Below are positions 1-64,000 of a DNA stretch of 64,000 bases, piece by piece. The notes below the pieces were generated by a model. That model did not search any database and had not been told where the DNA came from. It saw only the letters and a list, made by a program, of their open reading frames with translations. The stretch is from Oscillibacter sp. (GTDB taxonomy: Bacteria; Bacillota; Clostridia; Oscillospirales; Oscillospiraceae): positions 20,037-84,036 of the forward strand of contig JAAWLO010000002.1 of the NCBI GenBank assembly GCA_022797935.1. Direction: 5' to 3'. Each line of letters opens with the position of its first letter. The stretch's first letter is position 1. Position numbers and translations under genes: made by a program.

Positions 1-351
1 GAATTCCAGAAGGCTCTGCTGCTGCTTTTTGTTGAAATACTGAATCTCATCCAGGTACAGCAGCACGCCGCCGGGAGTCAGCAGGGTGTCCGTCTCGGCG
101 AGAATTGCCTTGACGTCCTGCAGGGAAGCGGTGGTGGCGTTGAGGCGGTAGAGGGTCTTGTGGGTCTGTTGGGCGACAAGGTTGGCAATGGTGGTTTTGC
201 CGGTGCCGGAGGGACCGTAAAAGACCATGTTGGCTTCCGTGCCGCCTTCAATCAGACGGCGGAGCACTGCGCCGGGGGCCAGAAGGTGGCGCTGGCCGAC
301 GACCTCGTCCAGGGTTTTGGGGCGGATTTCATCCGCCAGGGGGCGCTGCAT
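1..351 (-). CDS. rarA: Replication-associated recombination protein A (RarA/MgsA), N-terminal part
   Basis: The reverse strand encodes the first 117 residues of an AAA+ ATPase of the RarA/MgsA/WRNIP1 family; the gene runs off the left edge. Visible are the family N-terminus (RPKTLDEVVGQRHLL), a Walker A motif (GPSGTGKTT) near residue 48, and a Walker B region (LLYLDEIQYFNKKQQ) near residue 100. RarA acts at stalled replication forks with SSB and RecA in well-studied bacteria. The start is an ATG at 349-351 with GGAGGGACC upstream. The gene is transcribed divergently from nothing nearby and is followed on its 5' side by a short AT-poor gap. Truncation is only by the window edge. Confidence 0.93.
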   Translation of the reverse strand, partial: MQRPLADEIRPKTLDEVVGQRHLLAPGAVLRRLIEGGTEANMVFYGPSGTGKTTIANLVAQQTHKTLYRLNATTASLQDVKAILAETDTLLTPGGVLLYLDEIQYFNKKQQQSLLEF

Positions 352-478
352 GGCGGTCCCTCCTTTTTGGTTTGTGGGAAGGGATTATATCATACCGGCG
401 GCGGAATTTCCAGCCGGTACGGGAAAATCTTTTGTGAACGGACCCGCAGGGCGGCGTGGTTCAGGAACGTCCCGCGTC

Positions 479-1240
479 TTACAGCCAGAGGCCCCAGTCG
501 CCATAGTCGAATTTGCCGCTGCCGTGACGGAGCTTTCCGCCGGACTGGAGCTGGCGGAAGGCGTCCCGCATCCGGGTCAGGATTTCCGGCTGTATGTCCA
601 GGGAATGGTGCCCGGGGAAGACCCGCCTGACGGGCAGGGCCGCGGCTTTCTCCAGGGAGGCGAGATAGGCCTCCGGGTCCGTGGAGGGATAATAGGCGAA
701 GAGGACATCCTTGTAAACCAGGTCGCCGGTAAACAGATATCCCCGTTCCGCCTCCCAGAAGCACAGGTGCCCGGGGGAGTGGCCCGGCGTGTGCAGCGCC
801 GTAACCCTCCGGTCTCCCAGGTCAAGAACGTCCCCGTCCGCCAGAAGACGGGAAGGCGTGCCCTGGAAGAGCTCATAATTTCTCACATCAAATCCGGCGG
901 GCGGGTCACAGCGGTCCAGAACCATCTCCCGGATGGTCTCAAGGGACAGCGGAAAACCGCCCTTCAGCCAGTCCAGCTCCGCGGCGTGGGCGCAGAAATC
1001 CGGAAAGGATTTGTGGCCGCCGATGTGATCCCAGTGGATGTGGGTGGCGGCTGCTGTAACGGGGTTGGCGGTCAGCTTTTGTATTTCCGGGGAGATGTCC
1101 GAGATGCCCAGGCCCGTGTCAATCAGCAGGCTTCGTCCGGTTCCGTTCAGCAGGTAGCAGTGGGTCTCCTCCCAGTGCCGGTATTCGCTGATGCAGTAGG
1201 TCTGAGAGTCTATTTGGTCAAGGGTGAACCAGCCGTCCAT
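479..1240 (-). CDS. MBL-fold metallo-hydrolase
   Basis: A 253-aa metallo-beta-lactamase-fold hydrolase. The zinc motif is THIHWDHIGGH (HxHxDH) near residue 75. Further ligands are in HTPGHSPGH, the TGDLVYKD aspartate and a C-terminal PGHHS histidine, so the binuclear metal site looks complete. I chose the ATG at 1240 (MDGWFTLDQID) because AAGAAAGGAG lies just before it; the ORF track extends 47 codons further upstream, through the promoter. The substrate cannot be told from sequence: the family includes glyoxalase II, lactonases, beta-lactamases and quorum-quenching enzymes. It is a single gene with its own promoter at 1370-1398. Confidence 0.85.
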   Translation of the reverse strand: MDGWFTLDQIDSQTYCISEYRHWEETHCYLLNGTGRSLLIDTGLGISDISPEIQKLTANPVTAAATHIHWDHIGGHKSFPDFCAHAAELDWLKGGFPLSLETIREMVLDRCDPPAGFDVRNYELFQGTPSRLLADGDVLDLGDRRVTALHTPGHSPGHLCFWEAERGYLFTGDLVYKDVLFAYYPSTDPEAYLASLEKAAALPVRRVFPGHHSLDIQPEILTRMRDAFRQLQSGGKLRHGSGKFDYGDWGLWL

Positions 1241-1369
1241 GTTCGGCTCCTTTCTTCGTGAAACGCCGCCGCTTAAACAAACCCATAACGGTCTCGCCGG
1301 ACCCGTCACAAAAGGCGAAGCGGCTTCGGTCCAGATGGTTGTCTTCCGTGAGGGAGGTATCAGTTGTTC

Positions 1370-1398
1370 AGTATAGCACATCCCTCCGGCCCAGGCAA
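1370..1398 (-). promoter_or_regulatory. SigA-type promoter for the MBL hydrolase
   Basis: On the minus strand TTGCCT (1398-1393), a 17-bp spacer and TATACT (1375-1370) form a good SigA promoter, about 130 bp upstream of the chosen start codon. Confidence 0.6.
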
Positions 1399-1419
1399 GC
1401 GCCGGAACGGCAGTACAGA

Positions 1420-1540
1420 TCTTTTCTCTTCCGGACGGACAAAAAGATTTTTAGTATAATAAATTCACAATGCGGACGATATTACTAATAATGAGTACAA
1501 TCGTCTCTTCCCATTCGCGCTTGGCGGGCCTACAATAAAA
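1420..1540 (+). promoter_or_regulatory. galE promoter region with CGGACG repeats
   Basis: The 367-bp gap 1241-1607 holds no gene. It has two candidate -10 boxes reading toward galE, TATAAT (1455-1460) and TACAAT (1496-1501). Neither has a consensus -35; instead the hexamer CGGACG sits at the -35 position of each (1432-1437 and 1473-1478). The same hexamer occurs twice upstream of the sugar-binding lipoprotein gene at 5.7 kb. Poor -35 boxes with a repeated motif are compatible with activator-dependent promoters, possibly read by the PocR/AraC protein at 4664. This is inference. Confidence 0.35.
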
Positions 1541-1607
1541 CACAGATGGAACTTGAAAATTTTTCAAATGAGCGGCGGATTTTTCTGTATTGAAAGGAGC
1601 GGTTTTT

Positions 1608-2636
1608 ATGTCCATTCTTGTCACCGGCGGCGCGGGTTATATCGGCAGCCATACCTGCGTGGAACTCATTCAGGCGGGCTATGAGGTTCTTGTGGCGGAC
1701 AACCTCTACAACTCCAGCGAGGAGGCCATCCGCCGGGTGGAAAAGATTGTGGGAAAGAAGATTCCCTTCTTCCAGACCGAGCTCTGCGATATGGAGCAGG
1801 TGGAAGCCCTCTTCGCCCAGCACCCGGACATTGACTCCGTGATGCACTTCGCCGGGCTCAAGGCCGTGGGCGAGAGCGTCGCCAAGCCTCTGGAGTACTA
1901 TTCCAACAACCTCATCAGCACCCTCTACCTCCTTCAGGCCATGCGGAAACACGGCGTGAAGAACTTCGTCTTCTCCTCCTCCGCCACGGTCTACGGCGAC
2001 CCGGCCACCGTGCCCATCCGGGAGGACTTCCCCGTGGGCGGCACCACGAATCCCTACGGCACCACCAAGCTCTTCCAGGAGCGCATTCTCTCCGATTACT
2101 GCGCGGCGGACCCCAGCCTGAACGTGGCCCTGCTGCGCTACTTCAACCCCATCGGAGCCCATGAGAGCGGCCTCATTGGCGAGGACCCCAACGGCATCCC
2201 CAACAACCTGGTGCCCTACATCGCCAAAGTGGCGGTGGGGGAACTGGAAAAGGTCCATGTTTACGGCAATGATTACAACACCCCCGACGGCACCGGCGTC
2301 CGGGATTACATTCATGTCGTCGACCTGGCCAAGGGCCATGTGGCCGCCCTGAAGAAGCTGAAGACCAACTGCGGCCTCTTCATCTGCAACCTGGGCACCG
2401 GCAACGGATACAGCGTTCTGGACGTGCTCCACGCCTACGAAAAGGCCTGCGGCAAGACCCTGCCCTACGTGATGGACCCCCGCCGCCCCGGCGATATCGC
2501 CACCTGCTACGCTGACCCCGCCAAGGCCCTGAGCGAGCTGGGCTGGAAGGCGGAGCTGGGCATTGAGGAGATGTGCGCTTCCTCCTGGAAGTGGCAGTCC
2601 ATGAATCCCAACGGATATAAGGGAGGTTCCAAATGA
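1608..2636 (+). CDS. galE: UDP-glucose/UDP-N-acetylglucosamine 4-epimerase GalE
   Basis: A 342-aa short-chain dehydrogenase-type epimerase that interconverts UDP-Glc/UDP-Gal and, in many homologues, UDP-GlcNAc/UDP-GalNAc. The NAD-binding motif TGGAGYIGS is at residues 6-14. The catalytic serine region FSSSATVYG and the YGTTK (YxxxK) motif are in place, as is the GTGVRDYIHVVDLA signature. The ATG at 1608 follows a strong AAAGGAG; the ORF-track start 18 nt upstream overlaps that ribosome site. It overlaps the next gene by 4 nt (ATGA), so the two are probably translationally coupled. With a nucleotidyltransferase and a NahK-type kinase next to it, its likely job is converting UDP-GalNAc/UDP-Gal made from imported host sugars. 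Confidence 0.95.
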   Translation: MSILVTGGAGYIGSHTCVELIQAGYEVLVADNLYNSSEEAIRRVEKIVGKKIPFFQTELCDMEQVEALFAQHPDIDSVMHFAGLKAVGESVAKPLEYYSNNLISTLYLLQAMRKHGVKNFVFSSSATVYGDPATVPIREDFPVGGTTNPYGTTKLFQERILSDYCAADPSLNVALLRYFNPIGAHESGLIGEDPNGIPNNLVPYIAKVAVGELEKVHVYGNDYNTPDGTGVRDYIHVVDLAKGHVAALKKLKTNCGLFICNLGTGNGYSVLDVLHAYEKACGKTLPYVMDPRRPGDIATCYADPAKALSELGWKAELGIEEMCASSWKWQSMNPNGYKGGSK

Positions 2637-3553
2637 GCAAGCCTGTTCTGGTCATCATGGCCGCCGGCATGGGCAGCCGGTACGGCGGCCTCAAGCAGCT
2701 GGACCCTGTGGGGAATCACGGCCAGCTCATCATTGATTATTCCATTTACGATGCCCGCCGGGCGGGTTTTGAGACGGTGATTTTCGTCATCAAGCCGGAG
2801 ATTGAGGCGGACTTCAAGGCCTGCATTGGCGACCGGGTGTCCAAGGTGATGGACGTCCGGTATGCCTTCCAGCTGAAGGAGGACCTGCCGGAGGGCTACG
2901 CGGTTCCGGATGTGCGCCAGAAGCCCTGGGGCACCGCCCACGCCGCCCTGGCGGCCCGGAAGCTGGTGGACGGTCCCTTTGCCGTCATCAACGCCGACGA
3001 TTATTACGGTCCCGAGGCCTTCCGGGAGATTTACGCCTACCTCTCCTCCCACGCCGACGGGGCGCTTTATGAATATGTCATGGTGGGCTACCTGCTGAAG
3101 AACACCGTCACGGAGAACGGCACCGTGGCCCGGGGCGTCTGCGAGGAGACGGAAGACCAGTTCCTCACCCGGGTGACCGAGCGGACGAAAATCGAGAAGG
3201 GCGAGCCGCCCCGCTATACCGAGGACGACGGGGCAACCTGGACGGACCTGCCCGGGGACACCATTGTCTCCATGAACATGTGGGGCTTTACCCGCAGTTT
3301 CCTGGACGAGGCCTGGAACCGCTTCCCCGCCTTCCTGGACAAGGCCCTGGCGGAAAACCCCGCCAAAGCGGAATACTTCCTGCCCACGGTGGTCAGCCAG
3401 CTCATTGACGAGGGCAAGGCCCGGGTGAAGGTTCTGCGGAGCGAGGACAAGTGGTACGGCGTTACCTACCGGGAGGACAAGCCCACGGTGGTGAACGCCA
3501 TTGCGGAAAAGACAAAGGCCGGCCTCTATCCGGACCGGCTGTGGGAGGGCTGA
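2633..3553 (+). CDS. Sugar-1-phosphate nucleotidyltransferase family protein
   Basis: A 306-aa protein with the nucleotidyltransferase start VIMAAGMGSRYGGLKQL (GxGxR...K) at residues 6-22 and an NADDYYG metal/nucleotide motif near residue 122. It belongs to the GT-A-like NTP transferases (GalU/RfbA/GlmU fold), which couple a sugar-1-phosphate to UTP or another NTP. It is bracketed by galE (4-nt overlap) and a NahK-like anomeric kinase (1-nt gap). I therefore infer that it uridylylates GalNAc-1-P, GlcNAc-1-P or Gal-1-P, the step done by the unrelated GalT-type LnpC in bifidobacterial lacto-N-biose operons. The nucleotide used is not proven. It could alternatively make another NDP-sugar. Confidence 0.85.
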   Translation: MSKPVLVIMAAGMGSRYGGLKQLDPVGNHGQLIIDYSIYDARRAGFETVIFVIKPEIEADFKACIGDRVSKVMDVRYAFQLKEDLPEGYAVPDVRQKPWGTAHAALAARKLVDGPFAVINADDYYGPEAFREIYAYLSSHADGALYEYVMVGYLLKNTVTENGTVARGVCEETEDQFLTRVTERTKIEKGEPPRYTEDDGATWTDLPGDTIVSMNMWGFTRSFLDEAWNRFPAFLDKALAENPAKAEYFLPTVVSQLIDEGKARVKVLRSEDKWYGVTYREDKPTVVNAIAEKTKAGLYPDRLWEG

Positions 3554-3554
3554 G

Positions 3555-4667
3555 ATGAGCGCCGCAGAAGAGAGACTGCAGGAGGCTCTGGCGGGCTTTG
3601 ACTTCGGCGCGCCGGTGGCCGGCGCCCTGCGCTACGGCAAGGGCCATATCAACGACACGTTCTGTGTCCACACCCAGCCGGAAGAGGGCCCCTGCCGCCG
3701 TTTCATCCTTCAGCGGATGAGCGCCGCCGCCTTCAAGCACCCGGACGAGCTGATGGAGAACATCCTGGGGGTGACGGAGTTTCTGGGCCGGCGGATTGCG
3801 CAGGACGGCGGAGACCGGAGCCGGGAGGCCCTGACCGTCCTCCGTCCCCGGAACGGCGAGGCCTTTTTCACGGACAGTGAAGGCGGGGCGTGGCGGGTGT
3901 ATCCCTTCGTGGAGCATACCATCTGCTATCAGTCGGCGGAGTCGGCGGAGCTGTTTGCCGCCTCCGGACGGGCCTTCGGCCGGTTCCAGCAGCTGTTGGG
4001 CGGCTACCCGGCGGAGACGCTTCACGAGACCATTCCCAACTTCCACAACACCGAGGACCGGCTGGTCAAGTTTCGGGCCGCCCTGGAGGCGGACGCCCTG
4101 GGCCGGGCCAAGGACTGCGGGCCGGAGATTCAGTTTGTGCTGGACCGGGCGGCGGATTGTTCCGTGGCCCTGGAGGCCATGCGGGCGGGGAAGCTGCCCC
4201 TTCGGGTCACCCACAATGACACGAAGCTGAACAACGTCCTGATGGACGAGACAACCCGGGAGGGCGTGTGCATTATTGACCTGGATACCGTCATGCCGGG
4301 ACTGGTAATTTACGACTTCGGCGATTCCATCCGGTTTGGCGCCAACCACAGCGCCGAGGATGAGCGGGACCTGAGCAAGGTGAATCTGGACGTGGACCTC
4401 TTTGCCGCCTACACCGGCGCCTTCCTGGAGGGCGCGGGGGGCGCGCTGACCAATCCGGAGATCGAATACCTGCCCTGGGGAGCCAAGCTGATGACCCTGG
4501 AGTGCGGAATGCGTTTTCTGACGGATTACCTGGAGGGGGACCACTATTTCCATACCCAGCGGGAGGGGCAGAATCTGGACCGCTGCCGCACCCAGTTCAA
4601 GCTGGTCTCTGATATGGAGGCTCACTGGGAAGAACTGGAAAAAATCGCAAAGCAGTATCAGACATGA
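3555..4667 (+). CDS. nahK: NahK-like N-acetylhexosamine 1-kinase (APH family)
   Basis: A 370-aa aminoglycoside-phosphotransferase-fold kinase. The catalytic loop THNDTKLNNVLMD and the metal-binding IDLDTVMPGLVIYDFGDSIRFGAN closely match the anomeric kinase NahK/LnpB, which makes GlcNAc-1-P and GalNAc-1-P from free sugars. The N-terminus GALRYGKGHINDTF fits the nucleotide-binding lobe. I chose the ATG at 3555, 1 nt after the upstream stop; the ORF track reads 18 codons further into the preceding gene. The stop overlaps the next ATG. Together with the two upstream genes it forms a compact salvage route from sugar to UDP-sugar. No lacto-N-biose phosphorylase gene is visible in the window, so the sugar may arrive free. 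Confidence 0.85.
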   Translation: MSAAEERLQEALAGFDFGAPVAGALRYGKGHINDTFCVHTQPEEGPCRRFILQRMSAAAFKHPDELMENILGVTEFLGRRIAQDGGDRSREALTVLRPRNGEAFFTDSEGGAWRVYPFVEHTICYQSAESAELFAASGRAFGRFQQLLGGYPAETLHETIPNFHNTEDRLVKFRAALEADALGRAKDCGPEIQFVLDRAADCSVALEAMRAGKLPLRVTHNDTKLNNVLMDETTREGVCIIDLDTVMPGLVIYDFGDSIRFGANHSAEDERDLSKVNLDVDLFAAYTGAFLEGAGGALTNPEIEYLPWGAKLMTLECGMRFLTDYLEGDHYFHTQREGQNLDRCRTQFKLVSDMEAHWEELEKIAKQYQT

Positions 4668-5521
4668 ATATCCGGTTCGACGAAGAGCGGCTGCGCAAGC
4701 TGATTGCCAATCTCAACATCCTCACCGGCCTGCCCGCCAACATTCTGGACCCGGAGGGACGGGACATCAACCTCTTCCGGGGCCATCCGCCTTTCTGCCG
4801 GATGCTCAACGACCTGCCGGAGGGCCACGCCCGCTGCGTTGCCTGCGACATGTGTAAAATCCGCCATTACACGGCGGAAAAAGGATTTCAGTTCTACCGC
4901 TGCCATGCCGGCATCTGCGAGGCCATCATGCCCCTCTTTGACAAAAAGCGGCCCTTGGCCTATCTGGCCTTCGGCTGCTATCTGGATGAGAGTCCACGAG
5001 AGGAGCAGTGGGCGCAGACGATGGCGACTCTGGACTGGTACCCCGGGGACCTGGCGGCCCTGCGGGATGCCTTCTTCCAATTCCGCCAGTACTCCGAGCG
5101 GGAGGTGCGGGCCTATGCGGAGACGCTGGAGGCCCTGTCCTCCTATATTCAGCTCAAGGGCATGATCCTCCAGACGGAGCAGAGCGACCTTCAGAAGCTG
5201 GAGCTGCATCTGGAGCAGCACTACATGGAAAAGCTTTCCCTGGAGTCCATTTCCCAGCAGCTCCATATTGGCCGGACAAAGCTCTGCGCCCTGGCGAAGG
5301 AGCTCTCCGGCGGGCGGACCCTCTCCTGGCTCATTACGCAGCGCCGGATCAACGCCGCCAAGCGGCTGCTGCTGCAGAGCGGCATGCCCATCTCCGCCGT
5401 GGGGGAGGCCGTGGGTATTAGTGATTATAACTATTTTTCCAAGGTGTTCCGCACCGTCACGGGCATGACGCCCAGCGCCTACCGGAAAAACTGCCGGAAT
5501 ACGCCCACAGATTTCAGCTAA
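4664..5521 (+). CDS. PocR-domain AraC-family transcriptional regulator
   Basis: A 285-aa regulator. Residues ~5-165 form a PocR-type sensory domain with clustered cysteines (CVACDMCKIRH...CHAGICEAI). Residues ~185-282 form an AraC double helix-turn-helix, ending in the typical AVGEAVGISDYNYFSKVFR and GMTPSAYRK signature. PocR domains bind small hydrocarbon or sugar-like ligands in characterised AraC proteins. The gene overlaps the kinase stop by 4 nt and is followed by an intrinsic terminator, so it closes the galE operon. It is the obvious candidate activator for the sugar importer starting at 5762; CGGACG repeats upstream of both transcription units may be its sites. The ligand is unknown. 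Confidence 0.88.
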   Translation: MNIRFDEERLRKLIANLNILTGLPANILDPEGRDINLFRGHPPFCRMLNDLPEGHARCVACDMCKIRHYTAEKGFQFYRCHAGICEAIMPLFDKKRPLAYLAFGCYLDESPREEQWAQTMATLDWYPGDLAALRDAFFQFRQYSEREVRAYAETLEALSSYIQLKGMILQTEQSDLQKLELHLEQHYMEKLSLESISQQLHIGRTKLCALAKELSGGRTLSWLITQRRINAAKRLLLQSGMPISAVGEAVGISDYNYFSKVFRTVTGMTPSAYRKNCRNTPTDFS

Positions 5522-5530
5522 TTCCTACAA

Positions 5531-5571
5531 GCCAGCCAGCCGGATGCCCCGGCTGGTTGGTTAATTTTTTG
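5531..5571 (+). terminator. Intrinsic terminator after the galE operon
   Basis: A 12-bp GC-rich hairpin (arms CCAGCCAGCCGG and CCGGCTGGTTGG, loop of 5 nt) is followed by TTAATTTTTT. It sits 10 nt after the araC-type gene stop and separates it from the importer operon. Confidence 0.85.
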
Positions 5572-5603
5572 TCGAAGTGCCGCCTTTTTTGATTATTCTC
5601 CGC

Positions 5604-5669
5604 AAAACGGACGATTTTTCTATAAACCGGACGGAATGCTCTATTATTTACAAAATATACAAGTATAAT
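5604..5669 (+). promoter_or_regulatory. Candidate activator-dependent promoter of the sugar importer
   Basis: An AT-rich stretch carries TATAAT at 5664-5669 without a recognisable -35. Two near-identical decamers (AAAACGGACG at 5604-5613, AAACCGGACG at 5624-5633) lie in direct repeat 20 bp apart just upstream. That is two helical turns, as seen for AraC-family half-sites. Binding by the adjacent PocR/AraC protein is inferred only. Confidence 0.4.
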
Positions 5670-5761
5670 TTTAAGAAAGAGGGGGCCTTTGTGGATTCTT
5701 CCCATAGCCCCCGCTGTGCGGCCCGCACAGCAGTAATTTTTAGAAGAAGAGGAGAATGACG

Positions 5762-7045
5762 ATGAAAAAGTTTCTTGCAGCGCTGCTCGCCCTGGTAATG
5801 GTTCTGGCTTTGGCCGGATGCGGCGGCGGCGGCAGCGACAGCGGTACGACCCCTCCCAGCGGTAGCGGTGACGCCGCCCCCGCCGGGACCGGCGAGAAGA
5901 TCGACATCAATGTCGTCGCCGCTCAGTACGGTCAGAACACCACCCAGTGGTGGGCCGACTTCCAGGACGCCTTCAACGCCGAGTATGAGAACATCAACCT
6001 GACCGTAGAGGTAATCTCCTGGAACGACATTGCCACTGTGGTCAACACCCGCGTGTCCAACAACCAGGCCCCCGACATCCTGAATATCGACGTGTTCGCC
6101 GCCTATCAGGACGACGGCCTGCTGCTCCCGGCAGAGGAGTATGTCTCTGCGGAGACCTATGCCAAGTTCTATCCCGCCTTCCTGGAGCAGTCCGAAGTGG
6201 ACGGCACCATCTGGGCGATTCCCGACCTGGCTTCCGCCCGCGCCCTGTACTATAACCAGGATATCCTGACGGCCGCCGGTGTGGAAGTTCCCACCACTTG
6301 GGAAGAGCTGGAGGCCGCCTGCGCCGCCATCAAGGCCTATAACCCCGACATCTATCCCTGGGGCATTGACATGACCACCGACGAGGGCCAGGCCGCCTTC
6401 GCTTACTACATCTGGAACAACGGCGGCGACTTCACCGACGCCGACGGCAACTGGACCCTCAACAGCCCCGAGAACGTGGAGGCCATTGAATACGCCATCG
6501 GCCTGGTGGAGAAGGGCTACACCAACACCGACCCCGCCAATGAGACCCGCTACACCCTGCAGGACCTCTTCGGCGCGGGCCAGCTGGCCATGATGATCGG
6601 ACCCAACTCCATCCCCACCTATGTCAAGACCAACGGCTTTGAGGTCAATTACGCCACCGCTCCTATTCCCACCAACGGCGGCAAGGAGTCCGTTTCCGCC
6701 GGCGTTATGGACCGCTTCATGTGCTTCGACAACGGTCATTCTCCCGAGAAGATCGAGGCCATCAAGACCTTCTTTGACTATTTCTATGAGGATCAGCGGT
6801 ACTCCGACTGGGTTCTGATGGAAGACTTCCTGCCCGCCACCTCCAGCGGCGGTGAGATCGTGGCTGCCGCCGACGAGCGCATGGCCGCCTGGGTCGATAT
6901 CGTGGGCAGCTGCAAGTTCTATCCCACTGCCAAGGCCGAGTGGGACGACGTGAAGCAGGGCGTCATCAGCGTGGAGCAGAACGCGCTGCTGGGCGGCAAC
7001 GTTCAGGAGCTGCTGGACGCGCTCCAGAGCCAGATTGCCGGCTAA
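5762..7045 (+). CDS. Sugar ABC transporter substrate-binding lipoprotein (family 1)
   Basis: A 427-aa extracellular binding protein. The N-terminus MKKFLAALLALVMVLALAGC is a signal peptide II with lipobox LAGC, followed by a Gly/Ser-rich linker. The mature part has family-1 (MalE/UgpB) features such as VEVISWNDIATVVNTRV and NNQAPDILNIDVF. I prefer the ATG at 5762 to the in-frame ATG at 5756, because the GAGGAG ribosome site ends one base before 5756. Two permeases follow, and the shared ATPase is probably the MsmX-like protein at 12448. The neighbours (NahK, NagA, NagB) suggest N-acetylhexosamine-containing ligands, but the binding protein alone does not reveal the sugar. Confidence 0.92.
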   Translation: MKKFLAALLALVMVLALAGCGGGGSDSGTTPPSGSGDAAPAGTGEKIDINVVAAQYGQNTTQWWADFQDAFNAEYENINLTVEVISWNDIATVVNTRVSNNQAPDILNIDVFAAYQDDGLLLPAEEYVSAETYAKFYPAFLEQSEVDGTIWAIPDLASARALYYNQDILTAAGVEVPTTWEELEAACAAIKAYNPDIYPWGIDMTTDEGQAAFAYYIWNNGGDFTDADGNWTLNSPENVEAIEYAIGLVEKGYTNTDPANETRYTLQDLFGAGQLAMMIGPNSIPTYVKTNGFEVNYATAPIPTNGGKESVSAGVMDRFMCFDNGHSPEKIEAIKTFFDYFYEDQRYSDWVLMEDFLPATSSGGEIVAAADERMAAWVDIVGSCKFYPTAKAEWDDVKQGVISVEQNALLGGNVQELLDALQSQIAG

Positions 7046-7152
7046 AAGGCCATTCGGAAAAGAGACAGACAGCCGGGGGGGCCGGGTCGCTTTGGCCCGG
7101 TCCCCTCTTCTTGTGAACAGAAAGACCAGAAATAAAACAGGGAGGTGTCTCC

Positions 7153-8058
7153 GTGGAGCAGAATCAAAAATCCTCTGGGAAAAAAATCTTCCGCGCGGTG
7201 GAACCATATATCTGGATTGCCCCCAGTATCATCCTGATGGCCATTTTCATCCTCACCCCCATTGTGACCGTGTTCCAGATGTCCATGAGCGATGTCAGCC
7301 GGGCAGGGCGGATCAAGGGCTTCAACGGTGTGGAAAACTTCCAAAGCGTAATCAACAATCCCGCCTTCGGTCTGGTGCTGAAAAATACCCTGGTGTGGAC
7401 CATCGCCGTGGTGGTAATCTCCACTGTGCTGGGCTTCATGCTGGCCCTGGTGCTGAACAATCAGTTCCGGGGACGGAAAATCGCCCGGGCCATTGTGGTC
7501 TTCCCCTGGGCGACCACGCTGGTCATTCAGGCCAGTGTCTGGAATTTTATTATCAACACCGATTACGGTACGTTGAATACACTTTTGTTAAAACTTCGCG
7601 TTATTGACCGGGCGGTGAATTGGACTTCCACGCCGGAAATCTATTTTGCCTGGGAAATCGCCTGCGGCATCTTCGTCACGATTCCCTTTGTCACCTTCTG
7701 CGTCCTTTCCGGACTGCAGAGCATTGACACCTCCTTCTATGAGGCGGCCACTGTGGACGGGGCCAACTACTGGCAGAAGCTGTTCAGCATCACCCTGCCG
7801 CTGGTGAAATCCTCTCTGACGGTGTCCACAGTGCTGAATATCATCTACGTCTTCAACTCCTTCCCCATCATTTGGACCATGACCAAGGGCGACCCTGCCA
7901 ACCACACGGACACCCTTGTGACATATCTCTATAAGCTGGCCTTCTACAACGGCCGGCAGGGCGAAGCGGCTGCGGTGTCCGTAATCGGCTTCCTGATTCT
8001 GCTGCTGTGCGCCAGTGTGTACATGATCTACACCCTGCGGAAAGGAGATGACAACTGA
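7153..8058 (+). CDS. Sugar ABC transporter permease, MalF/UgpA type
   Basis: A 301-aa inner-membrane permease with about six membrane segments. The first is PYIWIAPSIILMAIFILTPIV (residues ~17-37), typical of the MalF/UgpA branch. The cytoplasmic EAA loop reads YEAATVDGANYWQKLFSITLPLV near residue 195. It starts with GTG at 7153, preceded by GGGAGGTG with good spacing. The stop overlaps the ATG of the second permease (TGATG). It forms the channel with the next gene product, driven by an ATPase encoded 4.4 kb downstream. Confidence 0.92.
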   Translation: MEQNQKSSGKKIFRAVEPYIWIAPSIILMAIFILTPIVTVFQMSMSDVSRAGRIKGFNGVENFQSVINNPAFGLVLKNTLVWTIAVVVISTVLGFMLALVLNNQFRGRKIARAIVVFPWATTLVIQASVWNFIINTDYGTLNTLLLKLRVIDRAVNWTSTPEIYFAWEIACGIFVTIPFVTFCVLSGLQSIDTSFYEAATVDGANYWQKLFSITLPLVKSSLTVSTVLNIIYVFNSFPIIWTMTKGDPANHTDTLVTYLYKLAFYNGRQGEAAAVSVIGFLILLLCASVYMIYTLRKGDDN

Positions 8059-8918
8059 TGAACGAGTCTGCCGTGAAAAAGCCGGTCTCTGTGAAGAAGG
8101 CCATCCTGCGGGTCCTGCTGTACTTTGTGGTGCTGGACGTATGCGTCATCACCCTGTACCCCTATTTCGCCATGCTCTGCACGGCCCTGAAGAGCCGGGC
8201 GGAAATCTTCGCCGTGGAAGCCACCGTGCTCCCGGTTCACGCCCTGTGGTCCAACTTTATCGACATCTGGTCCCGGGCGCCTATGGGACGTTATTTCCTC
8301 AACTCGGTCCTCATTGCCGGCGGGTCTACCCTGATTGCCATGCTCTGCGGCATCCCCGCCGCCTATGCCCTGGCCCGTATGAAGTTCAAGGGACAGACGG
8401 CCTTTCTGGGCTTCGTCATTGTCTCGCAGATGTTTGCGCCGGTGGTGCTGCTGATCGGCATCTATAAGGTCATGATGACCATGGGCCTGACGGACAGCAT
8501 CTGGGGCCTGATCTTCATCAATGCCGCCTTCAACCAGGCCTTTACCGTCTGGCTGCTGCGGGGCACCTTTATGGGCATCTCCGCCGAGATGGAGCAGGCC
8601 GCCACCATTGACGGCTGCAACCGGGTGCAGGCCATGCTGCGGGTGCTGCTGCCTGTGGCCGCGCCGGGCATTGTCACGACGCTGATTTTCATCTTCATCA
8701 ACGCATGGAACGAATACACCGTGGCCCTGTGCCTGATTTCGACCGACACCTATAAGCCCCTGACGGTGGGCATCAATGTGTTCAACGGTTATAACATCAT
8801 TGAGTGGCAGTATCTCTTCGCCGCCTCCATCTTTGCCATTATCCCGGTGGTGATTCTCTTCATGATGATTGAGAAGAATCTGGTCAGCGGACTGGCTTCC
8901 GGCGGCGTCAAGGGTTAA
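8058..8918 (+). CDS. Sugar ABC transporter permease, MalG/UgpE type
   Basis: A 286-aa permease of the MalG/UgpE branch, partner of the preceding protein. Its EAA loop is MEQAATIDGCNRVQAMLRVLLPVAAPG near residue 177. The C-terminus IFAIIPVVILFMMIEKNLVSGLASGGVKG is the classical ending of these permeases. Translation starts at 8058, overlapping the upstream stop by 1 nt. A ROK-type kinase gene follows after 38 bp, in what looks like the same operon. Confidence 0.92.
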   Translation: MNESAVKKPVSVKKAILRVLLYFVVLDVCVITLYPYFAMLCTALKSRAEIFAVEATVLPVHALWSNFIDIWSRAPMGRYFLNSVLIAGGSTLIAMLCGIPAAYALARMKFKGQTAFLGFVIVSQMFAPVVLLIGIYKVMMTMGLTDSIWGLIFINAAFNQAFTVWLLRGTFMGISAEMEQAATIDGCNRVQAMLRVLLPVAAPGIVTTLIFIFINAWNEYTVALCLISTDTYKPLTVGINVFNGYNIIEWQYLFAASIFAIIPVVILFMMIEKNLVSGLASGGVKG

Positions 8919-8956
8919 GAGGCAGCCGTCGCAAGTTCACACATTTAGGAGGAACT

Positions 8957-10336
8957 ATGGAGCGTTTTGGCATTTCCTTTCAGGTGGACCATGTGCCGGA
9001 GCTGGATCCGGACTTTATGCCCATTCTGAAATTCAACCGAGCCTTTTTGGAGACCGCGAAAAAACCGGTGGCCCTGGCCGTGGAACGGGCAGACGGTCAG
9101 ATGGCCTCCTGCCGGACCTTTATCCACGGCACACCGGAGATGGCCCAGGCCGACCGCTGCTACGTGGACCGGCTGGTGAAGACCATCCTCTGGACCCAGG
9201 GCGGGTTCCGGGTGTATGTGGATGATCCGGAGATGTACGAATATCTCTCCGGCGTTTACAGCCAGGCGGGACAGCGGGCCTTTGACTGGGACTTTATGGC
9301 CAACGTCTACGAGCATCCCTTTGAGGTGGTGCGGACGGACGCCGTCCCGGAGGCCAAGGATGCTCCCAAAGCCATGGGCGGCCATCTGGAGGGCTGCCGC
9401 ATTGGCTTTGACGCCGGCGGGTCCGACCGGAAGGTCTCCGCGGTGATAGACGGAGAAACGGTCTTCTCCGAGGAGGTGGTCTGGTACCCGAAAATCACCG
9501 CCGATCCCCAGTACCACTATGACGGCATTGTGGCCGCCCTGAAGTCCGCCGCGGAGCATATGCCCCGGGTGGACGCCGTGGGCGTCAGCTCTGCCGGTAT
9601 CTACATCAACGACCGGACCATGAGCGCCTCCCTGTTCCTCAAGGTCCCCCGGGAGCTCTATGAGGACAAGGTCAAGAACATCTATATCCGCGCCATCCGG
9701 GATACCTTCGGCGACGTGCCCTTTGCCGTGGTCAACGACGGCGACGTCTCCGCCCTGGCGGGCGCGATGAGCCTGGAGGACAACAATGTCCTGGGCATTG
9801 CCATGGGCACCAGCGAGGCGGTGGGCTACGTGGACGGCCAGGGCCGCATCACCGGCTGGCTGAACGAATTGGCCTTCGTCCCTGTGGACGTGAATCCGGA
9901 GGCCATGGAGGACGAGTGGAGCGGCGACATTGGCTGCGGCGTAAAGTATTTCTCGCAGGACGGCGTTATCAAGCTGGCTCCCCGGGCGGGGATTGCCCTG
10001 GATGAGAACGCTTCCCCGGCGGAGAAGCTGAAGGCCGTGCAGGCCCTTATGGAGGCGGACGATCCCAGAGCCGCCAAGGTCTACGAATCCATTGGCTGCT
10101 ATTTGGGCCACACCCTGGCCTATTATTACGGCCTCTACGGCTTTCGCTATGTGCTGCTGCTGGGCCGGGTCATGAGCGGCAAGGGCGGCGACCGGCTTCT
10201 GGAGGTCTGCCGCAAGGTACTGGACGAGGAGTATCCGGACTGCGCCGGAAAGATGCAGCTGACCCTGCCGGACGAGAAGTTCCGCCGGGTGGGTCAGTCT
10301 ATGGCCGCGGCCAGCCTGCCTGCGGGCCGGGGCTGA
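8957..10336 (+). CDS. ROK-type sugar kinase-like protein with N-terminal extension
   Basis: A 459-aa protein. Residues ~1-145 are an extension that I do not recognise. From residue ~150 an ASKHA/ROK-like domain begins with a phosphate-binding loop (GCRIGFDAGGSDRKVSAVI), followed by VNDGDVSALAGAMS with the likely catalytic aspartate and a second nucleotide loop (GIAMGTSEAVGYVD). The usual ROK zinc motif CxCGxxGC is not seen. The position between importer and nagB suggests it phosphorylates an imported hexose or N-acetylhexosamine, giving GlcNAc-6-P or a precursor for NagA. It could instead be a ROK-fold regulator-like protein, but no HTH is visible. ATG follows AGGAGGAACT. Confidence 0.75.
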   Translation: MERFGISFQVDHVPELDPDFMPILKFNRAFLETAKKPVALAVERADGQMASCRTFIHGTPEMAQADRCYVDRLVKTILWTQGGFRVYVDDPEMYEYLSGVYSQAGQRAFDWDFMANVYEHPFEVVRTDAVPEAKDAPKAMGGHLEGCRIGFDAGGSDRKVSAVIDGETVFSEEVVWYPKITADPQYHYDGIVAALKSAAEHMPRVDAVGVSSAGIYINDRTMSASLFLKVPRELYEDKVKNIYIRAIRDTFGDVPFAVVNDGDVSALAGAMSLEDNNVLGIAMGTSEAVGYVDGQGRITGWLNELAFVPVDVNPEAMEDEWSGDIGCGVKYFSQDGVIKLAPRAGIALDENASPAEKLKAVQALMEADDPRAAKVYESIGCYLGHTLAYYYGLYGFRYVLLLGRVMSGKGGDRLLEVCRKVLDEEYPDCAGKMQLTLPDEKFRRVGQSMAAASLPAGRG

Positions 10337-10358
10337 GGGATGAAAGGAGAATGCCCGT

Positions 10359-11111
10359 ATGAGAATTTACTGTGAGAAGGACTATGACGCCATGAGCCGC
10401 CGGGCCGCCGCAGTGATCGCCTCGGAGATCATCCACCGCCCGGACTGCGTGCTGGGCTTGGCCACCGGTTCCAGCCCGGAGGGAACGTACCGGTATCTGG
10501 TGGAGTGGACGAAGCAGAATCTGCTGAGCTTCCGTCAGGTCCGTTCTGTGAATCTGGACGAGTACAAGGGCCTGGAGCCCACGCATGACCAGAGCTACCG
10601 TTATTTCATGCAGTCTCATCTGTTTGACCACGTGGATATTCTCCCGGAGAACACCCGGGTGCCCGACGGCCTGACGGCGGACCCCGCCGCCCACTGCGCC
10701 GGGTATGACGCCTATATCCGTTCCCTGGGCTACGTGGACCTCCAGCTGCTGGGTATTGGCCGCAACGGCCATATCGGCTTCAATGAGCCCGGCGACTGCT
10801 TCGTGAAGGAGACCCATGTGGTGGATTTGGCGGAGAGCACCATTGACGCCAACGCCCGCTTCTTTGCCACGCGGGACGACGTGCCCAAGCAGGCCATCAG
10901 CATGGGCATCGGCGCCATCATGGGAGCCAAGAAGGTGCTGCTGGTAGCCAGCGGCGCGGAGAAGGCCGACGCCATCCTGGGCACGGTCTGCGGGCCCATC
11001 TCGCCCCGGTGCCCCGGCTCCATTCTTCAGCTCCATCCCAATGTAGTGCTGGTATGCGACGAGGCGGCGGGCAGCAAGCTGAAGGCCGCCGGAGCAGCGG
11101 TATGCGGATAA
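10359..11111 (+). CDS. nagB: Glucosamine-6-phosphate deaminase NagB
   Basis: A 250-aa enzyme that converts glucosamine-6-P to fructose-6-P and ammonia. The family motifs are all present: LATGSSPEGTY (phosphate loop), VNLDEYKGL with the catalytic aspartate, and GIGRNGHIGFNEPG with the active-site histidine. An AAAGGAG lies before the ATG. The last 10 nt overlap the nagA start, so the two are coupled. This gene and nagA are the entry from amino sugars into glycolysis for the whole locus. Confidence 0.96.
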   Translation: MRIYCEKDYDAMSRRAAAVIASEIIHRPDCVLGLATGSSPEGTYRYLVEWTKQNLLSFRQVRSVNLDEYKGLEPTHDQSYRYFMQSHLFDHVDILPENTRVPDGLTADPAAHCAGYDAYIRSLGYVDLQLLGIGRNGHIGFNEPGDCFVKETHVVDLAESTIDANARFFATRDDVPKQAISMGIGAIMGAKKVLLVASGAEKADAILGTVCGPISPRCPGSILQLHPNVVLVCDEAAGSKLKAAGAAVCG

Positions 11112-12238
11112 TCAACGGCCAGGTCTTTGACCTGGAAGCGGGCTTTGTTTCCCGGGAACTCTGTACAGACGGACCTCTGCTGGCGGCGTCCAGCGGCGAA
11201 GAGGCGGTTCTGGACGCAGCCGGATGCTGGGTCATCCCGGCTCTGGTGGACGTCCACTTCCACGGCTGCGTGGGAGAGGATTTCAGCGACGCCACGCCGG
11301 AGGGCCTGCAAAAGATTGCGGATTATGAACTGTCCCAGGGTGTGGGCTACCTCTGCCCCGCCGGGATGACGCTGCCGGAAGAGCAGCTGCTGGCCATCTG
11401 CCGGAACACCGCCGCGCACCGGGCGCAGAACACCGGCGGCGCGGAAGTGGCAGGCGTTCACCTGGAGGGGCCTTTCCTCAACGCCGCGAAAAAGGGCGCG
11501 CAGAACGGCGCCTACCTCCGGGACCCCGACGTCTCCCTGCTCAAGCGCCTCCAGGAGGCGGCGGAGGGCTGCGTAAAACTGGTAACCGTGGCCCCGGAGC
11601 AGCCGGGAGCTTTGGAATTCATCCGGGCCGCTGTGGAGATGGGGATTGCCGTCTCCCTGGGTCATACCACGGCGGATTATGACACGGCGAAAGCGGCCTT
11701 CGAGGCGGGAGCGGACCACGCCACCCATCTCTACAACGCCATGCCGCCGCTGGGCCACCGGAATCCCGGCGTCATCGGCGCGGCCTTCGACCATCCCAAG
11801 GCGCAGGCCGAGCTGATCTGCGACGGCGTCCACATTCACCCCAGTGTGGTGCGGGCCACCTTCCGCCTCTTCGGCGCGGCGCGGATGCTGCTGGTGTCCG
11901 ACACCATGCGGGCGGCGGGAATGCCTGACGGAGCCTATACCCTGGGCGGTCTGGATGTGAACGTAAAGGGCCCCCTGTGTACCCTGGAGGACGGCACCAT
12001 TGCCGGTTCCGCCACGAATCTGATGGACTGTATGCGGACCGCCGTTTCCTTTGGGATTCCTCTGGCGGACGCCGTCCGAGCCTGTACGTATAACCCCGCC
12101 CGTTCCATTGGAATCGACAGCCGGGTTGGAACCCTGGACACGGGGAAGGAGGCCAGTCTGGTGCTGCTGAATCAGACGGACCTGTCCATCCGCGCGATTC
12201 TCTTCCGGGGACGGCTGGTTTCCGGTCCGGCGGCCTGA
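11102..12238 (+). CDS. nagA: N-acetylglucosamine-6-phosphate deacetylase NagA
   Basis: A 378-aa amidohydrolase that removes the acetyl group from GlcNAc-6-P. Motifs seen are the HFHGC metal HxH, GVHLEGPFLN with the metal-binding glutamate, SLGHTTADY and ATHLYNAM histidines, and SDTMRAAG with the catalytic aspartate. I chose the ATG at 11102 (MRIINGQVF), which overlaps the nagB end by 10 nt. The ORF-track start at 11009 lies inside nagB. An inverted repeat follows 18 nt after the stop. Confidence 0.95.
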   Translation: MRIINGQVFDLEAGFVSRELCTDGPLLAASSGEEAVLDAAGCWVIPALVDVHFHGCVGEDFSDATPEGLQKIADYELSQGVGYLCPAGMTLPEEQLLAICRNTAAHRAQNTGGAEVAGVHLEGPFLNAAKKGAQNGAYLRDPDVSLLKRLQEAAEGCVKLVTVAPEQPGALEFIRAAVEMGIAVSLGHTTADYDTAKAAFEAGADHATHLYNAMPPLGHRNPGVIGAAFDHPKAQAELICDGVHIHPSVVRATFRLFGAARMLLVSDTMRAAGMPDGAYTLGGLDVNVKGPLCTLEDGTIAGSATNLMDCMRTAVSFGIPLADAVRACTYNPARSIGIDSRVGTLDTGKEASLVLLNQTDLSIRAILFRGRLVSGPAA

Positions 12239-12255
12239 GCGCTTCCGGTTTTCCC

Positions 12256-12274
12256 CGTGGAACGCGGTTCCACG
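12256..12274 (+). repeat. Perfect inverted repeat after nagA
   Basis: Arms of 8 bp (CGTGGAAC / GTTCCACG) flank a 3-nt loop. The following bases TTAAATTC are only weakly U-rich, so this is either a weak terminator or an operator for the ATPase gene that follows. Confidence 0.45.
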
Positions 12275-12381
12275 TTAAATTCAAGGGCCGCAGGGGCTAC
12301 TCCATTCCCATAGCCTCCGGCACCGGATAAAAAGGAGAAACCGCTGCTTGCGGTGCGGCAGTGTGGAGACCTGCCGTAAAG

Positions 12382-12404
12382 TCCCGGGAACTGGCGTCCC
12401 GGGA
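12382..12404 (+). repeat. Hairpin-forming repeat in the ATPase-gene leader
   Basis: The palindromic octamer TCCCGGGA occurs twice, separated by 7 nt, so the leader RNA could form an 8-bp stem. It lies 44 nt before the chosen start and lacks a U-tract. Confidence 0.35.
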
Positions 12405-12447
12405 TGAGGCGGAGCGGGCGGAGGCCCCTCCATCAAAGCAACATGCT

Positions 12448-13629
12448 ATGGCTACTTTGAATCTGAAGAGCATCAAGAAGATTTATCCCCACAGCGGCGG
12501 CCAGAAAAAGGCCCGGAAAAAGAAGAATGAACCGGAGAAGAAGATCAACCTCCAGGTGACGGAGCAGGGCGTGGTTGCCGTGCAGGAGTTCAATCTGGAT
12601 ATTGCCGACAAGGAATTCATCGTTCTGGTTGGTCCCTCCGGCTGCGGCAAGTCCACCACGCTGCGCATGGTGGCGGGCCTGGAGGAGATTTCCGAGGGTG
12701 AGCTGCTGATTGACGGCAAGGTGATGAACGACGTAGAGCCCAAGAACCGGGATATCGCCATGGTCTTCCAGTCCTATGCCCTGTACCCCCACATGACGGT
12801 CTATGAGAATATGGCCTTCCCCCTGAAGCTGCGGAAGATGGACAAAGAGGAAATCGACCGCCGGGTAAAGGAAGCCGCCGAAATTCTGGACATCACCCAG
12901 TATCTGGACCGCAAGCCCAAGGCCCTTTCCGGCGGCCAGCGGCAGCGCGTCGCCATTGGCCGGGCCATCGTCCGGGAGCCCAAGGTGCTGCTGATGGACG
13001 AACCCCTCTCCAACCTGGACGCCAAGCTCCGCAACCAAATGCGGGCGGAGATCATCAAGCTGCGGCAGAAGATCAACACCACCTTCATGTACGTTACCCA
13101 CGACCAGACCGAGGCCATGACCCTGGGTGACCGGATTGTCATCATGAAAGACGGCTTTATCCAGCAGATCGGCACGCCCCAGCAGGTGTTCGATCATCCG
13201 GCGAATCTCTTCGTGGCGGGCTTTATCGGCACGCCGCAGATGAACTTCTTCCATGCCAAGCTGGTGAAGGAGAACGGCAGCTATCTGGTGTCCGTGGGCG
13301 GTATCAAGGTGGCCCTTTCCCAGGAGAAGCAGGAGGCCCTGTCCAAGCGGAACACGGCGGAGCAGACGATTACCCTGGGCGTCCGGCCAGACCATATGAT
13401 TCTCACGGAGGACGCGGCCAATGCCCTCACAGCGACGGTGGACGTCAGCGAAATGATGGGCAGCGCTGTCCACCTCCATGCCAACGCGGAGGGCCGGGAC
13501 GTAGTGGTCATTGTGCCCACGCTTTCCAGCGCCCAGTCCATGTTTGCCCCTGGCAGCCAGATTCATCTGACCTTTGGCGGCAATGTCTGCCATGTCTTTG
13601 ACCAGGAGGGGAAGAACCTGGAGTTTTGA
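12448..13629 (+). CDS. MsmX/UgpC-type ABC transporter ATP-binding protein
   Basis: A 393-aa sugar-importer ATPase. Walker A GPSGCGKST, signature LSGGQRQRV, Walker B VLLMDEPLSNLD and the C-terminal OB-like regulatory domain (LGVRPDHM) are all present. Between the first strand and Walker A there is a basic insert (HSGGQKKARKKKNEPEKK) not usual in MsmX. I chose the ATG at 12448 (MATLNLKSIKKIYP), which matches family N-termini. The ORF-track GTG at 12361 adds 29 odd residues. Neither start has a convincing Shine-Dalgarno; AAAGGAG at 12331-12336 is too far from both. It probably serves the importer at 5762-8918 and may serve others. Confidence 0.9.
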   Translation: MATLNLKSIKKIYPHSGGQKKARKKKNEPEKKINLQVTEQGVVAVQEFNLDIADKEFIVLVGPSGCGKSTTLRMVAGLEEISEGELLIDGKVMNDVEPKNRDIAMVFQSYALYPHMTVYENMAFPLKLRKMDKEEIDRRVKEAAEILDITQYLDRKPKALSGGQRQRVAIGRAIVREPKVLLMDEPLSNLDAKLRNQMRAEIIKLRQKINTTFMYVTHDQTEAMTLGDRIVIMKDGFIQQIGTPQQVFDHPANLFVAGFIGTPQMNFFHAKLVKENGSYLVSVGGIKVALSQEKQEALSKRNTAEQTITLGVRPDHMILTEDAANALTATVDVSEMMGSAVHLHANAEGRDVVVIVPTLSSAQSMFAPGSQIHLTFGGNVCHVFDQEGKNLEF

Positions 13630-13653
13630 TTCCGGGTATGCGTTCTGATCCTG

Positions 13654-13694
13654 AAAAAGCCGCGCGGCTCCCAGGGAGACGCGCGGCTTTTTTT
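13654..13694 (+). terminator. Intrinsic terminator after the ATPase gene
   Basis: A long GC stem (AAAGCCGCGCG / CGCGCGGCTTT, loop about 13 nt) is followed by a run of T. It ends the amino-sugar locus. Confidence 0.9.
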
Positions 13695-13769
13695 CGCAAA
13701 GGCGGAAAAACGGAGGACTTCCTCACGAAAATCCCAAGACTGCGGGAGACAGTTTGTGCAAATCGACGG

Positions 13770-13798
13770 TTGACAAGTGTGCGCCGCCTGCGTATAAT
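13770..13798 (+). promoter_or_regulatory. Consensus SigA promoter of the T-box operon
   Basis: TTGACA (13770-13775), a 17-bp spacer and TATAAT (13793-13798) match the SigA consensus exactly. Transcription would begin near 13805, at the start of the T-box leader. Confidence 0.9.
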
Positions 13799-13804
13799 AC
13801 AGGC

Positions 13805-14085
13805 AAATCCGAAAAACCTATGAGCGAGAGAAGTACCTGGAAAGGGAATCCCCTCAGCGAGCCGCGGACAGTGGAAGCGCGGCGGGAGGCGTTCCGGCGA
13901 ATGGACTCGTGAGGGCGGAGCGAACGGCTGAAAAGTCCAGTAGCGTCCGACGGGGGCCGCGCCCGTTACCAGGGCGGCGCGCATTCTGAGGAGTGCGTGA
14001 GACGAGCGGGCGCTTCGGCGTCAACTTGGGTGGTACCGCAGGATGGAAGTCTTGTCCCAATGGAGGGACAGGGCTTTTTTTCATG
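13805..14085 (+). promoter_or_regulatory. T-box leader, predicted tRNA-Trp (UGG specifier)
   Basis: The leader carries the Stem I AGTA element (13832-13835) and, on the 3' side of Stem I, GAA-TGG-AC with TGG at 13902-13904 in the specifier position. It also has the diagnostic T-box GGGTGGTACCGC (14028-14039) and a terminator hairpin (CTTGTCCC / GGGACAGG) followed by seven or more T. Uncharged tRNA binding would favour the antiterminator. UGG predicts tRNA-Trp, which agrees with the TrpXYZ-type importer downstream. The UGGN bulge reads UGGU, which pairs best with an A discriminator base and only by wobble with the G usual in tRNA-Trp, so specificity deserves a test. The remaining 14086-14236 leader shows nothing else. 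Confidence 0.92.
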
Positions 14086-14236
14086 CGGAGAAAGCCATAA
14101 ATTCCTCTGCAGACCGGAAGAAAGAAGGCTGATTCTATGAGATTGCTGACAAAACGATGGCGTCCGTATACGCTCTGCCAGACTGGAACCTTTGAATTTG
14201 ACAGCAGCCGCTGACGCTGCGAAAGGAGTATTTACC

Positions 14237-15256
14237 ATGAAAACGATGAAACGGCTTGCCGCCCTGTTTTTGGGCCTGACCCTGACCCTCTCCCTGGCCG
14301 CCTGCGGCGGGGACGCCGCAGGCGATGCCGGAACGGACCATGCCGCCGGTGACAGCGGTGACGCCGCCGGAAAGTACCTCATCGGCATTTCCCAATACGG
14401 CGAACACGGTTCCCTGGACAACTGCCGCACCGGCTTCCTCCAGGGCCTGGAAGCAGCGGGCCTGAAAGAAGGCGTGGACTACGAGATCCACTACCAGAAC
14501 GCCGGATTTGACGACAGCATTGCCACCCAGATTGGTCAGACCTTCTCCGCCGAGAATGTGGATATGATGGTGGCCATTGCCACGCCCTCCGCCACGGCCT
14601 GCTTCGCCGCTGCCGAGGACAAGGACATCCCCGTCATCTTCACCGCCATCACTGACCCTGTGGGGGCCAGCCTGGACGCCGGAAACATCACCGGTACTTC
14701 CGACGTTCTGCCGGTGGAGGGTCAGCTCCAGCTCATCCGGGACCTCCAGCCCAACGCCAAAACCGTGGGCATCGTCTATACCACCAGCGAGGCCAATTCC
14801 GTCTACTCGGTGGGCGTCTACGAGGAAAAGGCCGCAGAGTACGGCTTTGCCATTGAGACCGTGGGCGTCACGGCCCAGTCGGAGGTCACCCAGGCGGTGG
14901 ATACCCTGCTCTCCCGGGGGGTGGACTGCCTGTCCAACCTGACGGACAACACCGTTGTTGGCGTCCTCCCCGCCATTCTGGAGAAGACCAACGAGGCCGG
15001 TGTTCCGGTTTACGGTTCGGAAATCGAGCAGATGAAGTTGGGCTGTGTCGCAGGCGCGGGCCTGGATTATAGCAAGCTGGGCGTTCAGACCGGCCAGATG
15101 GCCGCCAAGGTCCTCCGGGGGGAAGCCCAGTGCCAGGACCTGCCCTACGAGGTCATTGAGAATTTCGACCTCTACCTCAATGGCGAAGTCCTTTCCGCCA
15201 TGGGCATTGCGGTGCCGGAGAATGTCGCGGCCCAGGCGATTGACGTGGTTGGCTGA
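14237..15256 (+). CDS. trpX: TrpX-type ABC transporter substrate-binding lipoprotein
   Basis: A 339-aa lipoprotein of the ABC_sub_bind family (COG2984). The signal peptide ends in lipobox SLAAC at about residue 20. The mature protein has the paired Rossmann-like lobes of the family (ISQYGEHGSLDNCRTGF, VAIATPSATACFAA, FTAITDPVGASLDAGNITGTSD, KTVGIVYTTSEANS). In Firmicutes this family, with COG4120 and COG1101 partners, is repeatedly found behind Trp or Tyr T-boxes and is assigned to aromatic amino-acid uptake. The ATG at 14237 follows AAAGGAG; the ORF-track start is 45 nt upstream. An FAH-family gene separates it from its permease. Confidence 0.88.
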   Translation: MKTMKRLAALFLGLTLTLSLAACGGDAAGDAGTDHAAGDSGDAAGKYLIGISQYGEHGSLDNCRTGFLQGLEAAGLKEGVDYEIHYQNAGFDDSIATQIGQTFSAENVDMMVAIATPSATACFAAAEDKDIPVIFTAITDPVGASLDAGNITGTSDVLPVEGQLQLIRDLQPNAKTVGIVYTTSEANSVYSVGVYEEKAAEYGFAIETVGVTAQSEVTQAVDTLLSRGVDCLSNLTDNTVVGVLPAILEKTNEAGVPVYGSEIEQMKLGCVAGAGLDYSKLGVQTGQMAAKVLRGEAQCQDLPYEVIENFDLYLNGEVLSAMGIAVPENVAAQAIDVVG

Positions 15257-15271
15257 GGAGGACGCGCGGTT

Positions 15272-16156
15272 ATGAAACTGATTACCTGCCTGTACGGAGG
15301 CGAGGAGCGGGTAGGGCTGCTGGCCGCGGGGGGAACGCTGGAAAAGCCCGCCGCGGAAGTGGTGCTGCTGCCCTATCCGGACATGAACGCCCTGATTGAG
15401 GCCGCCGCCGCAAACCCGAAAGTCCTGGACCAGCTGGGGGAGTATTACTACATCCAGGGCGTGCCTCTGGGGGACGTGACCCTCCTGGCCCCCATTCCCC
15501 GGCCCCGGCAGGATGTCATCTGCCTGGGCATGAACTACCAGGACCACGCCAAGGAGGCCGCCCAGTACGACGCGGAGGCCTTCACAAAGGACAAACCGGC
15601 GGCGGTGTACTTTTCCAAGCGGGTCAGCCGGGCCGGGGACCCCGACGGGGTGATTCCCAGCTATAAGGGGCTGGTGAAGCGTCTGGACTACGAAGCGGAA
15701 CTGGCCGTGATTATCGGCAGGACTGCCCGGGACGTCAAGGCGGAGGAGGCCGGGGACTATGTGTTCGGCTACACCGTTCTCAACGACGTGTCCGCCCGAG
15801 ACATACAGACCGGCCACAAGCAGTGGTACTTCGGCAAGAGCCTGGATGGCTTTACCCCCCTGGGCCCCTGTATCCTCACGGCGGACAGAGAGGCGTTTCC
15901 CCCGGCGCTGGAGATCTCCTGCAAGGTCAACGGGGAGGAGCGCCAGCGTTCCAACACCGCGCGGCTGATTCACAGCATTCCGGAGGTGATTGCGGAGCTC
16001 TCCGCCGGCATGACTCTGCTGCCGGGGACTATCATCGCCACCGGCACCCCCGCCGGTGTGGGCATGGGCCTGGACCCGCCGGAGTTTTTGAAGTACGGCG
16101 ACGTGGTGGAGTGCTGCATCGAGGGCATTGGGACCCTGCGGAGCACGGTGCGTTAA
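15272..16156 (+). CDS. Fumarylacetoacetate hydrolase (FAH) family protein
   Basis: A 294-aa protein with a complete FAH C-terminal domain. Visible are LGMNYQDHAKE, LDYEAELAVIIG with the two metal-binding glutamates, NDVSARDIQ, FGKSLDGFTPLGP with the metal aspartate and lysine, and the ATGTPAGVGMG loop. Family members are acylpyruvases, oxaloacetate decarboxylases, hydratases of aromatic meta-cleavage or homoprotocatechuate isomerases. The reaction here is unknown. It is 15 nt from trpX and 23 nt from the permease gene, so it is cotranscribed and would be under T-box control. That placement inside a tryptophan-importer operon is unusual. Confidence 0.88.
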   Translation: MKLITCLYGGEERVGLLAAGGTLEKPAAEVVLLPYPDMNALIEAAAANPKVLDQLGEYYYIQGVPLGDVTLLAPIPRPRQDVICLGMNYQDHAKEAAQYDAEAFTKDKPAAVYFSKRVSRAGDPDGVIPSYKGLVKRLDYEAELAVIIGRTARDVKAEEAGDYVFGYTVLNDVSARDIQTGHKQWYFGKSLDGFTPLGPCILTADREAFPPALEISCKVNGEERQRSNTARLIHSIPEVIAELSAGMTLLPGTIIATGTPAGVGMGLDPPEFLKYGDVVECCIEGIGTLRSTVR

Positions 16157-16179
16157 TTCTTGCGAGGAGGCGGTTTGCC

Positions 16180-17118
16180 ATGCTGGACCTGCTGGTCAGC
16201 ACCCTGACCCAGGGGCTGATTTACGCGCTGATTTCCTTCGGCGTCTATATTACCTATTCTATTCTGGACTTCCCGGACCTGGGGGTGGACGGCACCTTCC
16301 CCCTGGGGGCGGCAGTGACGGCGGTGCTGCTGGTAAAGGGGGTGAACCCCTGGCTGACCCTGCCCATAGCCCTGGCGGTGGGAGGGCTGGCGGGCTTGTT
16401 CACCGGCTTCGTCCATGTAAAGCTGGGAGTTCGGAACCTGCTGGCGGGCATCATCACCATGACGGCCCTGTTTTCCATCAACCTTCAGATTGCCGGGTCC
16501 AATCTCACGGTGGACCGGGGCACGGAGACGATTTTCACCTCCGGTCCCGTTCTGGCGGTGCTGGGGAACCTCACGCTGATGGAGCGGAAGCTGGTGGTGT
16601 CCCTGCTGCTGGTTGCGGCGGCGAAACTGGCCCTGGACGCCTATTTCCGGACGAAATCCGGCCTGCTGCTCCGGGCGGTGGGGGATAACGCCGGACTGGT
16701 CACCGCCCTGGGCAAGGACCGGGGCGCGGTGAAGCTGCTGGGCCTGGTGCTGTCCAACGCCCTGGTAGCCCTGGGGGGCTGTATCGTCTGCCACGAGCAG
16801 CGGAGCTTCTCCGCCACCATGGGTACCGGCCAGCTGGTCTACGGTCTGGCGGCGGTGATTATCGGCGTGTCCCTGCTGAATTTCTACGCCGGGTCGCCCC
16901 TGGCCCGGGCCCTGCGGGAGCGAAAGGCCCTGCGTTTTCTGGCGGTTCCCGCCGGGACCACGGCGGTGATTCTGGGCAGCATCCTCTACAAGCTCTGCGT
17001 CCAGGCGGCCCTGAGCGCGGGACTGCCCGCCAACATGATGAAGCTGGTGACGGCGGCGCTGTTTCTGCTGGTGCTGGTGCTGTCCGGCCGGAGGGGGGAG
17101 GAGATCATCCATGCTTGA
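16180..17118 (+). CDS. trpY: TrpY-type ABC transporter permease
   Basis: A 312-aa permease of the COG4120/BPD_transp_2 type with eight or more hydrophobic segments, starting LVSTLTQGLIYALISFGVYITYSIL. GVYITYSILDFPDLGVDGTFPLGAA is typical of this family. The ATG at 16180 follows GCGAGGAGG with proper spacing; the long ORF-track N-terminus reads through the FAH gene in another frame. It overlaps the ATPase gene by 8 nt. Confidence 0.9.
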   Translation: MLDLLVSTLTQGLIYALISFGVYITYSILDFPDLGVDGTFPLGAAVTAVLLVKGVNPWLTLPIALAVGGLAGLFTGFVHVKLGVRNLLAGIITMTALFSINLQIAGSNLTVDRGTETIFTSGPVLAVLGNLTLMERKLVVSLLLVAAAKLALDAYFRTKSGLLLRAVGDNAGLVTALGKDRGAVKLLGLVLSNALVALGGCIVCHEQRSFSATMGTGQLVYGLAAVIIGVSLLNFYAGSPLARALRERKALRFLAVPAGTTAVILGSILYKLCVQAALSAGLPANMMKLVTAALFLLVLVLSGRRGEEIIHA

Positions 17119-17884
17119 GCTGCGGAATGTGACGAAGATCTACAACCCCGGGACGGTGACCGAGCAGCGGCTGTTCCAGGATTTTTCCCTGACGGTGGAA
17201 GAAGGCCAGTTCGTGACGGTTGTCGGCGGCAATGGCAGCGGCAAAACCTCCCTGCTGAACATCATCTGCGGTACGATTCCCATTGAGGGAGGAGACGTGC
17301 TGGTGGACGGAACGAGCATCGCCAAGCAGAAGGACTACCAGCGATGCGCCGCGCTGGGCCGGGTGTACCAGGACCCGTCGGCGGGGACCTGCCCCCATCT
17401 GACTGTGCTGGAAAATCTCTCCCTGGCGGACAACAAGGGGAAGGCCTTTGGTCTGAGGCGGGGGGTGGACCGGCGGCGGGCGGAGTCCTACCGGGAGAAG
17501 CTGCGGGCTCTGGACCTGGGGCTGGAGGATAAGCTGGACGTGGGCATGGGGTCTCTCTCCGGCGGACAGCGGCAGGCCGTGGCCCTGCTGATGGCCACCA
17601 TGACGCCCCTGCGCTTCCTCATCCTCGACGAGCACACGGCGGCCCTGGACCCCAAGACGGCGGAGGTCATCATGGCTCTGACGGATCAGGTGGTCCGGGA
17701 GAAAGGGCTCACCGCCGTGATGGTGACCCACAACCTCCGCCACGCGGCGGCCTACGGCGACCGGATTCTGATGATGAACCAGGGCCGGGTTGTGTTGGAC
17801 CGGGCCGGAGCGGAGAAACAGGCCACCTCCATGGAGGACATTCTGGAGCAGTTCAACCGGATTTCGCTGGAGTGCGGAACTTGA
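17111..17884 (+). CDS. trpZ: TrpZ-type ABC transporter ATP-binding protein
   Basis: A 257-aa ATPase of the COG1101 group. Walker A GGNGSGKTS is near residue 40, the signature is LSGGQRQAV, and Walker B is FLILDEH, followed by the switch histidine MVTHNLRHA. It overlaps the permease gene by 8 nt and is followed by a strong terminator, so it ends the T-box operon. With TrpX and TrpY it would energise uptake of tryptophan or a related aromatic compound. Confidence 0.9.
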   Translation: MLELRNVTKIYNPGTVTEQRLFQDFSLTVEEGQFVTVVGGNGSGKTSLLNIICGTIPIEGGDVLVDGTSIAKQKDYQRCAALGRVYQDPSAGTCPHLTVLENLSLADNKGKAFGLRRGVDRRRAESYREKLRALDLGLEDKLDVGMGSLSGGQRQAVALLMATMTPLRFLILDEHTAALDPKTAEVIMALTDQVVREKGLTAVMVTHNLRHAAAYGDRILMMNQGRVVLDRAGAEKQATSMEDILEQFNRISLECGT

Positions 17885-17899
17885 GATATTGAAATTTTC

Positions 17900-17929
17900 A
17901 GGACGGCGCAGTCTGCGCCGTCCTGTTTT
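17900..17929 (+). terminator. Intrinsic terminator of the T-box operon
   Basis: An 11-bp stem (AGGACGGCGCA / TGCGCCGTCCT, 3-nt loop) is followed by GTTTTG, 16 nt after the ATPase stop. Confidence 0.85.
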
Positions 17930-17967
17930 GTGCAGGAGAGCCTGGAAATTCTGCCAGAACTTGTCTG

Positions 17968-17996
17968 TTGCCTGAAGCGGAGCGGCGGAGTACAAT
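17968..17996 (+). promoter_or_regulatory. SigA-type promoter of the GH18 gene
   Basis: TTGCCT (17968-17973), 17-bp spacer, TACAAT (17991-17996), 34 nt before the chosen start codon. Confidence 0.6.
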
Positions 17997-18030
17997 GGAG
18001 AGGACTTCATTTCCGGAAAGGAGCGTGCGA

Positions 18031-19695
18031 ATGGGTATCAAGCGCCGCCTGGGGGCCCTGCTGCTGGCCCTGTTTCTTGTGACCGCACTCAGCGAGCCGG
18101 GGCAGGCCGGGCCGCCAAAGAACGGGGAAGCGGTGGGCTACTATGCCGCCTGGGCCGCCGGGCAGGGCTACAAACCAGAGGATATCCCGGCGGAACGGTT
18201 TACCCAGATCAATTACGCCTTCGCCAAAATCGAGAATGGTCTTCTGGTCCTGGAGAATCCGGAGCGGGACCGGGGCCTGCTGAAGCGTCTCGCCGCCCTG
18301 CGGAGCCGGAATCCGGACCTGAAAATTGTTCTCTCGGTAGGGGGGTGGGACGGGTCCGGAGGTTTTTCCGACGCGGCCTCCAGCGATTCCCGGCGGAGAA
18401 TCTTTGCCCGGAGCTGTTTGGAGCTGCTGCAGGATACGGGTCTGGACGGCCTGGACCTGGATTGGGAGTATCCCGTTTCCGGCGGCGCCGCCGGTACGGT
18501 CCACCGGCCTCAGGACAAGCAGAATTTCACGCTGCTGCTGAAAACGCTTCGGGAGACCCTGGGACAGAAGTACCGGCTGACCATAGCCGGGGCGCTGGGC
18601 AGCGGCTATCTGAATCAGATTGAGCCCCAGGCGGCGGCGGAGCAGGTGGACCATATTTTTCTCATGGCCTACGACGTCCACGGGCCCTGGGACCGTTATA
18701 CGGACTTCAACGCACCCCTTTACACGCCCACAGATGCCTCGCCCCAACAGCGAAGCAGTGTGGACAGCGGGTTATCGGCCTGGCTGGACCGGGGAGTTCC
18801 GCCGGAAAAGCTGATATTGGGGATGCCTCTCTACGGCTACATATACCACGGGGTGTCCAGCCGGAACAACGGCCTCTACAACCGCTATGACCGCGCCCAA
18901 TCCATCCCCTGGAACCGGGTGAAAAGCGAGTACCTGAACCACACGGCCTATCTCCAGCTGCGCCACCCGGAGGCGGAGACGCCCTATCTGTACGGAAACC
19001 GGACCTTCCTCTCCTATGACGACCCGGCCTCCATAGCCGCCAAAGCCGCGCTGGCCCGAAAACGGGGGCTTGGCGGCGTGGGCTTCTGGGAGCTGTCCCA
19101 GGATGCGGCGGGAGAGCTGACGGAGAGTGCCTGGACTGCCTGGAACGGCGGGGGCTTTCTGGACGTGCCCCACGACGTTTGGTATGCCGGAGCCGTGGAG
19201 GCGGTGTGTGCCGCCGGGCTGATGAAGGGCACCGGACCGGGGACCTTTTCCCCCGGAGCGGCGGTGACCCGGGGGCAGATTGCCACGATTGTCCACCGTC
19301 TGGCGGGAGAGCCCGCCGCAGGGGGAACGGCCTTTTCGGACGCGCCTTCCTCCGCCTATTACGGCAGAGCGGTTGCCTGGGCGGCGGAGACGGGAGTCGT
19401 GACAGGCTTTGCCGATGGAACCTTCCGGCCGGACCTGCCGGTGACCCGCCAGCAGCTGGCGGCGATTTTCTGGCGCTATGCCGTTCTCCAGGGAAAGGAC
19501 AGCGGAAAACGGGCGGCGCTGGAGGACTGCCGGGATTTCGGTCAAGTTGGCGCTTACGCCCGGGAACCCCTGTCCTGGGCCGCAGCAGAGGGAATTTTGC
19601 AGGGGACGAAGGGGGGAGACCTCCTCCCCCAGGGAACCGCTGCCCGGGGACAGACGGCGGTGATGCTGGAGCGTTTTCAGCGGCTGCTGGCGTAA
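18031..19695 (+). CDS. Secreted GH18 glycosidase with three C-terminal SLH domains
   Basis: A 554-aa exported protein. Residues 1-28 are a signal peptide (RRLGALLLALFLVTALS). Residues ~30-375 are a glycoside hydrolase 18 barrel with the chitinase-type catalytic motif DGLDLDWEYP (DxxDxDxE) and the earlier SVGGWDGSGGF strand. Residues ~380-554 hold three S-layer homology repeats (FLDVPHDVWY..., AFSDAPSSAYYG..., DFGQVGAYAREP...), which bind pyruvylated wall polymers. It should therefore be a wall-anchored chitinase or endo-N-acetylglucosaminidase-like enzyme acting on chitin-like or peptidoglycan/N-glycan substrates. The ATG at 18031 follows GAAAGGAG. The ORF-track version adds 21 implausible residues. 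Confidence 0.9.
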   Translation: MGIKRRLGALLLALFLVTALSEPGQAGPPKNGEAVGYYAAWAAGQGYKPEDIPAERFTQINYAFAKIENGLLVLENPERDRGLLKRLAALRSRNPDLKIVLSVGGWDGSGGFSDAASSDSRRRIFARSCLELLQDTGLDGLDLDWEYPVSGGAAGTVHRPQDKQNFTLLLKTLRETLGQKYRLTIAGALGSGYLNQIEPQAAAEQVDHIFLMAYDVHGPWDRYTDFNAPLYTPTDASPQQRSSVDSGLSAWLDRGVPPEKLILGMPLYGYIYHGVSSRNNGLYNRYDRAQSIPWNRVKSEYLNHTAYLQLRHPEAETPYLYGNRTFLSYDDPASIAAKAALARKRGLGGVGFWELSQDAAGELTESAWTAWNGGGFLDVPHDVWYAGAVEAVCAAGLMKGTGPGTFSPGAAVTRGQIATIVHRLAGEPAAGGTAFSDAPSSAYYGRAVAWAAETGVVTGFADGTFRPDLPVTRQQLAAIFWRYAVLQGKDSGKRAALEDCRDFGQVGAYAREPLSWAAAEGILQGTKGGDLLPQGTAARGQTAVMLERFQRLLA

Positions 19696-19720
19696 GAGCG
19701 TTCCCCAGGTCCTGCTGTTC

Positions 19721-19760
19721 TGAGCCCCAGACGGTGCGTGCGCACGGTCTGGGGCTCTGC
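19721..19760. terminator. Long palindrome, possible weak terminator
   Basis: Arms GAGCCCCAGAC / GTCTGGGGCTC enclose a GC-rich loop 25 nt after the GH18 stop. There is no clear T-run, so termination efficiency is uncertain. Confidence 0.45.
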
Positions 19761-19800
19761 TTATGCTGCGGAACGAAAACCGGGCGGAACAAAAACGGGA

Positions 19801-19829
19801 TTGAAACGCCGCTGGAAATGCGCTATAAT
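19801..19829 (+). promoter_or_regulatory. SigA promoter of the Hsp70/J operon
   Basis: TTGAAA (19801-19806), 17-bp spacer, TATAAT (19824-19829). The start codon follows 54 nt later. No CIRCE element is seen, so this Hsp70 is not obviously HrcA-controlled. Confidence 0.8.
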
Positions 19830-19882
19830 CAGAGCCGAAAACCCAGGCTTGGGACAATTTTCAGGAAACGGGGGAATCCGGC

Positions 19883-21592
19883 ATGGCAGTGATTGGAATC
19901 GATCTGGGAACCACCAACAGTCTGGCCTGTGTCTTCCGGAAGGGCAGAGCGGAACTGATTCCAAACGGCTTGGGCGCTTACCAGACCCGAAGCGCCGTCA
20001 GCCTTCTGGAGGATGGGACGGTTCTCACCGGCGCGGCGGCGGCGGAACGTCTGGTGACCCACCCGGAGACCTCAGCGGCCTCCTTCAAAGTCTGGATGGG
20101 GACGGAACGGACCGTCCGGCTGGGGGAGCGGGACTTTACGCCGGAGGAGCTGTCGGCCTTTGTTCTCCGGCAGCTGAAGGCGGACGCGGAGCGTTATCTG
20201 GGGGAGGAGGTGCGGGAGGCTGTCATCAGTGTCCCGGCTTATTTCAACGACAACCAGCGCTGTGCCACGAAACTGGCCGCCCAGCTGGCGGGGCTGACGG
20301 TGGAGCGCCTCATCAACGAGCCCTCGGCTGCGGCGCTGTACCACCGGCAGGCGGCGGGAAGCGGCGACGGGCAGATGATGGTGGTGGACTTCGGCGGCGG
20401 CACGCTGGACGTGAGTCTGGTGGAGTGCTTTGAAAATATCATAGAAATCACGGCCATCGCCGGGGACAACCGCCTGGGGGGCAACGACATTGACCAAGCG
20501 GTTGCCCGCCGCTTCTGCCAGGAAAATGGGCTGGTGCTGGAGGAGCTGCCTCCTGCCGCCCAGGCGTCTCTTCTGGGGCAGGCGGAGACGGTGAAGCGGG
20601 TGCTGTCCGCCGCCCCGGCGGCGGTAATGGCCCTCCAGACGGAGACGGGGCGCTGGAGCTTTACCCTGACCCGGCCATTGCTGCGGGAGCTGTGCGCCCC
20701 CGTGTTCCGCCGTGTGGGGGAAGTCATCCGCCGGGCGCTGCAGAACCATGGACGGGAAAGCCGGGTGGATCAGGTGGTCCTGGTGGGCGGGTCGGCCCAG
20801 ATGCCGGTGTTCGGCGATTTTTTGGAGGAGCTTTTTGGACGCCGCCCCGCTGTGGCCGCCCAGCCTGGGGAGACCGTCGCGCTGGGCGTGGGCCTGTGCG
20901 CGGGCATCAAGGAGCGGGCTCAGGACCTGCGGGACCTGGTGATGACGGACGTCTGTCCCTTTTCCCTGGGGGTGGCCACCTACAGTCACGCCCGCGACAA
21001 GACGCCGCACATGGCGTTCCTCATCCCCCGCAGCAGTATGCTGCCCGCCAGTCACCAGCAGACCTTCTACACGCTGTTCCACAACCAGAGGGCCCTGCGT
21101 TTTGAAATCTACCAGGGTGAGGGCTACTACGCTTCGGAGAACCTGAAACTGGGAGAACTGGAGGTGCAGGTGCCGCCAGGGCCTCCGGGCGAGCAGTCCG
21201 CCTGCGTTACCTTTACGTATGACATTGACGGGGTGCTCCATGTCAGCGCCCGCAGCAGCGGCGGGGACTACCGGGACCGGCTGATTCTCAATCCCCGTCT
21301 CCGGCTCAGCGGCGAGGCCCTGGAACAGGCGCGGGCACGGCTGGAGGAAGTCCGGCTGGCCGCGCGGAACGAAGGGGACCGGCTGCTGACGGAGCGGGCC
21401 CTGCGGCTGTACGAGGAGCTTCCCCCCACCCGGCGGGATGAGGCCGCCTGGCTGCTTCAGCGCTTTCAGATAGCGGAAGAGGGGGACCGGATTGAGCGGG
21501 AAAAGGCCCGGCGGGCTCTGGCAGAAGGCCTGGACCGCCTGGAGGAGTGGCTGCACAGGGATCCCTTCGGCTTTTGGCCGGAGGAGGAGTAA
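19883..21592 (+). CDS. hscC: HscC-type Hsp70 chaperone
   Basis: A 569-aa Hsp70. The actin-like ATPase domain has GIDLGTTNS at the N-terminus, VISVPAYFNDNQR, NEPSAAALYH, VVDFGGGTLDVSLVE and VVLVGGSAQMPVFGDFLEELFG. The substrate-binding domain (from ~residue 385) is recognisable (TYDIDGVLHVSA) and the C-terminal lid is short. It is about 45-70 residues shorter than DnaK, matching HscC-type proteins. HscC proteins are specialised Hsp70s that work with dedicated J-proteins. Here the gene 11 nt downstream encodes a J-like protein, so the pair is probably a dedicated machine. A consensus promoter precedes it. Confidence 0.92.
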   Translation: MAVIGIDLGTTNSLACVFRKGRAELIPNGLGAYQTRSAVSLLEDGTVLTGAAAAERLVTHPETSAASFKVWMGTERTVRLGERDFTPEELSAFVLRQLKADAERYLGEEVREAVISVPAYFNDNQRCATKLAAQLAGLTVERLINEPSAAALYHRQAAGSGDGQMMVVDFGGGTLDVSLVECFENIIEITAIAGDNRLGGNDIDQAVARRFCQENGLVLEELPPAAQASLLGQAETVKRVLSAAPAAVMALQTETGRWSFTLTRPLLRELCAPVFRRVGEVIRRALQNHGRESRVDQVVLVGGSAQMPVFGDFLEELFGRRPAVAAQPGETVALGVGLCAGIKERAQDLRDLVMTDVCPFSLGVATYSHARDKTPHMAFLIPRSSMLPASHQQTFYTLFHNQRALRFEIYQGEGYYASENLKLGELEVQVPPGPPGEQSACVTFTYDIDGVLHVSARSSGGDYRDRLILNPRLRLSGEALEQARARLEEVRLAARNEGDRLLTERALRLYEELPPTRRDEAAWLLQRFQIAEEGDRIEREKARRALAEGLDRLEEWLHRDPFGFWPEEE

Positions 21593-21603
21593 AGGAGATT
21601 GCC

Positions 21604-24600
21604 ATGGACTGGATTTGGAGTATGCTGGAAATCGAGCCCACCCGGAACCCGGTGGAGATCAGACGGGCCTACGCCCGCTTGACGGGAAACTATCACCCGG
21701 AGGAGGACCCGGAGGGCTTTCTGCGCCTGCGGCAGGCCTATCAGGCGGCGCTGGCCTGGGCGGAGGGAGCGGATTCGCCGGAGGACCCGGAGGACGGTTC
21801 CTGGGAAATGGAGGAAGAAGAGCCGGAATCCGGCGGCTGGCGTCTGCGGGAGCCCGAGACGCCGGAGGAGGGAAACCCCTACCGGGACCATCCGGCGGTG
21901 CGGACCTTCGCGGAGCTGTATGGCGGCAAACAGCGCCGGGATTCCCGCCGGTGGATGGAGTACGTCACCTCCCCCGCTTTTCTGGAGGTCATGCGCCAGC
22001 CGGATTTTACGGCGCAGCTGCTGGCGGAAGTTGAGAAGACGGAGGAGCCGCCCAGCCGGGAGTTGCTGACCTGGCTTTCCGCAGCCTATCAGTACGCCCG
22101 GCAGGAGACCCAGGAGGGCCTGCAGTTTCAGCTGGCCCAGGGCGCGGCGTTTGAGGGAATCCGGTCCATCTTCGAGATTGCGGCCCGAGGTCCCGCACCG
22201 AAGCGCTTTGCGGGGGATGCCATGGCCCTGTTCATCAGCTTCTTCGAGTATAACCGCCTCTGCACCCTGGCTGAGAGCGGTTGGAGCGAAGCGGCTTTGG
22301 AGGAGGCCGGGCAGATTCTGGGCCGCTATGTCACCGCCTATCTGCAGGACAAGTGCGTCAAGCGGGAGTGGAACGACGTGGAGCGCCACCCGGCCAGCCT
22401 GCGGCTTGTGGAGCAGTTTTTCCGGAGAAGAGACCTGCCGGAGACGCTGTACCGGATGCTGTGGAACAAGCTGAATCTGAAAACGGCTCTCTTCGGCCGG
22501 GCGAAGGTACTGTATCAGCCCCTGCGGGAACTGGTGATGGAACGGGTCCCGGGCATAGACAACGAAGAGGTTCTGAACTTCCGGGAGCTGAACAAGGCTC
22601 ATGACGCATACCGCTGGAAGGCGGAAAAGCTGGAGCAGGAGGGAGACCCGGCAGGGGCGGCGGCGGAGACCGAGGCCTTTTTTGCCCGGGAGGATTTCCA
22701 GAGGGCGCTGGGAGACCAGCGCTTTGTGGAGGAACAGCTGCTGCATTACTGGCTGGGCATTTACCATCCCTCTCTGAGCTTCCAGCAGCGGCTGCTGGCT
22801 TATTGTCAGGCCAATTCCGCCATGCCGATGCGGAGCCGGGTGGAAGCGTGGCTGAAGCAGAGCTTCCAGGACCTGGAGACCCAACGCTGCAACCAGGAGG
22901 ACGCCGGCGCCCCAGTGCCGGAGGGCATACCGCCGCTGGCCAACCGGCCCTTTTTCCGCTACTGGCTGCATGTGGGGTTCCACACCGCCAAAGACCCGGA
23001 CAGCGGCATGCCTCTGCCGGTTTACCTCGAACAGGTCCTGCCCTTCCAGCCCCGGTGGGGGGAAGCGCTGCTGTCCCGGACCTTCACCACGGTTGTGGAA
23101 GGGGCGGACATTGAGCTGCGCTTTCACCGGCGGTATCTGGAATACCGGGTGGAGGGACGGCCGGTTTACCAGCAGTGCCTCCCGTGGGAGCTGCTGGCGG
23201 AACAGAGCGGGGATACGTTCTTCTATCTTCTGCCTATGACCGCCGCCTTCTACAGCCAGCGGGATACGGTGTATCCGGAACTGCTGCGCCGTCTGGAGGG
23301 CACTGCCGCCCCGGCGGAGGAACAGGCTTTTCTGGCGGGCTGCCTGACGGATTACCTCTGCCGTCTCCCCGCCCTGGAGGACCCGGAGGGGGATCCCCTG
23401 GCGGCGCTGCCTCTGGAACTCTTTGCCGAGGATGAGGAGCGGCTGTTTGGCGCGTCCTGGTATCCCCGGGAAGGGGTGCTGCTGCTGTTTGAGCAGACGG
23501 CTGGCGGACGGCGGGCGCTGCCGCGGGGAGAGTATGAAGGCCTTTTTGACGAAGACGCGGCCCTGTCCGTGGCCCGGCGGCTGCTGGATGAGGTGGTGTC
23601 CCCGGTATCCTTCCATCTCTCCCGGCTGCGGGAGCTGCCCATGCGGGCTTACGCCCAGCCCCTGCGGGGACCGGAGGTCTTTCTGGAGGGGGAGGAGACG
23701 GAGAAGGGGGATGTCATCCTGCCGGAAGAAGTGCTGGCGGAGCAGCTGCGCCGTTTCGCGGAGGGAGAGCTGCGGCGGCTGGAAATCCACTGGTACAGCT
23801 ATGACCTGGTGTTTGTCTGGGACCGGGCGGGATACGCCTGTTTCCTCTTTGAGCGGCTCTACAGTACCTGGTATACCATGCTCTCCCAGCCGGAGGTCTA
23901 CCAGACCATAGACTGGAAGGACACCGCGTACGTCCCCTTCGGCCTGGGAAAGCTGCCCGCATACTGCCTGTTCCGGGATACCGGCGGCATCTTCCGGAAT
24001 CTGGACCTGGTCTTTGCCCAGCTGGAACAGGGCCGTCCGGAGACCCGGTTCGGGGACCGGTGGCTCTGGGCCTCCCACACGGACCTCCATGATTCCAAGC
24101 ACAGGAAGCTCATGGCCCAACAGAAGCTGGCGGGCTATCCGCCGGAGCGGGGGCGGAATTACATTCTTGCCAAGTTCGTTTTCCGGCAGCATCCGCAGGC
24201 GCTGGAGGTTCTGACAACGGAGGGGGAACGGACCCGGACGGAAATCCGCAGCGGCACCTATGGCCAGGCGGGCGAGGCGTTGGTTCACTTCATGCAGGGC
24301 AAGCTGGCCCGCCTGCGGCTGACCTGGGAGGCGGATACGCCGGAGGCCCGGCACTTGGTGCTGCTACAGGATGGCGGGCGCTATCAGATGGTCTGGCTTC
24401 AGGACGGCAAGCGCCGGGCGGAGTTCTATGTGGCGGATGTCCCTGCCTATCTGAAGGTGGAGGGAAAGAAGTATCCCAAAGAGACCTTCCTGGGCCGGAC
24501 GGTGCCGGCGTATCTGGTTCACGGGGACCTGAAGCGGATTCGGAACGGTCTGGACCTGCTGCTGGACGACATGGACAACACCGCCCCGGTGACGAATCAG

Positions 24601-24678
24601 TTTGCGGAGTTTGCGTCGGAGAGCCCGGTAAAAGCCCGGCCTTACGAGGATATTCGGGCGGAATTGATTCCGGAGTGA
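21604..24678 (+). CDS. Large J-domain-like protein, partner of HscC
   Basis: A 1024-aa protein. Residues ~1-60 look like a J-domain (WSMLEIEPTRNPVEIRRAYARL, then LRLRQAYQAALAWAE), but the canonical HPD tripeptide reads HPE in NYHPEEDPEGF. A second aspartate lies two positions on. Residues ~65-110 are acidic linker. The remaining ~900 residues are soluble, rich in Leu/Glu/Trp/Tyr, with no membrane segment and no domain that I recognise. It starts at the ATG 21604 with AAAGGAG, 11 nt after hscC. E. coli HscC also has short dedicated J-proteins (DjlB/DjlC); this one is much longer. The client or assembly it serves is unknown. Confidence 0.8.
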   Translation: MDWIWSMLEIEPTRNPVEIRRAYARLTGNYHPEEDPEGFLRLRQAYQAALAWAEGADSPEDPEDGSWEMEEEEPESGGWRLREPETPEEGNPYRDHPAVRTFAELYGGKQRRDSRRWMEYVTSPAFLEVMRQPDFTAQLLAEVEKTEEPPSRELLTWLSAAYQYARQETQEGLQFQLAQGAAFEGIRSIFEIAARGPAPKRFAGDAMALFISFFEYNRLCTLAESGWSEAALEEAGQILGRYVTAYLQDKCVKREWNDVERHPASLRLVEQFFRRRDLPETLYRMLWNKLNLKTALFGRAKVLYQPLRELVMERVPGIDNEEVLNFRELNKAHDAYRWKAEKLEQEGDPAGAAAETEAFFAREDFQRALGDQRFVEEQLLHYWLGIYHPSLSFQQRLLAYCQANSAMPMRSRVEAWLKQSFQDLETQRCNQEDAGAPVPEGIPPLANRPFFRYWLHVGFHTAKDPDSGMPLPVYLEQVLPFQPRWGEALLSRTFTTVVEGADIELRFHRRYLEYRVEGRPVYQQCLPWELLAEQSGDTFFYLLPMTAAFYSQRDTVYPELLRRLEGTAAPAEEQAFLAGCLTDYLCRLPALEDPEGDPLAALPLELFAEDEERLFGASWYPREGVLLLFEQTAGGRRALPRGEYEGLFDEDAALSVARRLLDEVVSPVSFHLSRLRELPMRAYAQPLRGPEVFLEGEETEKGDVILPEEVLAEQLRRFAEGELRRLEIHWYSYDLVFVWDRAGYACFLFERLYSTWYTMLSQPEVYQTIDWKDTAYVPFGLGKLPAYCLFRDTGGIFRNLDLVFAQLEQGRPETRFGDRWLWASHTDLHDSKHRKLMAQQKLAGYPPERGRNYILAKFVFRQHPQALEVLTTEGERTRTEIRSGTYGQAGEALVHFMQGKLARLRLTWEADTPEARHLVLLQDGGRYQMVWLQDGKRRAEFYVADVPAYLKVEGKKYPKETFLGRTVPAYLVHGDLKRIRNGLDLLLDDMDNTAPVTNQFAEFASESPVKARPYEDIRAELIPE

Positions 24679-24694
24679 GAAACGATTTCCGGCT

Positions 24695-24735
24695 TAAAAA
24701 AAGCACTGGGTGTTTCACCCAGTGCTTTTTTGTTT
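24695..24735. terminator. Bidirectional intrinsic terminator
   Basis: A very strong stem (AAAGCACTGGGTG / CACCCAGTGCTTT, TTT loop) has A-runs on the left and T-runs on the right. It can stop the Hsp70/J operon on the plus strand and the barnase/barstar operon on the minus strand. Confidence 0.92.
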
Positions 24736-24752
24736 TTCCCCTGTCCCGGGAC

Positions 24753-25019
24753 TCACGCGCCTTCCAGCAGCTGGACCCGGGGATTTTCCGCCGCCGCCCG
24801 CCGCAGCAGAGCGGTCAGGGCCCGGCCCCGGGGCCCAAGACGTTCCTCCAGGGCCGCCGGGTCTTTCAGGTGGACCGTGACGTCCTCCTGGAGATCTGTC
24901 AGGCAGTCGAAGAGGGCATCCAGATTCCGCCCGTAATACACCGGCAGGCGCAGAGCCTCCGCGAAACGGTCGTGAATTTCCTCCAGGCTTTCCTGGCCGT
25001 GCAGAAGGATTTCAGTCAT
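24753..25019 (-). CDS. Barstar-family ribonuclease inhibitor
   Basis: An 88-aa protein too short for its own ORF-track line. It is the tail of the 24753..25334 minus ORF, from an internal ATG at 25019 (MTEILLHGQ). It has the barstar signature LPVYYGRNLDALFDCLTD, the helix that plugs the barnase active site in the studied pair (Asp39 equivalent in DALFDCL). It has no signal peptide, as expected of a cytoplasmic inhibitor. The start overlaps the end of the barnase gene by 8 nt, so toxin and inhibitor are co-translated. A bidirectional terminator follows. Confidence in the family is high; the exact binding partner is inferred from adjacency. Confidence 0.93.
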   Translation of the reverse strand: MTEILLHGQESLEEIHDRFAEALRLPVYYGRNLDALFDCLTDLQEDVTVHLKDPAALEERLGPRGRALTALLRRAAAENPRVQLLEGA

Positions 25020-25638
25020 AACCCTCGTCTCCATACAGCAGCTGGAAGGACTCGTAGTGATCTTCCGTGTAGTAGATGAGACCGTCATTGGAGAAGACAA
25101 TCCGCTTGGCGCCCCGGCTTTTGGCCCCCAGGGTGTCAATGTCGCACTCCGTGTAGGTCCGGCCCTCCGCCTCCGGCAGAAGGCCCTCGTAGTTGCCGAA
25201 GCGGTTCCCGCCGATGCACATCCCCGGGGCGTAGGGCTCCAGAGACCCGCCGGACCAGCCCAGCTCCTGGGCCTCCCGCTTGGTGATGAAGTTGTCCGGC
25301 AGGTGGCCGTACAGGTAAAGATAGAGGGCCACATCTTCCTTGGTGGTATAGCTCCCGTCCTCCGCCAGAAGCGGTTCCACAGCCTCCGGCGTGTCCGGAG
25401 GCGCCACCGCGCCGGTAAGGCCGTCCGGCAGAGTGTCCCCGCCCGGGTCCTCCGGGGCTCCGGTGTCTTCCGGGAATCCGGCGTCCTCCGAAGAACCGGT
25501 GTCTCCGGTTTCCGGAGGCTGGGCCTCTTCCAGAGGGGCGTCCTCCGGCGGGGCTTGAGGCAGACCGGCGTCCGTACTGCAGGCGGCCAGGGAGAGCAGC
25601 AGGAACGCCGCCAACAGGCCGCTGAGCCAGCGTTTCAT
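25012..25638 (-). CDS. Membrane-anchored lipoprotein ribonuclease, barnase family
   Basis: A 208-aa exported RNase. Residues 1-21 are a signal peptide with lipobox SLAAC, so the enzyme should be lipid-anchored outside. Residues ~22-95 form an acidic Pro/Glu/Asp linker with short EDTGAPED-like repeats. Residues ~98-208 are barnase: HLPDNFITKREAQELGW, GNRFGNYEGLLP, GRTYTECDIDTLGAKSRGAKRIVFSNDGLIYYTEDHYESF. The catalytic trio (Glu73, Arg87 and His102 in barnase numbering) is conserved as TECDI, KRIVF and EDHYE, so it should be active. The ATG at 25638 has AAAGGA upstream; the track's TTG at 25644 is less likely. It overlaps the upstream membrane-protein stop (ATGA) and the downstream barstar start. 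Confidence 0.94.
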   Translation of the reverse strand: MKRWLSGLLAAFLLLSLAACSTDAGLPQAPPEDAPLEEAQPPETGDTGSSEDAGFPEDTGAPEDPGGDTLPDGLTGAVAPPDTPEAVEPLLAEDGSYTTKEDVALYLYLYGHLPDNFITKREAQELGWSGGSLEPYAPGMCIGGNRFGNYEGLLPEAEGRTYTECDIDTLGAKSRGAKRIVFSNDGLIYYTEDHYESFQLLYGDEGYD

Positions 25639-25986
25639 AGACAATCATCCTTTCTTATCGTAAAGCGCTTCTTTTTTGGCTGGGGTTTTCTTCCCGAAAA
25701 GAACGAACAGGTAAGGCGCAGGCCAGCCACGACATTCAGAGCCGCCATCCGGGAGGCGGAGAAAAAGAGTTCCCGGCGGGCCGTCCTGCGGAAGAGAAGG
25801 AGCCCGGCGGCCAGGACCAGGGCGAACAGAACGCCGGACAGCAGCATCCAACGGGAGGAGTCCGACGATACCGGCCCGTCCGGCAGGGTCACAATGGCGA
25901 AGCGCCCCAGGCGGATGGCTGTCTGAAAGCGCAGCCACCCGGAGGCCAAACAAAACAGGGGGGACCTTCCACCAGGATTTTCTCAT
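25635..25986 (-). pseudogene. Small membrane-protein gene with a +1 frameshift in a C6 tract
   Basis: An ATG at 25986 (MRKSWWKVP) has a good ribosome site (GGAGAGGG) and a promoter upstream, but the frame runs into an implausible reading. Removing one base from the six-base homopolymer at 25958-25963 (C6 on the coding strand) joins it to the 25635..25949 ORF. The product would be about 116 aa, with two membrane segments (WLRFQTAIRLGRFAIVTL and WMLLSGVLFALVLAAGLLLF) and a basic tail. Its stop overlaps the barnase start (ATGA), so it is the first gene of the barnase operon. It is either a decayed gene, a sequencing error, or a programmed +1 frameshift at CCC-C. I do not recognise the family. 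Confidence 0.6.
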
Positions 25987-26020
25987 GGAGAAACCCTCTC
26001 CAATCCCGATAATAAACTCT

Positions 26021-26049
26021 ACTATACCATAGTTGAGCAGGTAAGGCAA
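26021..26049 (-). promoter_or_regulatory. SigA-type promoter of the membrane protein-barnase-barstar operon
   Basis: On the minus strand TTGCCT (26049-26044), 17-bp spacer, TATAGT (26026-26021). Transcription would begin about 28 nt before the ATG at 25986. It lies just downstream of the radical SAM gene end. Confidence 0.65.
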
Positions 26050-26075
26050 TTCGCCGCTGAAAATTTTCTGTCCGG

Positions 26076-26963
26076 TCAAAAGAGACTGAGCTGCCCGTTC
26101 TCGTGTCCCCGGCGGGAGGCGGCGGCAATGCGGCTCATGCTGTACAGCAGACCCCGGCGGCGGCATTCCTCCTCGAACACCGTCCACAGGACCCGGGCCT
26201 TGGGACTGGAGCAGTAATAGCGGTTTCCGTACCGCTTCCGGTAGCGCGCGGCCAGCCCCTGTCCGGGAAATTGCGCTTCCAGCTGGCGGTAGAAATATTC
26301 CCGCTGACCCGCCCGGCAGGTCATGCCCAGAGCCGGGTAGACAAAGCGGGCCCCGGCGTCCGCCGCCCGGTTTACCACCTCCCGGATGTTCTCCTCGCTG
26401 TCTTCCAGGAAGGGCAGCACCGGCATCAGCAGCACGCCGGTAAAGAGGCCCGCCCGGCTCAGCGCCTCCAGAGCGGCCAGACGGCGCTGCGGAGAGGGGG
26501 CGTAGGGCTCCAGCTTTTCTGCCAGTCCGGCGTCACAGGTGGTGACCGTCAGCTTGCAGATGACCGGCATGGTCCGGTGAATCGAGACCAAAACATCCGT
26601 ATCCCGGGTAATCAGATCGCTTTTGGTGGCAATGGCTGCGCCGAAGCCGTATGCCTCCAGCAATTCCAGGCTGTGCCGGGTCAGCAGCAGCTCTTCCTCA
26701 AAGGGGTTGTAGGGATCGCTCATGGAGCCGGTGCCCACCACGGCGGGCCGGACCTTCCGGGCCAGGTTGTCCCGGACAATGCGCAGAGCATCGGCCTTGG
26801 CCATGACCTGGCCAAAGTTGGGGTTGTGATAGCAGTCGCTGCGGCTGTCGCAGTAGATGCAGCCGTGGCAGCAGCCTCGATAGAGGTTCATGGTATAGGC
26901 TGTGCCGAACCAGCTGGAGTCCTTCGTAGGGTTGACAATGGTTTTGGCCGGGATATATTCCAT
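26076..26963 (-). CDS. SPL/Rv2578c-family radical SAM protein
   Basis: A 295-aa radical SAM protein. The cluster motif is CCHGCIYC (CxxxCxxC) at residues ~31-38, in the typical context MNLYRGCCHGCIYCDSRSDCY. GTGSMSDPYNPFE and LTVTTCD are also characteristic of the group annotated as SPL-family or Rv2578c-family. Spore photoproduct lyase repairs thymine dimers in spore DNA, but this subgroup lacks a proven reaction. I chose the ATG at 26963 after GGAGGCGCGGT; the ORF-track start adds 26 residues. It is a single gene. Confidence 0.85.
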   Translation of the reverse strand: MEYIPAKTIVNPTKDSSWFGTAYTMNLYRGCCHGCIYCDSRSDCYHNPNFGQVMAKADALRIVRDNLARKVRPAVVGTGSMSDPYNPFEEELLLTRHSLELLEAYGFGAAIATKSDLITRDTDVLVSIHRTMPVICKLTVTTCDAGLAEKLEPYAPSPQRRLAALEALSRAGLFTGVLLMPVLPFLEDSEENIREVVNRAADAGARFVYPALGMTCRAGQREYFYRQLEAQFPGQGLAARYRKRYGNRYYCSSPKARVLWTVFEEECRRRGLLYSMSRIAAASRRGHENGQLSLF

Positions 26964-27139
26964 ACCGCGCCTCCTTTGGAAGCCGCCCCGCTGGGGGAAG
27001 CCGTCTGAAAACAGCATACCAGCCCCGGCCCTTTTTTGCAAGGGGAGGCGGCTGCGGTCCGGGCGGCAAAAAAATTTCAGGCGGTACTGTCACATTCTGC
27101 GGTGCTGAAACGTTACTAAGGGCAGAGGGAGGGAACAAG

Positions 27140-27640
27140 ATGCTGACCTTGGAAACCAAGACGGACCGGACGCGGTTCGAGGCCCTGTATACCGCCTATC
27201 GGGGATTGATGTTCCATGTGGCGAACCGGATTCTCCGCAATCCCCAGGACGCAGAGGATGCGGTGCAGCAGGCCTTCCTTGCTCTGGCGGAGAGTGAGGC
27301 GCATCTTCCGGCGGAGCTGGGACCGGGCGCCCGGGCCCTGGCGGCGGTGGCGGCGGAGCGGAAGGCCATTGACCTCTACCGCTTCAAGGCCCGCCATCCT
27401 GCGGCAGAGCTGGAGGAGATTGGGCAGGAGTCCCCGCCCTCGGACGGAACTCTGGCGGGAGCTATGGCGGCGCTGCCGCCCCGGTATCGGGAGGCGCTGC
27501 TGCTGAAGTACTACAATGGCTATTCCGCCAAGGAAGTGGCGGCGTTCCTGGGGACGACGCCGGGCAACGTGCGCCAGCTCATTCGCCGGGCCAAGGAAAA
27601 ACTGGCGGCGGAGCTGGCGGAAAGGGGGGAACCCGTTTGA
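27140..27640 (+). CDS. ECF-type RNA polymerase sigma factor
   Basis: A 166-aa sigma-70 family factor with region 2 (FEALYTAYRGLMFHVANRIL, then DAEDAVQQAFLALAE) and region 4 (LPPRYREALLLKYYNGYSAKEVAAFLGTTPGNVRQLIRRAKEKL). The ATG follows AGAGGGAGGG. The stop overlaps the TTG start of the anti-sigma-like gene (TTGA), so the two are coupled. The regulon is unknown; the third gene of the operon is a likely target or sensor. Confidence 0.93.
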   Translation: MLTLETKTDRTRFEALYTAYRGLMFHVANRILRNPQDAEDAVQQAFLALAESEAHLPAELGPGARALAAVAAERKAIDLYRFKARHPAAELEEIGQESPPSDGTLAGAMAALPPRYREALLLKYYNGYSAKEVAAFLGTTPGNVRQLIRRAKEKLAAELAERGEPV

Positions 27641-28287
27641 AAATTACAGACGAAATGCTGTACGGTGCGGCGGAGGATGCGGCGGCGCGGTGGCTGAGCA
27701 CCCTGCCGGACCGCGCCCACTGCGGGCATGAATTTTCCCCGGCGTTTGAGAGAGCCATGGAAGCCCTTCTCCGGCGGCGGAAGCGGCGCTGGAGGCTGGG
27801 AACCGCCCTGCTGGCGGCGGCGGTGGCCATGCTTCTGGTCAGCGGCGTCTATGCCGGGCGGGAGGATACCTACCGGGTTTACGCCGTCCAGGAGGATGGA
27901 TATGCCTCCTACCTGCTGCGGCCCGGAGAGAGCGAGACGCCCGCCGAACCCCATCGTCTGGAACCGGGCTGGGTGCCGGAGGGCTGGGAGCTGGACCGGA
28001 TTTCGGAGGGGGAGGAATACTTCCGTACCGTCTTTTTCCTGCCGGTGCCGGAGGAACCGTCCTTCACGCTGACACAGTACTACGGGAAGGATGACAGCAG
28101 CGTCCTGCAAGGGGCGTTCACCATCCGGGAGTGCAAGGTGGGCGGGGAACACGCCCTGCTGCTGGCGGCGGAGAACACCGGACTGCGGATTCTGCTGTGG
28201 TGCAGCGGACCCTATGGCTTCCAATTGAGTTCCTCGGCGCTGGAGGAAGGCGACCTGCTCCGCATAGCGGAAAATTTAAAATGGTAA
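27637..28287 (+). CDS. Membrane anti-sigma-like protein, DUF4367 type
   Basis: A 216-aa protein. Residues 1-50 form a cytosolic domain that would hold the sigma factor, one membrane helix lies at ~55-72 (LGTALLAAAVAMLLVSGVYA), and the extracellular part matches DUF4367 (PGWVPEGWELDRI, ECKVGGEHALLL, LLWCSGPYGFQLSSSALEEGDLLRIAENL). Translation starts at a TTG (27637) overlapping the sigma stop, with AAAGGGGGGAA just upstream. No zinc-binding HxxxCxxC anti-sigma motif is seen. The anti-sigma role is inferred from coupling and topology. Confidence 0.8.
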   Translation: MKITDEMLYGAAEDAAARWLSTLPDRAHCGHEFSPAFERAMEALLRRRKRRWRLGTALLAAAVAMLLVSGVYAGREDTYRVYAVQEDGYASYLLRPGESETPAEPHRLEPGWVPEGWELDRISEGEEYFRTVFFLPVPEEPSFTLTQYYGKDDSSVLQGAFTIRECKVGGEHALLLAAENTGLRILLWCSGPYGFQLSSSALEEGDLLRIAENLKW

Positions 28288-28300
28288 AGGAGTTTTGAAC

Positions 28301-29311
28301 ATGAGAGGCAAACGGGAAGCAAGACGGAATTACCTGCCCTTTGCGGCCGGTATGCTGACGATGGTGCTGCTGATTGGACTGATTTCGGCGTCTCTCGCCA
28401 GTGAGAAGCCCGGGGCCGGCAGCGGGGCGGAGCCTGCGGAGGTGGGCGTGGGGCTGTTCATGCGCCAGCAGATTGCCCCCGGTGAGATGCTGACCACGGA
28501 AAGCGGCGGCAAGGCACCCAAGGTCCTGGCTTACGCGGACAGCAAGGGGGAGACCCACTACTACCTGGAGGCCGGCGCGGCGGCGGAGCTCTTCGACGTG
28601 ACCTGCGGCGTCAGCTTCAACGAGGAGGCCAACCGGCTGGAGTTCGGCTCCCAGAAGGACAAGGATCTGGACGCGGACGGGAAGATCACCGAGGTGTGGG
28701 ACGATGTGTTCTCCGCCCGGGACCGGACGGACTTTCTGCTGGGCGCCAGCACGGACGCCTCCGGCCAGCGGATTATCATAGGCGGGGATGTCCCGGTCAT
28801 CGACGAAAACGGCATGGTCACCGCCATAAAGCCGGGCCTTGATGCCCAGGACCCAGAACAGCAGAAGGAGATTTGGGCGCGGCATAGGAGCATCCTGCTG
28901 AACGAGCCGGAGTACGGCAAGACCTTGGGGATGTACACGGAGGTGGACCCTGCGGAAGTGAACCTGGCCACCCTGTCCGGCGTGGACCTGAAGGAGCGGG
29001 TGTTCCAGGACAGCCAGGAGGTGGAGCGCCTCATCTGCTTCACCACCAAACTGGGCAAGTACGCCGTCATCACCCTGGAAAACACCGGCAAGGCCGACGC
29101 GGAGGTCTGGCTCGCCCGCCTGGACACCGTGGGCGGAGGCGGCGAAGCCTTCTCCGGCGTCCTGCTGCCGGCGGGCGGAAAGCTGGTCCGTGCCTTCCGG
29201 ATTGACGGAGACAAGCCTCTGGAAAACCAGCTGCAGCTGCGGGTCTCGCCTCTGGCGGAGGGCGGCGTAGAAATCAAGCTCTCTACGGAGCAGTACCGCA
29301 GCGGAACCTGA
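28301..29311 (+). CDS. Membrane-anchored extracellular protein of unknown function
   Basis: A 336-aa protein with a short basic N-terminus, one hydrophobic anchor (FAAGMLTMVLLIGLISASLA, residues ~10-30) and a long soluble extracellular part. A DLDADGKI stretch resembles the first half of an EF-hand/dockerin loop, but the twelfth position is Trp, so calcium binding is doubtful. I do not recognise the family. The ATG at 28301 follows AAAGGAG, 13 nt after the anti-sigma gene. A terminator follows, so it is the third member of the sigma operon and a candidate effector or signal input. Confidence 0.75.
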   Translation: MRGKREARRNYLPFAAGMLTMVLLIGLISASLASEKPGAGSGAEPAEVGVGLFMRQQIAPGEMLTTESGGKAPKVLAYADSKGETHYYLEAGAAAELFDVTCGVSFNEEANRLEFGSQKDKDLDADGKITEVWDDVFSARDRTDFLLGASTDASGQRIIIGGDVPVIDENGMVTAIKPGLDAQDPEQQKEIWARHRSILLNEPEYGKTLGMYTEVDPAEVNLATLSGVDLKERVFQDSQEVERLICFTTKLGKYAVITLENTGKADAEVWLARLDTVGGGGEAFSGVLLPAGGKLVRAFRIDGDKPLENQLQLRVSPLAEGGVEIKLSTEQYRSGT

Positions 29312-29319
29312 GTAAAATT

Positions 29320-29352
29320 GGGAGGACCGGAGGCGGTCCTCCCGCTTTTTTG
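29320..29352 (+). terminator. Intrinsic terminator of the sigma operon
   Basis: Stem GGGAGGACC / GGTCCTCCC with a 6-nt loop, followed by GCTTTTTT. Confidence 0.9.
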
Positions 29353-29405
29353 CGTCTTGGCGGAATTTTTCGACATCCAATAAAAGTAAAATCATGACGT
29401 TTTCC

Positions 29406-29434
29406 TTGCTTGTTGGGACATTTTGTGGTATAAT
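29406..29434 (+). promoter_or_regulatory. SigA promoter of the gntR gene
   Basis: TTGCTT (29406-29411), 17-bp spacer, TATAAT (29429-29434), about 40 nt before the GTG start. Confidence 0.75.
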
Positions 29435-29442
29435 CCTCTCCA

Positions 29443-29458
29443 TTGACAACAACTTGAC
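29443..29458 (+). promoter_or_regulatory. Candidate GntR autoregulatory half-sites
   Basis: TTGAC occurs twice as an 11-bp-period direct repeat (29443 and 29454) just downstream of the -10 box. The same half-site begins the dyad in the dctP promoter. Autoregulation by the GntR protein is inferred. Confidence 0.35.
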
Positions 29459-29473
29459 AAGGGAGGTTCCACC

Positions 29474-30166
29474 GTGGAAAGACGGAAAGAGGGCATGACA
29501 TTGGTTGACGCCGCGATGGACGAGATCATTCAGCTGATTTTGGACCAGGATATGAAGGAGGGCGACCGCCTGCCCAACGAATACGATCTGGCGCAGCAGC
29601 TGGGGGTTGGCAGAAGCACCCTGCGGGAGGCCACCCGCCGCCTGGTGTCCCGCAACATTCTGGAGGTGCGGCAGGGAGCGGGGACCTTTGTCTCCGACAA
29701 GCACGGCGTGCCGGAAGATCCGCTGGGGCTGACATTCATGGGAGACGACCCTGGTTTAGCCCTGGACTTGTTAGACATCCGTCTAATGTTGGAGCCGGAG
29801 ATCTGCGCTGTGGTGGCCCGCAGCGCGACGGTGGAGCAGCTGGAGCAGCTGGAGCGCTACTGCAAGGAGGTCAGCCGCCTGATTCAGGACCAGCAGGATT
29901 ATTCCGAGGCGGACAAGCAGTTCCACCGCTATCTGGCGGAATGCAGCGGCAACCGGGTTCTGCGGAATCTGATTCCAGTTATTACGTCCTCCATCTCCGT
30001 CAGCATTGCCACCACAAAGGATGAGCACCGGTTGATGACAGACATTTATCACCATCAGATTTTGGAAGCCATTCTCCGCCGGGACGCCGCCGGAGCCCGC
30101 TACAGCATGATCGCTCATCTGAGCAGCAATCGGGCTTCCGTTACCAAAAATATGCAGTTTCACTAA
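29474..30166 (+). CDS. FadR-type GntR transcriptional regulator
   Basis: A 230-aa regulator. Residues ~8-75 are a winged HTH of the GntR family (GDRLPNEYDLAQQLGVGRSTLREATRRLVSRNILEVRQGAGTFV). Residues ~90-220 are an FCD ligand-binding domain with its metal-binding pattern (DIRLMLEPEICAVVAR, ADKQFHRYLAECSGN, HHQILEAILRRDAAGA). It starts with GTG after GGGAGG. FadR-type proteins of this kind control uronate, gluconate and similar acid pathways. The adjacent TRAP/uronate-like operon is its probable target. Confidence 0.92.
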   Translation: MERRKEGMTLVDAAMDEIIQLILDQDMKEGDRLPNEYDLAQQLGVGRSTLREATRRLVSRNILEVRQGAGTFVSDKHGVPEDPLGLTFMGDDPGLALDLLDIRLMLEPEICAVVARSATVEQLEQLERYCKEVSRLIQDQQDYSEADKQFHRYLAECSGNRVLRNLIPVITSSISVSIATTKDEHRLMTDIYHHQILEAILRRDAAGARYSMIAHLSSNRASVTKNMQFH

Positions 30167-30196
30167 AGAGTCATCATACATTTTGTGAAGGTAGGC

Positions 30197-30240
30197 GTAC
30201 AGGCTTTGGTAGGAAGTCTGTACGTCTTTCCCGGTTTTTG
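30197..30240 (+). terminator. Probable terminator of gntR
   Basis: A 10-bp stem (GTACAGGCTT / AAGTCTGTAC, one G-U pair) with a 7-nt loop is followed by the T-rich GTCTTTCCCGGTTTTTG. Confidence 0.6.
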
Positions 30241-30309
30241 TGAATGTGCACAAGTATTTTTTAGGATTATTGTTCGGTTGCCTGAAAGTTTGTGAAATTA
30301 TAGATTATA

Positions 30310-30322
30310 GTTGACCGACAAC
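30310..30322 (+). promoter_or_regulatory. Candidate GntR operator over the dctP -35 box
   Basis: GTTGACCGACAAC is a 13-bp dyad of the form (G)TTGwCnGwCAA(C), close to operators of FadR-type GntR proteins. It covers the -35 box of the dctP promoter, so binding would repress. Confidence 0.5.
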
Positions 30323-30339
30323 TTTGGCCGTGTTATGCT
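30311..30339 (+). promoter_or_regulatory. SigA promoter of the TRAP/uronate operon
   Basis: TTGACC (30311-30316), 17-bp spacer, TATGCT (30334-30339), with a leader of about 90 nt before dctP. Confidence 0.7.
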
Positions 30340-30436
30340 AAAACCATCCAAAATACATCTGATGAATTCAGAGGGAATCACGGAAACGCAGGAACGATGC
30401 AGTCGGGTGTAAACATGATGAAAAGGAGATTTCACA

Positions 30437-31513
30437 ATGAAGAAGAAACTTTTGGCTCTGCTCATGGCAACGGTCATGATCCTCTCCCTGGCCGCCTGCG
30501 GCGGCTCGAACTCCGGCGATTCCGGCGATTCCGGCAATTCCGGCGATTCCGGCAGCACCAGCGGTGATTCCGGTTCCAGCGGCTCCGGCGACTCCGGCGA
30601 AGTCATCCGCTTCAAGATGGCTTTCGTGGACCCCGAGTCCTCTCCCTATGCCCAGGGCGGCCTGAAGGTTGCCGAGGAAGTCAAGGCCGCTACCAATGGC
30701 CGCATTGAGATTGAAGTCCTGACCGGCGGCTCTCTGGGCGGCGAGCGGGACATGGTGGAGCTGACCATGGACAACAGCCTGGACATTGCCACCTGCGCCA
30801 ACTCTGTTATGACCAACTTTATCCCTGAGATGAGCATTCTGGACCAGGCCTACCTGTGGAAGAACGCCGACGAGGCCCACGCCGCCGTGGACGGCCCGGT
30901 GGGCGCCCTGATTCAAGAGAAGGCCAACGCGCTGGGCCTCCACGTCATTGGCTACATGGAATCCGGCTTCCGGAACACCTTCTCCACGAAGCCCATTGAG
31001 AAGATGAGCGATTTCTCCGGCGTGACCATCCGCACCATGGAGAACCAGTATCATCAGGCCGCCTTTGAGGCCTTCGGCGCCATGCCCATCGCCATGAGCG
31101 CCAACGACGTCTTCACCGCTCTCCAGCAGGGCACCATTGACGCCGCCGAGAACGCTACCGCCAACTGCTACAACAACGGCTTCTATGAGGTCACCAAGCA
31201 CATCACCAACACCCAGCACGCGTTCGTGTACATCCTCCTGTGCATGTCTGAAGACGCCTGGAGCAAGATTCCCGCCGACCTGCAGCAGCCCTTCCTGGAC
31301 GCCGTCCAGCGCGGCGTGGACTTCGAGCGCGACCTGCTGGTCCAGGCCAACGAGGAAGCTGCCGAGAAGCTGGTGGCCGAGGGCGTGACCTTCCACGAGA
31401 TTGACATTGCTGAGCTCCAGGCTGCGTATCAGGCCAAGGCTGCGGAGAAGGGCTTTACCTTCGACCCCGCCTGGCAGGCCGCCGTGGACGAGGCGATTGC
31501 CAGCGTCGCCTGA
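30437..31513 (+). CDS. dctP: TRAP transporter substrate-binding lipoprotein DctP
   Basis: A 358-aa TRAP solute receptor. The signal peptide ends in lipobox LAAC, followed by an unusually long Gly/Ser/Asp linker of about 30 residues encoded by a 9-bp tandem repeat. The mature protein has the DctP hallmarks GGSLGGERDMVELTMDNSLDIA, a solute-carboxylate arginine region (GFRNTFSTKPI) and NDVFTALQQGTIDAAEN. DctP proteins bind organic acids, commonly uronates, aldonates or sialic acid. The downstream genes favour a hexuronate-like acid. ATG follows AAAAGGAG. Confidence 0.93.
   Translation: MKKKLLALLMATVMILSLAACGGSNSGDSGDSGNSGDSGSTSGDSGSSGSGDSGEVIRFKMAFVDPESSPYAQGGLKVAEEVKAATNGRIEIEVLTGGSLGGERDMVELTMDNSLDIATCANSVMTNFIPEMSILDQAYLWKNADEAHAAVDGPVGALIQEKANALGLHVIGYMESGFRNTFSTKPIEKMSDFSGVTIRTMENQYHQAAFEAFGAMPIAMSANDVFTALQQGTIDAAENATANCYNNGFYEVTKHITNTQHAFVYILLCMSEDAWSKIPADLQQPFLDAVQRGVDFERDLLVQANEEAAEKLVAEGVTFHEIDIAELQAAYQAKAAEKGFTFDPAWQAAVDEAIASVA
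30511..30553 (+). repeat. 9-bp coding tandem repeat in dctP
   Basis: About five copies of the unit TCCGGCGAT encode repeated SGD in the linker behind the lipid anchor. Slippage here would alter linker length in frame. Confidence 0.7.
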
Positions 31514-31545
31514 TTTCTCCCCCATTTCAAACCCCTGGAATGAAC

Positions 31546-31576
31546 GGGAGCCGCCCTACGCGGCGGCTCCCGTTTG
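31546..31576 (+). terminator. Hairpin between dctP and dctQ
   Basis: Stem GGGAGCCGCC / GGCGGCTCCC with a 6-nt loop, followed by only GTTTGC. The short U-tract suggests partial termination, giving more receptor than membrane subunits, as is common in importer operons. Confidence 0.55.
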
Positions 31577-31654
31577 CTGTAAAAAGCTGCCTGTCCGTCT
31601 ATGCGGAAAGACCGGCTGACAGGCGAACATGAGAGAAAGGAGCGCGCTCCGTCT

Positions 31655-32170
31655 ATGAAAAATACCCTGAAGGGACTCCAGCGGCTGGAAGACCTGGTGC
31701 TGGTGGTGGCGTTTGTGGTGATGATCGCCGCGATTTTCATCCAGGTTGTCAACCGCAACATCTTTAAGATTCCCGTCTCCGGCTTCGAGGAAGCCGCGAA
31801 ATACTGCATGGTGTACATGGTCATGCTGGGCACGGAGCTGGGCCTGCGGGACGGGTCTCAGATTGCCGTCACCGGTGTGGTAGATAAGTTCCGCGGCAAA
31901 AGCAGAAAGGTCCTCCAGATTGTGTCCAAACTGATTGTCATTGCCTTTTCCGTGGTGATGCTGTCCTCCGGCATTGGCATGGTGCAAAAGCAGCTCCAGA
32001 CCGGTCAGACCTCTCCGGGCCTGGGCGTTCCCATGGCGGTGCCCTATGCCGCGCTGCCCATTGCCTTCGGTCTGATTGTGGTGATTCAGATTGGGATTCT
32101 GGTGCAGATGATTTTGAATTTCAACAAGCCCGATGAACCGGAGGAAAAACAGGAGGAGGTGACGGAGTAA
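31655..32170 (+). CDS. dctQ: TRAP transporter small permease DctQ
   Basis: A 171-aa protein with four membrane segments (LVLVVAFVVMIAAIFIQVV first) and the DctQ pattern QVVNRNIFKIPVSGFEEAAKYCMVYMVMLG. I chose the ATG at 31655 (MKNTLKGLQ), with AAAGGAG upstream at a slightly long spacing; the track start adds 18 charged residues. The stop overlaps the dctM start (TAATG). Confidence 0.9.
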   Translation: MKNTLKGLQRLEDLVLVVAFVVMIAAIFIQVVNRNIFKIPVSGFEEAAKYCMVYMVMLGTELGLRDGSQIAVTGVVDKFRGKSRKVLQIVSKLIVIAFSVVMLSSGIGMVQKQLQTGQTSPGLGVPMAVPYAALPIAFGLIVVIQIGILVQMILNFNKPDEPEEKQEEVTE

Positions 32171-33444
32171 TGGCAGGTATTCTGATGTTCGGTGGCTTCG
32201 CGCTCCTGTTGATTCTGGGCGTTCCCATTGCCCTGTCCCTGGGCGCGGCGACGCTGGCCGCGATTCTTCTGGACCCGGCCATCAGTGTTTCCGCCAACAC
32301 GGTGGCCCAGCGGATTTTCGGCGGCCTGGACTCCACGTCCATCATGGCGATCGCCTTCTTTGTTCTGGCGGGCAACCTGATGACCAAAGGCGGCATCTCC
32401 CGGCGCATCTGTGAATTTGCCCGGTCCATTATCGGCGGCATTCGGGGCGGCATGGCCATTGCCCTGATTCTGGCCTGCGCCTTCTTTGCGGCCCTGTCGG
32501 GTTCCGCCCCGGCCACGGTGGTGGCAATCGGCGTCATGCTGTATCCCGACATGGTGAAAATGGGCTATCCTAAGGCCCGCGTGGCCGGTCTGCTGGTGGT
32601 TTCCGGCGGTCTGGGACCCATCATTCCCCCCAGCATTATCATGGTGGTCTACTGCACCATTACCGGCGCGTCAGTGGGCGATATGTTCAAATCCGGCATG
32701 GCCATTGGCGTCATGATTGTTGTGGCGCTGGCGGCTGTGGTGCTGTTCTACGCCCACAAGGAACAGTGGCCCAAAGACGACATCCATTTTAATCTGCGGG
32801 AATTCGTAATCAGCTTCCTCAAGGCCATTCCGGCCCTGCTGCTCCCCATCATCATCCTGGGCGGCATCTACTCCGGTATGCTGACGCCTACCGAGTCCTC
32901 CGCCATTGCCGTGGTCTGGTCTCTGATTGCCGGCATGTTCATCTACCGGGAAATCAAGTTCCGGGACCTGTATCAAATCTTCGTGGACTCCGCCAAGAGC
33001 TCTGCCATGGTGCTCTTCATCATTGCGACTTCTACGGCCTTTGCCTGGCTGTTTGCCTACTCCGGCATTTCCGCGCAGCTGGTGAACTTCGTCACGGGAC
33101 TGAATCTGTCCGCCACGCTGTTCTGCCTGCTGATTGCGGTCATCCTGCTGATTTTCGGCACTTTCCTGGAAGGCATTGCCACCTGCGTGCTGCTGGTTCC
33201 CATGCTGTGGCCCATTGCCCAGGCTCTGGGTGTCAACGTCGTTCACTTCGGTATGATCGTCTCCATCTCCAACGTGGTGGGTACCATGACGCCGCCTGTG
33301 GCCGTCAATATCTTCTCGGCCGCTTCGGTGTCCAAGCTGAAGATGGGCGAGATCACCAAGGGACAGATTCCCTTCTTCGTGGGCTACGTGGTGGTCTTCT
33401 TCCTGGTGGTGCTCATCCCGCAGCTGAGTACCTTCCTGCTGTAA
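32170..33444 (+). CDS. dctM: TRAP transporter large permease DctM
   Basis: A 424-aa ion-coupled transporter subunit with about 12 membrane segments. The family motifs GGLGPIIPPSIIMV and TPTESSAIAVVWSL are present. It works with DctQ and DctP, driven by a sodium gradient in studied systems. It overlaps dctQ by 1 nt and is followed by a strong terminator, so the catabolic genes further on may be read from a separate promoter or by read-through. Confidence 0.94.
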   Translation: MAGILMFGGFALLLILGVPIALSLGAATLAAILLDPAISVSANTVAQRIFGGLDSTSIMAIAFFVLAGNLMTKGGISRRICEFARSIIGGIRGGMAIALILACAFFAALSGSAPATVVAIGVMLYPDMVKMGYPKARVAGLLVVSGGLGPIIPPSIIMVVYCTITGASVGDMFKSGMAIGVMIVVALAAVVLFYAHKEQWPKDDIHFNLREFVISFLKAIPALLLPIIILGGIYSGMLTPTESSAIAVVWSLIAGMFIYREIKFRDLYQIFVDSAKSSAMVLFIIATSTAFAWLFAYSGISAQLVNFVTGLNLSATLFCLLIAVILLIFGTFLEGIATCVLLVPMLWPIAQALGVNVVHFGMIVSISNVVGTMTPPVAVNIFSAASVSKLKMGEITKGQIPFFVGYVVVFFLVVLIPQLSTFLL

Positions 33445-33489
33445 TTCCTGGCCTTGGGGTCCGGCTGCCCGCCGGACTCCGGGCCTCTG

Positions 33490-33528
33490 GGCTGACTCCC
33501 GTTCCGGCAAATGAGTCAGCCTCTTTTT
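33490..33528 (+). terminator. Intrinsic terminator after dctM
   Basis: Stem GGCTGACTC / GAGTCAGCC with a 14-nt loop, followed by TCTTTTT. An additional hairpin (GGTCCGGC / GCCGGACT) lies just upstream. Confidence 0.8.
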
Positions 33529-33591
33529 ACCAATCAAAATTTGTCTGATGAATATGGGGCCACAGAAGGGCTCCGAGAAGGAGGTTTCCCG

Positions 33592-34404
33592 ATGAGTAAT
33601 TTGGAAAACAAGGTCAGAATGGAGGCCTGGAGCGTGCAGTCCCCGGAGGAGCCCGGCTTCCATGCTGTCATTACGCCTGAGACCTGTGAGTGCAAAGAGA
33701 CCCAAATGTACCGGCTGAACCTGCTCAAGGGCCAGTCCTACAAGCTGGAGTCCAAGGAGTCGGAGCTGCATCCGGTTCTCATAGAGGGTGCGGCGAAATT
33801 GTCTGACCACCCGGAACTGAATGAAACCATGAAACAGTTCGATGCTTTTTATATTCCTGGGAATAATACCGTTGTCATCACCGCCCTGGAGGACTGCGTA
33901 TTCTATATCGCCGGCGCCAAGTGCGAGGGTTACGGCAAGCCCTTTTTCCGTTCCTTCGACATCTCCCAGCCCTTGGGAGACATCCACCAGATTCACGGCA
34001 GCGGCATTGGACAGCGGGAAGTGATGATGACCCTTTCCGACAAGGATGAGGCCTCCCGGCTGATCTGCGGCGTCACGTGGGGCGGCGAGGGCTCCTGGAC
34101 CAGCTGGCCTCCCCACCAGCACGAAAAGGACCTGGAGGAGATCTACTGCTACATGCAGATGCCCCTGCCCCATTTCGGCTTCCACATCAGCTATCTGAAG
34201 AGCGGCGAGGTGGAGGACATTGTCACGCACACCGTCCACTCCGGCACCTTTGTGCAGGCTCCCGCAGGCTATCACCCCACCGTGGCCAGCCCCGGCACCC
34301 GGAATGCCTACATGTGGGCCCTGGGCGCTCTGCGGCACTCCAGCCGCGCCTATAATCTGGCGGTGCTGGACCCGGCTCTGGAGAGCTTCCAGTCCGAGCG
34401 CTGA
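33592..34404 (+). CDS. KduI/IolB-family sugar-acid isomerase
   Basis: A 270-aa cupin of the KduI/IolB family. The metal-binding residues are visible in WPPHQHEKDLEEIYCY (two His and one Glu) and APAGYHPTV (fourth His). The IolB-like segment GGEGSWTSWPPHQH aligns well with IolB, while EEIYCYMQMPLPHFGFH resembles KduI. IolB isomerises 5-deoxyglucuronate; KduI isomerises 4-deoxy-5-ketouronate from pectin or glycosaminoglycans. With no other iol genes here and KdgK/KdgA-type genes downstream, a KduI-like role is my preference. ATG at 33592 follows AAGGAGG. Confidence 0.82.
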   Translation: MSNLENKVRMEAWSVQSPEEPGFHAVITPETCECKETQMYRLNLLKGQSYKLESKESELHPVLIEGAAKLSDHPELNETMKQFDAFYIPGNNTVVITALEDCVFYIAGAKCEGYGKPFFRSFDISQPLGDIHQIHGSGIGQREVMMTLSDKDEASRLICGVTWGGEGSWTSWPPHQHEKDLEEIYCYMQMPLPHFGFHISYLKSGEVEDIVTHTVHSGTFVQAPAGYHPTVASPGTRNAYMWALGALRHSSRAYNLAVLDPALESFQSER

Positions 34405-34449
34405 GTGGAGACGCCGGCCCTCCGGCCGGAGAAAAGAAGGAGAAACGTT

Positions 34450-35409
34450 ATGGCTAAATTTACCGTCTGTGTCAGTGACGAACGCCACGCAAGCTATGAA
34501 GTGGAGCGGAAGCTCCTCCAGTCCATTGACGCGGAGCTGAAGCTTTGCAGCTGCGAAAGCGCGGAGGACATTGCCGCCCAGTGTGCGGAGGCCGACGCCG
34601 TGCTTCTGGACCTGGCCCCCATGACTGCCGTGGCCATTGCCGGGCTGAAGCGCTGCAAAATCATCAGCCGTTATGGCGTGGGCTTTGAGAATGTAGACCT
34701 GGACGCGGCCACGGCCGCCGGTATCCAGGTGACCAACGTGCCGGATTACTGTATGGAGGACGTGTCCGACCATGCTCTGGCCCTGATGATGACCTGCCTG
34801 CGCCACGTGTCTATGCGGGACCGGAAGGTCCGGGAGGGCGTGTGGAACCTCCAGGCCCCCAGCTTCCGCCTCCAGGGAAAGACGCTGGGCGTGATCGGCG
34901 CGGGGCGCATTGCCCGGGCCCTCATCCGCAAGACCAGCGGCTTTGACCTGAAGGAAGTGGTGGCGTATGACCCCTACCTTTCCGCCGAAGACCTGAAGGC
35001 CATTGGCGTGCGGAAGGTGGAGCTGGATGAACTGCTGGCGGTGTCCGATTTTGTCTCCCTGCATCTCCATGCCAACGCGGAGACCCAAGGCATCATCAAC
35101 AAAGCAGCCCTGGAGAAGATGAAGCCTACCGCCATTCTGATCAACGTCAGCCGGGGACCCTTGGTGAAGGACGAGGACCTGCTGGAGGCGCTGGAGAACC
35201 ACCGGATTCTGGCCGCCGGTCTGGATACCCACAACCGCGAGCCCTTGGGCGCGGATTCTCCCTTCTGCAGGCTGGACAACGTGGTTCTCACGGACCACAC
35301 CGCCTACTCCACGGCGGAAGGCGTCCTGGAGCTGAAGACCAAGGCCGCCCAGAATATCATAGACGTCCTCACCGGCAAAGCCCCCAAGTATCCCGTGAAC
35401 AAGCTGTAA
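34450..35409 (+). CDS. D-2-hydroxyacid dehydrogenase family protein
   Basis: A 319-aa NAD(P)-dependent dehydrogenase of the D-isomer-specific group. The Rossmann motif reads GVIGAGRIA, with Ala in place of the third Gly. The catalytic residues are Arg in INVSRGPLV, Glu in HNREPLG and His in TDHTAYST. It would reduce or oxidise an alpha-keto/hydroxy acid. In the expected KduI-KduD order this position is taken by the unrelated SDR KduD, so this enzyme may act on a different carbon or replace KduD. ATG at 34450. Confidence 0.88.
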   Translation: MAKFTVCVSDERHASYEVERKLLQSIDAELKLCSCESAEDIAAQCAEADAVLLDLAPMTAVAIAGLKRCKIISRYGVGFENVDLDAATAAGIQVTNVPDYCMEDVSDHALALMMTCLRHVSMRDRKVREGVWNLQAPSFRLQGKTLGVIGAGRIARALIRKTSGFDLKEVVAYDPYLSAEDLKAIGVRKVELDELLAVSDFVSLHLHANAETQGIINKAALEKMKPTAILINVSRGPLVKDEDLLEALENHRILAAGLDTHNREPLGADSPFCRLDNVVLTDHTAYSTAEGVLELKTKAAQNIIDVLTGKAPKYPVNKL

Positions 35410-35448
35410 AAATCACCTTGCCCGTTGTGGCAGGAAAGGAAATGCTGT

Positions 35449-36405
35449 ATGGAAATCATTGACCGTTTGGGCAATGCGGGCGTTGTCCCCGTTGTCGTTC
35501 TGGAAGATGCCGCCGACGCGGTTCCTACCGCCAAGGCGATGCTGGCCGGTGGAATTGACGTGATGGAAATCACCTTCCGCACCGCCGCCGCGCAGGAGTC
35601 CATTGCGGCGGTAGCCAAGGAGTGCCCCGGCATGCTGGTGGGCGCGGGCACCGTCAACACCCTGGAGCAGTGCAAGACCGCCGTGGAGGCGGGAGCGAAG
35701 TTCATCGTGGCTCCCGGCTACTGCGAGGAAGTGGTGGTCTGGTGCCTGGAGAACAACATCCCCGTCACCCCCGGCTGCGTCACCCCCACGGAGATTATGG
35801 CCGCCCTGGCCCACGGGCTGAAGGTGCTGAAGTTCTTCCCCGCCAACGTCTACGGCGGTCTCACCGCCATGAAGGCCCTGGCAGCGCCTTTTGTAGGCAT
35901 TCAGTTCATCCCCACCGGCGGTGTCAATGCGGCGAATCTGGGCGAGTATATCTCCGCGCCCTTCATCCATGCCGTGGGCGGCAGCTGGGTCTGCACCCGG
36001 GACGACATCCGGAACCACAACTTTGACAAGATCACCCAGCTCTGCAAAGAGGCCCGGAAGGCGGTCCTTGGCTTTGAGGTGGCCCACATTGGCGTGAATG
36101 CCGGCAATGAGTCGGATTCCTTGGGGGTGTGTGAGCAGTTCGCCCAGGCCTTCGGCTTTGAGACCAAGCCCGGCGTCAGCTCCAACTTTGCCAGCGGTTC
36201 TGTGGAGGTCATGAAGAGCCCCTACCTGGGAGATCACGGCCACATTGCCGTCCGTACCAACTCCATTCCCCGAGCCATTGCCGAGCTGGCGAAGCAGGGT
36301 TTCGAGGTGGACGAATCCACCGCCAAGTACAAGGGTGAAAAGATGACCGCGGTGTATCTGAAGAAGCAGTTCGGCGGCTTTGCCGTGCACCTGCTGCAAA
36401 AGTGA
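35449..36405 (+). CDS. KDPG/KHG aldolase fused to a VOC-like domain
   Basis: A 318-aa fusion. Residues 1-~210 are a class I KDPG/KHG aldolase, with [31 protein letters not shown], and the Schiff-base lysine in [11 protein letters not shown]. Residues ~215-318 are an extra domain ([17 protein letters not shown]...[21 protein letters not shown]...) resembling a glyoxalase/VOC half. The aldolase part alone is full length. It cleaves KDPG (or a related 2-keto-4-hydroxy acid) to pyruvate plus an aldehyde; the VOC part might handle the aldehyde or act as a regulatory domain. I chose the ATG at 35449 after GGAAAGGAAATGCTGT. Confidence 0.88.
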
Positions 36406-36421
36406 GAGGGAGGACCGTCCA

Positions 36422-37447
36422 ATGAAATTTCTGACCTTTGGTGAAATCATGCTCCGTCTGAAGGCCCCGGGCCTGGAGTGTTTCTTCCAGTCTCCCATGC
36501 TGGAGGCCACCTTCGGCGGCGGCGAGGCCAACGTGGCCGTCTCCCTGGCCAACTATGGCAAGGACGCCGGATTCCTCTCCATTCTGCCGGACAACGCCAT
36601 TGGCGACGAGTGCGTCAAGGAGCTGCGGCGGTTTGGCGTGGATGTGTCCCGCATTCAGCGGGGCGAGGGCCGTATGGGCATTTACTTCCTGGAGACCGGC
36701 GCCAACCAGCGTCCCTCCAAGGTGGTCTATGACCGGGCCTGGTCTGCCATTGCCCAGGCGAAGCCCGGCGATATCGACTGGGACAAGGCCCTGGAGGGCG
36801 TGGAGTGGTTCCACATCACCGGCATCACCCCGGCCATCTCCAAGAGCGCCATGGAGCTGTCCCTGGAGAGCGTGAAGGAGGCCAAGAAACGGGGCATCAC
36901 CGTTTCCTGTGACCTGAACTACCGCAAGAACCTCTGGAAGTATGGCAAGCGGGCCGCCGAGGTCATGCGGGAGCTGGCCAATTATGTGGATGTGGCCATT
37001 GCCAATGAGGAGGACGTGCAGAAGGCCCTGGAGATTACCACGGACGTAGTGGTGGAGTCCGGCGAGCTGGACCGGGAAAAGTACCGGGACCTGGGGAACA
37101 AGGTGCTGGCGGCCTATCCCAACATGAAGATGATTGCCATCACCCTGCGGGAGAGCCATAGCGCCGATTGGAACGGCTGGGCCGCCTGCCTCAACGACGG
37201 GAAGAACTTCTATGTCTCCAAGAAATACGAAATCCGGGATATCGTGGACCGGGTAGGCGGCGGCGACAGCTTTGCCGGCGGCCTGATCTACGGCCTGAGC
37301 ACCTATGACGACAAGCAGAAGGCCCTGGAGTTCGCCGTGGCGGCCTCCTGCCTGAAGCACAGCATCCTGGGTGACTTCAACCGCGCCAGTGTTTCCGACG
37401 TGGAAAAGCTGATGGGCGGCGACGGCACGGGCCGGGTGCAGAGATAA
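36422..37447 (+). CDS. kdgK: 2-keto-3-deoxygluconate kinase-like PfkB kinase
   Basis: A 341-aa PfkB-family kinase. The N-terminus [12 protein letters not shown] and [15 protein letters not shown] are typical of KDG kinases. The ATP/catalytic motif near the C-terminus reads [17 protein letters not shown] with the base aspartate. It would phosphorylate KDG to KDPG for the aldolase encoded 16 nt upstream. Fructokinase-type activity is the main alternative. ATG at 36422 follows GAGGGAGG. Confidence 0.88.
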
Positions 37448-37450
37448 GCT

Positions 37451-37909
37451 ATGAGCTGCTTTTACTGCGAAAAGGACCAGCGCCTTCTGGATTTGATGCT
37501 GCCGCTGGCAGAGCTGGAGTGGGCGGATGTGTATCTCTTCCGGGACCAGAAGCACCCCGGCCGCTGCATTGCGGCTCTGAAGGGACACCAGGATGAAATC
37601 TGGCAGCTGGAAGAGGCGCAGCGCAATGGCTTCTTCGGCGACGTCTCTTTAGTGGCCGAGGCGGTGTCCCGGTACGCGGAGGCGGATAAGATCAACTACG
37701 CCATTTACGGCGACAAGGTCTCGCACTTCCATGTCCATCTTGTGCCCAAGAAAGAGGGCGGCCTCCAGTGGGGCGGGCCCTTTACGGACGACCTGCCGAA
37801 GGTGTTCCTGGAGCCCCAGGACTTTCAGGCCATGGGCCGGGAGATTCTGCGGCGGATGGAGGAAATCGCGGCGGAGAGGAAGCGGACTCCGCCGAAGCAT
37901 CTGCTGTGA
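37451..37909 (+). CDS. HIT-family protein
   Basis: A 152-aa histidine-triad protein with the active-site SHFHVHLVPKK motif and an N-terminal CFYC pair. HIT proteins hydrolyse or transfer nucleotides from phosphoester and phosphoramidate substrates. It starts 3 nt after the kinase stop and precedes a terminator, so it is the last gene of the catabolic operon. What it does for this pathway is unclear. Confidence 0.88.
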   Translation: MSCFYCEKDQRLLDLMLPLAELEWADVYLFRDQKHPGRCIAALKGHQDEIWQLEEAQRNGFFGDVSLVAEAVSRYAEADKINYAIYGDKVSHFHVHLVPKKEGGLQWGGPFTDDLPKVFLEPQDFQAMGREILRRMEEIAAERKRTPPKHLL

Positions 37910-37929
37910 CGCGAAGCGTAATGACCGGA

Positions 37930-37961
37930 AAAACGGACGGCCCTCGGGCCGTCCGTTTTGC
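37930..37961. terminator. Bidirectional terminator
   Basis: A 12-bp perfect stem (AACGGACGGCCC / GGGCCGTCCGTT, 2-nt TC centre) has A-run and T-run flanks. It can end the uronate operon (plus) and the xre-type gene (minus). Confidence 0.88.
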
Positions 37962-37989
37962 TGCTGTTATCCGGCAGCCTTGCCGGTCT

Positions 37990-38454
37990 TCAGCTGATTT
38001 GATGCGCAGGGGTCTCCCGGGTCTTCCAGCGGTCCAGGGTGGGCAGCAGATCCATGAGGAATTTCCGGTTGGAGTCCGGGTCCCCGAAGGGCATGTAAGG
38101 AAGGCACCACTCCACCATCTCCTCCAGGGTGCAGTCCTTCTGAAAGACGCCCTGGTCCCAGCACCATTTGCAGAACTTTTCGTTCAGGCTTCCATCGGGC
38201 CTCCGTCCCATCTGCTCCGGGACAATGGGCATTCCGCAGCTCTGGCACACCAAGTCTGTCTGATAGCCCAGAAGGTGGTTGATGGATACCCCGAAGAGCT
38301 CCGATAAGGCCCGCAGGGTCTCGATTGCCGGCACGGTCTCCCCCCGTTCCCAGCGGGAAACTGCCTGCCGGGTGACGAAGAGTTTTTCTGCCAAATCGCT
38401 TTGGGACAGCCCCGCCTGTTTCCGCAGGGCCGTGAAGTTGTCCTTGAAGTTCAT
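37990..38454 (-). CDS. XRE-family regulator with zinc-ribbon domain
   Basis: A 154-aa protein. Residues 1-65 are a Cro/C1-type HTH (LRKQAGLSQSDLAEKLFVTRQAVSRWERGETVP). Residues ~70-110 are a zinc ribbon (CQSCGMPI...FCKWC), a combination common in Clostridia. The C-terminal ~40 residues are helical and charged. It is a single gene pointing toward the bidirectional terminator. The target is unknown. Confidence 0.87.
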   Translation of the reverse strand: MNFKDNFTALRKQAGLSQSDLAEKLFVTRQAVSRWERGETVPAIETLRALSELFGVSINHLLGYQTDLVCQSCGMPIVPEQMGRRPDGSLNEKFCKWCWDQGVFQKDCTLEEMVEWCLPYMPFGDPDSNRKFLMDLLPTLDRWKTRETPAHQIS

Positions 38455-38525
38455 GGGTCCGCCTCCTTTTGCGGGATTATCCTACCACAGAAAGGGCAGG
38501 CCGTCAAGCAACCGCCGGTTGCCCC

Positions 38526-38924
38526 TCAGCGGAAGCAGATGCTGCCGGTGAAATGGTTCAGGTCCGCCCGCCAGTAGACCCGGGCCCCAGGGGGAAGTTC
38601 CACCGTGAAGGCTGCCGGGTCCCCGGTTCGCCAGGTCTGGAGGCTCTGTCCGTCTGCTGTGTAGAACTCCAGGGTGATGGCGCCTCTGCTCTGGGTCACT
38701 TCGATGGAGCGTCTGCCGCCCTTTTTGGAGCAGAAGCAGCTGCGGTGACGGGCTGATGTCCGGGAGTCCAGGACTCCGGTCCAGTTGTCATAGGACAGCT
38801 TTTTATAATAGGAATAGGACGTGGGCCGGATGCCCGCGTTCTTGGCTGCCCAGAGGCAAAAGGCTATGCATGGCAGGGGCAGGAGGAAGACCAAAAGCAG
38901 CAGCAGGAGCTCCGCAAGATCCAT
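38526..38924 (-). CDS. Small membrane-anchored protein of unknown function
   Basis: A 132-aa protein with one N-terminal hydrophobic helix (AELLLLLLVFLLPLPCIAFCLW, residues ~3-24) and a soluble beta-rich part that ends VYWRADLNHFTGSICFR. I do not recognise the family. The ATG at 38924 follows GTGAGGGAACC and lies 8 nt after the glgX stop, so it is probably cotranscribed with glgX. The upstream in-frame residues in the track overlap glgX. Confidence 0.65.
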   Translation of the reverse strand: MDLAELLLLLLVFLLPLPCIAFCLWAAKNAGIRPTSYSYYKKLSYDNWTGVLDSRTSARHRSCFCSKKGGRRSIEVTQSRGAITLEFYTADGQSLQTWRTGDPAAFTVELPPGARVYWRADLNHFTGSICFR

Positions 38925-38931
38925 GGTTCCC

Positions 38932-41049
<2,118 letters not shown>

Positions 41050-41130
41050 CGGAAGCTCCTTCCCTCGCCCTGGGGCGAATGTGAAATACAAGTATTATAC
41101 AACAAACCCTCAGATTTGTCATAGTGTTTT

Positions 41131-41153
41131 TGTGAATTTCGTAGGATTTCACA
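41131..41153. promoter_or_regulatory. Imperfect dyad between glgX and the sigma gene
   Basis: TGTGAATTT / GATTTCACA flank 5 nt, an inverted repeat with 8 of 9 paired positions in the divergent intergenic region. It could be an operator for either gene. The spacing is too long for a CRP site. Confidence 0.35.
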
Positions 41154-41283
41154 AAGATATTCTCTCCATTTTCGAAGTTGGGCGGCAAAATCCTGAAAAC
41201 TTTGATAGAATCTACAAAATGTTTTCTGCCGGTGAAAAAATTTCCGCGTCTCAGACGTGTTATAAGCGAAGGGAGTGAGACAC

Positions 41284-41775
41284 GTGAACAGTCAGGTTCC
41301 ATTTGGTACCGATGAAACCATCCGCCGGATTGTGACGGAATACAGCCCGCTGCTGCTGCGGCTGGCCTGTACCCGCCTGGGTTCCACCGCCGACGCGGAA
41401 GACGCCGTACAGGAGGTCTTTCTGCGGCTGCTGGAGGCCCGGCCCTGCTTCCAGGACGCAGGACACGAAAAGGCATGGCTGATTCGCGCCACCCTTCAGC
41501 GCGCCTGTGATATCCGCCGCCGGGCGGAACGGCGCACAGTCTCTCTGGAGGCGGCGGCGGAGGCCGCGGCGCCCATCGATTCCGGCAGCGAGATCCGTAC
41601 CGCCGTCCGGGCTCTGCCGGAATCGTATGGGACCGTGGTGCACCTCCACTATTACGAGGGATACACCATCCGTGAAATCGCGAAGCTGCTGGGCCTGCCC
41701 GCCGCCACGGTGGGCACCCGTCTGGCCCGGGGCCGGGAACGGCTGCGGCAAATGCTGAAGGAGGAAGACGAATGA
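41284..41775 (+). CDS. ECF-type RNA polymerase sigma factor (second locus)
   Basis: A 163-aa sigma factor with region 2 (VTEYSPLLLRLACTRL, DAEDAVQEVFLRLLEA) and region 4 (LPESYGTVVHLHYYEGYTIREIAKLLGLPAATVGTRLARGRERL). I chose GTG at 41284 (VNSQVPFG), 9 nt after AAGGGAG; the track's GTG at 41275 overlaps that site. It overlaps the following membrane-protein gene by 4 nt (ATGA), the usual sigma/anti-sigma coupling. Confidence 0.92.
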   Translation: MNSQVPFGTDETIRRIVTEYSPLLLRLACTRLGSTADAEDAVQEVFLRLLEARPCFQDAGHEKAWLIRATLQRACDIRRRAERRTVSLEAAAEAAAPIDSGSEIRTAVRALPESYGTVVHLHYYEGYTIREIAKLLGLPAATVGTRLARGRERLRQMLKEEDE

Positions 41776-42683
41776 ACCGCGACGATTACCGCAAGGCCTT
41801 CGACGAACTCTCCTTTTCCGCAGATTTTCAAGAGCGGACGGCGGACCTGCTGCGAACCCGTGCCCATGAATTGGAAAAGGAGCGTACCAACATGACCTTT
41901 AAAAAATCCAAAAGACTGGCAGTCCTGCTGGCGGCCTGCGTAGCCCTGCTGGCTGTGTCCGTTTCGGCTGCCGTTGCGTGGCTGACCCCTGCCCAGGTGG
42001 CGGAGGAGCATAACCAGCCTCTGCTGGCAGAGGCCTTCAGCGGACCCGACGCCATCACCATCAATGAAACCGTGGAGAGCGGAGACTTTTCCATCACCCT
42101 GCTTGGCCTGGTTTCCGGGAAGAACCTGGATGTGCTGAACCAGGACCTGGAGGCGGACCATACCTATTCTGTGCTGGCCCTGCGCCGCCTGGACGGAGAG
42201 GCCCTGACCAACCAGAATCATGATTTCATGGCCTATACCATGACGCCCCTGGTGGCGGGCTATTCCCCCACGGCGGTGAACAACTGGACCCTGAACGCCG
42301 GGGCCAGCGGTCTGGCTGTGGACGGAGTCTACTATTACCTGCTGGATACCCAGAGCATTGAGATGTTCGCGGACCACACGGTCTACATGGCCTTCTACGA
42401 GGGCGGCGCGCCCAATAATACCATCTTCACGGCAGCGGACGACGGGACCATTGCCTTCGCGGCGGACTTCACCGGCGTCCAGGCCCTCTTCACGCTGCCC
42501 CTGGACCCGGCCAAAGCGGACCCGGCGGCGGCGGACGCCTTTGCGGACGCCTCCGGCATGAACGGCTGGAGCAACGAGCGGTCGGACCCGGAGGAAGGGG
42601 ATTGGGACGTCGAGCGCCGGGAGACGGAAGACGGCGAGACGATTATCATCCAGCCTGCCAGCGGGGACGGCGAAGAACGTTGA
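41772..42683 (+). CDS. Probable membrane anti-sigma factor
   Basis: A 303-aa protein with a cytosolic N-terminal domain of about 45 residues (DELSFSADFQERTADLLRTRAHE), a single membrane helix (LAVLLAACVALLAVSVSAAVAWL, residues ~48-70) and an extracellular domain with Ig-like strand pattern and a very acidic C-terminus. Coupling to the sigma gene (ATGA) makes an anti-sigma role likely. I do not recognise the extracellular family with confidence. Confidence 0.75.
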   Translation: MNRDDYRKAFDELSFSADFQERTADLLRTRAHELEKERTNMTFKKSKRLAVLLAACVALLAVSVSAAVAWLTPAQVAEEHNQPLLAEAFSGPDAITINETVESGDFSITLLGLVSGKNLDVLNQDLEADHTYSVLALRRLDGEALTNQNHDFMAYTMTPLVAGYSPTAVNNWTLNAGASGLAVDGVYYYLLDTQSIEMFADHTVYMAFYEGGAPNNTIFTAADDGTIAFAADFTGVQALFTLPLDPAKADPAAADAFADASGMNGWSNERSDPEEGDWDVERRETEDGETIIIQPASGDGEER

Positions 42684-42820
42684 GGCAGCGCCGGTCCTCC
42701 GGCGGGAAGCCGTTTAGAGGGGACCTGCCGTCCATGTGACCCCGGACGAACTGCAAACGAAACCCGGAACGGCAGGACGGCGGATGGAGCCAGGCTGCTC
42801 CCGTCACCAACCAGTAAAAC

Positions 42821-42857
42821 AGGACCGGCGCGGTGTCACACCGTGCCGGTCCTTTGG
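42821..42857. terminator. Terminator between the anti-sigma gene and asnA
   Basis: A 15-bp stem (AGGACCGGCGCGGTG / CACCGTGCCGGTCCT with one mismatch, TCA loop) is followed by TTTGGTTG. It lies 13 nt from the asnA stop and may serve both converging genes. Confidence 0.7.
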
Positions 42858-42870
42858 TTGTTCACAGGCC

Positions 42871-43878
42871 TTACAGGAGGGTGATTCCCGCCTTCTCGCA
42901 GCCTTCGATGGTCTCCTGGTCCCAGAGGCTGGCCTGGACCTCGCCGATGTGGCAGGCCCCCAGCAGCAGCATGCACAGTCGGGACTGGCCAATGCCGCCG
43001 CCGATGGACTGGGGCAGCTGTCCCTCCAGAAGCATCCGGTGGAAGGGCAGTTCCCGGCGCTCCGGGCAGCCGGCGGCCTCCAGCTGGCGTTCCAGGGCGG
43101 CGGCGTCTACCCGGATGCCCATGGAGGACACCTCGAAGGCCCGCCGCAGAACCGGGTTCCACATGAGAATGTCGCCGTTGAGCTCCCAGTCGTCGTAGTC
43201 CGGGGCGCGGCCATCGTGGCGGCTGCCGGAGGCCAGGGTTTTGCCGATCTGCATCAGGAAGACCGTGCGGTGATGGCGGCAGATTTCCAATTCCCGTTCC
43301 TGGGGGTCCAGATAGGGAAACCGGTCCTCCAGCTCCTGGGTGGTGATGAAGTACACGTCCCGGTCGGGGCGGAAGGTGAGCGCGGGGAAGTGATTGCGCA
43401 GAGCGGAGGCGGTGTCGCAGATGGCCCCCACAATGTCCCGGACGGTGTCCTTCAAATACTGAAGGTTCCGGTTTTTGGAGTCAATATGTTTTTCCCAGTC
43501 CCATTGGTCTACGTAGATGGAGTGAAGATTGTCCACCACCTCGTCCCGGCGGATGGCGTTCATGTCGGTGTAGAGGCCGGTGCCCAGCTTGAATTCATAG
43601 CGTTTCAGGGCCAGCCGCTTCCACTTGGCCAGGGAGTGGACCACCTGTCCCTCGGCGCCTACGTCGGGAATCTCGAAGGACACGGGGCGTTCCACGCCGT
43701 TGAGGTCGTCGTTCAGGCCGGTGCGGCCATCCACGAAAAGGGGGGCGGAGACCCGGTGCAGGTTGAGCCGGATGGTAAGGTTGTGCTGAAAGTCCTCATG
43801 AATCAGCTCGATGGCCCGCTGGAGCTCGTTGTTGGTCAGGGGCATTTTGTAGCCGCTGGGGATGGTGAGCTTGCTCAT
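42871..43878 (-). CDS. asnA: Aspartate-ammonia ligase (asparagine synthetase A)
   Basis: A 335-aa ammonia-dependent asparagine synthetase with the class II aminoacyl-tRNA-synthetase-like fold. Family segments are RVSAPLFVDGRTGLNDDLNG, HSLAKWKRLAL, GTGLYTDMNAIRRDE, DQWDWEKHI and LPQSIGGGIGQSRLCMLLL. Length and N-terminus match AsnA. It has its own consensus promoter (43929-43957). The plain AsnA type uses ammonia, in line with the nagB-rich amino-sugar metabolism of this segment. Confidence 0.96.
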   Translation of the reverse strand: MSKLTIPSGYKMPLTNNELQRAIELIHEDFQHNLTIRLNLHRVSAPLFVDGRTGLNDDLNGVERPVSFEIPDVGAEGQVVHSLAKWKRLALKRYEFKLGTGLYTDMNAIRRDEVVDNLHSIYVDQWDWEKHIDSKNRNLQYLKDTVRDIVGAICDTASALRNHFPALTFRPDRDVYFITTQELEDRFPYLDPQERELEICRHHRTVFLMQIGKTLASGSRHDGRAPDYDDWELNGDILMWNPVLRRAFEVSSMGIRVDAAALERQLEAAGCPERRELPFHRMLLEGQLPQSIGGGIGQSRLCMLLLGACHIGEVQASLWDQETIEGCEKAGITLL

Positions 43879-43928
43879 ATGATAAAACCAGTCCTTTATT
43901 GAGAGTTGATCGCGTGTTCACAGCTTTT

Positions 43929-43957
43929 ATTATCCCTGTTTTTCAGGAGATTGTCAA
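43929..43957 (-). promoter_or_regulatory. SigA promoter of asnA
   Basis: On the minus strand TTGACA (43957-43952), 17-bp spacer, GATAAT (43934-43929). Confidence 0.8.
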
Positions 43958-43969
43958 GGGAAAATACCC

Positions 43970-45232
43970 TCACCCATTCTGCTGCCGGGCGGAGCGCTGC
44001 CCCTCGGGATTGATTTCCCCGGCGGCCAGCAGAGCCCGTTTGGTCAGGGCGGGGCCCACCAGCTCATAGACCAGGACGGAGAACAGCACCACGCTTCGCA
44101 CCACAGCGCCATCTGCCAGACTCTGCGCGGTGATTGCCATGCCCAGGGCGACGCCGGCCTGGGGCAGGAGGGTGATGCCCAGGTATTTCTGAATGTTTGC
44201 TCCGCAGCCCGTAAAGGCGCAGCTGACATAAGCGCCCAGGTACTTGCCCAGGGAACGGACCAGAATATAAATCACGCCGATCAGCAGCACAGCGGGATTC
44301 CGTAGTACTGACAGGTCCAGTTCCGCGCCGGAGAGAACGAAGAACAGCACAAACAGGGGGGCGGTCCAGCCATCCACCCGGTCCATCAGTTCCTCAGAGA
44401 AGTCACAGATGTTGCAGAACAGCGTTCCCGTCATCATGCACACCAGCAGCAGGGAAAATCCGCAGCGGATGCCTCCGGCTTCAAATTCGACCATAGAAAG
44501 TCCCGCCGTCAGCAGCACGAAGCCTATGGAGATGGACAGGCGCTTGCTCCGGGAGTGGAAAAACCGCTCCACCCAATAAAGCATAAACCCAGCAACTATG
44601 CCCAGAGCCAGGGACAGCAGAATTTCCACCACCGGTTCCACCAGCACGGTCACGATGTTCACCCTGCCGCTTTCCAGGGCTGTGGCCACCCCGAAGGAGG
44701 CGGAGAAGAGCACCAGCCCCACGGCGTCGTCAATGGCCACCACCATCAGCAGCAGCCGGGTCAGGGGACCGTCGGCCTTGTATTGCCGGACGACCATCAG
44801 TGTGGCGGCGGGGGCTGTGGCGGCGGCGATGGCGCCCAAAGTGATGGCGGAGGACACGGAGATCATTTCCGGCCGGAACAGATGCAGGCCAATCAGGAAC
44901 AGATCCACCAGCAGCGTTGCGGCCGCGGCCTGGAAAATGCCGACGGCAATGGCCTGGCGGCCCATGCTCTTCAGCTGGCTCACCCGGAATTCGTTGCCAA
45001 TGGTAAACGCGATAAAGCCCAGGGCCACCTGGGAGAGGATGTTCAGCCGTTCCACCGCCTCCATGGAGGCGAAACCCAGGCCGGGAATCGCCAGTGCGCC
45101 CAGACAGAAGGGGCCCAGCAGCAGGCCGGTCACCAGATAGGCCGTGACGGCGGGGAGGGCCAGCCGCTTGGCCAGCCGGGACATCAGCAGACCGCCGATG
45201 AGGGCGGCAGAGAGACAGATTAGAATTTCCAT
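43970..45232 (-). CDS. CPA2-type cation:proton antiporter
   Basis: A 420-aa membrane protein with about 12 hydrophobic segments and the Na+/H+ exchanger fold. Typical stretches are LPAVTAYLVTGLLLGPF, ALGFIAFTIGNEFRVSQLK, LGAIAAATAPAATLMVVRQYKADGPLTRLLLMVVAIDDAVGLVLF (with the ion-binding DD pair) and LLPQAGVALGMAITA. It would exchange Na+ or K+ for protons at the cytoplasmic membrane. There is no TrkA-N or other regulatory domain. ATG at 45232 follows CGAGGAAAC; the track start adds 32 residues. Confidence 0.9.
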   Translation of the reverse strand: MEILICLSAALIGGLLMSRLAKRLALPAVTAYLVTGLLLGPFCLGALAIPGLGFASMEAVERLNILSQVALGFIAFTIGNEFRVSQLKSMGRQAIAVGIFQAAAATLLVDLFLIGLHLFRPEMISVSSAITLGAIAAATAPAATLMVVRQYKADGPLTRLLLMVVAIDDAVGLVLFSASFGVATALESGRVNIVTVLVEPVVEILLSLALGIVAGFMLYWVERFFHSRSKRLSISIGFVLLTAGLSMVEFEAGGIRCGFSLLLVCMMTGTLFCNICDFSEELMDRVDGWTAPLFVLFFVLSGAELDLSVLRNPAVLLIGVIYILVRSLGKYLGAYVSCAFTGCGANIQKYLGITLLPQAGVALGMAITAQSLADGAVVRSVVLFSVLVYELVGPALTKRALLAAGEINPEGQRSARQQNG

Positions 45233-45442
45233 GTGTGTTTCCTCGATTCTTGTGCTGGCCGTACGCCGGAAGCGGCGGTGAGCAGGTTTAAGCCTGTTGA
45301 CTATAGCACTGCCGCCGCCGGCCGTCAAGAAACAGAGGCAACAAAAATTTCAGCCGCCGCACAGGGAATTTGGACGTTTTTCTGGCCGGGGTGAAGAGGG
45401 GGAACCCGAGAATTCCCGCCCTTTGTCCCCGGCGGGGGGATA

Positions 45443-46435
45443 TCAGTTCCGGTAGTCCACATCCTGCGTGCGGCCCAAGGGGAAGGCCAGCATCTCCCCG
45501 CCCTCCGCCAGGCGGACGGCCGAGATGCGCCGGTTTTGGGCCGGGGCGAAATAGTACATGCCGCTTTCCGCGCACATGACGCTGGTGCAGAGGGTCTGCT
45601 CGTAGTCCTCCGGCCCGCCCTTGGCAAGGCCCTCGGGGATGTCCACCGGGGCGAAGGCACGGAACATCCGGGACACGCCGTCCAGCTCGTTGGCTCCTTT
45701 GACGGCGAATTGCTTCAGGAAGGCCAGCCGTACAAAACGGGAGGGAGACGAGTAGTCCCCCGGCAGGCCGAACCCGCCGCCCAGCCGCTCCCCGAATTCC
45801 CGGATGGTGTGTCCGGCAATCTCCTGGGGGGCGTTGGGCAGGTTGGAGACGCCCACGAAGGCCCGCAGATGCGTCCGGTGCCAGAGGTAGTCCGGGCTGT
45901 TGGTCAGAACGCCGATGGTGTCCCGGTAAATATGGAGCCCCTCCGGACTGGGCTCTATGACAACCGCCTCGCCGCTGGAACCGCTGAGCAGGTAATGGGC
46001 GGGAAGGGGCTTGCCTTGCACCAGCTCGCTGGTGAGGGTCAGACGGGACAGGGCGTCCACCGCCTCCTCCACACCGGCGCATTGTCCGAGCAGCCAGGCC
46101 AGGAGCCGCCCCGGGTGAACGGGAACTTTGCCGGGACCGGCGTCCCCGCCATAGGCGGCGTATTCCGGAAAATGAAGCAGGGCGCCCATAAGTCCCGCGC
46201 TGTTGACGCCGTCCACCAGAATGGGTTCGCCGAAGCCCAGAACCGCCATGCCGGAATAGGCATACCGCCCCCAGGGAGCGTGGGGGTCCGGCTGAAGCCC
46301 CGGGGCGCAGGGGAGCCCCTGTGGAACGGCGAGGATCCGGTTGGCGGTCAGGTCGCCGAACTGGTCATAGGTCCGGCCCAGAAGGTGCTTCCCGTCCAGG
46401 GTCTCCCAGGAAAAACTGCTGCATCCGATATTCAT
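45443..46435 (-). CDS. Choloylglycine hydrolase family amidase (bile-salt hydrolase-like)
   Basis: A 330-aa N-terminal-nucleophile hydrolase of the linear amide C-N hydrolase family. The expected nucleophile is Cys5 in MNIGCSSFSWETLDG. The other site residues are visible in GRTYDQ, LTNSPDYLWH (Asn) and SPSRFVRLAFL (Arg). In classical bile-salt hydrolases the Cys follows the initiator Met directly. Here three residues intervene, so a 4-residue propeptide must be cleaved. The ATG at 46435 has AGGAGG upstream. Substrates in the family are conjugated bile salts, penicillin V or N-acyl homoserine lactones; which one applies is not visible. Confidence 0.85.
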   Translation of the reverse strand: MNIGCSSFSWETLDGKHLLGRTYDQFGDLTANRILAVPQGLPCAPGLQPDPHAPWGRYAYSGMAVLGFGEPILVDGVNSAGLMGALLHFPEYAAYGGDAGPGKVPVHPGRLLAWLLGQCAGVEEAVDALSRLTLTSELVQGKPLPAHYLLSGSSGEAVVIEPSPEGLHIYRDTIGVLTNSPDYLWHRTHLRAFVGVSNLPNAPQEIAGHTIREFGERLGGGFGLPGDYSSPSRFVRLAFLKQFAVKGANELDGVSRMFRAFAPVDIPEGLAKGGPEDYEQTLCTSVMCAESGMYYFAPAQNRRISAVRLAEGGEMLAFPLGRTQDVDYRN

Positions 46436-46504
46436 GAAAACTGCCTCCTGTTTTTCCTCAGTCTGCCCCGGAAAAAGGTCCTTCATTCCGCTGTTCCTTC
46501 CGGA

Positions 46505-46541
46505 AAGGCCGCAGGCGGCCAGCCCAAAGGCCAGCCGCCTG
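46505..46541 (-). terminator. Possible terminator of the MarR/ABC exporter operon
   Basis: On the minus strand CAGGCGGC / GCCGCCTG pair around a GC-rich loop just after the exporter stop, followed by a weak GCGGCCTTTCC tail. Confidence 0.45.
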
Positions 46542-46548
46542 TGATTCG

Positions 46549-48414
46549 TCAAGCCAGCTCCGCCAGACCGGTGTAAAGCTGGTAATAGCGCCCTTTCTGG
46601 GCAAGAAGGCTGTCGTGGTCCCCCCGTTCGATAATCGAACCCTGTTCCAGGACGATGATGGCCTTGGCGTTGCGGACGGTAGAGAGCCGGTGGGCAATGA
46701 CAAACACGGTTCGTCCCGCCATAAGCCGGTCCATGCCCCGCTCAATGAGGGTTTCCGTCCGGGTGTCAATGGAGCTGGTGGCCTCATCCAGAATCAGGAC
46801 CGGCGGATTGGCGCAGGCGGCCCGGGCAATGTTCAGCAGCTGCCGCTCCCCCTGGCTGAGGCTGCCGCCGTCGCCGGAGAGAACCGTCTGGTATCCCTGG
46901 GGCAGATGCCGGATGAATCCGTCTGCTCCCGCCAGCCGGGCGGCGGCCTCCACCTCCTCGTCGGAGGCGTCCAGACGGCCGTAGCGGATGTTGTCCGCCA
47001 CAGTGCCGGTGAAGAGATGCGTCTCCTGCAGCACCACGCCCAGGGAACGGCGCAGGGACTCCTTGGAGATGTCCCGGATATCCAGGCCGTCGTAGGTGAT
47101 GGTTCCATCCTGAATTTCGTAAAACCGGTTGATGAGACTGGTGATGGTGGTTTTTCCCGCGCCGGTGGAGCCCACGAAGGCAATTTTCTGTCCCGGCTTG
47201 GCAAAGAGGCTCACGTTGTGCAGCACCGTGTGTTCCGCGTCATAGCCGAAGACCACGCCGTCGAACCGCACGTCTCCCCGAAGGGGAATCAGCTGGCCAT
47301 CGGGCTTCCGCCAGGCCCAGAAGCCGGTATCCCGGTGGACCCGGGTGACGCCGCCGTCCTGTCCAGGCTCTGCCCGGACCAGCTGAATCTTGCCTTCGTC
47401 CGGTTCCAGCGGGGTCTCCATGACCTCGAAAATGCGTTCTGCACCGGCCACGGCGGAGAGAACCGTGTTTACCTGCTGGGAAATCTGGGTGATGGGCTGG
47501 GCCACCTGACGGGTGTATTGGAGAAAGGCCGCCAGCCCGCCCAGATCCCCGCTGCGGATGGCCAGAATGCCTCCGGCGCAGCAGGTAATGGCATAGTTCA
47601 GATAGCTGAGGTTGCCCATAGCGGGCATCATCATGCCGGCGAAAATCTGGGCCCGGGTACTGGCGCTGCGGTAGGCGTCGTTCCGGGTGCGGAATCCCTC
47701 CTTGGCGGCGGCCTCGTGGTTGAAGACTTTGATGACCTTCTGGCCCTCAATCATCTCCTCGATATAGCCGTTGACCTCGCCCAGGGCCTTCTGCTGCTGC
47801 GCGAAATAGCGGCGGCTGCGGGAGCCTACTGTTTTCACCACCAGCAGCATCACCGCCAGAACGGCGAAGGTGATAAGGGTCAGCAGGGGACTGAGGACCA
47901 GCATCATGAGGATGGTTCCGGTAAAGTTCAAAGAGCAGGAGACGAGGCTGCCGAAGCTGTTGTTCAAGGCCTCGGAGACGGTCTCAATGTCGTTGGTATA
48001 GCGGCTCATGAGCTCGCCGTGGGTATGGGAGTCGAAGAACTTCAGAGGCAGGTCCTGCATCCGGTCAAAGAGGTCCTCTCGGATTTTTGCCACGGTATTC
48101 TGAGAGATATGGACCATAATCCGGCTGTAGCCAAAGGAGCAGGCCGCGGCGGAGACATACACCAGGGCCATGATCCCCAGCATCCGGGCCAGTCCCGGGA
48201 AGTCGCCGGGGAGGATATAGTCGTTGATAAGGGGCCGGATGAGGTAGGACCCGCCGACGGTGCAGGCGGAGCTGACCAGCAGCAGGACCACCACCAGAGC
48301 CAGCAGGGGCTTGTAGCGCCCCATATACCGCATCAGGCGGCGCAGGGTACTCCGCAGGTTCTTGGGCTTCTGGAAGCCCCCTCCGGGGCCGTGGCCGGGA
48401 CCGTGTTTAGCCAT
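46549..48414 (-). CDS. Heterodimeric ABC exporter, subunit B
   Basis: A 621-aa half-transporter: a Gly/His/Pro-rich N-terminus, six membrane segments (residues ~40-330) and an ATPase domain. Walker A is GSTGAGKTT and Walker B is VLILDEATSSID with the catalytic Glu intact. The signature reads LSQGERQLL instead of LSGGQ. Paired with the subunit encoded upstream, which has an Asp in place of the catalytic Glu, this gives one canonical and one degenerate ATP site, as in TM287/288 and BmrCD. It overlaps the upstream gene by 8 nt. Drugs or lipids are likely substrates. Confidence 0.92.
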   Translation of the reverse strand: MAKHGPGHGPGGGFQKPKNLRSTLRRLMRYMGRYKPLLALVVVLLLVSSACTVGGSYLIRPLINDYILPGDFPGLARMLGIMALVYVSAAACSFGYSRIMVHISQNTVAKIREDLFDRMQDLPLKFFDSHTHGELMSRYTNDIETVSEALNNSFGSLVSCSLNFTGTILMMLVLSPLLTLITFAVLAVMLLVVKTVGSRSRRYFAQQQKALGEVNGYIEEMIEGQKVIKVFNHEAAAKEGFRTRNDAYRSASTRAQIFAGMMMPAMGNLSYLNYAITCCAGGILAIRSGDLGGLAAFLQYTRQVAQPITQISQQVNTVLSAVAGAERIFEVMETPLEPDEGKIQLVRAEPGQDGGVTRVHRDTGFWAWRKPDGQLIPLRGDVRFDGVVFGYDAEHTVLHNVSLFAKPGQKIAFVGSTGAGKTTITSLINRFYEIQDGTITYDGLDIRDISKESLRRSLGVVLQETHLFTGTVADNIRYGRLDASDEEVEAAARLAGADGFIRHLPQGYQTVLSGDGGSLSQGERQLLNIARAACANPPVLILDEATSSIDTRTETLIERGMDRLMAGRTVFVIAHRLSTVRNAKAIIVLEQGSIIERGDHDSLLAQKGRYYQLYTGLAELA

Positions 48415-50155
48415 CCAGACTCACTCCTTCCTGTTGGGATTGGTAGACCTCCTGATAAATGGGACAGGTCTTCATCAGCTGCTCGTGAACGCCCTGGGCC
48501 ACCACCTCTCCGCCGTCCATGACCAGAATGAGGTCCGCGTCCCGGACGGAGTTCACCCGCTGGGCGATAATCAGTTTGGTGGAGTCCTTCAGCTCCTTGG
48601 CGAAGGCCTCCCGGATTTTGGCGTCCGTAGCGGTGTCCACGGCGCTGGTGGAGTCGTCCAGAATCAGCACCTTGGGCTGCTTCAGAATAGCCCGGGCAAT
48701 GCACAGGCGCTGCTTCTGCCCGCCGGAGACGTTGACGCCGCCCTGGCCCAGGTCCGTGTCCAGCCCCTGGGGCATCCGTTCCAGGAATTCGTCAGCGCAG
48801 GCGGCCCGGCAGGCGGCCCAGAGCTGTTCCTCTGTGGCGTCAGGACGGCCCCAGAGGAGGTTTTCCCGGATGGTGCCGGTAAAGAGGGTGTTCTTTTGCA
48901 GCACCATGCTGACGGATTCCCGCAGCTGTTCCATGGTGTAGTCCGCCACGGGCCGCCCGCCGACGCAGACGGAGCCCTGGTTGGCCTCATACAGCCGGGG
49001 AATCAGGGAGACCAGGGAGGTCTTGCCGCTGCCGGTGCCCCCCAGGATGCCCACCGTTTTGCCGGAGGGGATGTGGAGGCTGATGTCCCGGAGGACCCAT
49101 TCGCTGCTCTCGGTGTGATACTTGAAAAAGACATGGTCGAAGGTGATGCTGCCGTCGGCGGGGACAGCGGGTCCGTTCGCCTCCTGTTTTGCCGCGCTGT
49201 CGGTAATGGAAGGAGACTCGCTGAGAACCTCCGTAATCCGCTTGGCGCAGGCAATGGAACGGGAAAACATCATGAAAATCATGGAGACCATCATCAGAGA
49301 AATGAGAATTTGGGAGATATAGGTAAAATAGGTAATGAGCTTTCCGGCCTCCAGGGTTCCGGCGAAGACCATCTGCCCGCCGAACCACATGACGGCGATG
49401 ATGGTGCCGTAAACAATGAGCATCATCAGGGGCATGTTGATGACCACCGCGCCGAAGGCCCGCTGAGAGGTGGATTTCAAATCGTGGCTGCGCTGCCGGA
49501 ACTTCTCCCGCTCATGGTCCTCCCGGACAAAGGACTTGACCACGCGGATGCCCGTCAGATTTTCCTGCACCACCAGATTCAGAGCGTCTGTTTTCTCCTG
49601 GAGGGCCCGGAACAGGGGACCGACCCGCACCAGAATCACGGCGACAATGGCCGTCAGCAGGGGCAACGCCACCAGGAAGACGGCGCTGAGCTGGAGGCTG
49701 ATGCGTATGGAGAGCACCAGGGCGGAGACCAGCATCACCGGAGCCCGGACCATGAGGCGCATGCTCATCATCAGGGAGAGCTGGAGGGCGTTGACATCGT
49801 TGGTCAGCCGGGTGACCAGGGAGGCGGTGGAGAATTTTTCGATGTTGGAAAAGGCGAAGGTCTGGATGTGGTCGTACTCCGCCCGGCGGAGGTTGGCGCC
49901 GAAGCCCATGCCCGCCACCGAGGAGGCCACCGCTGCACCCAGGCCCAGCGCCAGGGAGCACAGGGCCAGCAGGACCATAAGCGCGCCTTTGCGGAGAATA
50001 TAGGCCTGGTCGGCGTTGGCAATGCCCACGTCTACAATGTCGCTCATGACCAGCGGGATGAGCAGTTCGAAAATAGCCTCTGCCGCACTGCACGCAATAC
50101 CCGCCAGAATCCAGGGGGTATAGGGCCGGGCATGGGGCCAGAGAGTTTTCAGCAT
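48407..50155 (-). CDS. Heterodimeric ABC exporter, subunit A (degenerate site)
   Basis: A 582-aa half-transporter with six membrane segments and an ATPase domain. Walker A is GGTGSGKTS, the signature VSGGQKQRL is near canonical, and Walker B ends VLILDDSTSAVD, where the catalytic Glu is Asp. That is the non-hydrolytic site type of heterodimeric exporters. It overlaps marR by 7 nt and subunit B by 8 nt, forming a marR-A-B operon with multidrug-efflux character. Confidence 0.92.
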   Translation of the reverse strand: MLKTLWPHARPYTPWILAGIACSAAEAIFELLIPLVMSDIVDVGIANADQAYILRKGALMVLLALCSLALGLGAAVASSVAGMGFGANLRRAEYDHIQTFAFSNIEKFSTASLVTRLTNDVNALQLSLMMSMRLMVRAPVMLVSALVLSIRISLQLSAVFLVALPLLTAIVAVILVRVGPLFRALQEKTDALNLVVQENLTGIRVVKSFVREDHEREKFRQRSHDLKSTSQRAFGAVVINMPLMMLIVYGTIIAVMWFGGQMVFAGTLEAGKLITYFTYISQILISLMMVSMIFMMFSRSIACAKRITEVLSESPSITDSAAKQEANGPAVPADGSITFDHVFFKYHTESSEWVLRDISLHIPSGKTVGILGGTGSGKTSLVSLIPRLYEANQGSVCVGGRPVADYTMEQLRESVSMVLQKNTLFTGTIRENLLWGRPDATEEQLWAACRAACADEFLERMPQGLDTDLGQGGVNVSGGQKQRLCIARAILKQPKVLILDDSTSAVDTATDAKIREAFAKELKDSTKLIIAQRVNSVRDADLILVMDGGEVVAQGVHEQLMKTCPIYQEVYQSQQEGVSLDG

Positions 50156-50601
50156 GATTGCAAATCCTCCTCCAGATTTTGAATTGCGCGGAGCAGAAGG
50201 GACCGGAACAGGGTCTGCTCCTCCAGGGAAAAGCCCCGCAGAAGAGCTTCCTCCGCGTCCAGAAATTGCCGCTGGAACAGCGCGTGCTGCTGTCCGCCCT
50301 TCTCCGTCAGGGTAATGAGGCGGCGGCGGGCGTCGCTGCCGCTGATGGAACGGCGGACCAGACCCTTCTCCTCCATCCGGTCCAGCATTCCGTTGACAGT
50401 GGAGGGCTTCACCCGCAGGCAGCGGGTCAGCTCACACTGGGGAAGCTGGCCGCCGTTTTGGTGCAGGAAAAGGAGAATTCGTGTCTGCGATGGGGTGATA
50501 CCGTATTGGGAGACGCGGACGTCCACGGCCGTCTTGGACAGCTGTGCCGCCAGGGATAGAGTGGGTCCCAGATATTGGGCGCAGCCAGCTTCCTGCAACA
50601 T
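50149..50601 (-). CDS. MarR-family transcriptional regulator
   Basis: A 150-aa MarR protein with winged HTH (PQCELTRCLRVKPSTVNGMLDRMEEKGLVRRSISGSDARRRLITLTEKG). I chose the ATG at 50601 (MLQEAGCAQ) with AGGAGG upstream; the track's earlier start runs through the operators. Two tandem dyads immediately upstream, over the transcription start, indicate autorepression and control of the ABC exporter genes. The ligand is probably a substrate of the exporter. Confidence 0.93.
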   Translation of the reverse strand: MLQEAGCAQYLGPTLSLAAQLSKTAVDVRVSQYGITPSQTRILLFLHQNGGQLPQCELTRCLRVKPSTVNGMLDRMEEKGLVRRSISGSDARRRLITLTEKGGQQHALFQRQFLDAEEALLRGFSLEEQTLFRSLLLRAIQNLEEDLQSC

Positions 50602-50630
50602 CACAGCAGCTCCTCCTATCGGCGCCTTTA

Positions 50631-50657
50631 TTAGCGCGCTAAAAGTTAGCAGGCTAA
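50631..50657. promoter_or_regulatory. Two tandem MarR operators
   Basis: TTAGCGCGCTAA (50631-50642) and TTAGCAGGCTAA (50646-50657) are inverted repeats of the same TTAGC half-site, with 15-bp centre spacing. They abut the -10 box of the marR promoter, so bound MarR would block initiation. Confidence 0.85.
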
Positions 50658-50686
50658 ATATTAACACGGAAAGGAGGAGAAGTCAA
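50658..50686 (-). promoter_or_regulatory. SigA promoter of the marR-ABC operon
   Basis: On the minus strand TTGACT (50686-50681), 17-bp spacer, TAATAT (50663-50658), directly followed by the two operators. Confidence 0.8.
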
Positions 50687-50779
50687 GGAAGATTCCGGAA
50701 TTTTTTTTGAACATTGTATGAATAAAAAGTCGAATTTCTTGTCTTTTGTAAACAAATTATGAAAGGTCGGAAAAATCCG

Positions 50780-50808
50780 TTGACAGGGAGGGCGGCAGCC
50801 TGTATGAT
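50780..50808 (+). promoter_or_regulatory. Strong SigA promoter of a candidate small RNA
   Basis: TTGACA (50780-50785), 17-bp spacer, TATGAT (50803-50808). No ORF with a start codon follows before the terminator at 50868. Confidence 0.85.
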
Positions 50809-50814
50809 GAACCC

Positions 50815-50915
50815 ATCAAGCGGAAACGCTTGTTGACCCACCATTTTCCCTCTCCTTTCTCTATATCAAACGGAAAGCGGGCAGTCCGAAAGGGCTGTCC
50901 GTTTTCCGTTTTTTC
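50815..50915 (+). ncRNA. Candidate ~100-nt small RNA
   Basis: The transcript from the 50780 promoter would begin near 50815. It starts with a 6-bp hairpin capped by a GAAA tetraloop (CAAGCG-GAAA-CGCTTG, 50817-50832). A single-stranded CU-rich stretch follows (CCATTTTCCCTCTCCTTTCT, 50841-50860), complementary to Shine-Dalgarno sequences. It ends in a 20-bp terminator hairpin, also GAAA-capped. Tetraloops of GNRA type on this strand support RNA function in this orientation. It has no coding potential. Targets and regulation are unknown; a short antisense ORF is discussed under rejected items. Confidence 0.65.
50868..50914 (+). terminator. Very strong terminator of the candidate small RNA
   Basis: A 20-bp near-continuous stem (50868-50887 with 50892-50911, three G-U pairs, GAAA loop) runs into TTTTTT (50909-50914). 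Confidence 0.92.
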
Positions 50916-50946
50916 CGGTTGCGGGGAAAGACCGGGAATATTTCGA

Positions 50947-50991
50947 TTATCAATTTATTTTTATCGAAAAACGATAAAATATTATTGATAA
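50947..50991. promoter_or_regulatory. Nested 45-bp dyad operator
   Basis: Outer arms TTATCAAT (50947-50954) / ATTGATAA (50984-50991) and inner arms TTATCG (50961-50966) / CGATAA (50972-50977) share the same centre (50969). This gives four TTATC half-sites, 14 bp apart on each side. It lies just upstream of a four-gene membrane cassette that includes an HTH protein, the likely binder. Confidence 0.7.
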
Positions 50992-51013
50992 ACAGAACTT
51001 GCTGTGGTAGGAT
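50985..51013 (+). promoter_or_regulatory. Candidate promoter of the DUF2975 cassette
   Basis: TTGATA (50985-50990), 17-bp spacer, TAGGAT (51008-51013). The -35 box coincides with the outermost half-site of the dyad, so occupancy would repress it. Confidence 0.5.
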
Positions 51014-51035
51014 ACCAGAAAAAGGAGGTTCTGCC

Positions 51036-51215
51036 ATGAGTTTGATGATGCGGTTGGCGCCTGCGGCGCTGGTGCTGCTGGTCTGGGGATTTCTCCAGGC
51101 GGTGGAGGGAGTCCGGCAGGAGAATAAGCTAAAGCTGATTTCCGCCGCCGGGGTATTCGTATTTTTGACAGCCGGGGCAGGTGTGATGATGGTTTTCATC
51201 ACCCGGCCGCTGTGA
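51036..51215 (+). CDS. 59-aa two-helix membrane protein
   Basis: A 59-aa protein with two membrane helices (APAALVLLVWGFLQAV and LISAAGVFVFLTAGAGVMMVFI) joined by a short charged loop (EGVRQENKLK). AAAGGAGG precedes the ATG at 51036. I do not recognise a family. It opens the DUF2975 operon and lies 14 nt from the next gene. Confidence 0.75.
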   Translation: MSLMMRLAPAALVLLVWGFLQAVEGVRQENKLKLISAAGVFVFLTAGAGVMMVFITRPL

Positions 51216-51229
51216 GAGGGGGACGGTCT

Positions 51230-51793
51230 ATGGAAAAAATTCCGGTTCAGAAAATCGCTGGAGTGCTGAAGGGGCTGGTCATGATGACGCTGGCCTGCAA
51301 TCTGATTGCCCTGTTTCTTGTGCCGGGGCTGGTGCTGACAAAGGGGCTGGGAGACCTGCCGGCTCCTTATGAAAATCTGCTGGAGCTGCCGCTCCGGGTG
51401 CTGGCGGTTTGGGCGCTGAGTTGGAAATGGGTCTGGCAGGCCGGGATTTATGAGATGGTTTTGACGCTCTTTCTTCTTTTCTCCGGCTGCTGTACCGCCG
51501 TCATCCTCTGGCAGGCCCGCCGGGTGCTGCAGACCATCCTCCGGGGGGAGCCCTTCGCGCCATCGAATGCCGTCAGTCTGCGGAGGGCCGCCGGTTTCTG
51601 CTTCCTGATTGCCGGGGCGGCCCTGGCCCGGGTGATTTTCAGCGTGTGTTACTACCGCTCGCCGCTGCCTCTGGCCACCTACAACGCCCTCTTTGTGCCC
51701 ATGTTCGCCATGGGAGGCCTGTTGTGTCTGGTCATGTCCGCCCTCTTCCGCCAGGCGGCGGAGCTGAAGGCGGAAAACGACCTGACCATTTGA
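51230..51793 (+). CDS. DUF2975 membrane protein
   Basis: A 187-aa protein with four membrane segments and the DUF2975 pattern: a central RRVLQTILRGEPFAPSNAVSLRRAAGFCFLIAGAAL, then LRQAAELKAENDLTI at the C-terminus (FRQAAELKAENDLTI as read). DUF2975 genes are almost always followed by a small YozG-like HTH gene, as here. In Bacillus the corresponding pair is yoaS-yozG, with no assigned function. ATG at 51230 after GAGGGGGACGG. Confidence 0.85.
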   Translation: MEKIPVQKIAGVLKGLVMMTLACNLIALFLVPGLVLTKGLGDLPAPYENLLELPLRVLAVWALSWKWVWQAGIYEMVLTLFLLFSGCCTAVILWQARRVLQTILRGEPFAPSNAVSLRRAAGFCFLIAGAALARVIFSVCYYRSPLPLATYNALFVPMFAMGGLLCLVMSALFRQAAELKAENDLTI

Positions 51794-51802
51794 GGTGCCG
51801 CC

Positions 51803-52015
51803 ATGATCGTTGTGAATCTGGATGTGATGATGGCCAAGCGGAAGCTGAACCTCTCCCAGCTCTCGGAGAAAGTGGATATTACCCTGGCGAACCTGTCGGT
51901 GCTGAAAAACAACAAGGCCAAGGCCGTCCGTTTCTCCACACTGGAGGCCATCTGCGCCGCTCTGGACTGCCAGCCGGGGGACATTCTGGAATACGTCCCC
52001 GACGGGAAGAAATAA
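51803..52015 (+). CDS. YozG-like Cro/C1 helix-turn-helix protein
   Basis: A 70-aa HTH protein (VNLDVMMAKRKLNLSQLSEKVDITLANLSVLKNNKAKAVRFSTLEAICAALDCQPGDILEY). It is the standard partner of DUF2975 proteins, 9 nt downstream of that gene. It probably binds the nested dyad at 50947-50991 and represses its own operon, with the membrane protein perhaps modulating it. That regulation is inferred. Confidence 0.88.
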   Translation: MIVVNLDVMMAKRKLNLSQLSEKVDITLANLSVLKNNKAKAVRFSTLEAICAALDCQPGDILEYVPDGKK

Positions 52016-52062
52016 AAAGAACCTGTCCGCTTGCTGCGGACAGATCGATAGGAGAATGGATC

Positions 52063-53589
52063 ATGCGTGAATTGGTAAACGCCCTCCCGCCGGAGGGTGC
52101 GGGTTCGTATACTCTGAAACGGCGGCTGGCCCCGGAAAAACTGGGCCGTTACCGTCTCTTTCTGGTTTTGACACTGGGCTTCTGTCTTCTGCTGGTGGAC
52201 GGTTTTCTCCTGTACGGTCCCGCCGCCGGGCTGACGGCCACCGTATTTGCCTGGTACGCGCTGTTTCTGGCCTGGTGCGGCTGGGGGATTCTGGAGCGGC
52301 GGTCCAGCCGGGTGCTGCTGCTGGCGAATCTCTTTCTGGCGCTGACAATGGCGTTGGGCTCCAACTGGTACTTCCGGTATTGGAATCTGCTGGCCTGCGC
52401 GGTATTGCTGCCGGTGCAGATCATGGCCGGCGCCGCCAGCCGTCCTTGGTGGGACCCCTGGATGCTGTGGGAGCGGTGTGGCCTCTTGCTGCGGGGACTG
52501 TTCGGGAACCTGTGGGCTCCCTTTGCGGCGCTGGTTCCCGGAAAACGGAGTGACGAGGCGAATAAACGGACGCTCACAGTGGTACTGGGCCTCTGCGGAG
52601 CGCTGGTTTTGGTATCGGTTCTGCTGCCGGTTCTGATTTCAGCGGACGCTCTCTTTGCCGCGTCGACGGTACAGCTCCAGCGGTGCATCCGTATGCTCCA
52701 TTTCAGCGATGTATTTCAGCGGCTGTTCTGGGCGCTGGTATTCACGCCCTTTGTGTTTGGCCTGCTGTACGCCCTGGCGCATCCGAAGCTGCTTTGCCCG
52801 CCGGAGGAGAAAAAAGTGCCGCAGGCGGATGCTTTGGGCTTTGTGCTGGCGCTGGCGGCGGTAGATGTGCTGTATCTTGCTTTTTTGGCGGTGCAGTCTG
52901 CCGGTCTCTTTGGCGGACCGGAATACGTGGAAGGCCTTGGGGTCAGTTATGCCGATTGGGCCCGGAGCGGCTTCTTTCAGATGGTAGGCGTGACGGTGGT
53001 CAACCTGAGCCTGACGCTGGCGGCGCTGAATCTTTCCCGGCGGGAGAGGAGGGACTGGACAGTCCTGCGGGGGCTGTGCGCCCTGCTGGTGGGAGAGAGC
53101 CTGATTCTGTTGGTTTCCGCCGCCTGGAAAATGACCTTGTATGTCTCTGCCTATGGCCTGAGCTTCAAGCGGTGCATGACCTATTGGGGGATGGGGATGA
53201 TGGCGCTGTTTCTTCTGCTGGGGCTGTGGAAGGCAAAAGAGCCGGACTTCCGGTACTGTAAATGGGCGTTTCCTCTGGCCCTGGCAGGGTGGCTGGCGAT
53301 CAACTGCGTGCCGGTGGACTATCTGGTGGCGAAGAACCAGGTGGACCGCTATCTCAGCGGTGAGAGCGCTGCGGTGAGCGTGCAGTATCTGGCTTACAGC
53401 CTGTCCTTCGATACCTTGTCCCAGCTGGACCGGCTGGATGGGGGAAAGCCGGTTGCCCACTATGACGGCAATGGAAATGGGGAAACCCTGGCGGAACTGC
53501 TGGAGAGGCGGCGGAACAGCGCGCAGGCGCAGTGCCGGAACTGGCGCAGCTGGTCGCTGTCGGCCTGTCTGGCGGCGGGACGCCGCTGA
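52063..53589 (+). CDS. Large polytopic membrane protein, DUF4173/DUF4153-like
   Basis: A 508-aa integral membrane protein with about 12 hydrophobic segments. The pattern (NWYFRYWNLLACAVLLPVQIM, LISADALFAAS, FWALVFTPFVFGLLYAL, LTLYVSAYGLSFKRCMTYWGMGMMALFLLLGLW-like region, NCVPVDYLVAKNQVDRY) resembles DUF4173/DUF4153 proteins often found near DUF2975 or HTH genes. The function is unknown. I chose the ATG at 52063 after AGGAGAATGG; the track start lies within the DUF2975 gene. A hairpin (CTGTCCGC / GCGGACAG) lies between it and the HTH gene. Confidence 0.8.
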   Translation: MRELVNALPPEGAGSYTLKRRLAPEKLGRYRLFLVLTLGFCLLLVDGFLLYGPAAGLTATVFAWYALFLAWCGWGILERRSSRVLLLANLFLALTMALGSNWYFRYWNLLACAVLLPVQIMAGAASRPWWDPWMLWERCGLLLRGLFGNLWAPFAALVPGKRSDEANKRTLTVVLGLCGALVLVSVLLPVLISADALFAASTVQLQRCIRMLHFSDVFQRLFWALVFTPFVFGLLYALAHPKLLCPPEEKKVPQADALGFVLALAAVDVLYLAFLAVQSAGLFGGPEYVEGLGVSYADWARSGFFQMVGVTVVNLSLTLAALNLSRRERRDWTVLRGLCALLVGESLILLVSAAWKMTLYVSAYGLSFKRCMTYWGMGMMALFLLLGLWKAKEPDFRYCKWAFPLALAGWLAINCVPVDYLVAKNQVDRYLSGESAAVSVQYLAYSLSFDTLSQLDRLDGGKPVAHYDGNGNGETLAELLERRRNSAQAQCRNWRSWSLSACLAAGRR

Positions 53590-53609
53590 AGCGCGTGAAA
53601 ATAGAAGAA

Positions 53610-53654
53610 AACGCGTTCGCCTAGCGTGAGGAATGGCGAACGCGTTCTCTTTTT
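53610..53654 (+). terminator. Intrinsic terminator of the DUF2975 operon
   Basis: A 12-bp stem (AACGCGTTCGCC / GGCGAACGCGTT) with a 13-nt loop, followed by CTCTTTTT. Confidence 0.9.
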
Positions 53655-53699
53655 GCCCGGCGCGAAGGTTGGCTCCCAGTGAAAATCACGGAAGCAAAA

Positions 53700-53945
53700 C
53701 GCCGGGAACCGTTCCGGCTGGGAACGGCGCAGGGGAAAACCAAAAGCCAGCCTGGTGGAGAGGCTGGCTCCTGTCTTCGCCCTCTTCCCACTCCTGTTTA
53801 GAAGGTCCATTTAGACACGAGTGTGGGAAGATCAAGGGGAAGCGAAGAAAGGGCACTGAGCAAATTCAAATGTGAATGCTCAGCTAAGGAAAGTTGGAAA
53901 AATCCCTATCAGCTTCTGGGGCGGAAGGTAGAAACCCCCAGAACC
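53700..53945. other. Gene-free region with four hairpins
   Basis: The 376-bp gap 53590-53965 contains no convincing gene. It holds perfect hairpins CCGTTCC-GGCTG-GGAACGG (53709-53727) and GCCAGCCT / AGGCTGGC (53746-53768). A long interrupted hairpin has outer arms CTTCCCAC / GTGGGAAG (about 53784-53830), and TTCTGGGG / CCCCAGAA lies near 53914-53942. The second has a T-rich tail on the minus strand and likely ends rrf2 transcripts. The others would then be a structured 3' UTR. Confidence 0.5.
53738..53768 (-). terminator. Probable terminator of the rrf2 transcript
   Basis: Read on the minus strand, GCCAGCCT / AGGCTGGC (7-nt loop) is followed by TTTTGGTTTT. Confidence 0.65.
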
Positions 53946-53965
53946 TATGAAATTGGAAAACGAAA

Positions 53966-54361
53966 TCAATGAAGAATTTCGCTTAGGGGCGTGCGCTGAA
54001 GCTCCATCTCCAACACAGCCTGAATACGGTTGAACTCTTGACAGACGCCGCAGCTGCCGTCCGGCCGGTTTTCGCACTGGTAGGACGAGCGCTGGCAGCG
54101 GTTGAGTTCCGTGGATTCTCCCAACATTTGGAACAGATCGTAAAGCTTTAGCTGTTCACAAGGAATTTTGAGAAGATACCCACCGCTGACTCCCCGGCGG
54201 CTCTCGACAATACCGGCGGAAAGAAGTCGATTCAAAAGTTTCAACGTAATGGCCTTTTGCAGGTGTTCATCCCGTGCCACCGATGTGGCGGAGAGCTGCC
54301 CGCTTTGGTGCAGTGCCCGCAGAATGCGGAGGGTATAATCCATTTCCCGTGTAATCAGCAA
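53966..54361 (-). CDS. Rrf2-family transcriptional regulator with cysteine cluster
   Basis: A 131-aa Rrf2 protein. The N-terminus MLITREMDYTLRIL is the family start and fixes the TTG codon at 54361 as initiator, with GAGGTG upstream. The winged HTH includes ILRNLLSAGIVESRRGVSGGYLL-like sequence (LLNRLLSAGIVESRRGVSGGYLL). Four cysteines near residues 88-106 (C...C...CGVC) match the number needed to hold an Fe-S cluster or sense redox. It has its own consensus promoter. Its target is unknown; autoregulation is common in the family. Confidence 0.92.
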   Translation of the reverse strand: MLITREMDYTLRILRALHQSGQLSATSVARDEHLQKAITLKLLNRLLSAGIVESRRGVSGGYLLKIPCEQLKLYDLFQMLGESTELNRCQRSSYQCENRPDGSCGVCQEFNRIQAVLEMELQRTPLSEILH

Positions 54362-54396
54362 ACAATCACCTCGACTATACTGTACACTTTTTGTTT

Positions 54397-54424
54397 ATTA
54401 TAACATATTTTTTCAAAATGTCAA
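54397..54424 (-). promoter_or_regulatory. Consensus SigA promoter of rrf2
   Basis: On the minus strand TTGACA (54424-54419), 16-bp spacer, TATAAT (54402-54397). Confidence 0.85.
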
Positions 54425-54551
54425 GCGTTTTCCTTAAAAAAGGAAGAAGTTGGCGGAATTGCCAAAAATAGGGCGAATCAGGTTCCACAACCTGGAAAAG
54501 AATCCGAGAAATACGGCAAAGAAGGATCGGGCTGCCTGACAGATCCAGGGG

Positions 54552-55397
54552 TCAGCAGGCAGCATCACCGCCCTTGGCGGCAGCAAGAACGTTCCGCATC
54601 AGCATCGCCCGCGTCATGGGACCCGCGCCGCCGGGAACCGGGGTAATAAAGGAGGCTTTCGCTTCCACGGCCGGAAAATCGGCGTCTCCGGTAAGCCTGC
54701 CCTCCGGCGTCCGGTTCATGGCCACGTCCAGGACGACGGCACCCTCCCGCACCATGTCCGCCGTGACCAGTCCCGCCTGGCCAACGGCGCACACCAGAAT
54801 ATCCGCCTGCCGGGTGAGGTCCGCCAGACCTTCTGTGCGGGAGTGGCAGAGGGTAACGGTACCGTCCCGGGCGGTCAGCATCTGGGCCAGGGGACGGCCT
54901 ACCAGATTGCTTCGGCCCAGGATGACGCAGTGACGTCCCCGGATGGGGATGGCGTAAGCGTCCAGCAGGGCCAGCAGGCCGGCGGGCGTGCAGGGGCGGA
55001 AGCCCGGTTCCCCCAGGGCCATCCGTCCCACATTGAGAGGGTGAAAGCAGTCTACATCCTTTTCCGGTGCAATTGCCTGCAGAACCGCCCGGCTTTCCAG
55101 CCCTTCCGGCAGGGGGAGCTGAACCAGAATGCCGTCCACGGCAGGGTCCTGGTTCAGGGAGGCAATGAGCGGCAGCAGGTCCCGCCGGGCCTCATCGCAG
55201 CGGAGGCGGTGGGTCCGGCTTTGGATACCGCATTCGGCGCAGTCCCGTTCCTTGCCGCGTACGTAAATCTGAGACGCGGGGTCGTCTCCCGCCAGAACCA
55301 CCGCCAGAGCGGGAGGCCGGGTCAATGCCGCGGCTTCCTCCCGCACTTGGGCCTTGATGCGGTCCGCCAGGGCTTTGCCGTCAAGTCTGACTGCCAT
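54552..55397 (-). CDS. folD: Bifunctional methylene-THF dehydrogenase/cyclohydrolase FolD
   Basis: A 281-aa enzyme of one-carbon metabolism that oxidises 5,10-methylene-THF and hydrolyses the methenyl product. Signature pieces are SQIYVRGKERDCAECGI with the catalytic YxxxK lysine, DGILVQLPLP, KDVDCFHPLNVGRM, VILGRSNLVGRPLA and ITPVPGGAGPMTRAML (usually PGGVGPMT). The ATG at 55397 follows GAAGGAGG. It overlaps the lgt end by 17 nt, so the two are cotranscribed. Confidence 0.95.
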   Translation of the reverse strand: MAVRLDGKALADRIKAQVREEAAALTRPPALAVVLAGDDPASQIYVRGKERDCAECGIQSRTHRLRCDEARRDLLPLIASLNQDPAVDGILVQLPLPEGLESRAVLQAIAPEKDVDCFHPLNVGRMALGEPGFRPCTPAGLLALLDAYAIPIRGRHCVILGRSNLVGRPLAQMLTARDGTVTLCHSRTEGLADLTRQADILVCAVGQAGLVTADMVREGAVVLDVAMNRTPEGRLTGDADFPAVEAKASFITPVPGGAGPMTRAMLMRNVLAAAKGGDAAC

Positions 55398-56412
55398 CGG
55401 CGCCTCCTTCGTCAATTGCTTGTGCGCCGGTTTCGCCGTTTGGAAGCGGGGCGGGGGAGTCCGGAGAGACCGGTTCCGCAGGGTCCGTCTCCCGTGTTTC
55501 CCCGGTATCGGTCTCCTGAGCGGCCTGCTCCGCAGTCAGAAGGTTGACCAGCAGGTTCTCCGCCGAGGGCTTTCGAATCCGCAGCTGATAGAAGAGCATG
55601 CAGGCGGAGAAAAGGACCAGAGCGGCGCTCAGGGCCTGAGACACCCGAATGGGGGAGCCCAGGAAGGTCCAGTCAAAGAGGTAAAGGCTGTCGGTCCGCA
55701 GGCCCTCAATCCAGGTCCGGCCCAGGCCGTACCAGAGAAAATAGAACCAGGTGTTCTCCCCGTCAAAGCGGCGGCCCTTGGAGACCACAAAGAGAATCAG
55801 GCCCAGCCCCAGGAGGTTCCACAGGCTTTCATAGAGAAAAGTAGGATGGACCTCCACATATTGGGAGGCGCTCACCCACAGGCGCATCCGCCAGGGCAGG
55901 TCTGTCAGGCCGCCGAAGGCCTCCCGGTTGATGAAGTTGGCCCAGCGGCCGATAATCTGCCCCAGCAGCAGGCCCATGACCGCCAGATCGGACAGGGCGC
56001 CGAAGCGTATTTTTTTGTGCCGGGTGTAGAAGAAGACCACCAGGGCGCCGGCAATGATGGTGCCGTAAATGGCGATTCCGCCGTCCCAGATAGCGGCGAT
56101 GCGGCTCCAGTCCAGAGCACCGGAGGCGTCCCGGTAGAGGTCCAGATAAAAGATGACGTAATAAATCCGGGACCCCAGGATGCAGCAGGGCACGGCCCAG
56201 AGCACGAGGTCCAGAACGTTGTCATCCGTAAGGCCATAGCGGGGGGCCTGCTTCATGCACAGCAGCAGTCCGGCCAGGAAGGCCAGGGCCAGAATGATGC
56301 CGTACCAATAGACGCCGTGGCCAATGTGAATGGCCACGGGGTCCGGATTGAACTCCCAGTCTCCAAAGAGGCCGGGAAAGCTGATTGGCATAGTTTTCAA
56401 CGCGGTTATCAT
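55381..56412 (-). CDS. lgt: Prolipoprotein diacylglyceryl transferase Lgt
   Basis: A 343-aa membrane enzyme that attaches diacylglycerol to the lipobox cysteine, the first step for all lipoproteins in this window. The family motif GRWANFINREAFGG is near residue 157 and the catalytic-site YGIILALAFLAG and HPTFLYESLWNL segments are present. The C-terminal ~45 residues after the last helix are a Glu/Pro/Thr-rich extension not usual in Lgt. The ATG at 56412 follows AGAGGAGG, 14 nt after yfmH. Confidence 0.95.
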   Translation of the reverse strand: MITALKTMPISFPGLFGDWEFNPDPVAIHIGHGVYWYGIILALAFLAGLLLCMKQAPRYGLTDDNVLDLVLWAVPCCILGSRIYYVIFYLDLYRDASGALDWSRIAAIWDGGIAIYGTIIAGALVVFFYTRHKKIRFGALSDLAVMGLLLGQIIGRWANFINREAFGGLTDLPWRMRLWVSASQYVEVHPTFLYESLWNLLGLGLILFVVSKGRRFDGENTWFYFLWYGLGRTWIEGLRTDSLYLFDWTFLGSPIRVSQALSAALVLFSACMLFYQLRIRKPSAENLLVNLLTAEQAAQETDTGETRETDPAEPVSPDSPAPLPNGETGAQAIDEGGADGSQT

Positions 56413-56426
56413 GGAGTCCTCCTCTG

Positions 56427-57698
56427 TTAGGCGTCTTTGGGGGTGATTTCCGACAGTACCGCCCGCTCCTCCGTCACATTCTCCCGCAGAAAGGCGCGGA
56501 TGTCCTCCTGGGTGATGGAGCGGAAGACTTGGGGGAAGCGGAAGGGGTCGTAACCGTCAAAACAGCCCTCCGTGAGCGAAACGGCAATGTTTTCAAAGGA
56601 ATTCAGCCCCCGGAGATTGGAGCCGAAATTTCCCCGGAGAATCTGCTGGAAATAGTCCTCGTCCAGGCCCTCCTGCACCAGACGGCGGGACTCCTTCAGG
56701 ATTTCCGCCGTAACGGCCCGGGCGTCCTTGCTGTCGCCGCCGCCGTAAAGGAAGGCCGCGCCGGGCATGGTCTCAAAAGAGCCGCCGAAGCTGGTGTTGA
56801 TGAGTCCCTGGCTGTACAGCCGCTGATAAAGGGGACTGGACTCACCCAGCAGCAGGTCACAGGCCAGATTGCCCAGAATAACCTGACGGAGGTGGTCCTC
56901 ACCCGGGGGAACCGGGCGGCACTTGAAACCCGCCAGGAACTGCGGGCAGGACACCTCCATAGCGAGAGTGGTTTCCCGCTGAGCGACGTGCTCCGGCTCA
57001 TTGCCGTAGTCCCGGGGAATGACAGGGCCGCCTTCCCGGGGAAGAATCCGCTGGGCCAGTTCTGAGACATGGACCGGGTCCACATCTCCTACCACCGTTA
57101 GAATCATGTTGGAGGGGGTGTAGAAGGCCTGGTGGCAGTCATAAAGGGTCTCGGCGGTGATGTGGGAGATGCTTTCCAGGGTACCGGCAATGGAGATGCG
57201 GGCAGGGCTGGCGCTGTAGAGGGCCCGAAGCATCCGGACATAGAGCTGCCAGTCCGGATTGTCCTCAATCATGCGGATTTCCTGCCCGATAATGCCCTGC
57301 TCCTTGGTGACGCTTTCCTCGGTGAAATAGGGAATGGAGACAAAGGAGAGGAGGATCTCCAGATTTTCGTCAAAATGATCGGTAGAGTCAAAATAATAGC
57401 CGGTCATGGCGTTGGAGGTAAAGGCGTTGGGCTCCGCGCCGTTTTTGGCCAGCTCCTGAAGGGCGTTGCCCTCCTCGGTGTCGAACATCTTGTGCTCCAG
57501 ATAGTGGGCAATGCCGGCGGGGGTGTCCAGCCACTGGCCGTTCAGCTGGAACCGGGTGTCCATGCCGCCGTAGCGGGTGGCGAAGAAGGCGTATTTTTTG
57601 GCGTAGCCGGGCTTGGGGACCACCCGGATTTGCAGGCCGTTGGGCAGGACGCCGGAGTAGATGGTTTCTCCCAGACTCTCGTAAAAGGTGGGCTTCAT
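56427..57698 (-). CDS. yfmH: M16 peptidase YfmH (EF-P modification-associated)
   Basis: A 423-aa M16 zinc peptidase with the inverted motif HYLEHKMFD (HxxEH) near residue 66 and the downstream Glu in the KEQGIIGQEIRM helix. It belongs to the group whose Bacillus member is linked to 5-aminopentanol modification of EF-P. It overlaps the yfmF gene by 4 nt; the two form a catalytic/non-catalytic heterodimer as in other two-gene M16 systems. The molecular role in EF-P modification remains uncertain. Confidence 0.92.
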   Translation of the reverse strand: MKPTFYESLGETIYSGVLPNGLQIRVVPKPGYAKKYAFFATRYGGMDTRFQLNGQWLDTPAGIAHYLEHKMFDTEEGNALQELAKNGAEPNAFTSNAMTGYYFDSTDHFDENLEILLSFVSIPYFTEESVTKEQGIIGQEIRMIEDNPDWQLYVRMLRALYSASPARISIAGTLESISHITAETLYDCHQAFYTPSNMILTVVGDVDPVHVSELAQRILPREGGPVIPRDYGNEPEHVAQRETTLAMEVSCPQFLAGFKCRPVPPGEDHLRQVILGNLACDLLLGESSPLYQRLYSQGLINTSFGGSFETMPGAAFLYGGGDSKDARAVTAEILKESRRLVQEGLDEDYFQQILRGNFGSNLRGLNSFENIAVSLTEGCFDGYDPFRFPQVFRSITQEDIRAFLRENVTEERAVLSEITPKDA

Positions 57699-58957
57699 TC
57701 CGCCGCCTCCTTTCCCTGTAAAAAGTATACCGTGTCCAATTGGACGGTTTTCATGGCCTGGCAGATGCGCTTCAAGGTGACGGCCCGGACCTGTTCCGCC
57801 AGTTCTTCCGGGGATTCGGTGAAGCCGGTGGCGGCTTGTCCGGTGTAGAAGTTTTCCAGCTTGCCCTGGGAGTCCCCCATGGAGGCGTAGGCGTTCAGCA
57901 GGGTGCTCTTGGCGGCGTCCAGCTCCCAGTCCTCCAGAGCGCCGGTCTGAACGGCCTCCAGCTGGGCGCAGATTTCATCATAGGCCTGCTGGTAGTTGGC
58001 AAACTCAATGCCGGAGGAGACCGTAATCAGTCCCTTCTGCCGGTGGTAGGTGGAGGAGGCATAGTAGCAAAGGGAGAGCTTTTCCCGGACGTTCAGGAAG
58101 AGCTTGGAATTGCTGCTGCCGCCGAAAAGCGTGTTGCCCACCAGCAGGGCAATGAAGTCGCTGCTGCCGCAGGAGAAGCCCATACCCAGCTTCCCCTGGG
58201 TGACGTCCAGGTTTTCCGTGACGGTGCGGGTCTGAGAGCGGGGAATATGCAGGCTGGCCTGGGGCAGGGAGGCGGTGAGATTCCGGGGCAGGGGCGCCAG
58301 AGCGGCGCGGAGGGCGTCCTCCACCCGGGAGAGCTCCGCGCTGCCGCTGTAGAGCAATTCCAGCCGGGAGGAGGCAATCAGGGTCCGGTAGGACTCGTAA
58401 AGGGCCTGGGGCTCCAGGCTTTCGGCATGGGCCTCGTTCCCCAGGCGGGGGATGCCGTAGGGTTCTCCGGCGCACAGCTCCTGAAGAAGGCGGCTGTCGG
58501 CGTAGGCCCGTTTTTCATTGAGGATGCTGCGGATGGCGTCAATCAGGTTGACCTGTTCACTCTGAAAGTAGTCTGCGGTGAACCGGCCGTCCTCGATGAC
58601 GGGAGAGCAGATGAGCTCACCCAGGAGTTCTGCGGTGGGTTCCAGCAGGCGTTCGCCGCCGGGGGCGAAGCAGTCGTCGATGAGACTGGCTACGAAACCC
58701 ACACACTGGGTCTCTCCCCGTTTGCGGACAGTATTGTCAATCCGTGCGCCATACAGCCGGTCCAGGCGGGCGGAGAGGCTGCCCATATCCGGGCAGGTGA
58801 CGGTGCCCCGGCGAAGGATGGCGCTGGTGAGCGCATTGGCGGAGGCGGTCTCCCAGCTCAGGGGGGTGACGAATTGAGCGGAGAGGAGACTGGTTTTGAA
58901 TTTTCGCGCCGGAAGGTAGGTGAGAAACACACCATCGGCGAGTTGGGTTCTTCTCAA
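57695..58957 (-). CDS. yfmF: M16 peptidase-like partner YfmF
   Basis: A 420-aa M16-fold protein without the HxxEH motif in the expected place (FVTPLSWETASANALTSAIL), so it is the non-catalytic partner of YfmH. LRDRLYGARIDNTVRKRG-like and MGFSCGSSDFIALLVGNTLFGG regions are typical (read here as LDRLYGARIDNTVRKRG). I chose a TTG start at 58957 (LRRTQLADGVFLTYLPARKFKT), because AAAAGGAG lies 8-9 nt upstream and the length fits the family. The ORF track begins 48 codons earlier. Confidence 0.88.
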   Translation of the reverse strand: MRRTQLADGVFLTYLPARKFKTSLLSAQFVTPLSWETASANALTSAILRRGTVTCPDMGSLSARLDRLYGARIDNTVRKRGETQCVGFVASLIDDCFAPGGERLLEPTAELLGELICSPVIEDGRFTADYFQSEQVNLIDAIRSILNEKRAYADSRLLQELCAGEPYGIPRLGNEAHAESLEPQALYESYRTLIASSRLELLYSGSAELSRVEDALRAALAPLPRNLTASLPQASLHIPRSQTRTVTENLDVTQGKLGMGFSCGSSDFIALLVGNTLFGGSSNSKLFLNVREKLSLCYYASSTYHRQKGLITVSSGIEFANYQQAYDEICAQLEAVQTGALEDWELDAAKSTLLNAYASMGDSQGKLENFYTGQAATGFTESPEELAEQVRAVTLKRICQAMKTVQLDTVYFLQGKEAAE

Positions 58958-59081
58958 GGTGTTCAGCTCCTTTTGTGAAATGGAGGTGCGCCCGGATTTG
59001 GGCCTGGCTTCCAGTATATACTCAATGGCCCTGGATTGCAAGAGCATCCTGACTTCCGGAAAATGGAGAACAGGCGGTGGT

Positions 59082-59108
59082 ATATTTTTGCCGCCGTGCA
59101 CATAGGTT
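59082..59108 (+). promoter_or_regulatory. Candidate SigE promoter of spoIIP
   Basis: ATA (59082-59084), 16-bp spacer and CATAGGTT (59101-59108) resemble the mother-cell SigE consensus (ATA-N16-CATACANT). In Bacillus spoIIP is SigE-dependent, which agrees. Confidence 0.5.
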
Positions 59109-59127
59109 GTCCAAGAGGTGAGTGTCT

Positions 59128-60273
59128 ATGAAACAAAAGAAATCCCTGGCGGATGTTCTGCGGCGGATAGAGGCGGGTCTGCTGGCGGCGGGGACCCTGT
59201 GGATTGCCGTGGTGACGGCGGGAAGCGATACGGTTTCCGCCGCCGCCGGAGCCCTGCGGCAGGCGCTGCCGGTAGGCGTTCTCCGGTGGGAGCTGGGGGA
59301 CCTGTGGCAGCAGGACGGTTTGTCTCCGGCGGCGGTGCTGGCCATCGGGGAATCCCCCCTGCTGTCGGCGTCGCGGGAGGAGGTGGCGGCGCTCTGGTCC
59401 CTGGAGCGCCAGGAGCCGGAGGAGGAAGAGAAAATCCCCGCGCCGGTGAAGGAGACGCCGGTGGAGCCGGCAGCGCTGCCGGAGGACAACGGCGTCCCCG
59501 CCAAGACGCTGATTCCCACGGACCCCAGCGGCTACCTGGTTTCAGGCCGGGTGTACATCAGCAGTTCCCGGGAAGAGCCCCTCTCTCTGGAGGCGTTGGA
59601 AGAGCCCTTCACGGCGGAGCTACCGGCGGAGGAGCCCCAGGTGCTGATTCTCCACACCCACGGCAGCGAAGCCTATACCCCTGTTCCCGGTACGGAGGTG
59701 GTTTGGTCCGGGGACTACCGGACCACGGATTACCGCTACAACGTGGTCCGGGTAGGGGACGAGATGGCGGAGGTCTTCGGCCAGGCGGGCATCTCGGTCC
59801 TCCATGACCGTACGCTGTACGATTACCCCTCCTACTCCGGCGCTTATGACCGCTCTCTGGAGTCCATCCAGCGGTATCTGGAGCGCTATCCTTCGATCCG
59901 GTACATATTGGATGTCCATCGGGACGCTATTGAGGACGGGCAGGGGAACCAGTATAAAGCGGTGTCGGAGGTAGACGGCGGCGCGGCGGCCCAGATGTCC
60001 CTGGTGGTGGGCAGTGACGGCAGCGGTCTGAGCCACCCCAACTGGAAGGAGAATCTCCGTCTGGCGGCGGCAGTGCAGCAGAATATTTTGGAGCATTACC
60101 CAACTCTGATGCGCCCGCTGCTGCTGCGGAATTCCCGCTATAACCAGCACGCCACGACCGGTTCTCTGCTGGTGGAGGTGGGAGCGGCCGGGAATTCACC
60201 GGAGGAAGCGGTGTTGGCGGGACGGCTGTTTGCGGAGCGGATGGCAGAGGTGCTGACGCCGGAAAGCGGATGA
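59128..60273 (+). CDS. spoIIP: Stage II sporulation protein P (SpoIIP)
   Basis: A 381-aa sporulation autolysin. The N-terminal helix (IEAGLLAAGTLWIAVVTA) anchors it, a Pro/Glu-rich linker follows (residues ~95-135), and residues ~165-375 form the zinc amidase/endopeptidase domain. It has VLILHTHGSEAYTP, the DVHRDAI motif, and NSRYNQHATTGSLLVEVGAAGNS with the catalytic Glu. It works with SpoIID and SpoIIM to thin septal peptidoglycan during engulfment, so the organism should form endospores. ATG at 59128 follows GAGGTGAG. Confidence 0.96.
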   Translation: MKQKKSLADVLRRIEAGLLAAGTLWIAVVTAGSDTVSAAAGALRQALPVGVLRWELGDLWQQDGLSPAAVLAIGESPLLSASREEVAALWSLERQEPEEEEKIPAPVKETPVEPAALPEDNGVPAKTLIPTDPSGYLVSGRVYISSSREEPLSLEALEEPFTAELPAEEPQVLILHTHGSEAYTPVPGTEVVWSGDYRTTDYRYNVVRVGDEMAEVFGQAGISVLHDRTLYDYPSYSGAYDRSLESIQRYLERYPSIRYILDVHRDAIEDGQGNQYKAVSEVDGGAAAQMSLVVGSDGSGLSHPNWKENLRLAAAVQQNILEHYPTLMRPLLLRNSRYNQHATTGSLLVEVGAAGNSPEEAVLAGRLFAERMAEVLTPESG

Positions 60274-60356
60274 AGGACGAAGAACTGCGGCAGGCCCTGG
60301 TCCGCTGGACCGGTCCCCTTGTCGTGGCGCCGGCGTCCTGTTGGCAGAAACCATAA

Positions 60357-60397
60357 GAAGCCGCCGGTCCCCGAAAATTGGGGACCGGCGGTTTTTC
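60357..60397 (+). terminator. Intrinsic terminator of spoIIP
   Basis: A 13-bp stem (GCCGCCGGTCCCC / GGGGACCGGCGGT) with an AT-rich loop, followed by TTTTTCG. Confidence 0.88.
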
Positions 60398-60403
60398 GCA
60401 AGA

Positions 60404-60766
60404 TTAAGAGGGAATGATTTCAATCCAATACCCGTCCGGGTCGTTGATGAAGTAGATGCCCATGGCGGGGTTTTCGAAGCAGACGCAGCCCATAGCCTTG
60501 TGACGGGCGTAGGCGGCCTCGTAGTCAGCGGCCTGAAGGGCCAGATGGAATTCGCACTCGCCCAGGTTGTACTTCTGGGGGTGATCCCGCAGCCAGGTCA
60601 GTTCCAGGCGGAAGTCCGTTTTCCCGTCTCCCAGGAAGACCAGCACGAAGCTGCCGTCCTCCGCCTCCTTCCGCCGTACCGGTTCCAGATCCAAAGCGTT
60701 CTTGTAAAACCGCAAAGAGGCGTCCAGATCGGAGACGTTGAAATTGAAATGGTTGAAAGTCAGCAT
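60404..60766 (-). CDS. VOC-family (glyoxalase-like) protein
   Basis: A 120-aa single-repeat VOC protein. The metal-ligand pattern appears complete: NHFNFNV (His), FHLALQAADYEAAY (His) and a C-terminal GYWIEIIP (Glu). The family includes lactoylglutathione lyases and antibiotic-resistance proteins; the substrate is not determinable. Its start overlaps the HAD gene end by 7 nt. Confidence 0.87.
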   Translation of the reverse strand: MLTFNHFNFNVSDLDASLRFYKNALDLEPVRRKEAEDGSFVLVFLGDGKTDFRLELTWLRDHPQKYNLGECEFHLALQAADYEAAYARHKAMGCVCFENPAMGIYFINDPDGYWIEIIPS

Positions 60767-61527
60767 ACTTTGGCCTCCTTATTTCTCTGCTCCCGCAGGA
60801 TGGTGTAAACTTCATGGATGTCCTGAATGGTATAGGTGGCCCGGATGTCTTTGGGCACATCGCCGTCCCGGGACTGGGTCAGGAAGGAATGAATGTGGAA
60901 AGTGGCCCCGAAGCCCAGATTCTGAGGCCCTATGACATCTCGGGAGTAGGTGTCGCCCACGTAGGCGCAGGTCTCCGGGGCGGAGCGGACTTGATTCAGG
61001 GCGACCAGGAAGATGTTGGGGTCCGGCTTGCGGTAGCCGGTGACGGAGGAGAGGGTGACATCCTGAAAATAGTCCCGGATGCCGTAGTCCTCCAGAACCC
61101 GGAAAACCTGATAGAGGCTGGCGGTGTTGCTGATGACCCCCAGTTTCATGCCCAAGCCCTTCAGGCCCTCCAGCATTTCCTTCACCCGGGGGCGGAGAAC
61201 CCGGTGGTAGTGGGTGACCTCCCACATGTGGGCCAGTTCCTCGGCGAACGGCTTCACAGTGTCAAAGTCCAGTCCCAGCTCTGTGAGGATGTAGTTTCCC
61301 CAAATTTCCTCGGGCTTCAGCTCCCGGTTCGTGGGTCCCCGGTAGGCGGCGTAGCGGTCCCAGCCCCCGGCGAAGGCCTGTATAGCGGCGGGGACGCTCA
61401 GGGAGAGGCCGTGGCCGTGGTCCTTCAGAATCCGAAGGACCCCCTTGGCGGAGGCCTCCTTGCTGGCGCCGTCAATAAAGATGTCTTCCAGTGTTCCGCC
61501 CATGTCGAACAATACGGTGTCGATCAT
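60760..61527 (-). CDS. HAD-family hydrolase
   Basis: A 255-aa HAD-like phosphatase. Motif I reads FDMGGTLED: the nucleophile Asp is present but the second Asp (general acid) of DxD is Gly. Motif II is GVISNTAS, and motifs III/IV are GYRKPDPNIF and YVGDTYSRDVIG. DxGGT variants occur among annotated HAD hydrolases, but loss of the second Asp may reduce phosphomonoesterase activity. It overlaps the VOC gene by 7 nt and lies 4 nt from the membrane-protein gene, forming a three-gene minus-strand unit. Confidence 0.85.
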   Translation of the reverse strand: MIDTVLFDMGGTLEDIFIDGASKEASAKGVLRILKDHGHGLSLSVPAAIQAFAGGWDRYAAYRGPTNRELKPEEIWGNYILTELGLDFDTVKPFAEELAHMWEVTHYHRVLRPRVKEMLEGLKGLGMKLGVISNTASLYQVFRVLEDYGIRDYFQDVTLSSVTGYRKPDPNIFLVALNQVRSAPETCAYVGDTYSRDVIGPQNLGFGATFHIHSFLTQSRDGDVPKDIRATYTIQDIHEVYTILREQRNKEAKVC

Positions 61528-61531
61528 AATC

Positions 61532-62071
61532 TCACTGCCTTTCCCAAGGCTCCGGTTCGGTCACCGGGAGCCTTTTTTTCCAATGTCGGTAGTACAGGAA
61601 CCAAGATGCGCCGCAGCCCAGCGCCAGGGGCGCCAGCACAAACATCCCGAAAAACGGAAACACCACACCGGCGCCCTCCCAGCCCATTAGGATGAGAAGG
61701 GTGATGAGACAGGCCAGCATCAGTGCCGCCAGCCACAGAAAGGCGGCAGGCAGCAGCCTCCGGTCCCCTGGGAGACGCCAGACGAGGCAGCAGATGGCCG
61801 TGCCGAGAATGGCGGGAGCCAGGGCTTCCACGGCGTTGATGAGGGGAACCGGCGCCCCCATGCCCAGGAGAAGGGCGTCCAAGGGCGCGCTCAAGAGGGC
61901 GAAGCAGAGTCCGTAGACCAGGAGGAACAGCCAGCAGAGACAGAAGGAGTACAGCAGCAGAGTGCTTTTTACCTTGCCATTTTCCGTCATCTGGAAGGCG
62001 GACCAGAACCGGTCTGCCGCTTTGCCGATGCGTTCGTCGATTTCGTTTTGCCGGATGGGATTGCGAGCCAT
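61532..62071 (-). CDS. Four-helix membrane protein of unknown function
   Basis: A 179-aa protein with a ~35-residue cytosolic N-terminus (NEIDERIGKAADRFWSAF) and four membrane segments (LLLYSFCLCWLFLLVYGLCF, LAPAILGTAICCLVW, LPAAFLWLAALMLACLITLLILM, PFFGMFVLAPLALGCGASWFLYY). I do not recognise the family. AAAGGAGG lies upstream of the ATG at 62071. It is the first gene of the membrane-HAD-VOC unit. Confidence 0.75.
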   Translation of the reverse strand: MARNPIRQNEIDERIGKAADRFWSAFQMTENGKVKSTLLLYSFCLCWLFLLVYGLCFALLSAPLDALLLGMGAPVPLINAVEALAPAILGTAICCLVWRLPGDRRLLPAAFLWLAALMLACLITLLILMGWEGAGVVFPFFGMFVLAPLALGCGASWFLYYRHWKKRLPVTEPEPWERQ

Positions 62072-62104
62072 AGAGGGCCTCCTTTGCTTGGCGCGGGTTC
62101 TTCT

Positions 62105-62136
62105 GAAAAGGGCGGGCGGCCGGATGGCCGCCCGCC
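62105..62136 (-). terminator. Intrinsic terminator of the right-end ABC operon
   Basis: On the minus strand an 11-bp perfect stem (GGCGGGCGGCC / GGCCGCCCGCC, 4-nt loop) is followed by CTTTTC, 24 nt after the binding-protein stop. Confidence 0.85.
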
Positions 62137-62159
62137 TGAGGGAGCCGCTGTGTCGGGGA

Positions 62160-63473
62160 TTACTTGTTGGAGCTCTGGCTCAGCCAGTACATCCACATAT
62201 CCTGCACGTTCGGATAGATGTTGTAGATGGAGACCAGATCGTTGGTGCGGGCGCCCAGCTCATCCAGCTTGGCGGGATTCTTCTCGTCCACGAAGTCGTC
62301 CCGCAGGGGCCAGTTGCCCATTTTGGTGAAAGGCTTCAGACCGCCGCTCTGGCAGTCCGCGCCGCCGGTGATGTAGCGGATGAAGAGGCGTGCGCCGGCG
62401 GGGTTGTCGCAGCCCTGAACCACGAACATGGACTCGGTATTCAGCAGGGCGGTGTAGGGGCTGAGGTTGATGCACCAGGCGATATTGTAGCCGGATTCCT
62501 CCCGGTTCTCAATCTTGCCGGCAGAGGCCAGAGCCAGGGCGGGCTTGTCGGCGGTGGAGTTGTGAACGGCCCGGACCAGCTCGTCGCCGTCGCTGATGAA
62601 GGTCATCTTGGACTGGGTAAAGCGCCAGAGATACTCGACGCCGGCGTTGTTCTCGGGCACGTCAAAGTTAAAGCTGGAGGCGTCATAGGTGTACTCCAGG
62701 TCGGCGCCGTAGGTGTCCTTGTAGGACTGCTCCATCTCTTCCGCATTGTTGATGAAGCTGGCGAAGAGGCTGAGGTAGGCGGTTTCCTGGCCGATTTCCT
62801 TGGCAAAGAGCGTGTATTTCTGGCTGCCGTCATCGTTCTTCTCGATGATCTCCCACCAGCTGTGAATGGGCTGCTCGTCGGGGAACACTTCGGTATTATA
62901 ATACCAGAAAGATTGCGAGGCGTAAAGGGGGTAGCTGTATTTCAGGTTTTCTTCGTTGATGTGGGAGCAGATATCCCGGGGATAGAAGGTCTCGATAACG
63001 CCATTGTCATAGTACTCGTGGAAGACCTCGCCGTTGACGTCCTTGGTCTGGAGCACATCGGCGGTGATGTTGCCGGTCTCGTTCTCGATTTCGGCCTTGC
63101 TCAGAACCTCGTCGGAGTCCAGGTCGGAGATGACCAGATTCAGTCCGGGGAACTTCTCTTCGAAGTCATCTTTGGCCTTCAGCATCTTGGAGGAGGTGGC
63201 ATAAATATTGAGTTCATCCGCGCCGCCCTCGACTTCCTTCAGGGCCATCTCGTAGAGCTCCTCATCGGTCATGTCGCTCCATTCGTCATAATAAGGGCCA
63301 TAGTAATTTTTGTCTTCCGCCAAGCTGTAGCCCACATGGAGGGAACCCTCCGCGGCAGTGCCGCCGGTGCTGCCGCTGTCGCCGGAAGTGCCGGAATCGC
63401 CGGAGCCGCCGCAGGCGGCCAGACTCAGAACCATGACCAGAGCCATCAGCAGAGCAAAGAGCTTTCTTTTCAT
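62160..63473 (-). CDS. ABC transporter extracellular substrate-binding lipoprotein
   Basis: A 437-aa lipoprotein. The signal peptide MKRKLFALLMALVMVLSLAAC has lipobox LAAC, followed by a GGSGDSGTSGDSGSTGG linker like that of DctP. The mature protein (ELNIYATSSKMLKAKDDFEEKFPGLNLVISDLDSDEVLSKAEIE) resembles family-1/Fe(III)- or putrescine-type binding proteins (SBP_bac_6/8-like). Its transporter ATPase gene lies 53 bp upstream on the same strand and permeases are presumably outside the window. The ligand is unknown; the single ATPase of MalK/PotA type allows sugars, polyamines or metals. Confidence 0.85.
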   Translation of the reverse strand: MKRKLFALLMALVMVLSLAACGGSGDSGTSGDSGSTGGTAAEGSLHVGYSLAEDKNYYGPYYDEWSDMTDEELYEMALKEVEGGADELNIYATSSKMLKAKDDFEEKFPGLNLVISDLDSDEVLSKAEIENETGNITADVLQTKDVNGEVFHEYYDNGVIETFYPRDICSHINEENLKYSYPLYASQSFWYYNTEVFPDEQPIHSWWEIIEKNDDGSQKYTLFAKEIGQETAYLSLFASFINNAEEMEQSYKDTYGADLEYTYDASSFNFDVPENNAGVEYLWRFTQSKMTFISDGDELVRAVHNSTADKPALALASAGKIENREESGYNIAWCINLSPYTALLNTESMFVVQGCDNPAGARLFIRYITGGADCQSGGLKPFTKMGNWPLRDDFVDEKNPAKLDELGARTNDLVSIYNIYPNVQDMWMYWLSQSSNK

Positions 63474-63526
63474 CTCAAGTCGTCTCCTTTCAAATTTGGG
63501 GGGATGATGGATGTATAAACTCGCGG

Positions 63527-64000
63527 TTACACCGCGCGCTTAATGAGGCGGGTGGTCTCCTTGTTGTAAACGTTGATCTTGTCCTGGTCAATAATGGCCC
63601 AGACCTTCTGGTCAATGTCATAGTGCGCCTGGCCGATCTCCTTGGAGAGGAAGTCGTCCTCCCCGGCCTTGAGGGTAACGATGGTCTCCGAACCGGCGGG
63701 CTGGCTGGCGTAGACGGTGACCGGCAGAGCGCCCTCCACAGGTTCGCGGGAGATCAGAATCTGCTCCGGCCGGACGGCCAGGACGCAGTCGAATTCGCCC
63801 GCTTCCGGCTTCTTCTCATCGGTGAGGTGTTCAGAGGGGAAGGTGTGGCCGCCCAGCTCGCTCTTGACCACCAGCTGGCCGTTCTGCATCTCCGCCTTGC
63901 CGGGGACAAGATTGATGCGGGGGTTGCCGATGAAGTCGGCGGCCTCCAGGTCGATGGGGTTGTTGTAGAGCTCCATGGGAGTGGCCACCTGATTCAGCTC
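63527..64000 (-). CDS. ABC transporter ATP-binding protein, C-terminal part
   Basis: The last 157 residues of a MalK/UgpC-type importer ATPase; the gene runs off the right edge with no start in the window (the track's ATG is internal). LNQVATPMELYNNPIDLEAADFIGNPRINLVPG is the typical end of the ATPase domain, and CVLAVRPEQILIS begins the TOBE/OB regulatory domain. It is cotranscribed with the binding-protein gene 53 bp downstream. Confidence 0.9.
   Translation of the reverse strand, partial: ELNQVATPMELYNNPIDLEAADFIGNPRINLVPGKAEMQNGQLVVKSELGGHTFPSEHLTDEKKPEAGEFDCVLAVRPEQILISREPVEGALPVTVYASQPAGSETIVTLKAGEDDFLSKEIGQAHYDIDQKVWAIIDQDKINVYNKETTRLIKRAV

Follow-up and report, generated by a model that had tools for sequence, protein, structure and literature searches.

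The question raised by this locus is whether the gap between a MarR operon and a membrane cassette in an Oscillibacter genome holds a small RNA gene of a new family, and, if so, what such an RNA would pair with and what would switch it on. The original prediction had placed there a novel transcript of about 100 nt without an ORF, bounded by a near-consensus promoter and a 20-bp terminator, with a GAAA-capped 5' hairpin and an unpaired CU-rich region complementary to ribosome-binding sites. In the window, by which we mean the whole 64,000-nt stretch of DNA that was analyzed, the following features are located:

50746-50917, + strand: the box-promoter-sRNA unit as a whole (box, promoter, hairpin, linker, terminator)
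50746-50763, + strand: 18-bp direct-repeat box TTGTAAACAAATTATGAA, TGTAAA-N5-TATGAA (TTCATA-N5-TTTACA on the other strand), conserved and of OmpR-family type
50780-50808, + strand: sigma-70-type promoter TTGACA-N17-TATGAT
50815-50917, + strand: sRNA gene (predicted transcript), starting at about 50815 and ending in the T-run after 50911
50817-50832, + strand: 5' hairpin CAAGCG-GAAA-CGCTTG (MFE fold, consensus alignment)
50833-50867, + strand: CU-rich linker of 35 nt, unpaired in the MFE, centroid and consensus folds
50841-50844, + strand: CCAT, the anti-AUG, 7 nt from the anti-GGAG
50844-50862, + strand: invariant 19-nt CU core TTTTCCCTCTCCTTTCTCT, anti-Shine-Dalgarno, near-identical in 46 aligned sequences
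50868-50917, + strand: intrinsic terminator with a 20-bp stem (50868-50911), GAAA loop and T6 tail (fold, compensatory changes)
50149-50604, - strand: MarR-family regulator gene (Pfam MarR_2), divergent from the sRNA, context only
51230-51793, + strand: DUF2975 membrane protein gene, downstream flank, context only
51803-52015: HTH_26 gene, after the DUF2975 gene
52063-53589: DUF4153 gene, after the HTH_26 gene

Most of what had been proposed for the transcription unit was borne out. The promoter matches the consensus at 11 of 12 positions (shuffles of the region average 0.9 sites at ≥9/12), the 20-bp terminator stem is followed by six T residues and covaries in homologues, and the stretch 50815-50917, in which no ORF is kept on the + strand, folds at -43.5 kcal/mol, compared with -20.9 ± 2.7 kcal/mol for shuffled sequences (z = -8.3). 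The 5' hairpin and its GAAA loop are present as described, but the loop varies in length and sequence across homologues, and the cap is therefore no defining feature. Likewise, the predicted extent of 50780-50915 takes in the sRNA elements but leaves the conserved regulator box outside. The claim of novelty held: Rfam 15, searched over 50780-50917, matched no family even at E ≤ 5, and the element is conserved across the genus as an RNA, non-coding on both strands. The surroundings are also as described, with the MarR/ABC operon on one side and the DUF2975/HTH_26/DUF4153 cassette on the other; among 61 homologues, MarR lies upstream in 48 and DUF2975 downstream in 35.

A search at the DNA level found 60 of 86 genus genomes to carry a homologue, one in each, and the covariance search in related genomes that had been suggested as a check, run with a model built from 46 homologues, gave full-length matches of ≥45 bits in at least 65 of the 86 (104.9 bits in the genome of the window itself). 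Many of the genus genomes lacking a match at this level are incomplete, or they apparently form a subgroup without the sRNA. An exact scan for the core over 84,980 species returned 43 contigs, all from Oscillibacter, Dysosmobacter or other Oscillospiraceae/Clostridia except for a lone gammaproteobacterial contig, which is probably a chance match. Judged by these searches, the sRNA in its exact form is confined to the Oscillibacter/Dysosmobacter genus. Within the alignment, the linker core is practically invariant and is followed by ATATCATAC or close variants, and the 5' hairpin keeps CAAGC/GCTTG, its helix being paired in 97% of alignment cells and mostly invariant. The terminator stem shows compensatory changes in 13 of its 16 alignable pairs. 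Over the whole structure, 15 pairs are altered on both sides, and 135 cells carry such two-sided changes against 28 in shuffles (none of 500 as high), a signal that is lost when the strands are slid against each other. Since the stem sequence varies yet its pairing holds, and since the core is invariant, the terminator is under structural constraint and the linker under sequence constraint. Some variation in these parts was also seen: a divergent homologue (L227, G017:C87:15578) has a linker with two tandem CTCTCCTTTC motifs, another locus (L270, G083:C1) has an exact second copy of the sRNA terminator hairpin (CAGGAACCGGGACAGTCC...GGCTGTCCCGGTTCCTG) about 260 nt beyond the sRNA on its downstream side, and stems resembling it are found repeatedly as terminators in the genus.

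The same conservation could be read as a small gene on the minus strand, with the Shine-Dalgarno (SD) sequence AAAGGAG and an ATG, both of which recur there (as an SD-like sequence plus ATG) in 50 of 61 homologues. The length of its product, however, scatters from 2 to 104 amino acids without conservation, from which we conclude that this ORF is not coding; moreover, the promoter, the terminator T-run and the box are all oriented to the plus strand. Codon-like conservation of the antisense ORF had been named beforehand as an observation that would overturn the RNA, and none was seen in the 61 homologues. The minus-strand SD and ATG are the mirror image of the anti-SD and anti-AUG on the plus strand, and with the length scatter already counting as a refutation we give an antisense gene practically no credence. 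On the plus strand, the only start is a TTG in the hairpin, relative to which the linker falls into the three frame classes 29, 20 and 8 times, with ORFs of 1 to 118 codons or running on; a sense ORF was rejected on the grounds that the core occurs in all three frames. By the pattern of conservation, the locus thus codes on neither strand, and we are all but certain that the sRNA exists as a conserved gene.

As to what such an RNA would do, the complement of the linker, AGAGAAAGGAGAGGGAAAAUGGUG, is an ideal SD site in which a start codon follows the GGAG at 7 nt, and the anti-AUG stands at the correct spacing to the anti-SD in most of 61 homologues (CAU in 53). The 3' end of the O. valericigenes 16S rRNA reads GGATCACCTCCTTTCTAAGG, so the nonamer CTCCTTTCT is common to the sRNA core and the ribosomal anti-SD tail. 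We compared the linker with 272 translation initiation regions (TIRs), preselected for GGAG, from 800 kb of O. valericigenes. The mean linker-TIR duplex energy was -15.6 kcal/mol, as opposed to -13.6 ± 0.75 kcal/mol for 30 permuted linkers, none of which paired with the TIRs as strongly as the real one, in agreement with the predicted complementarity to ribosome-binding sites. Duplexes at ≤ -20 kcal/mol were formed by 48 of the 272 TIRs, compared with 4 of 603 internal sites. Considering that the TIRs were chosen for GGAG, this result speaks for SD-directed pairing and indicates no particular targets. The target prediction that had been proposed from the CU-rich seed therefore succeeded in part: the complementarity is SD-directed, but no single conserved target emerged, as linker-complementary start sites (≤2 mismatches, 86 genomes) precede different, unrelated genes. 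A preference for membrane-protein mRNAs, initially at p = 0.003, was rejected since 6 of 60 permuted linkers match it. The predicted RNA has its own promoter and terminator, is non-coding and shows TIR complementarity beyond what its composition provides, all features of an anti-SD sRNA, and we consider it likely to act by anti-SD pairing.

The regulator box and the siblings across the family, both missing from the original prediction, are the most informative on function. Among homologues the box reads TTGTAAACAAAYTRTGAA, and its positions 2-7 and 15-18 do not vary among 57 of them. In all 57 measurable homologues it lies exactly 16 nt from the -35 element, which is separated by 17 nt from the -10 element; the box thus ends up 39 nt before the -10 and is centred near -60. 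A direct repeat with an 11-bp period is what we take to be the signature of OmpR/PhoB-family regulators, and judging from it, control of the sRNA by a member of this family is quite likely. In the genome of the window, no second copy of the box was found at ≤1 mismatch. Sites resembling TGTAAACAAAYTRTGAA occur elsewhere in the genus, for instance before LacI-type promoters, and were not counted, their distance to the promoter being wrong. At three loci (L206, L207, L209), a conserved promoter is preceded by TGTAAACAAACCGTGAA and followed by the palindrome CGCAAACGTTTGCG, which probably forms an operator of the LacI family. In the genome of the window, the box TTCACA-ATTTG-TTCATG stands upstream of a secreted-protein gene (MKRFLTKRLPACLLALLLTVSLAPGALA...; L078 position 1500, G000:C131:7046), which may be a regulon member. 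In species of the same genus where the sRNA was not convincingly found (L210, L212 and L237, from G019, G020 and G023), a CBS-domain gene is preceded by TTCACA-type repeats, two or three in number, that have an 11-bp period.

Outside the genus, matches to the covariance model below about 40 bits were kept only if they had both a CU linker and a box, and most of them were rejected as siblings, being plain terminators. Sister genera do have CU-rich, terminator-ended RNAs, with a hairpin or none, behind TTCACA-N5-TTCACS: the box accompanies 17 of 39 CU-rich model matches (12 genera) and none of 11 other matches (p = 0.009). One sister-genus RNA (L277) retains the Oscillibacter box, the 16-nt spacing and the core TTCTCTCTCCTTTCTCT, and one sister-genus genome (G297; L325, L341, L343) contains at least three boxed siblings of the CU-rich, terminator-ended type. 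The box scan covered six sister-genus genomes. In four genera (L340, L342, L347, L349), the box stands directly before one response-regulator gene, whose products are 90-93% identical; a HAMP/HisKA kinase gene follows it, and it is preceded by a gene for what is presumably a CDF-type transporter, as recognized from its sequence. At one of these loci (L340, G456:C1:2429000-2433500), two tandem CU-rich sRNAs at 2755 and 2931 on the + strand, each with a TTYACA-N5-TTCACS box, lie close to and divergent from the transporter/response regulator/kinase operon, inside which a box stands before the regulator gene as well. Further copies of the box are found before clpB in two genera, and before ftsH and an McsA-like gene in one; this ftsH was confirmed by NCBIfam, while clpB and the McsA-like gene are what we take them to be from sequence recognition. 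In two Oscillibacter species the box again precedes ftsH, 42 nt before the -10 (compare 39 nt at the sRNA). Its presence at ftsH, clpB and the McsA-like gene points to a response to envelope or protein-quality stress.

For the controller of the sRNA, the autoregulated, CDF-linked pair of response regulator and HAMP/HisKA kinase in the four sister genera is plausible and the best candidate, with the considerations for and against it about evenly balanced. The box of the Oscillibacter sRNA (TGTAAA...TGTGAA) is inverted relative to the ftsH and sister-genus boxes (TTCACA...TTCACC), which counts against this reading, and no orthologue of the response regulator was found in 800 kb of O. valericigenes. 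Among NCBIfam equivalog models, the candidate regulator (L342) matches MtrA, PhoB and WalR (YycF) best, yet stays below their cut-offs, reaching 241 for MtrA (cut-off 300), 227 for PhoB (296) and 225 for YycF (340), and the nearest family of the candidate kinase is WalK, far below its cut-off.

Two known regulators could drive the same sRNA instead. Under PhoP/PhoB it would be a phosphate-starvation RNA, and the half-site TTYACA with its 11-bp period is indeed of PhoB type. The pstS promoters of the same genera, including that of the sRNA, carry TTTACA-N5-TTTACA, so that the half-site alone does not suffice to name the regulator. Yet when boxes from the same genomes are compared, TTCACA/TTCACS stands at the sRNAs and TTTACA at pstS, the pstS boxes lie nearer the -10 and have a third repeat, and the sRNA-type box is found before ftsH, clpB and the gene of another response regulator. 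Because the pstS promoters have a different variant of the box, the regulator of the sRNA is not simply PhoP; neither the variant nor the placement seen at pstS in these genomes recurs at the sRNA, and phosphate control appears unlikely. (Pho-type pstS promoters as such, with TTTACA-N5-TTTACA and a third TTTACA before TATACT, are conserved across Oscillospiraceae genera, at L326-L331 and L239-L244.) WalR (YycF), which would link the sRNA to cell-wall metabolism, has the consensus TGTWAH-N5-TGTWAH (PMC9210968), to which TGTAAA-N5-TGTGAA conforms in orientation and, save for one mismatch (TGTGAA), in sequence. That WalK is the best family for the candidate kinase points the same way. However, both the WalK and the YycF matches are far below cut-off, and no cell-wall hydrolase gene is among the box sites examined, which leaves WalR a doubtful choice.

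Two other readings concern the action of the RNA. The linker could serve to bind a cold-shock or KH-domain protein that the sRNA titrates, as a protein site would likewise give an invariant pyrimidine core of 19 nt with no conserved target. Protein binding, however, requires neither complementarity to SD and start codon at the correct spacing nor pairing energies beyond those of permutations of the same composition, and we regard such titration as rather improbable. The other reading builds on the ribosome itself: if the sRNA, whose invariant core repeats the anti-SD sequence, were a mimic of the 16S 3' tail, the firing of a conserved envelope-stress two-component system would mask many SD sites and damp initiation broadly, with equivalents of other sequence behind the same box throughout the Oscillospiraceae; to us this is an unlikely, speculative extension.

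We favor, as the probable explanation, a stress-induced, trans-acting sRNA that is activated by an OmpR/PhoB-family regulator and blocks SD sites, with its targets, its signal and its regulator in Oscillibacter inferred. A phosphorylated response regulator of this family would bind the direct-repeat box near -60 and activate the promoter, the unpaired linker would pair with several mRNAs at their SD region and start codon, and this pairing would block 30S binding, so that a group of proteins is made in smaller amounts under stress. To our knowledge, the Oscillospiraceae are abundant but little-studied gut commensals in which post-transcriptional regulation is almost unexplored. The analysis yields an sRNA that extends across the genus, a box that is probably the site of its regulator and siblings in a dozen sister genera, as well as a candidate two-component system whose regulon apparently comprises ftsH, clpB, the McsA-like gene, its own gene and sRNAs. 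The hypothesis can be tested in species that have been cultured, among them Oscillibacter valericigenes Sjm18-20; if it is true, the design of csRNAs and LhrC, in which a two-component system drives anti-SD RNAs, recurs in Clostridia.

In the searchable literature we found no earlier description of the sRNA. The HMP2 survey of structured RNAs lists 3161 comparative candidates from gut bacteria in a text that names neither Oscillibacter nor Dysosmobacter (PMC8040213); the sRNA could be one of these candidates. Among known systems, the csRNAs of CiaRH in Streptococcus, whose targets include comC (PMC4507080), have the box TTTAAG-N5-TTTAAG 10 nt upstream of the -10 (PMC3091779, PMC4507080). They resemble the Oscillibacter sRNA in having an OmpR-family direct repeat (N5, 11-bp period) before the promoter, in the arrangement of two stem-loops around an unpaired anti-SD/anti-AUG linker, which the Oscillibacter sRNA shares, and in being small and terminator-ended with sibling copies in some genomes. 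By contrast, the Oscillibacter sRNA has TGTAAA-N5-TGTGAA near -60 and a full -35, and thus neither the CiaR box nor its placement; it is also a single copy, belongs to a different bacterial class, and no sequence homology was found. LhrC of LisRK in Listeria directs a UCCC motif against SD sites and has a LisR-responsive element at -53 to -75 (PMC4132741). Here, too, two-component control (likely for the Oscillibacter sRNA), a CU-rich UCCC motif directed at SD sites, two stem-loops and a regulator element placed much alike are in common. In LhrC, however, UCCC occurs in the two loops as well as in the linker, and there are five or more copies, whereas the loops of the Oscillibacter sRNA are GAAA, with UCCC-type sequence in the linker only, and no Rfam match links the two. 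RsaE and FsrA, C-rich Gram-positive sRNAs (PMC4132741), likewise expose an unpaired C/U-rich seed against the SD sequence, but differ in structure, regulator and seed, with no homology found. The resemblance to C/U-rich Gram-positive sRNAs had therefore been rightly noted as regards the seed, a type common to RsaE/FsrA, csRNAs and LhrC, and the Oscillibacter sRNA, built like csRNAs and LhrC, is a member of neither; on the best reading it would act in the same manner as a separate family.
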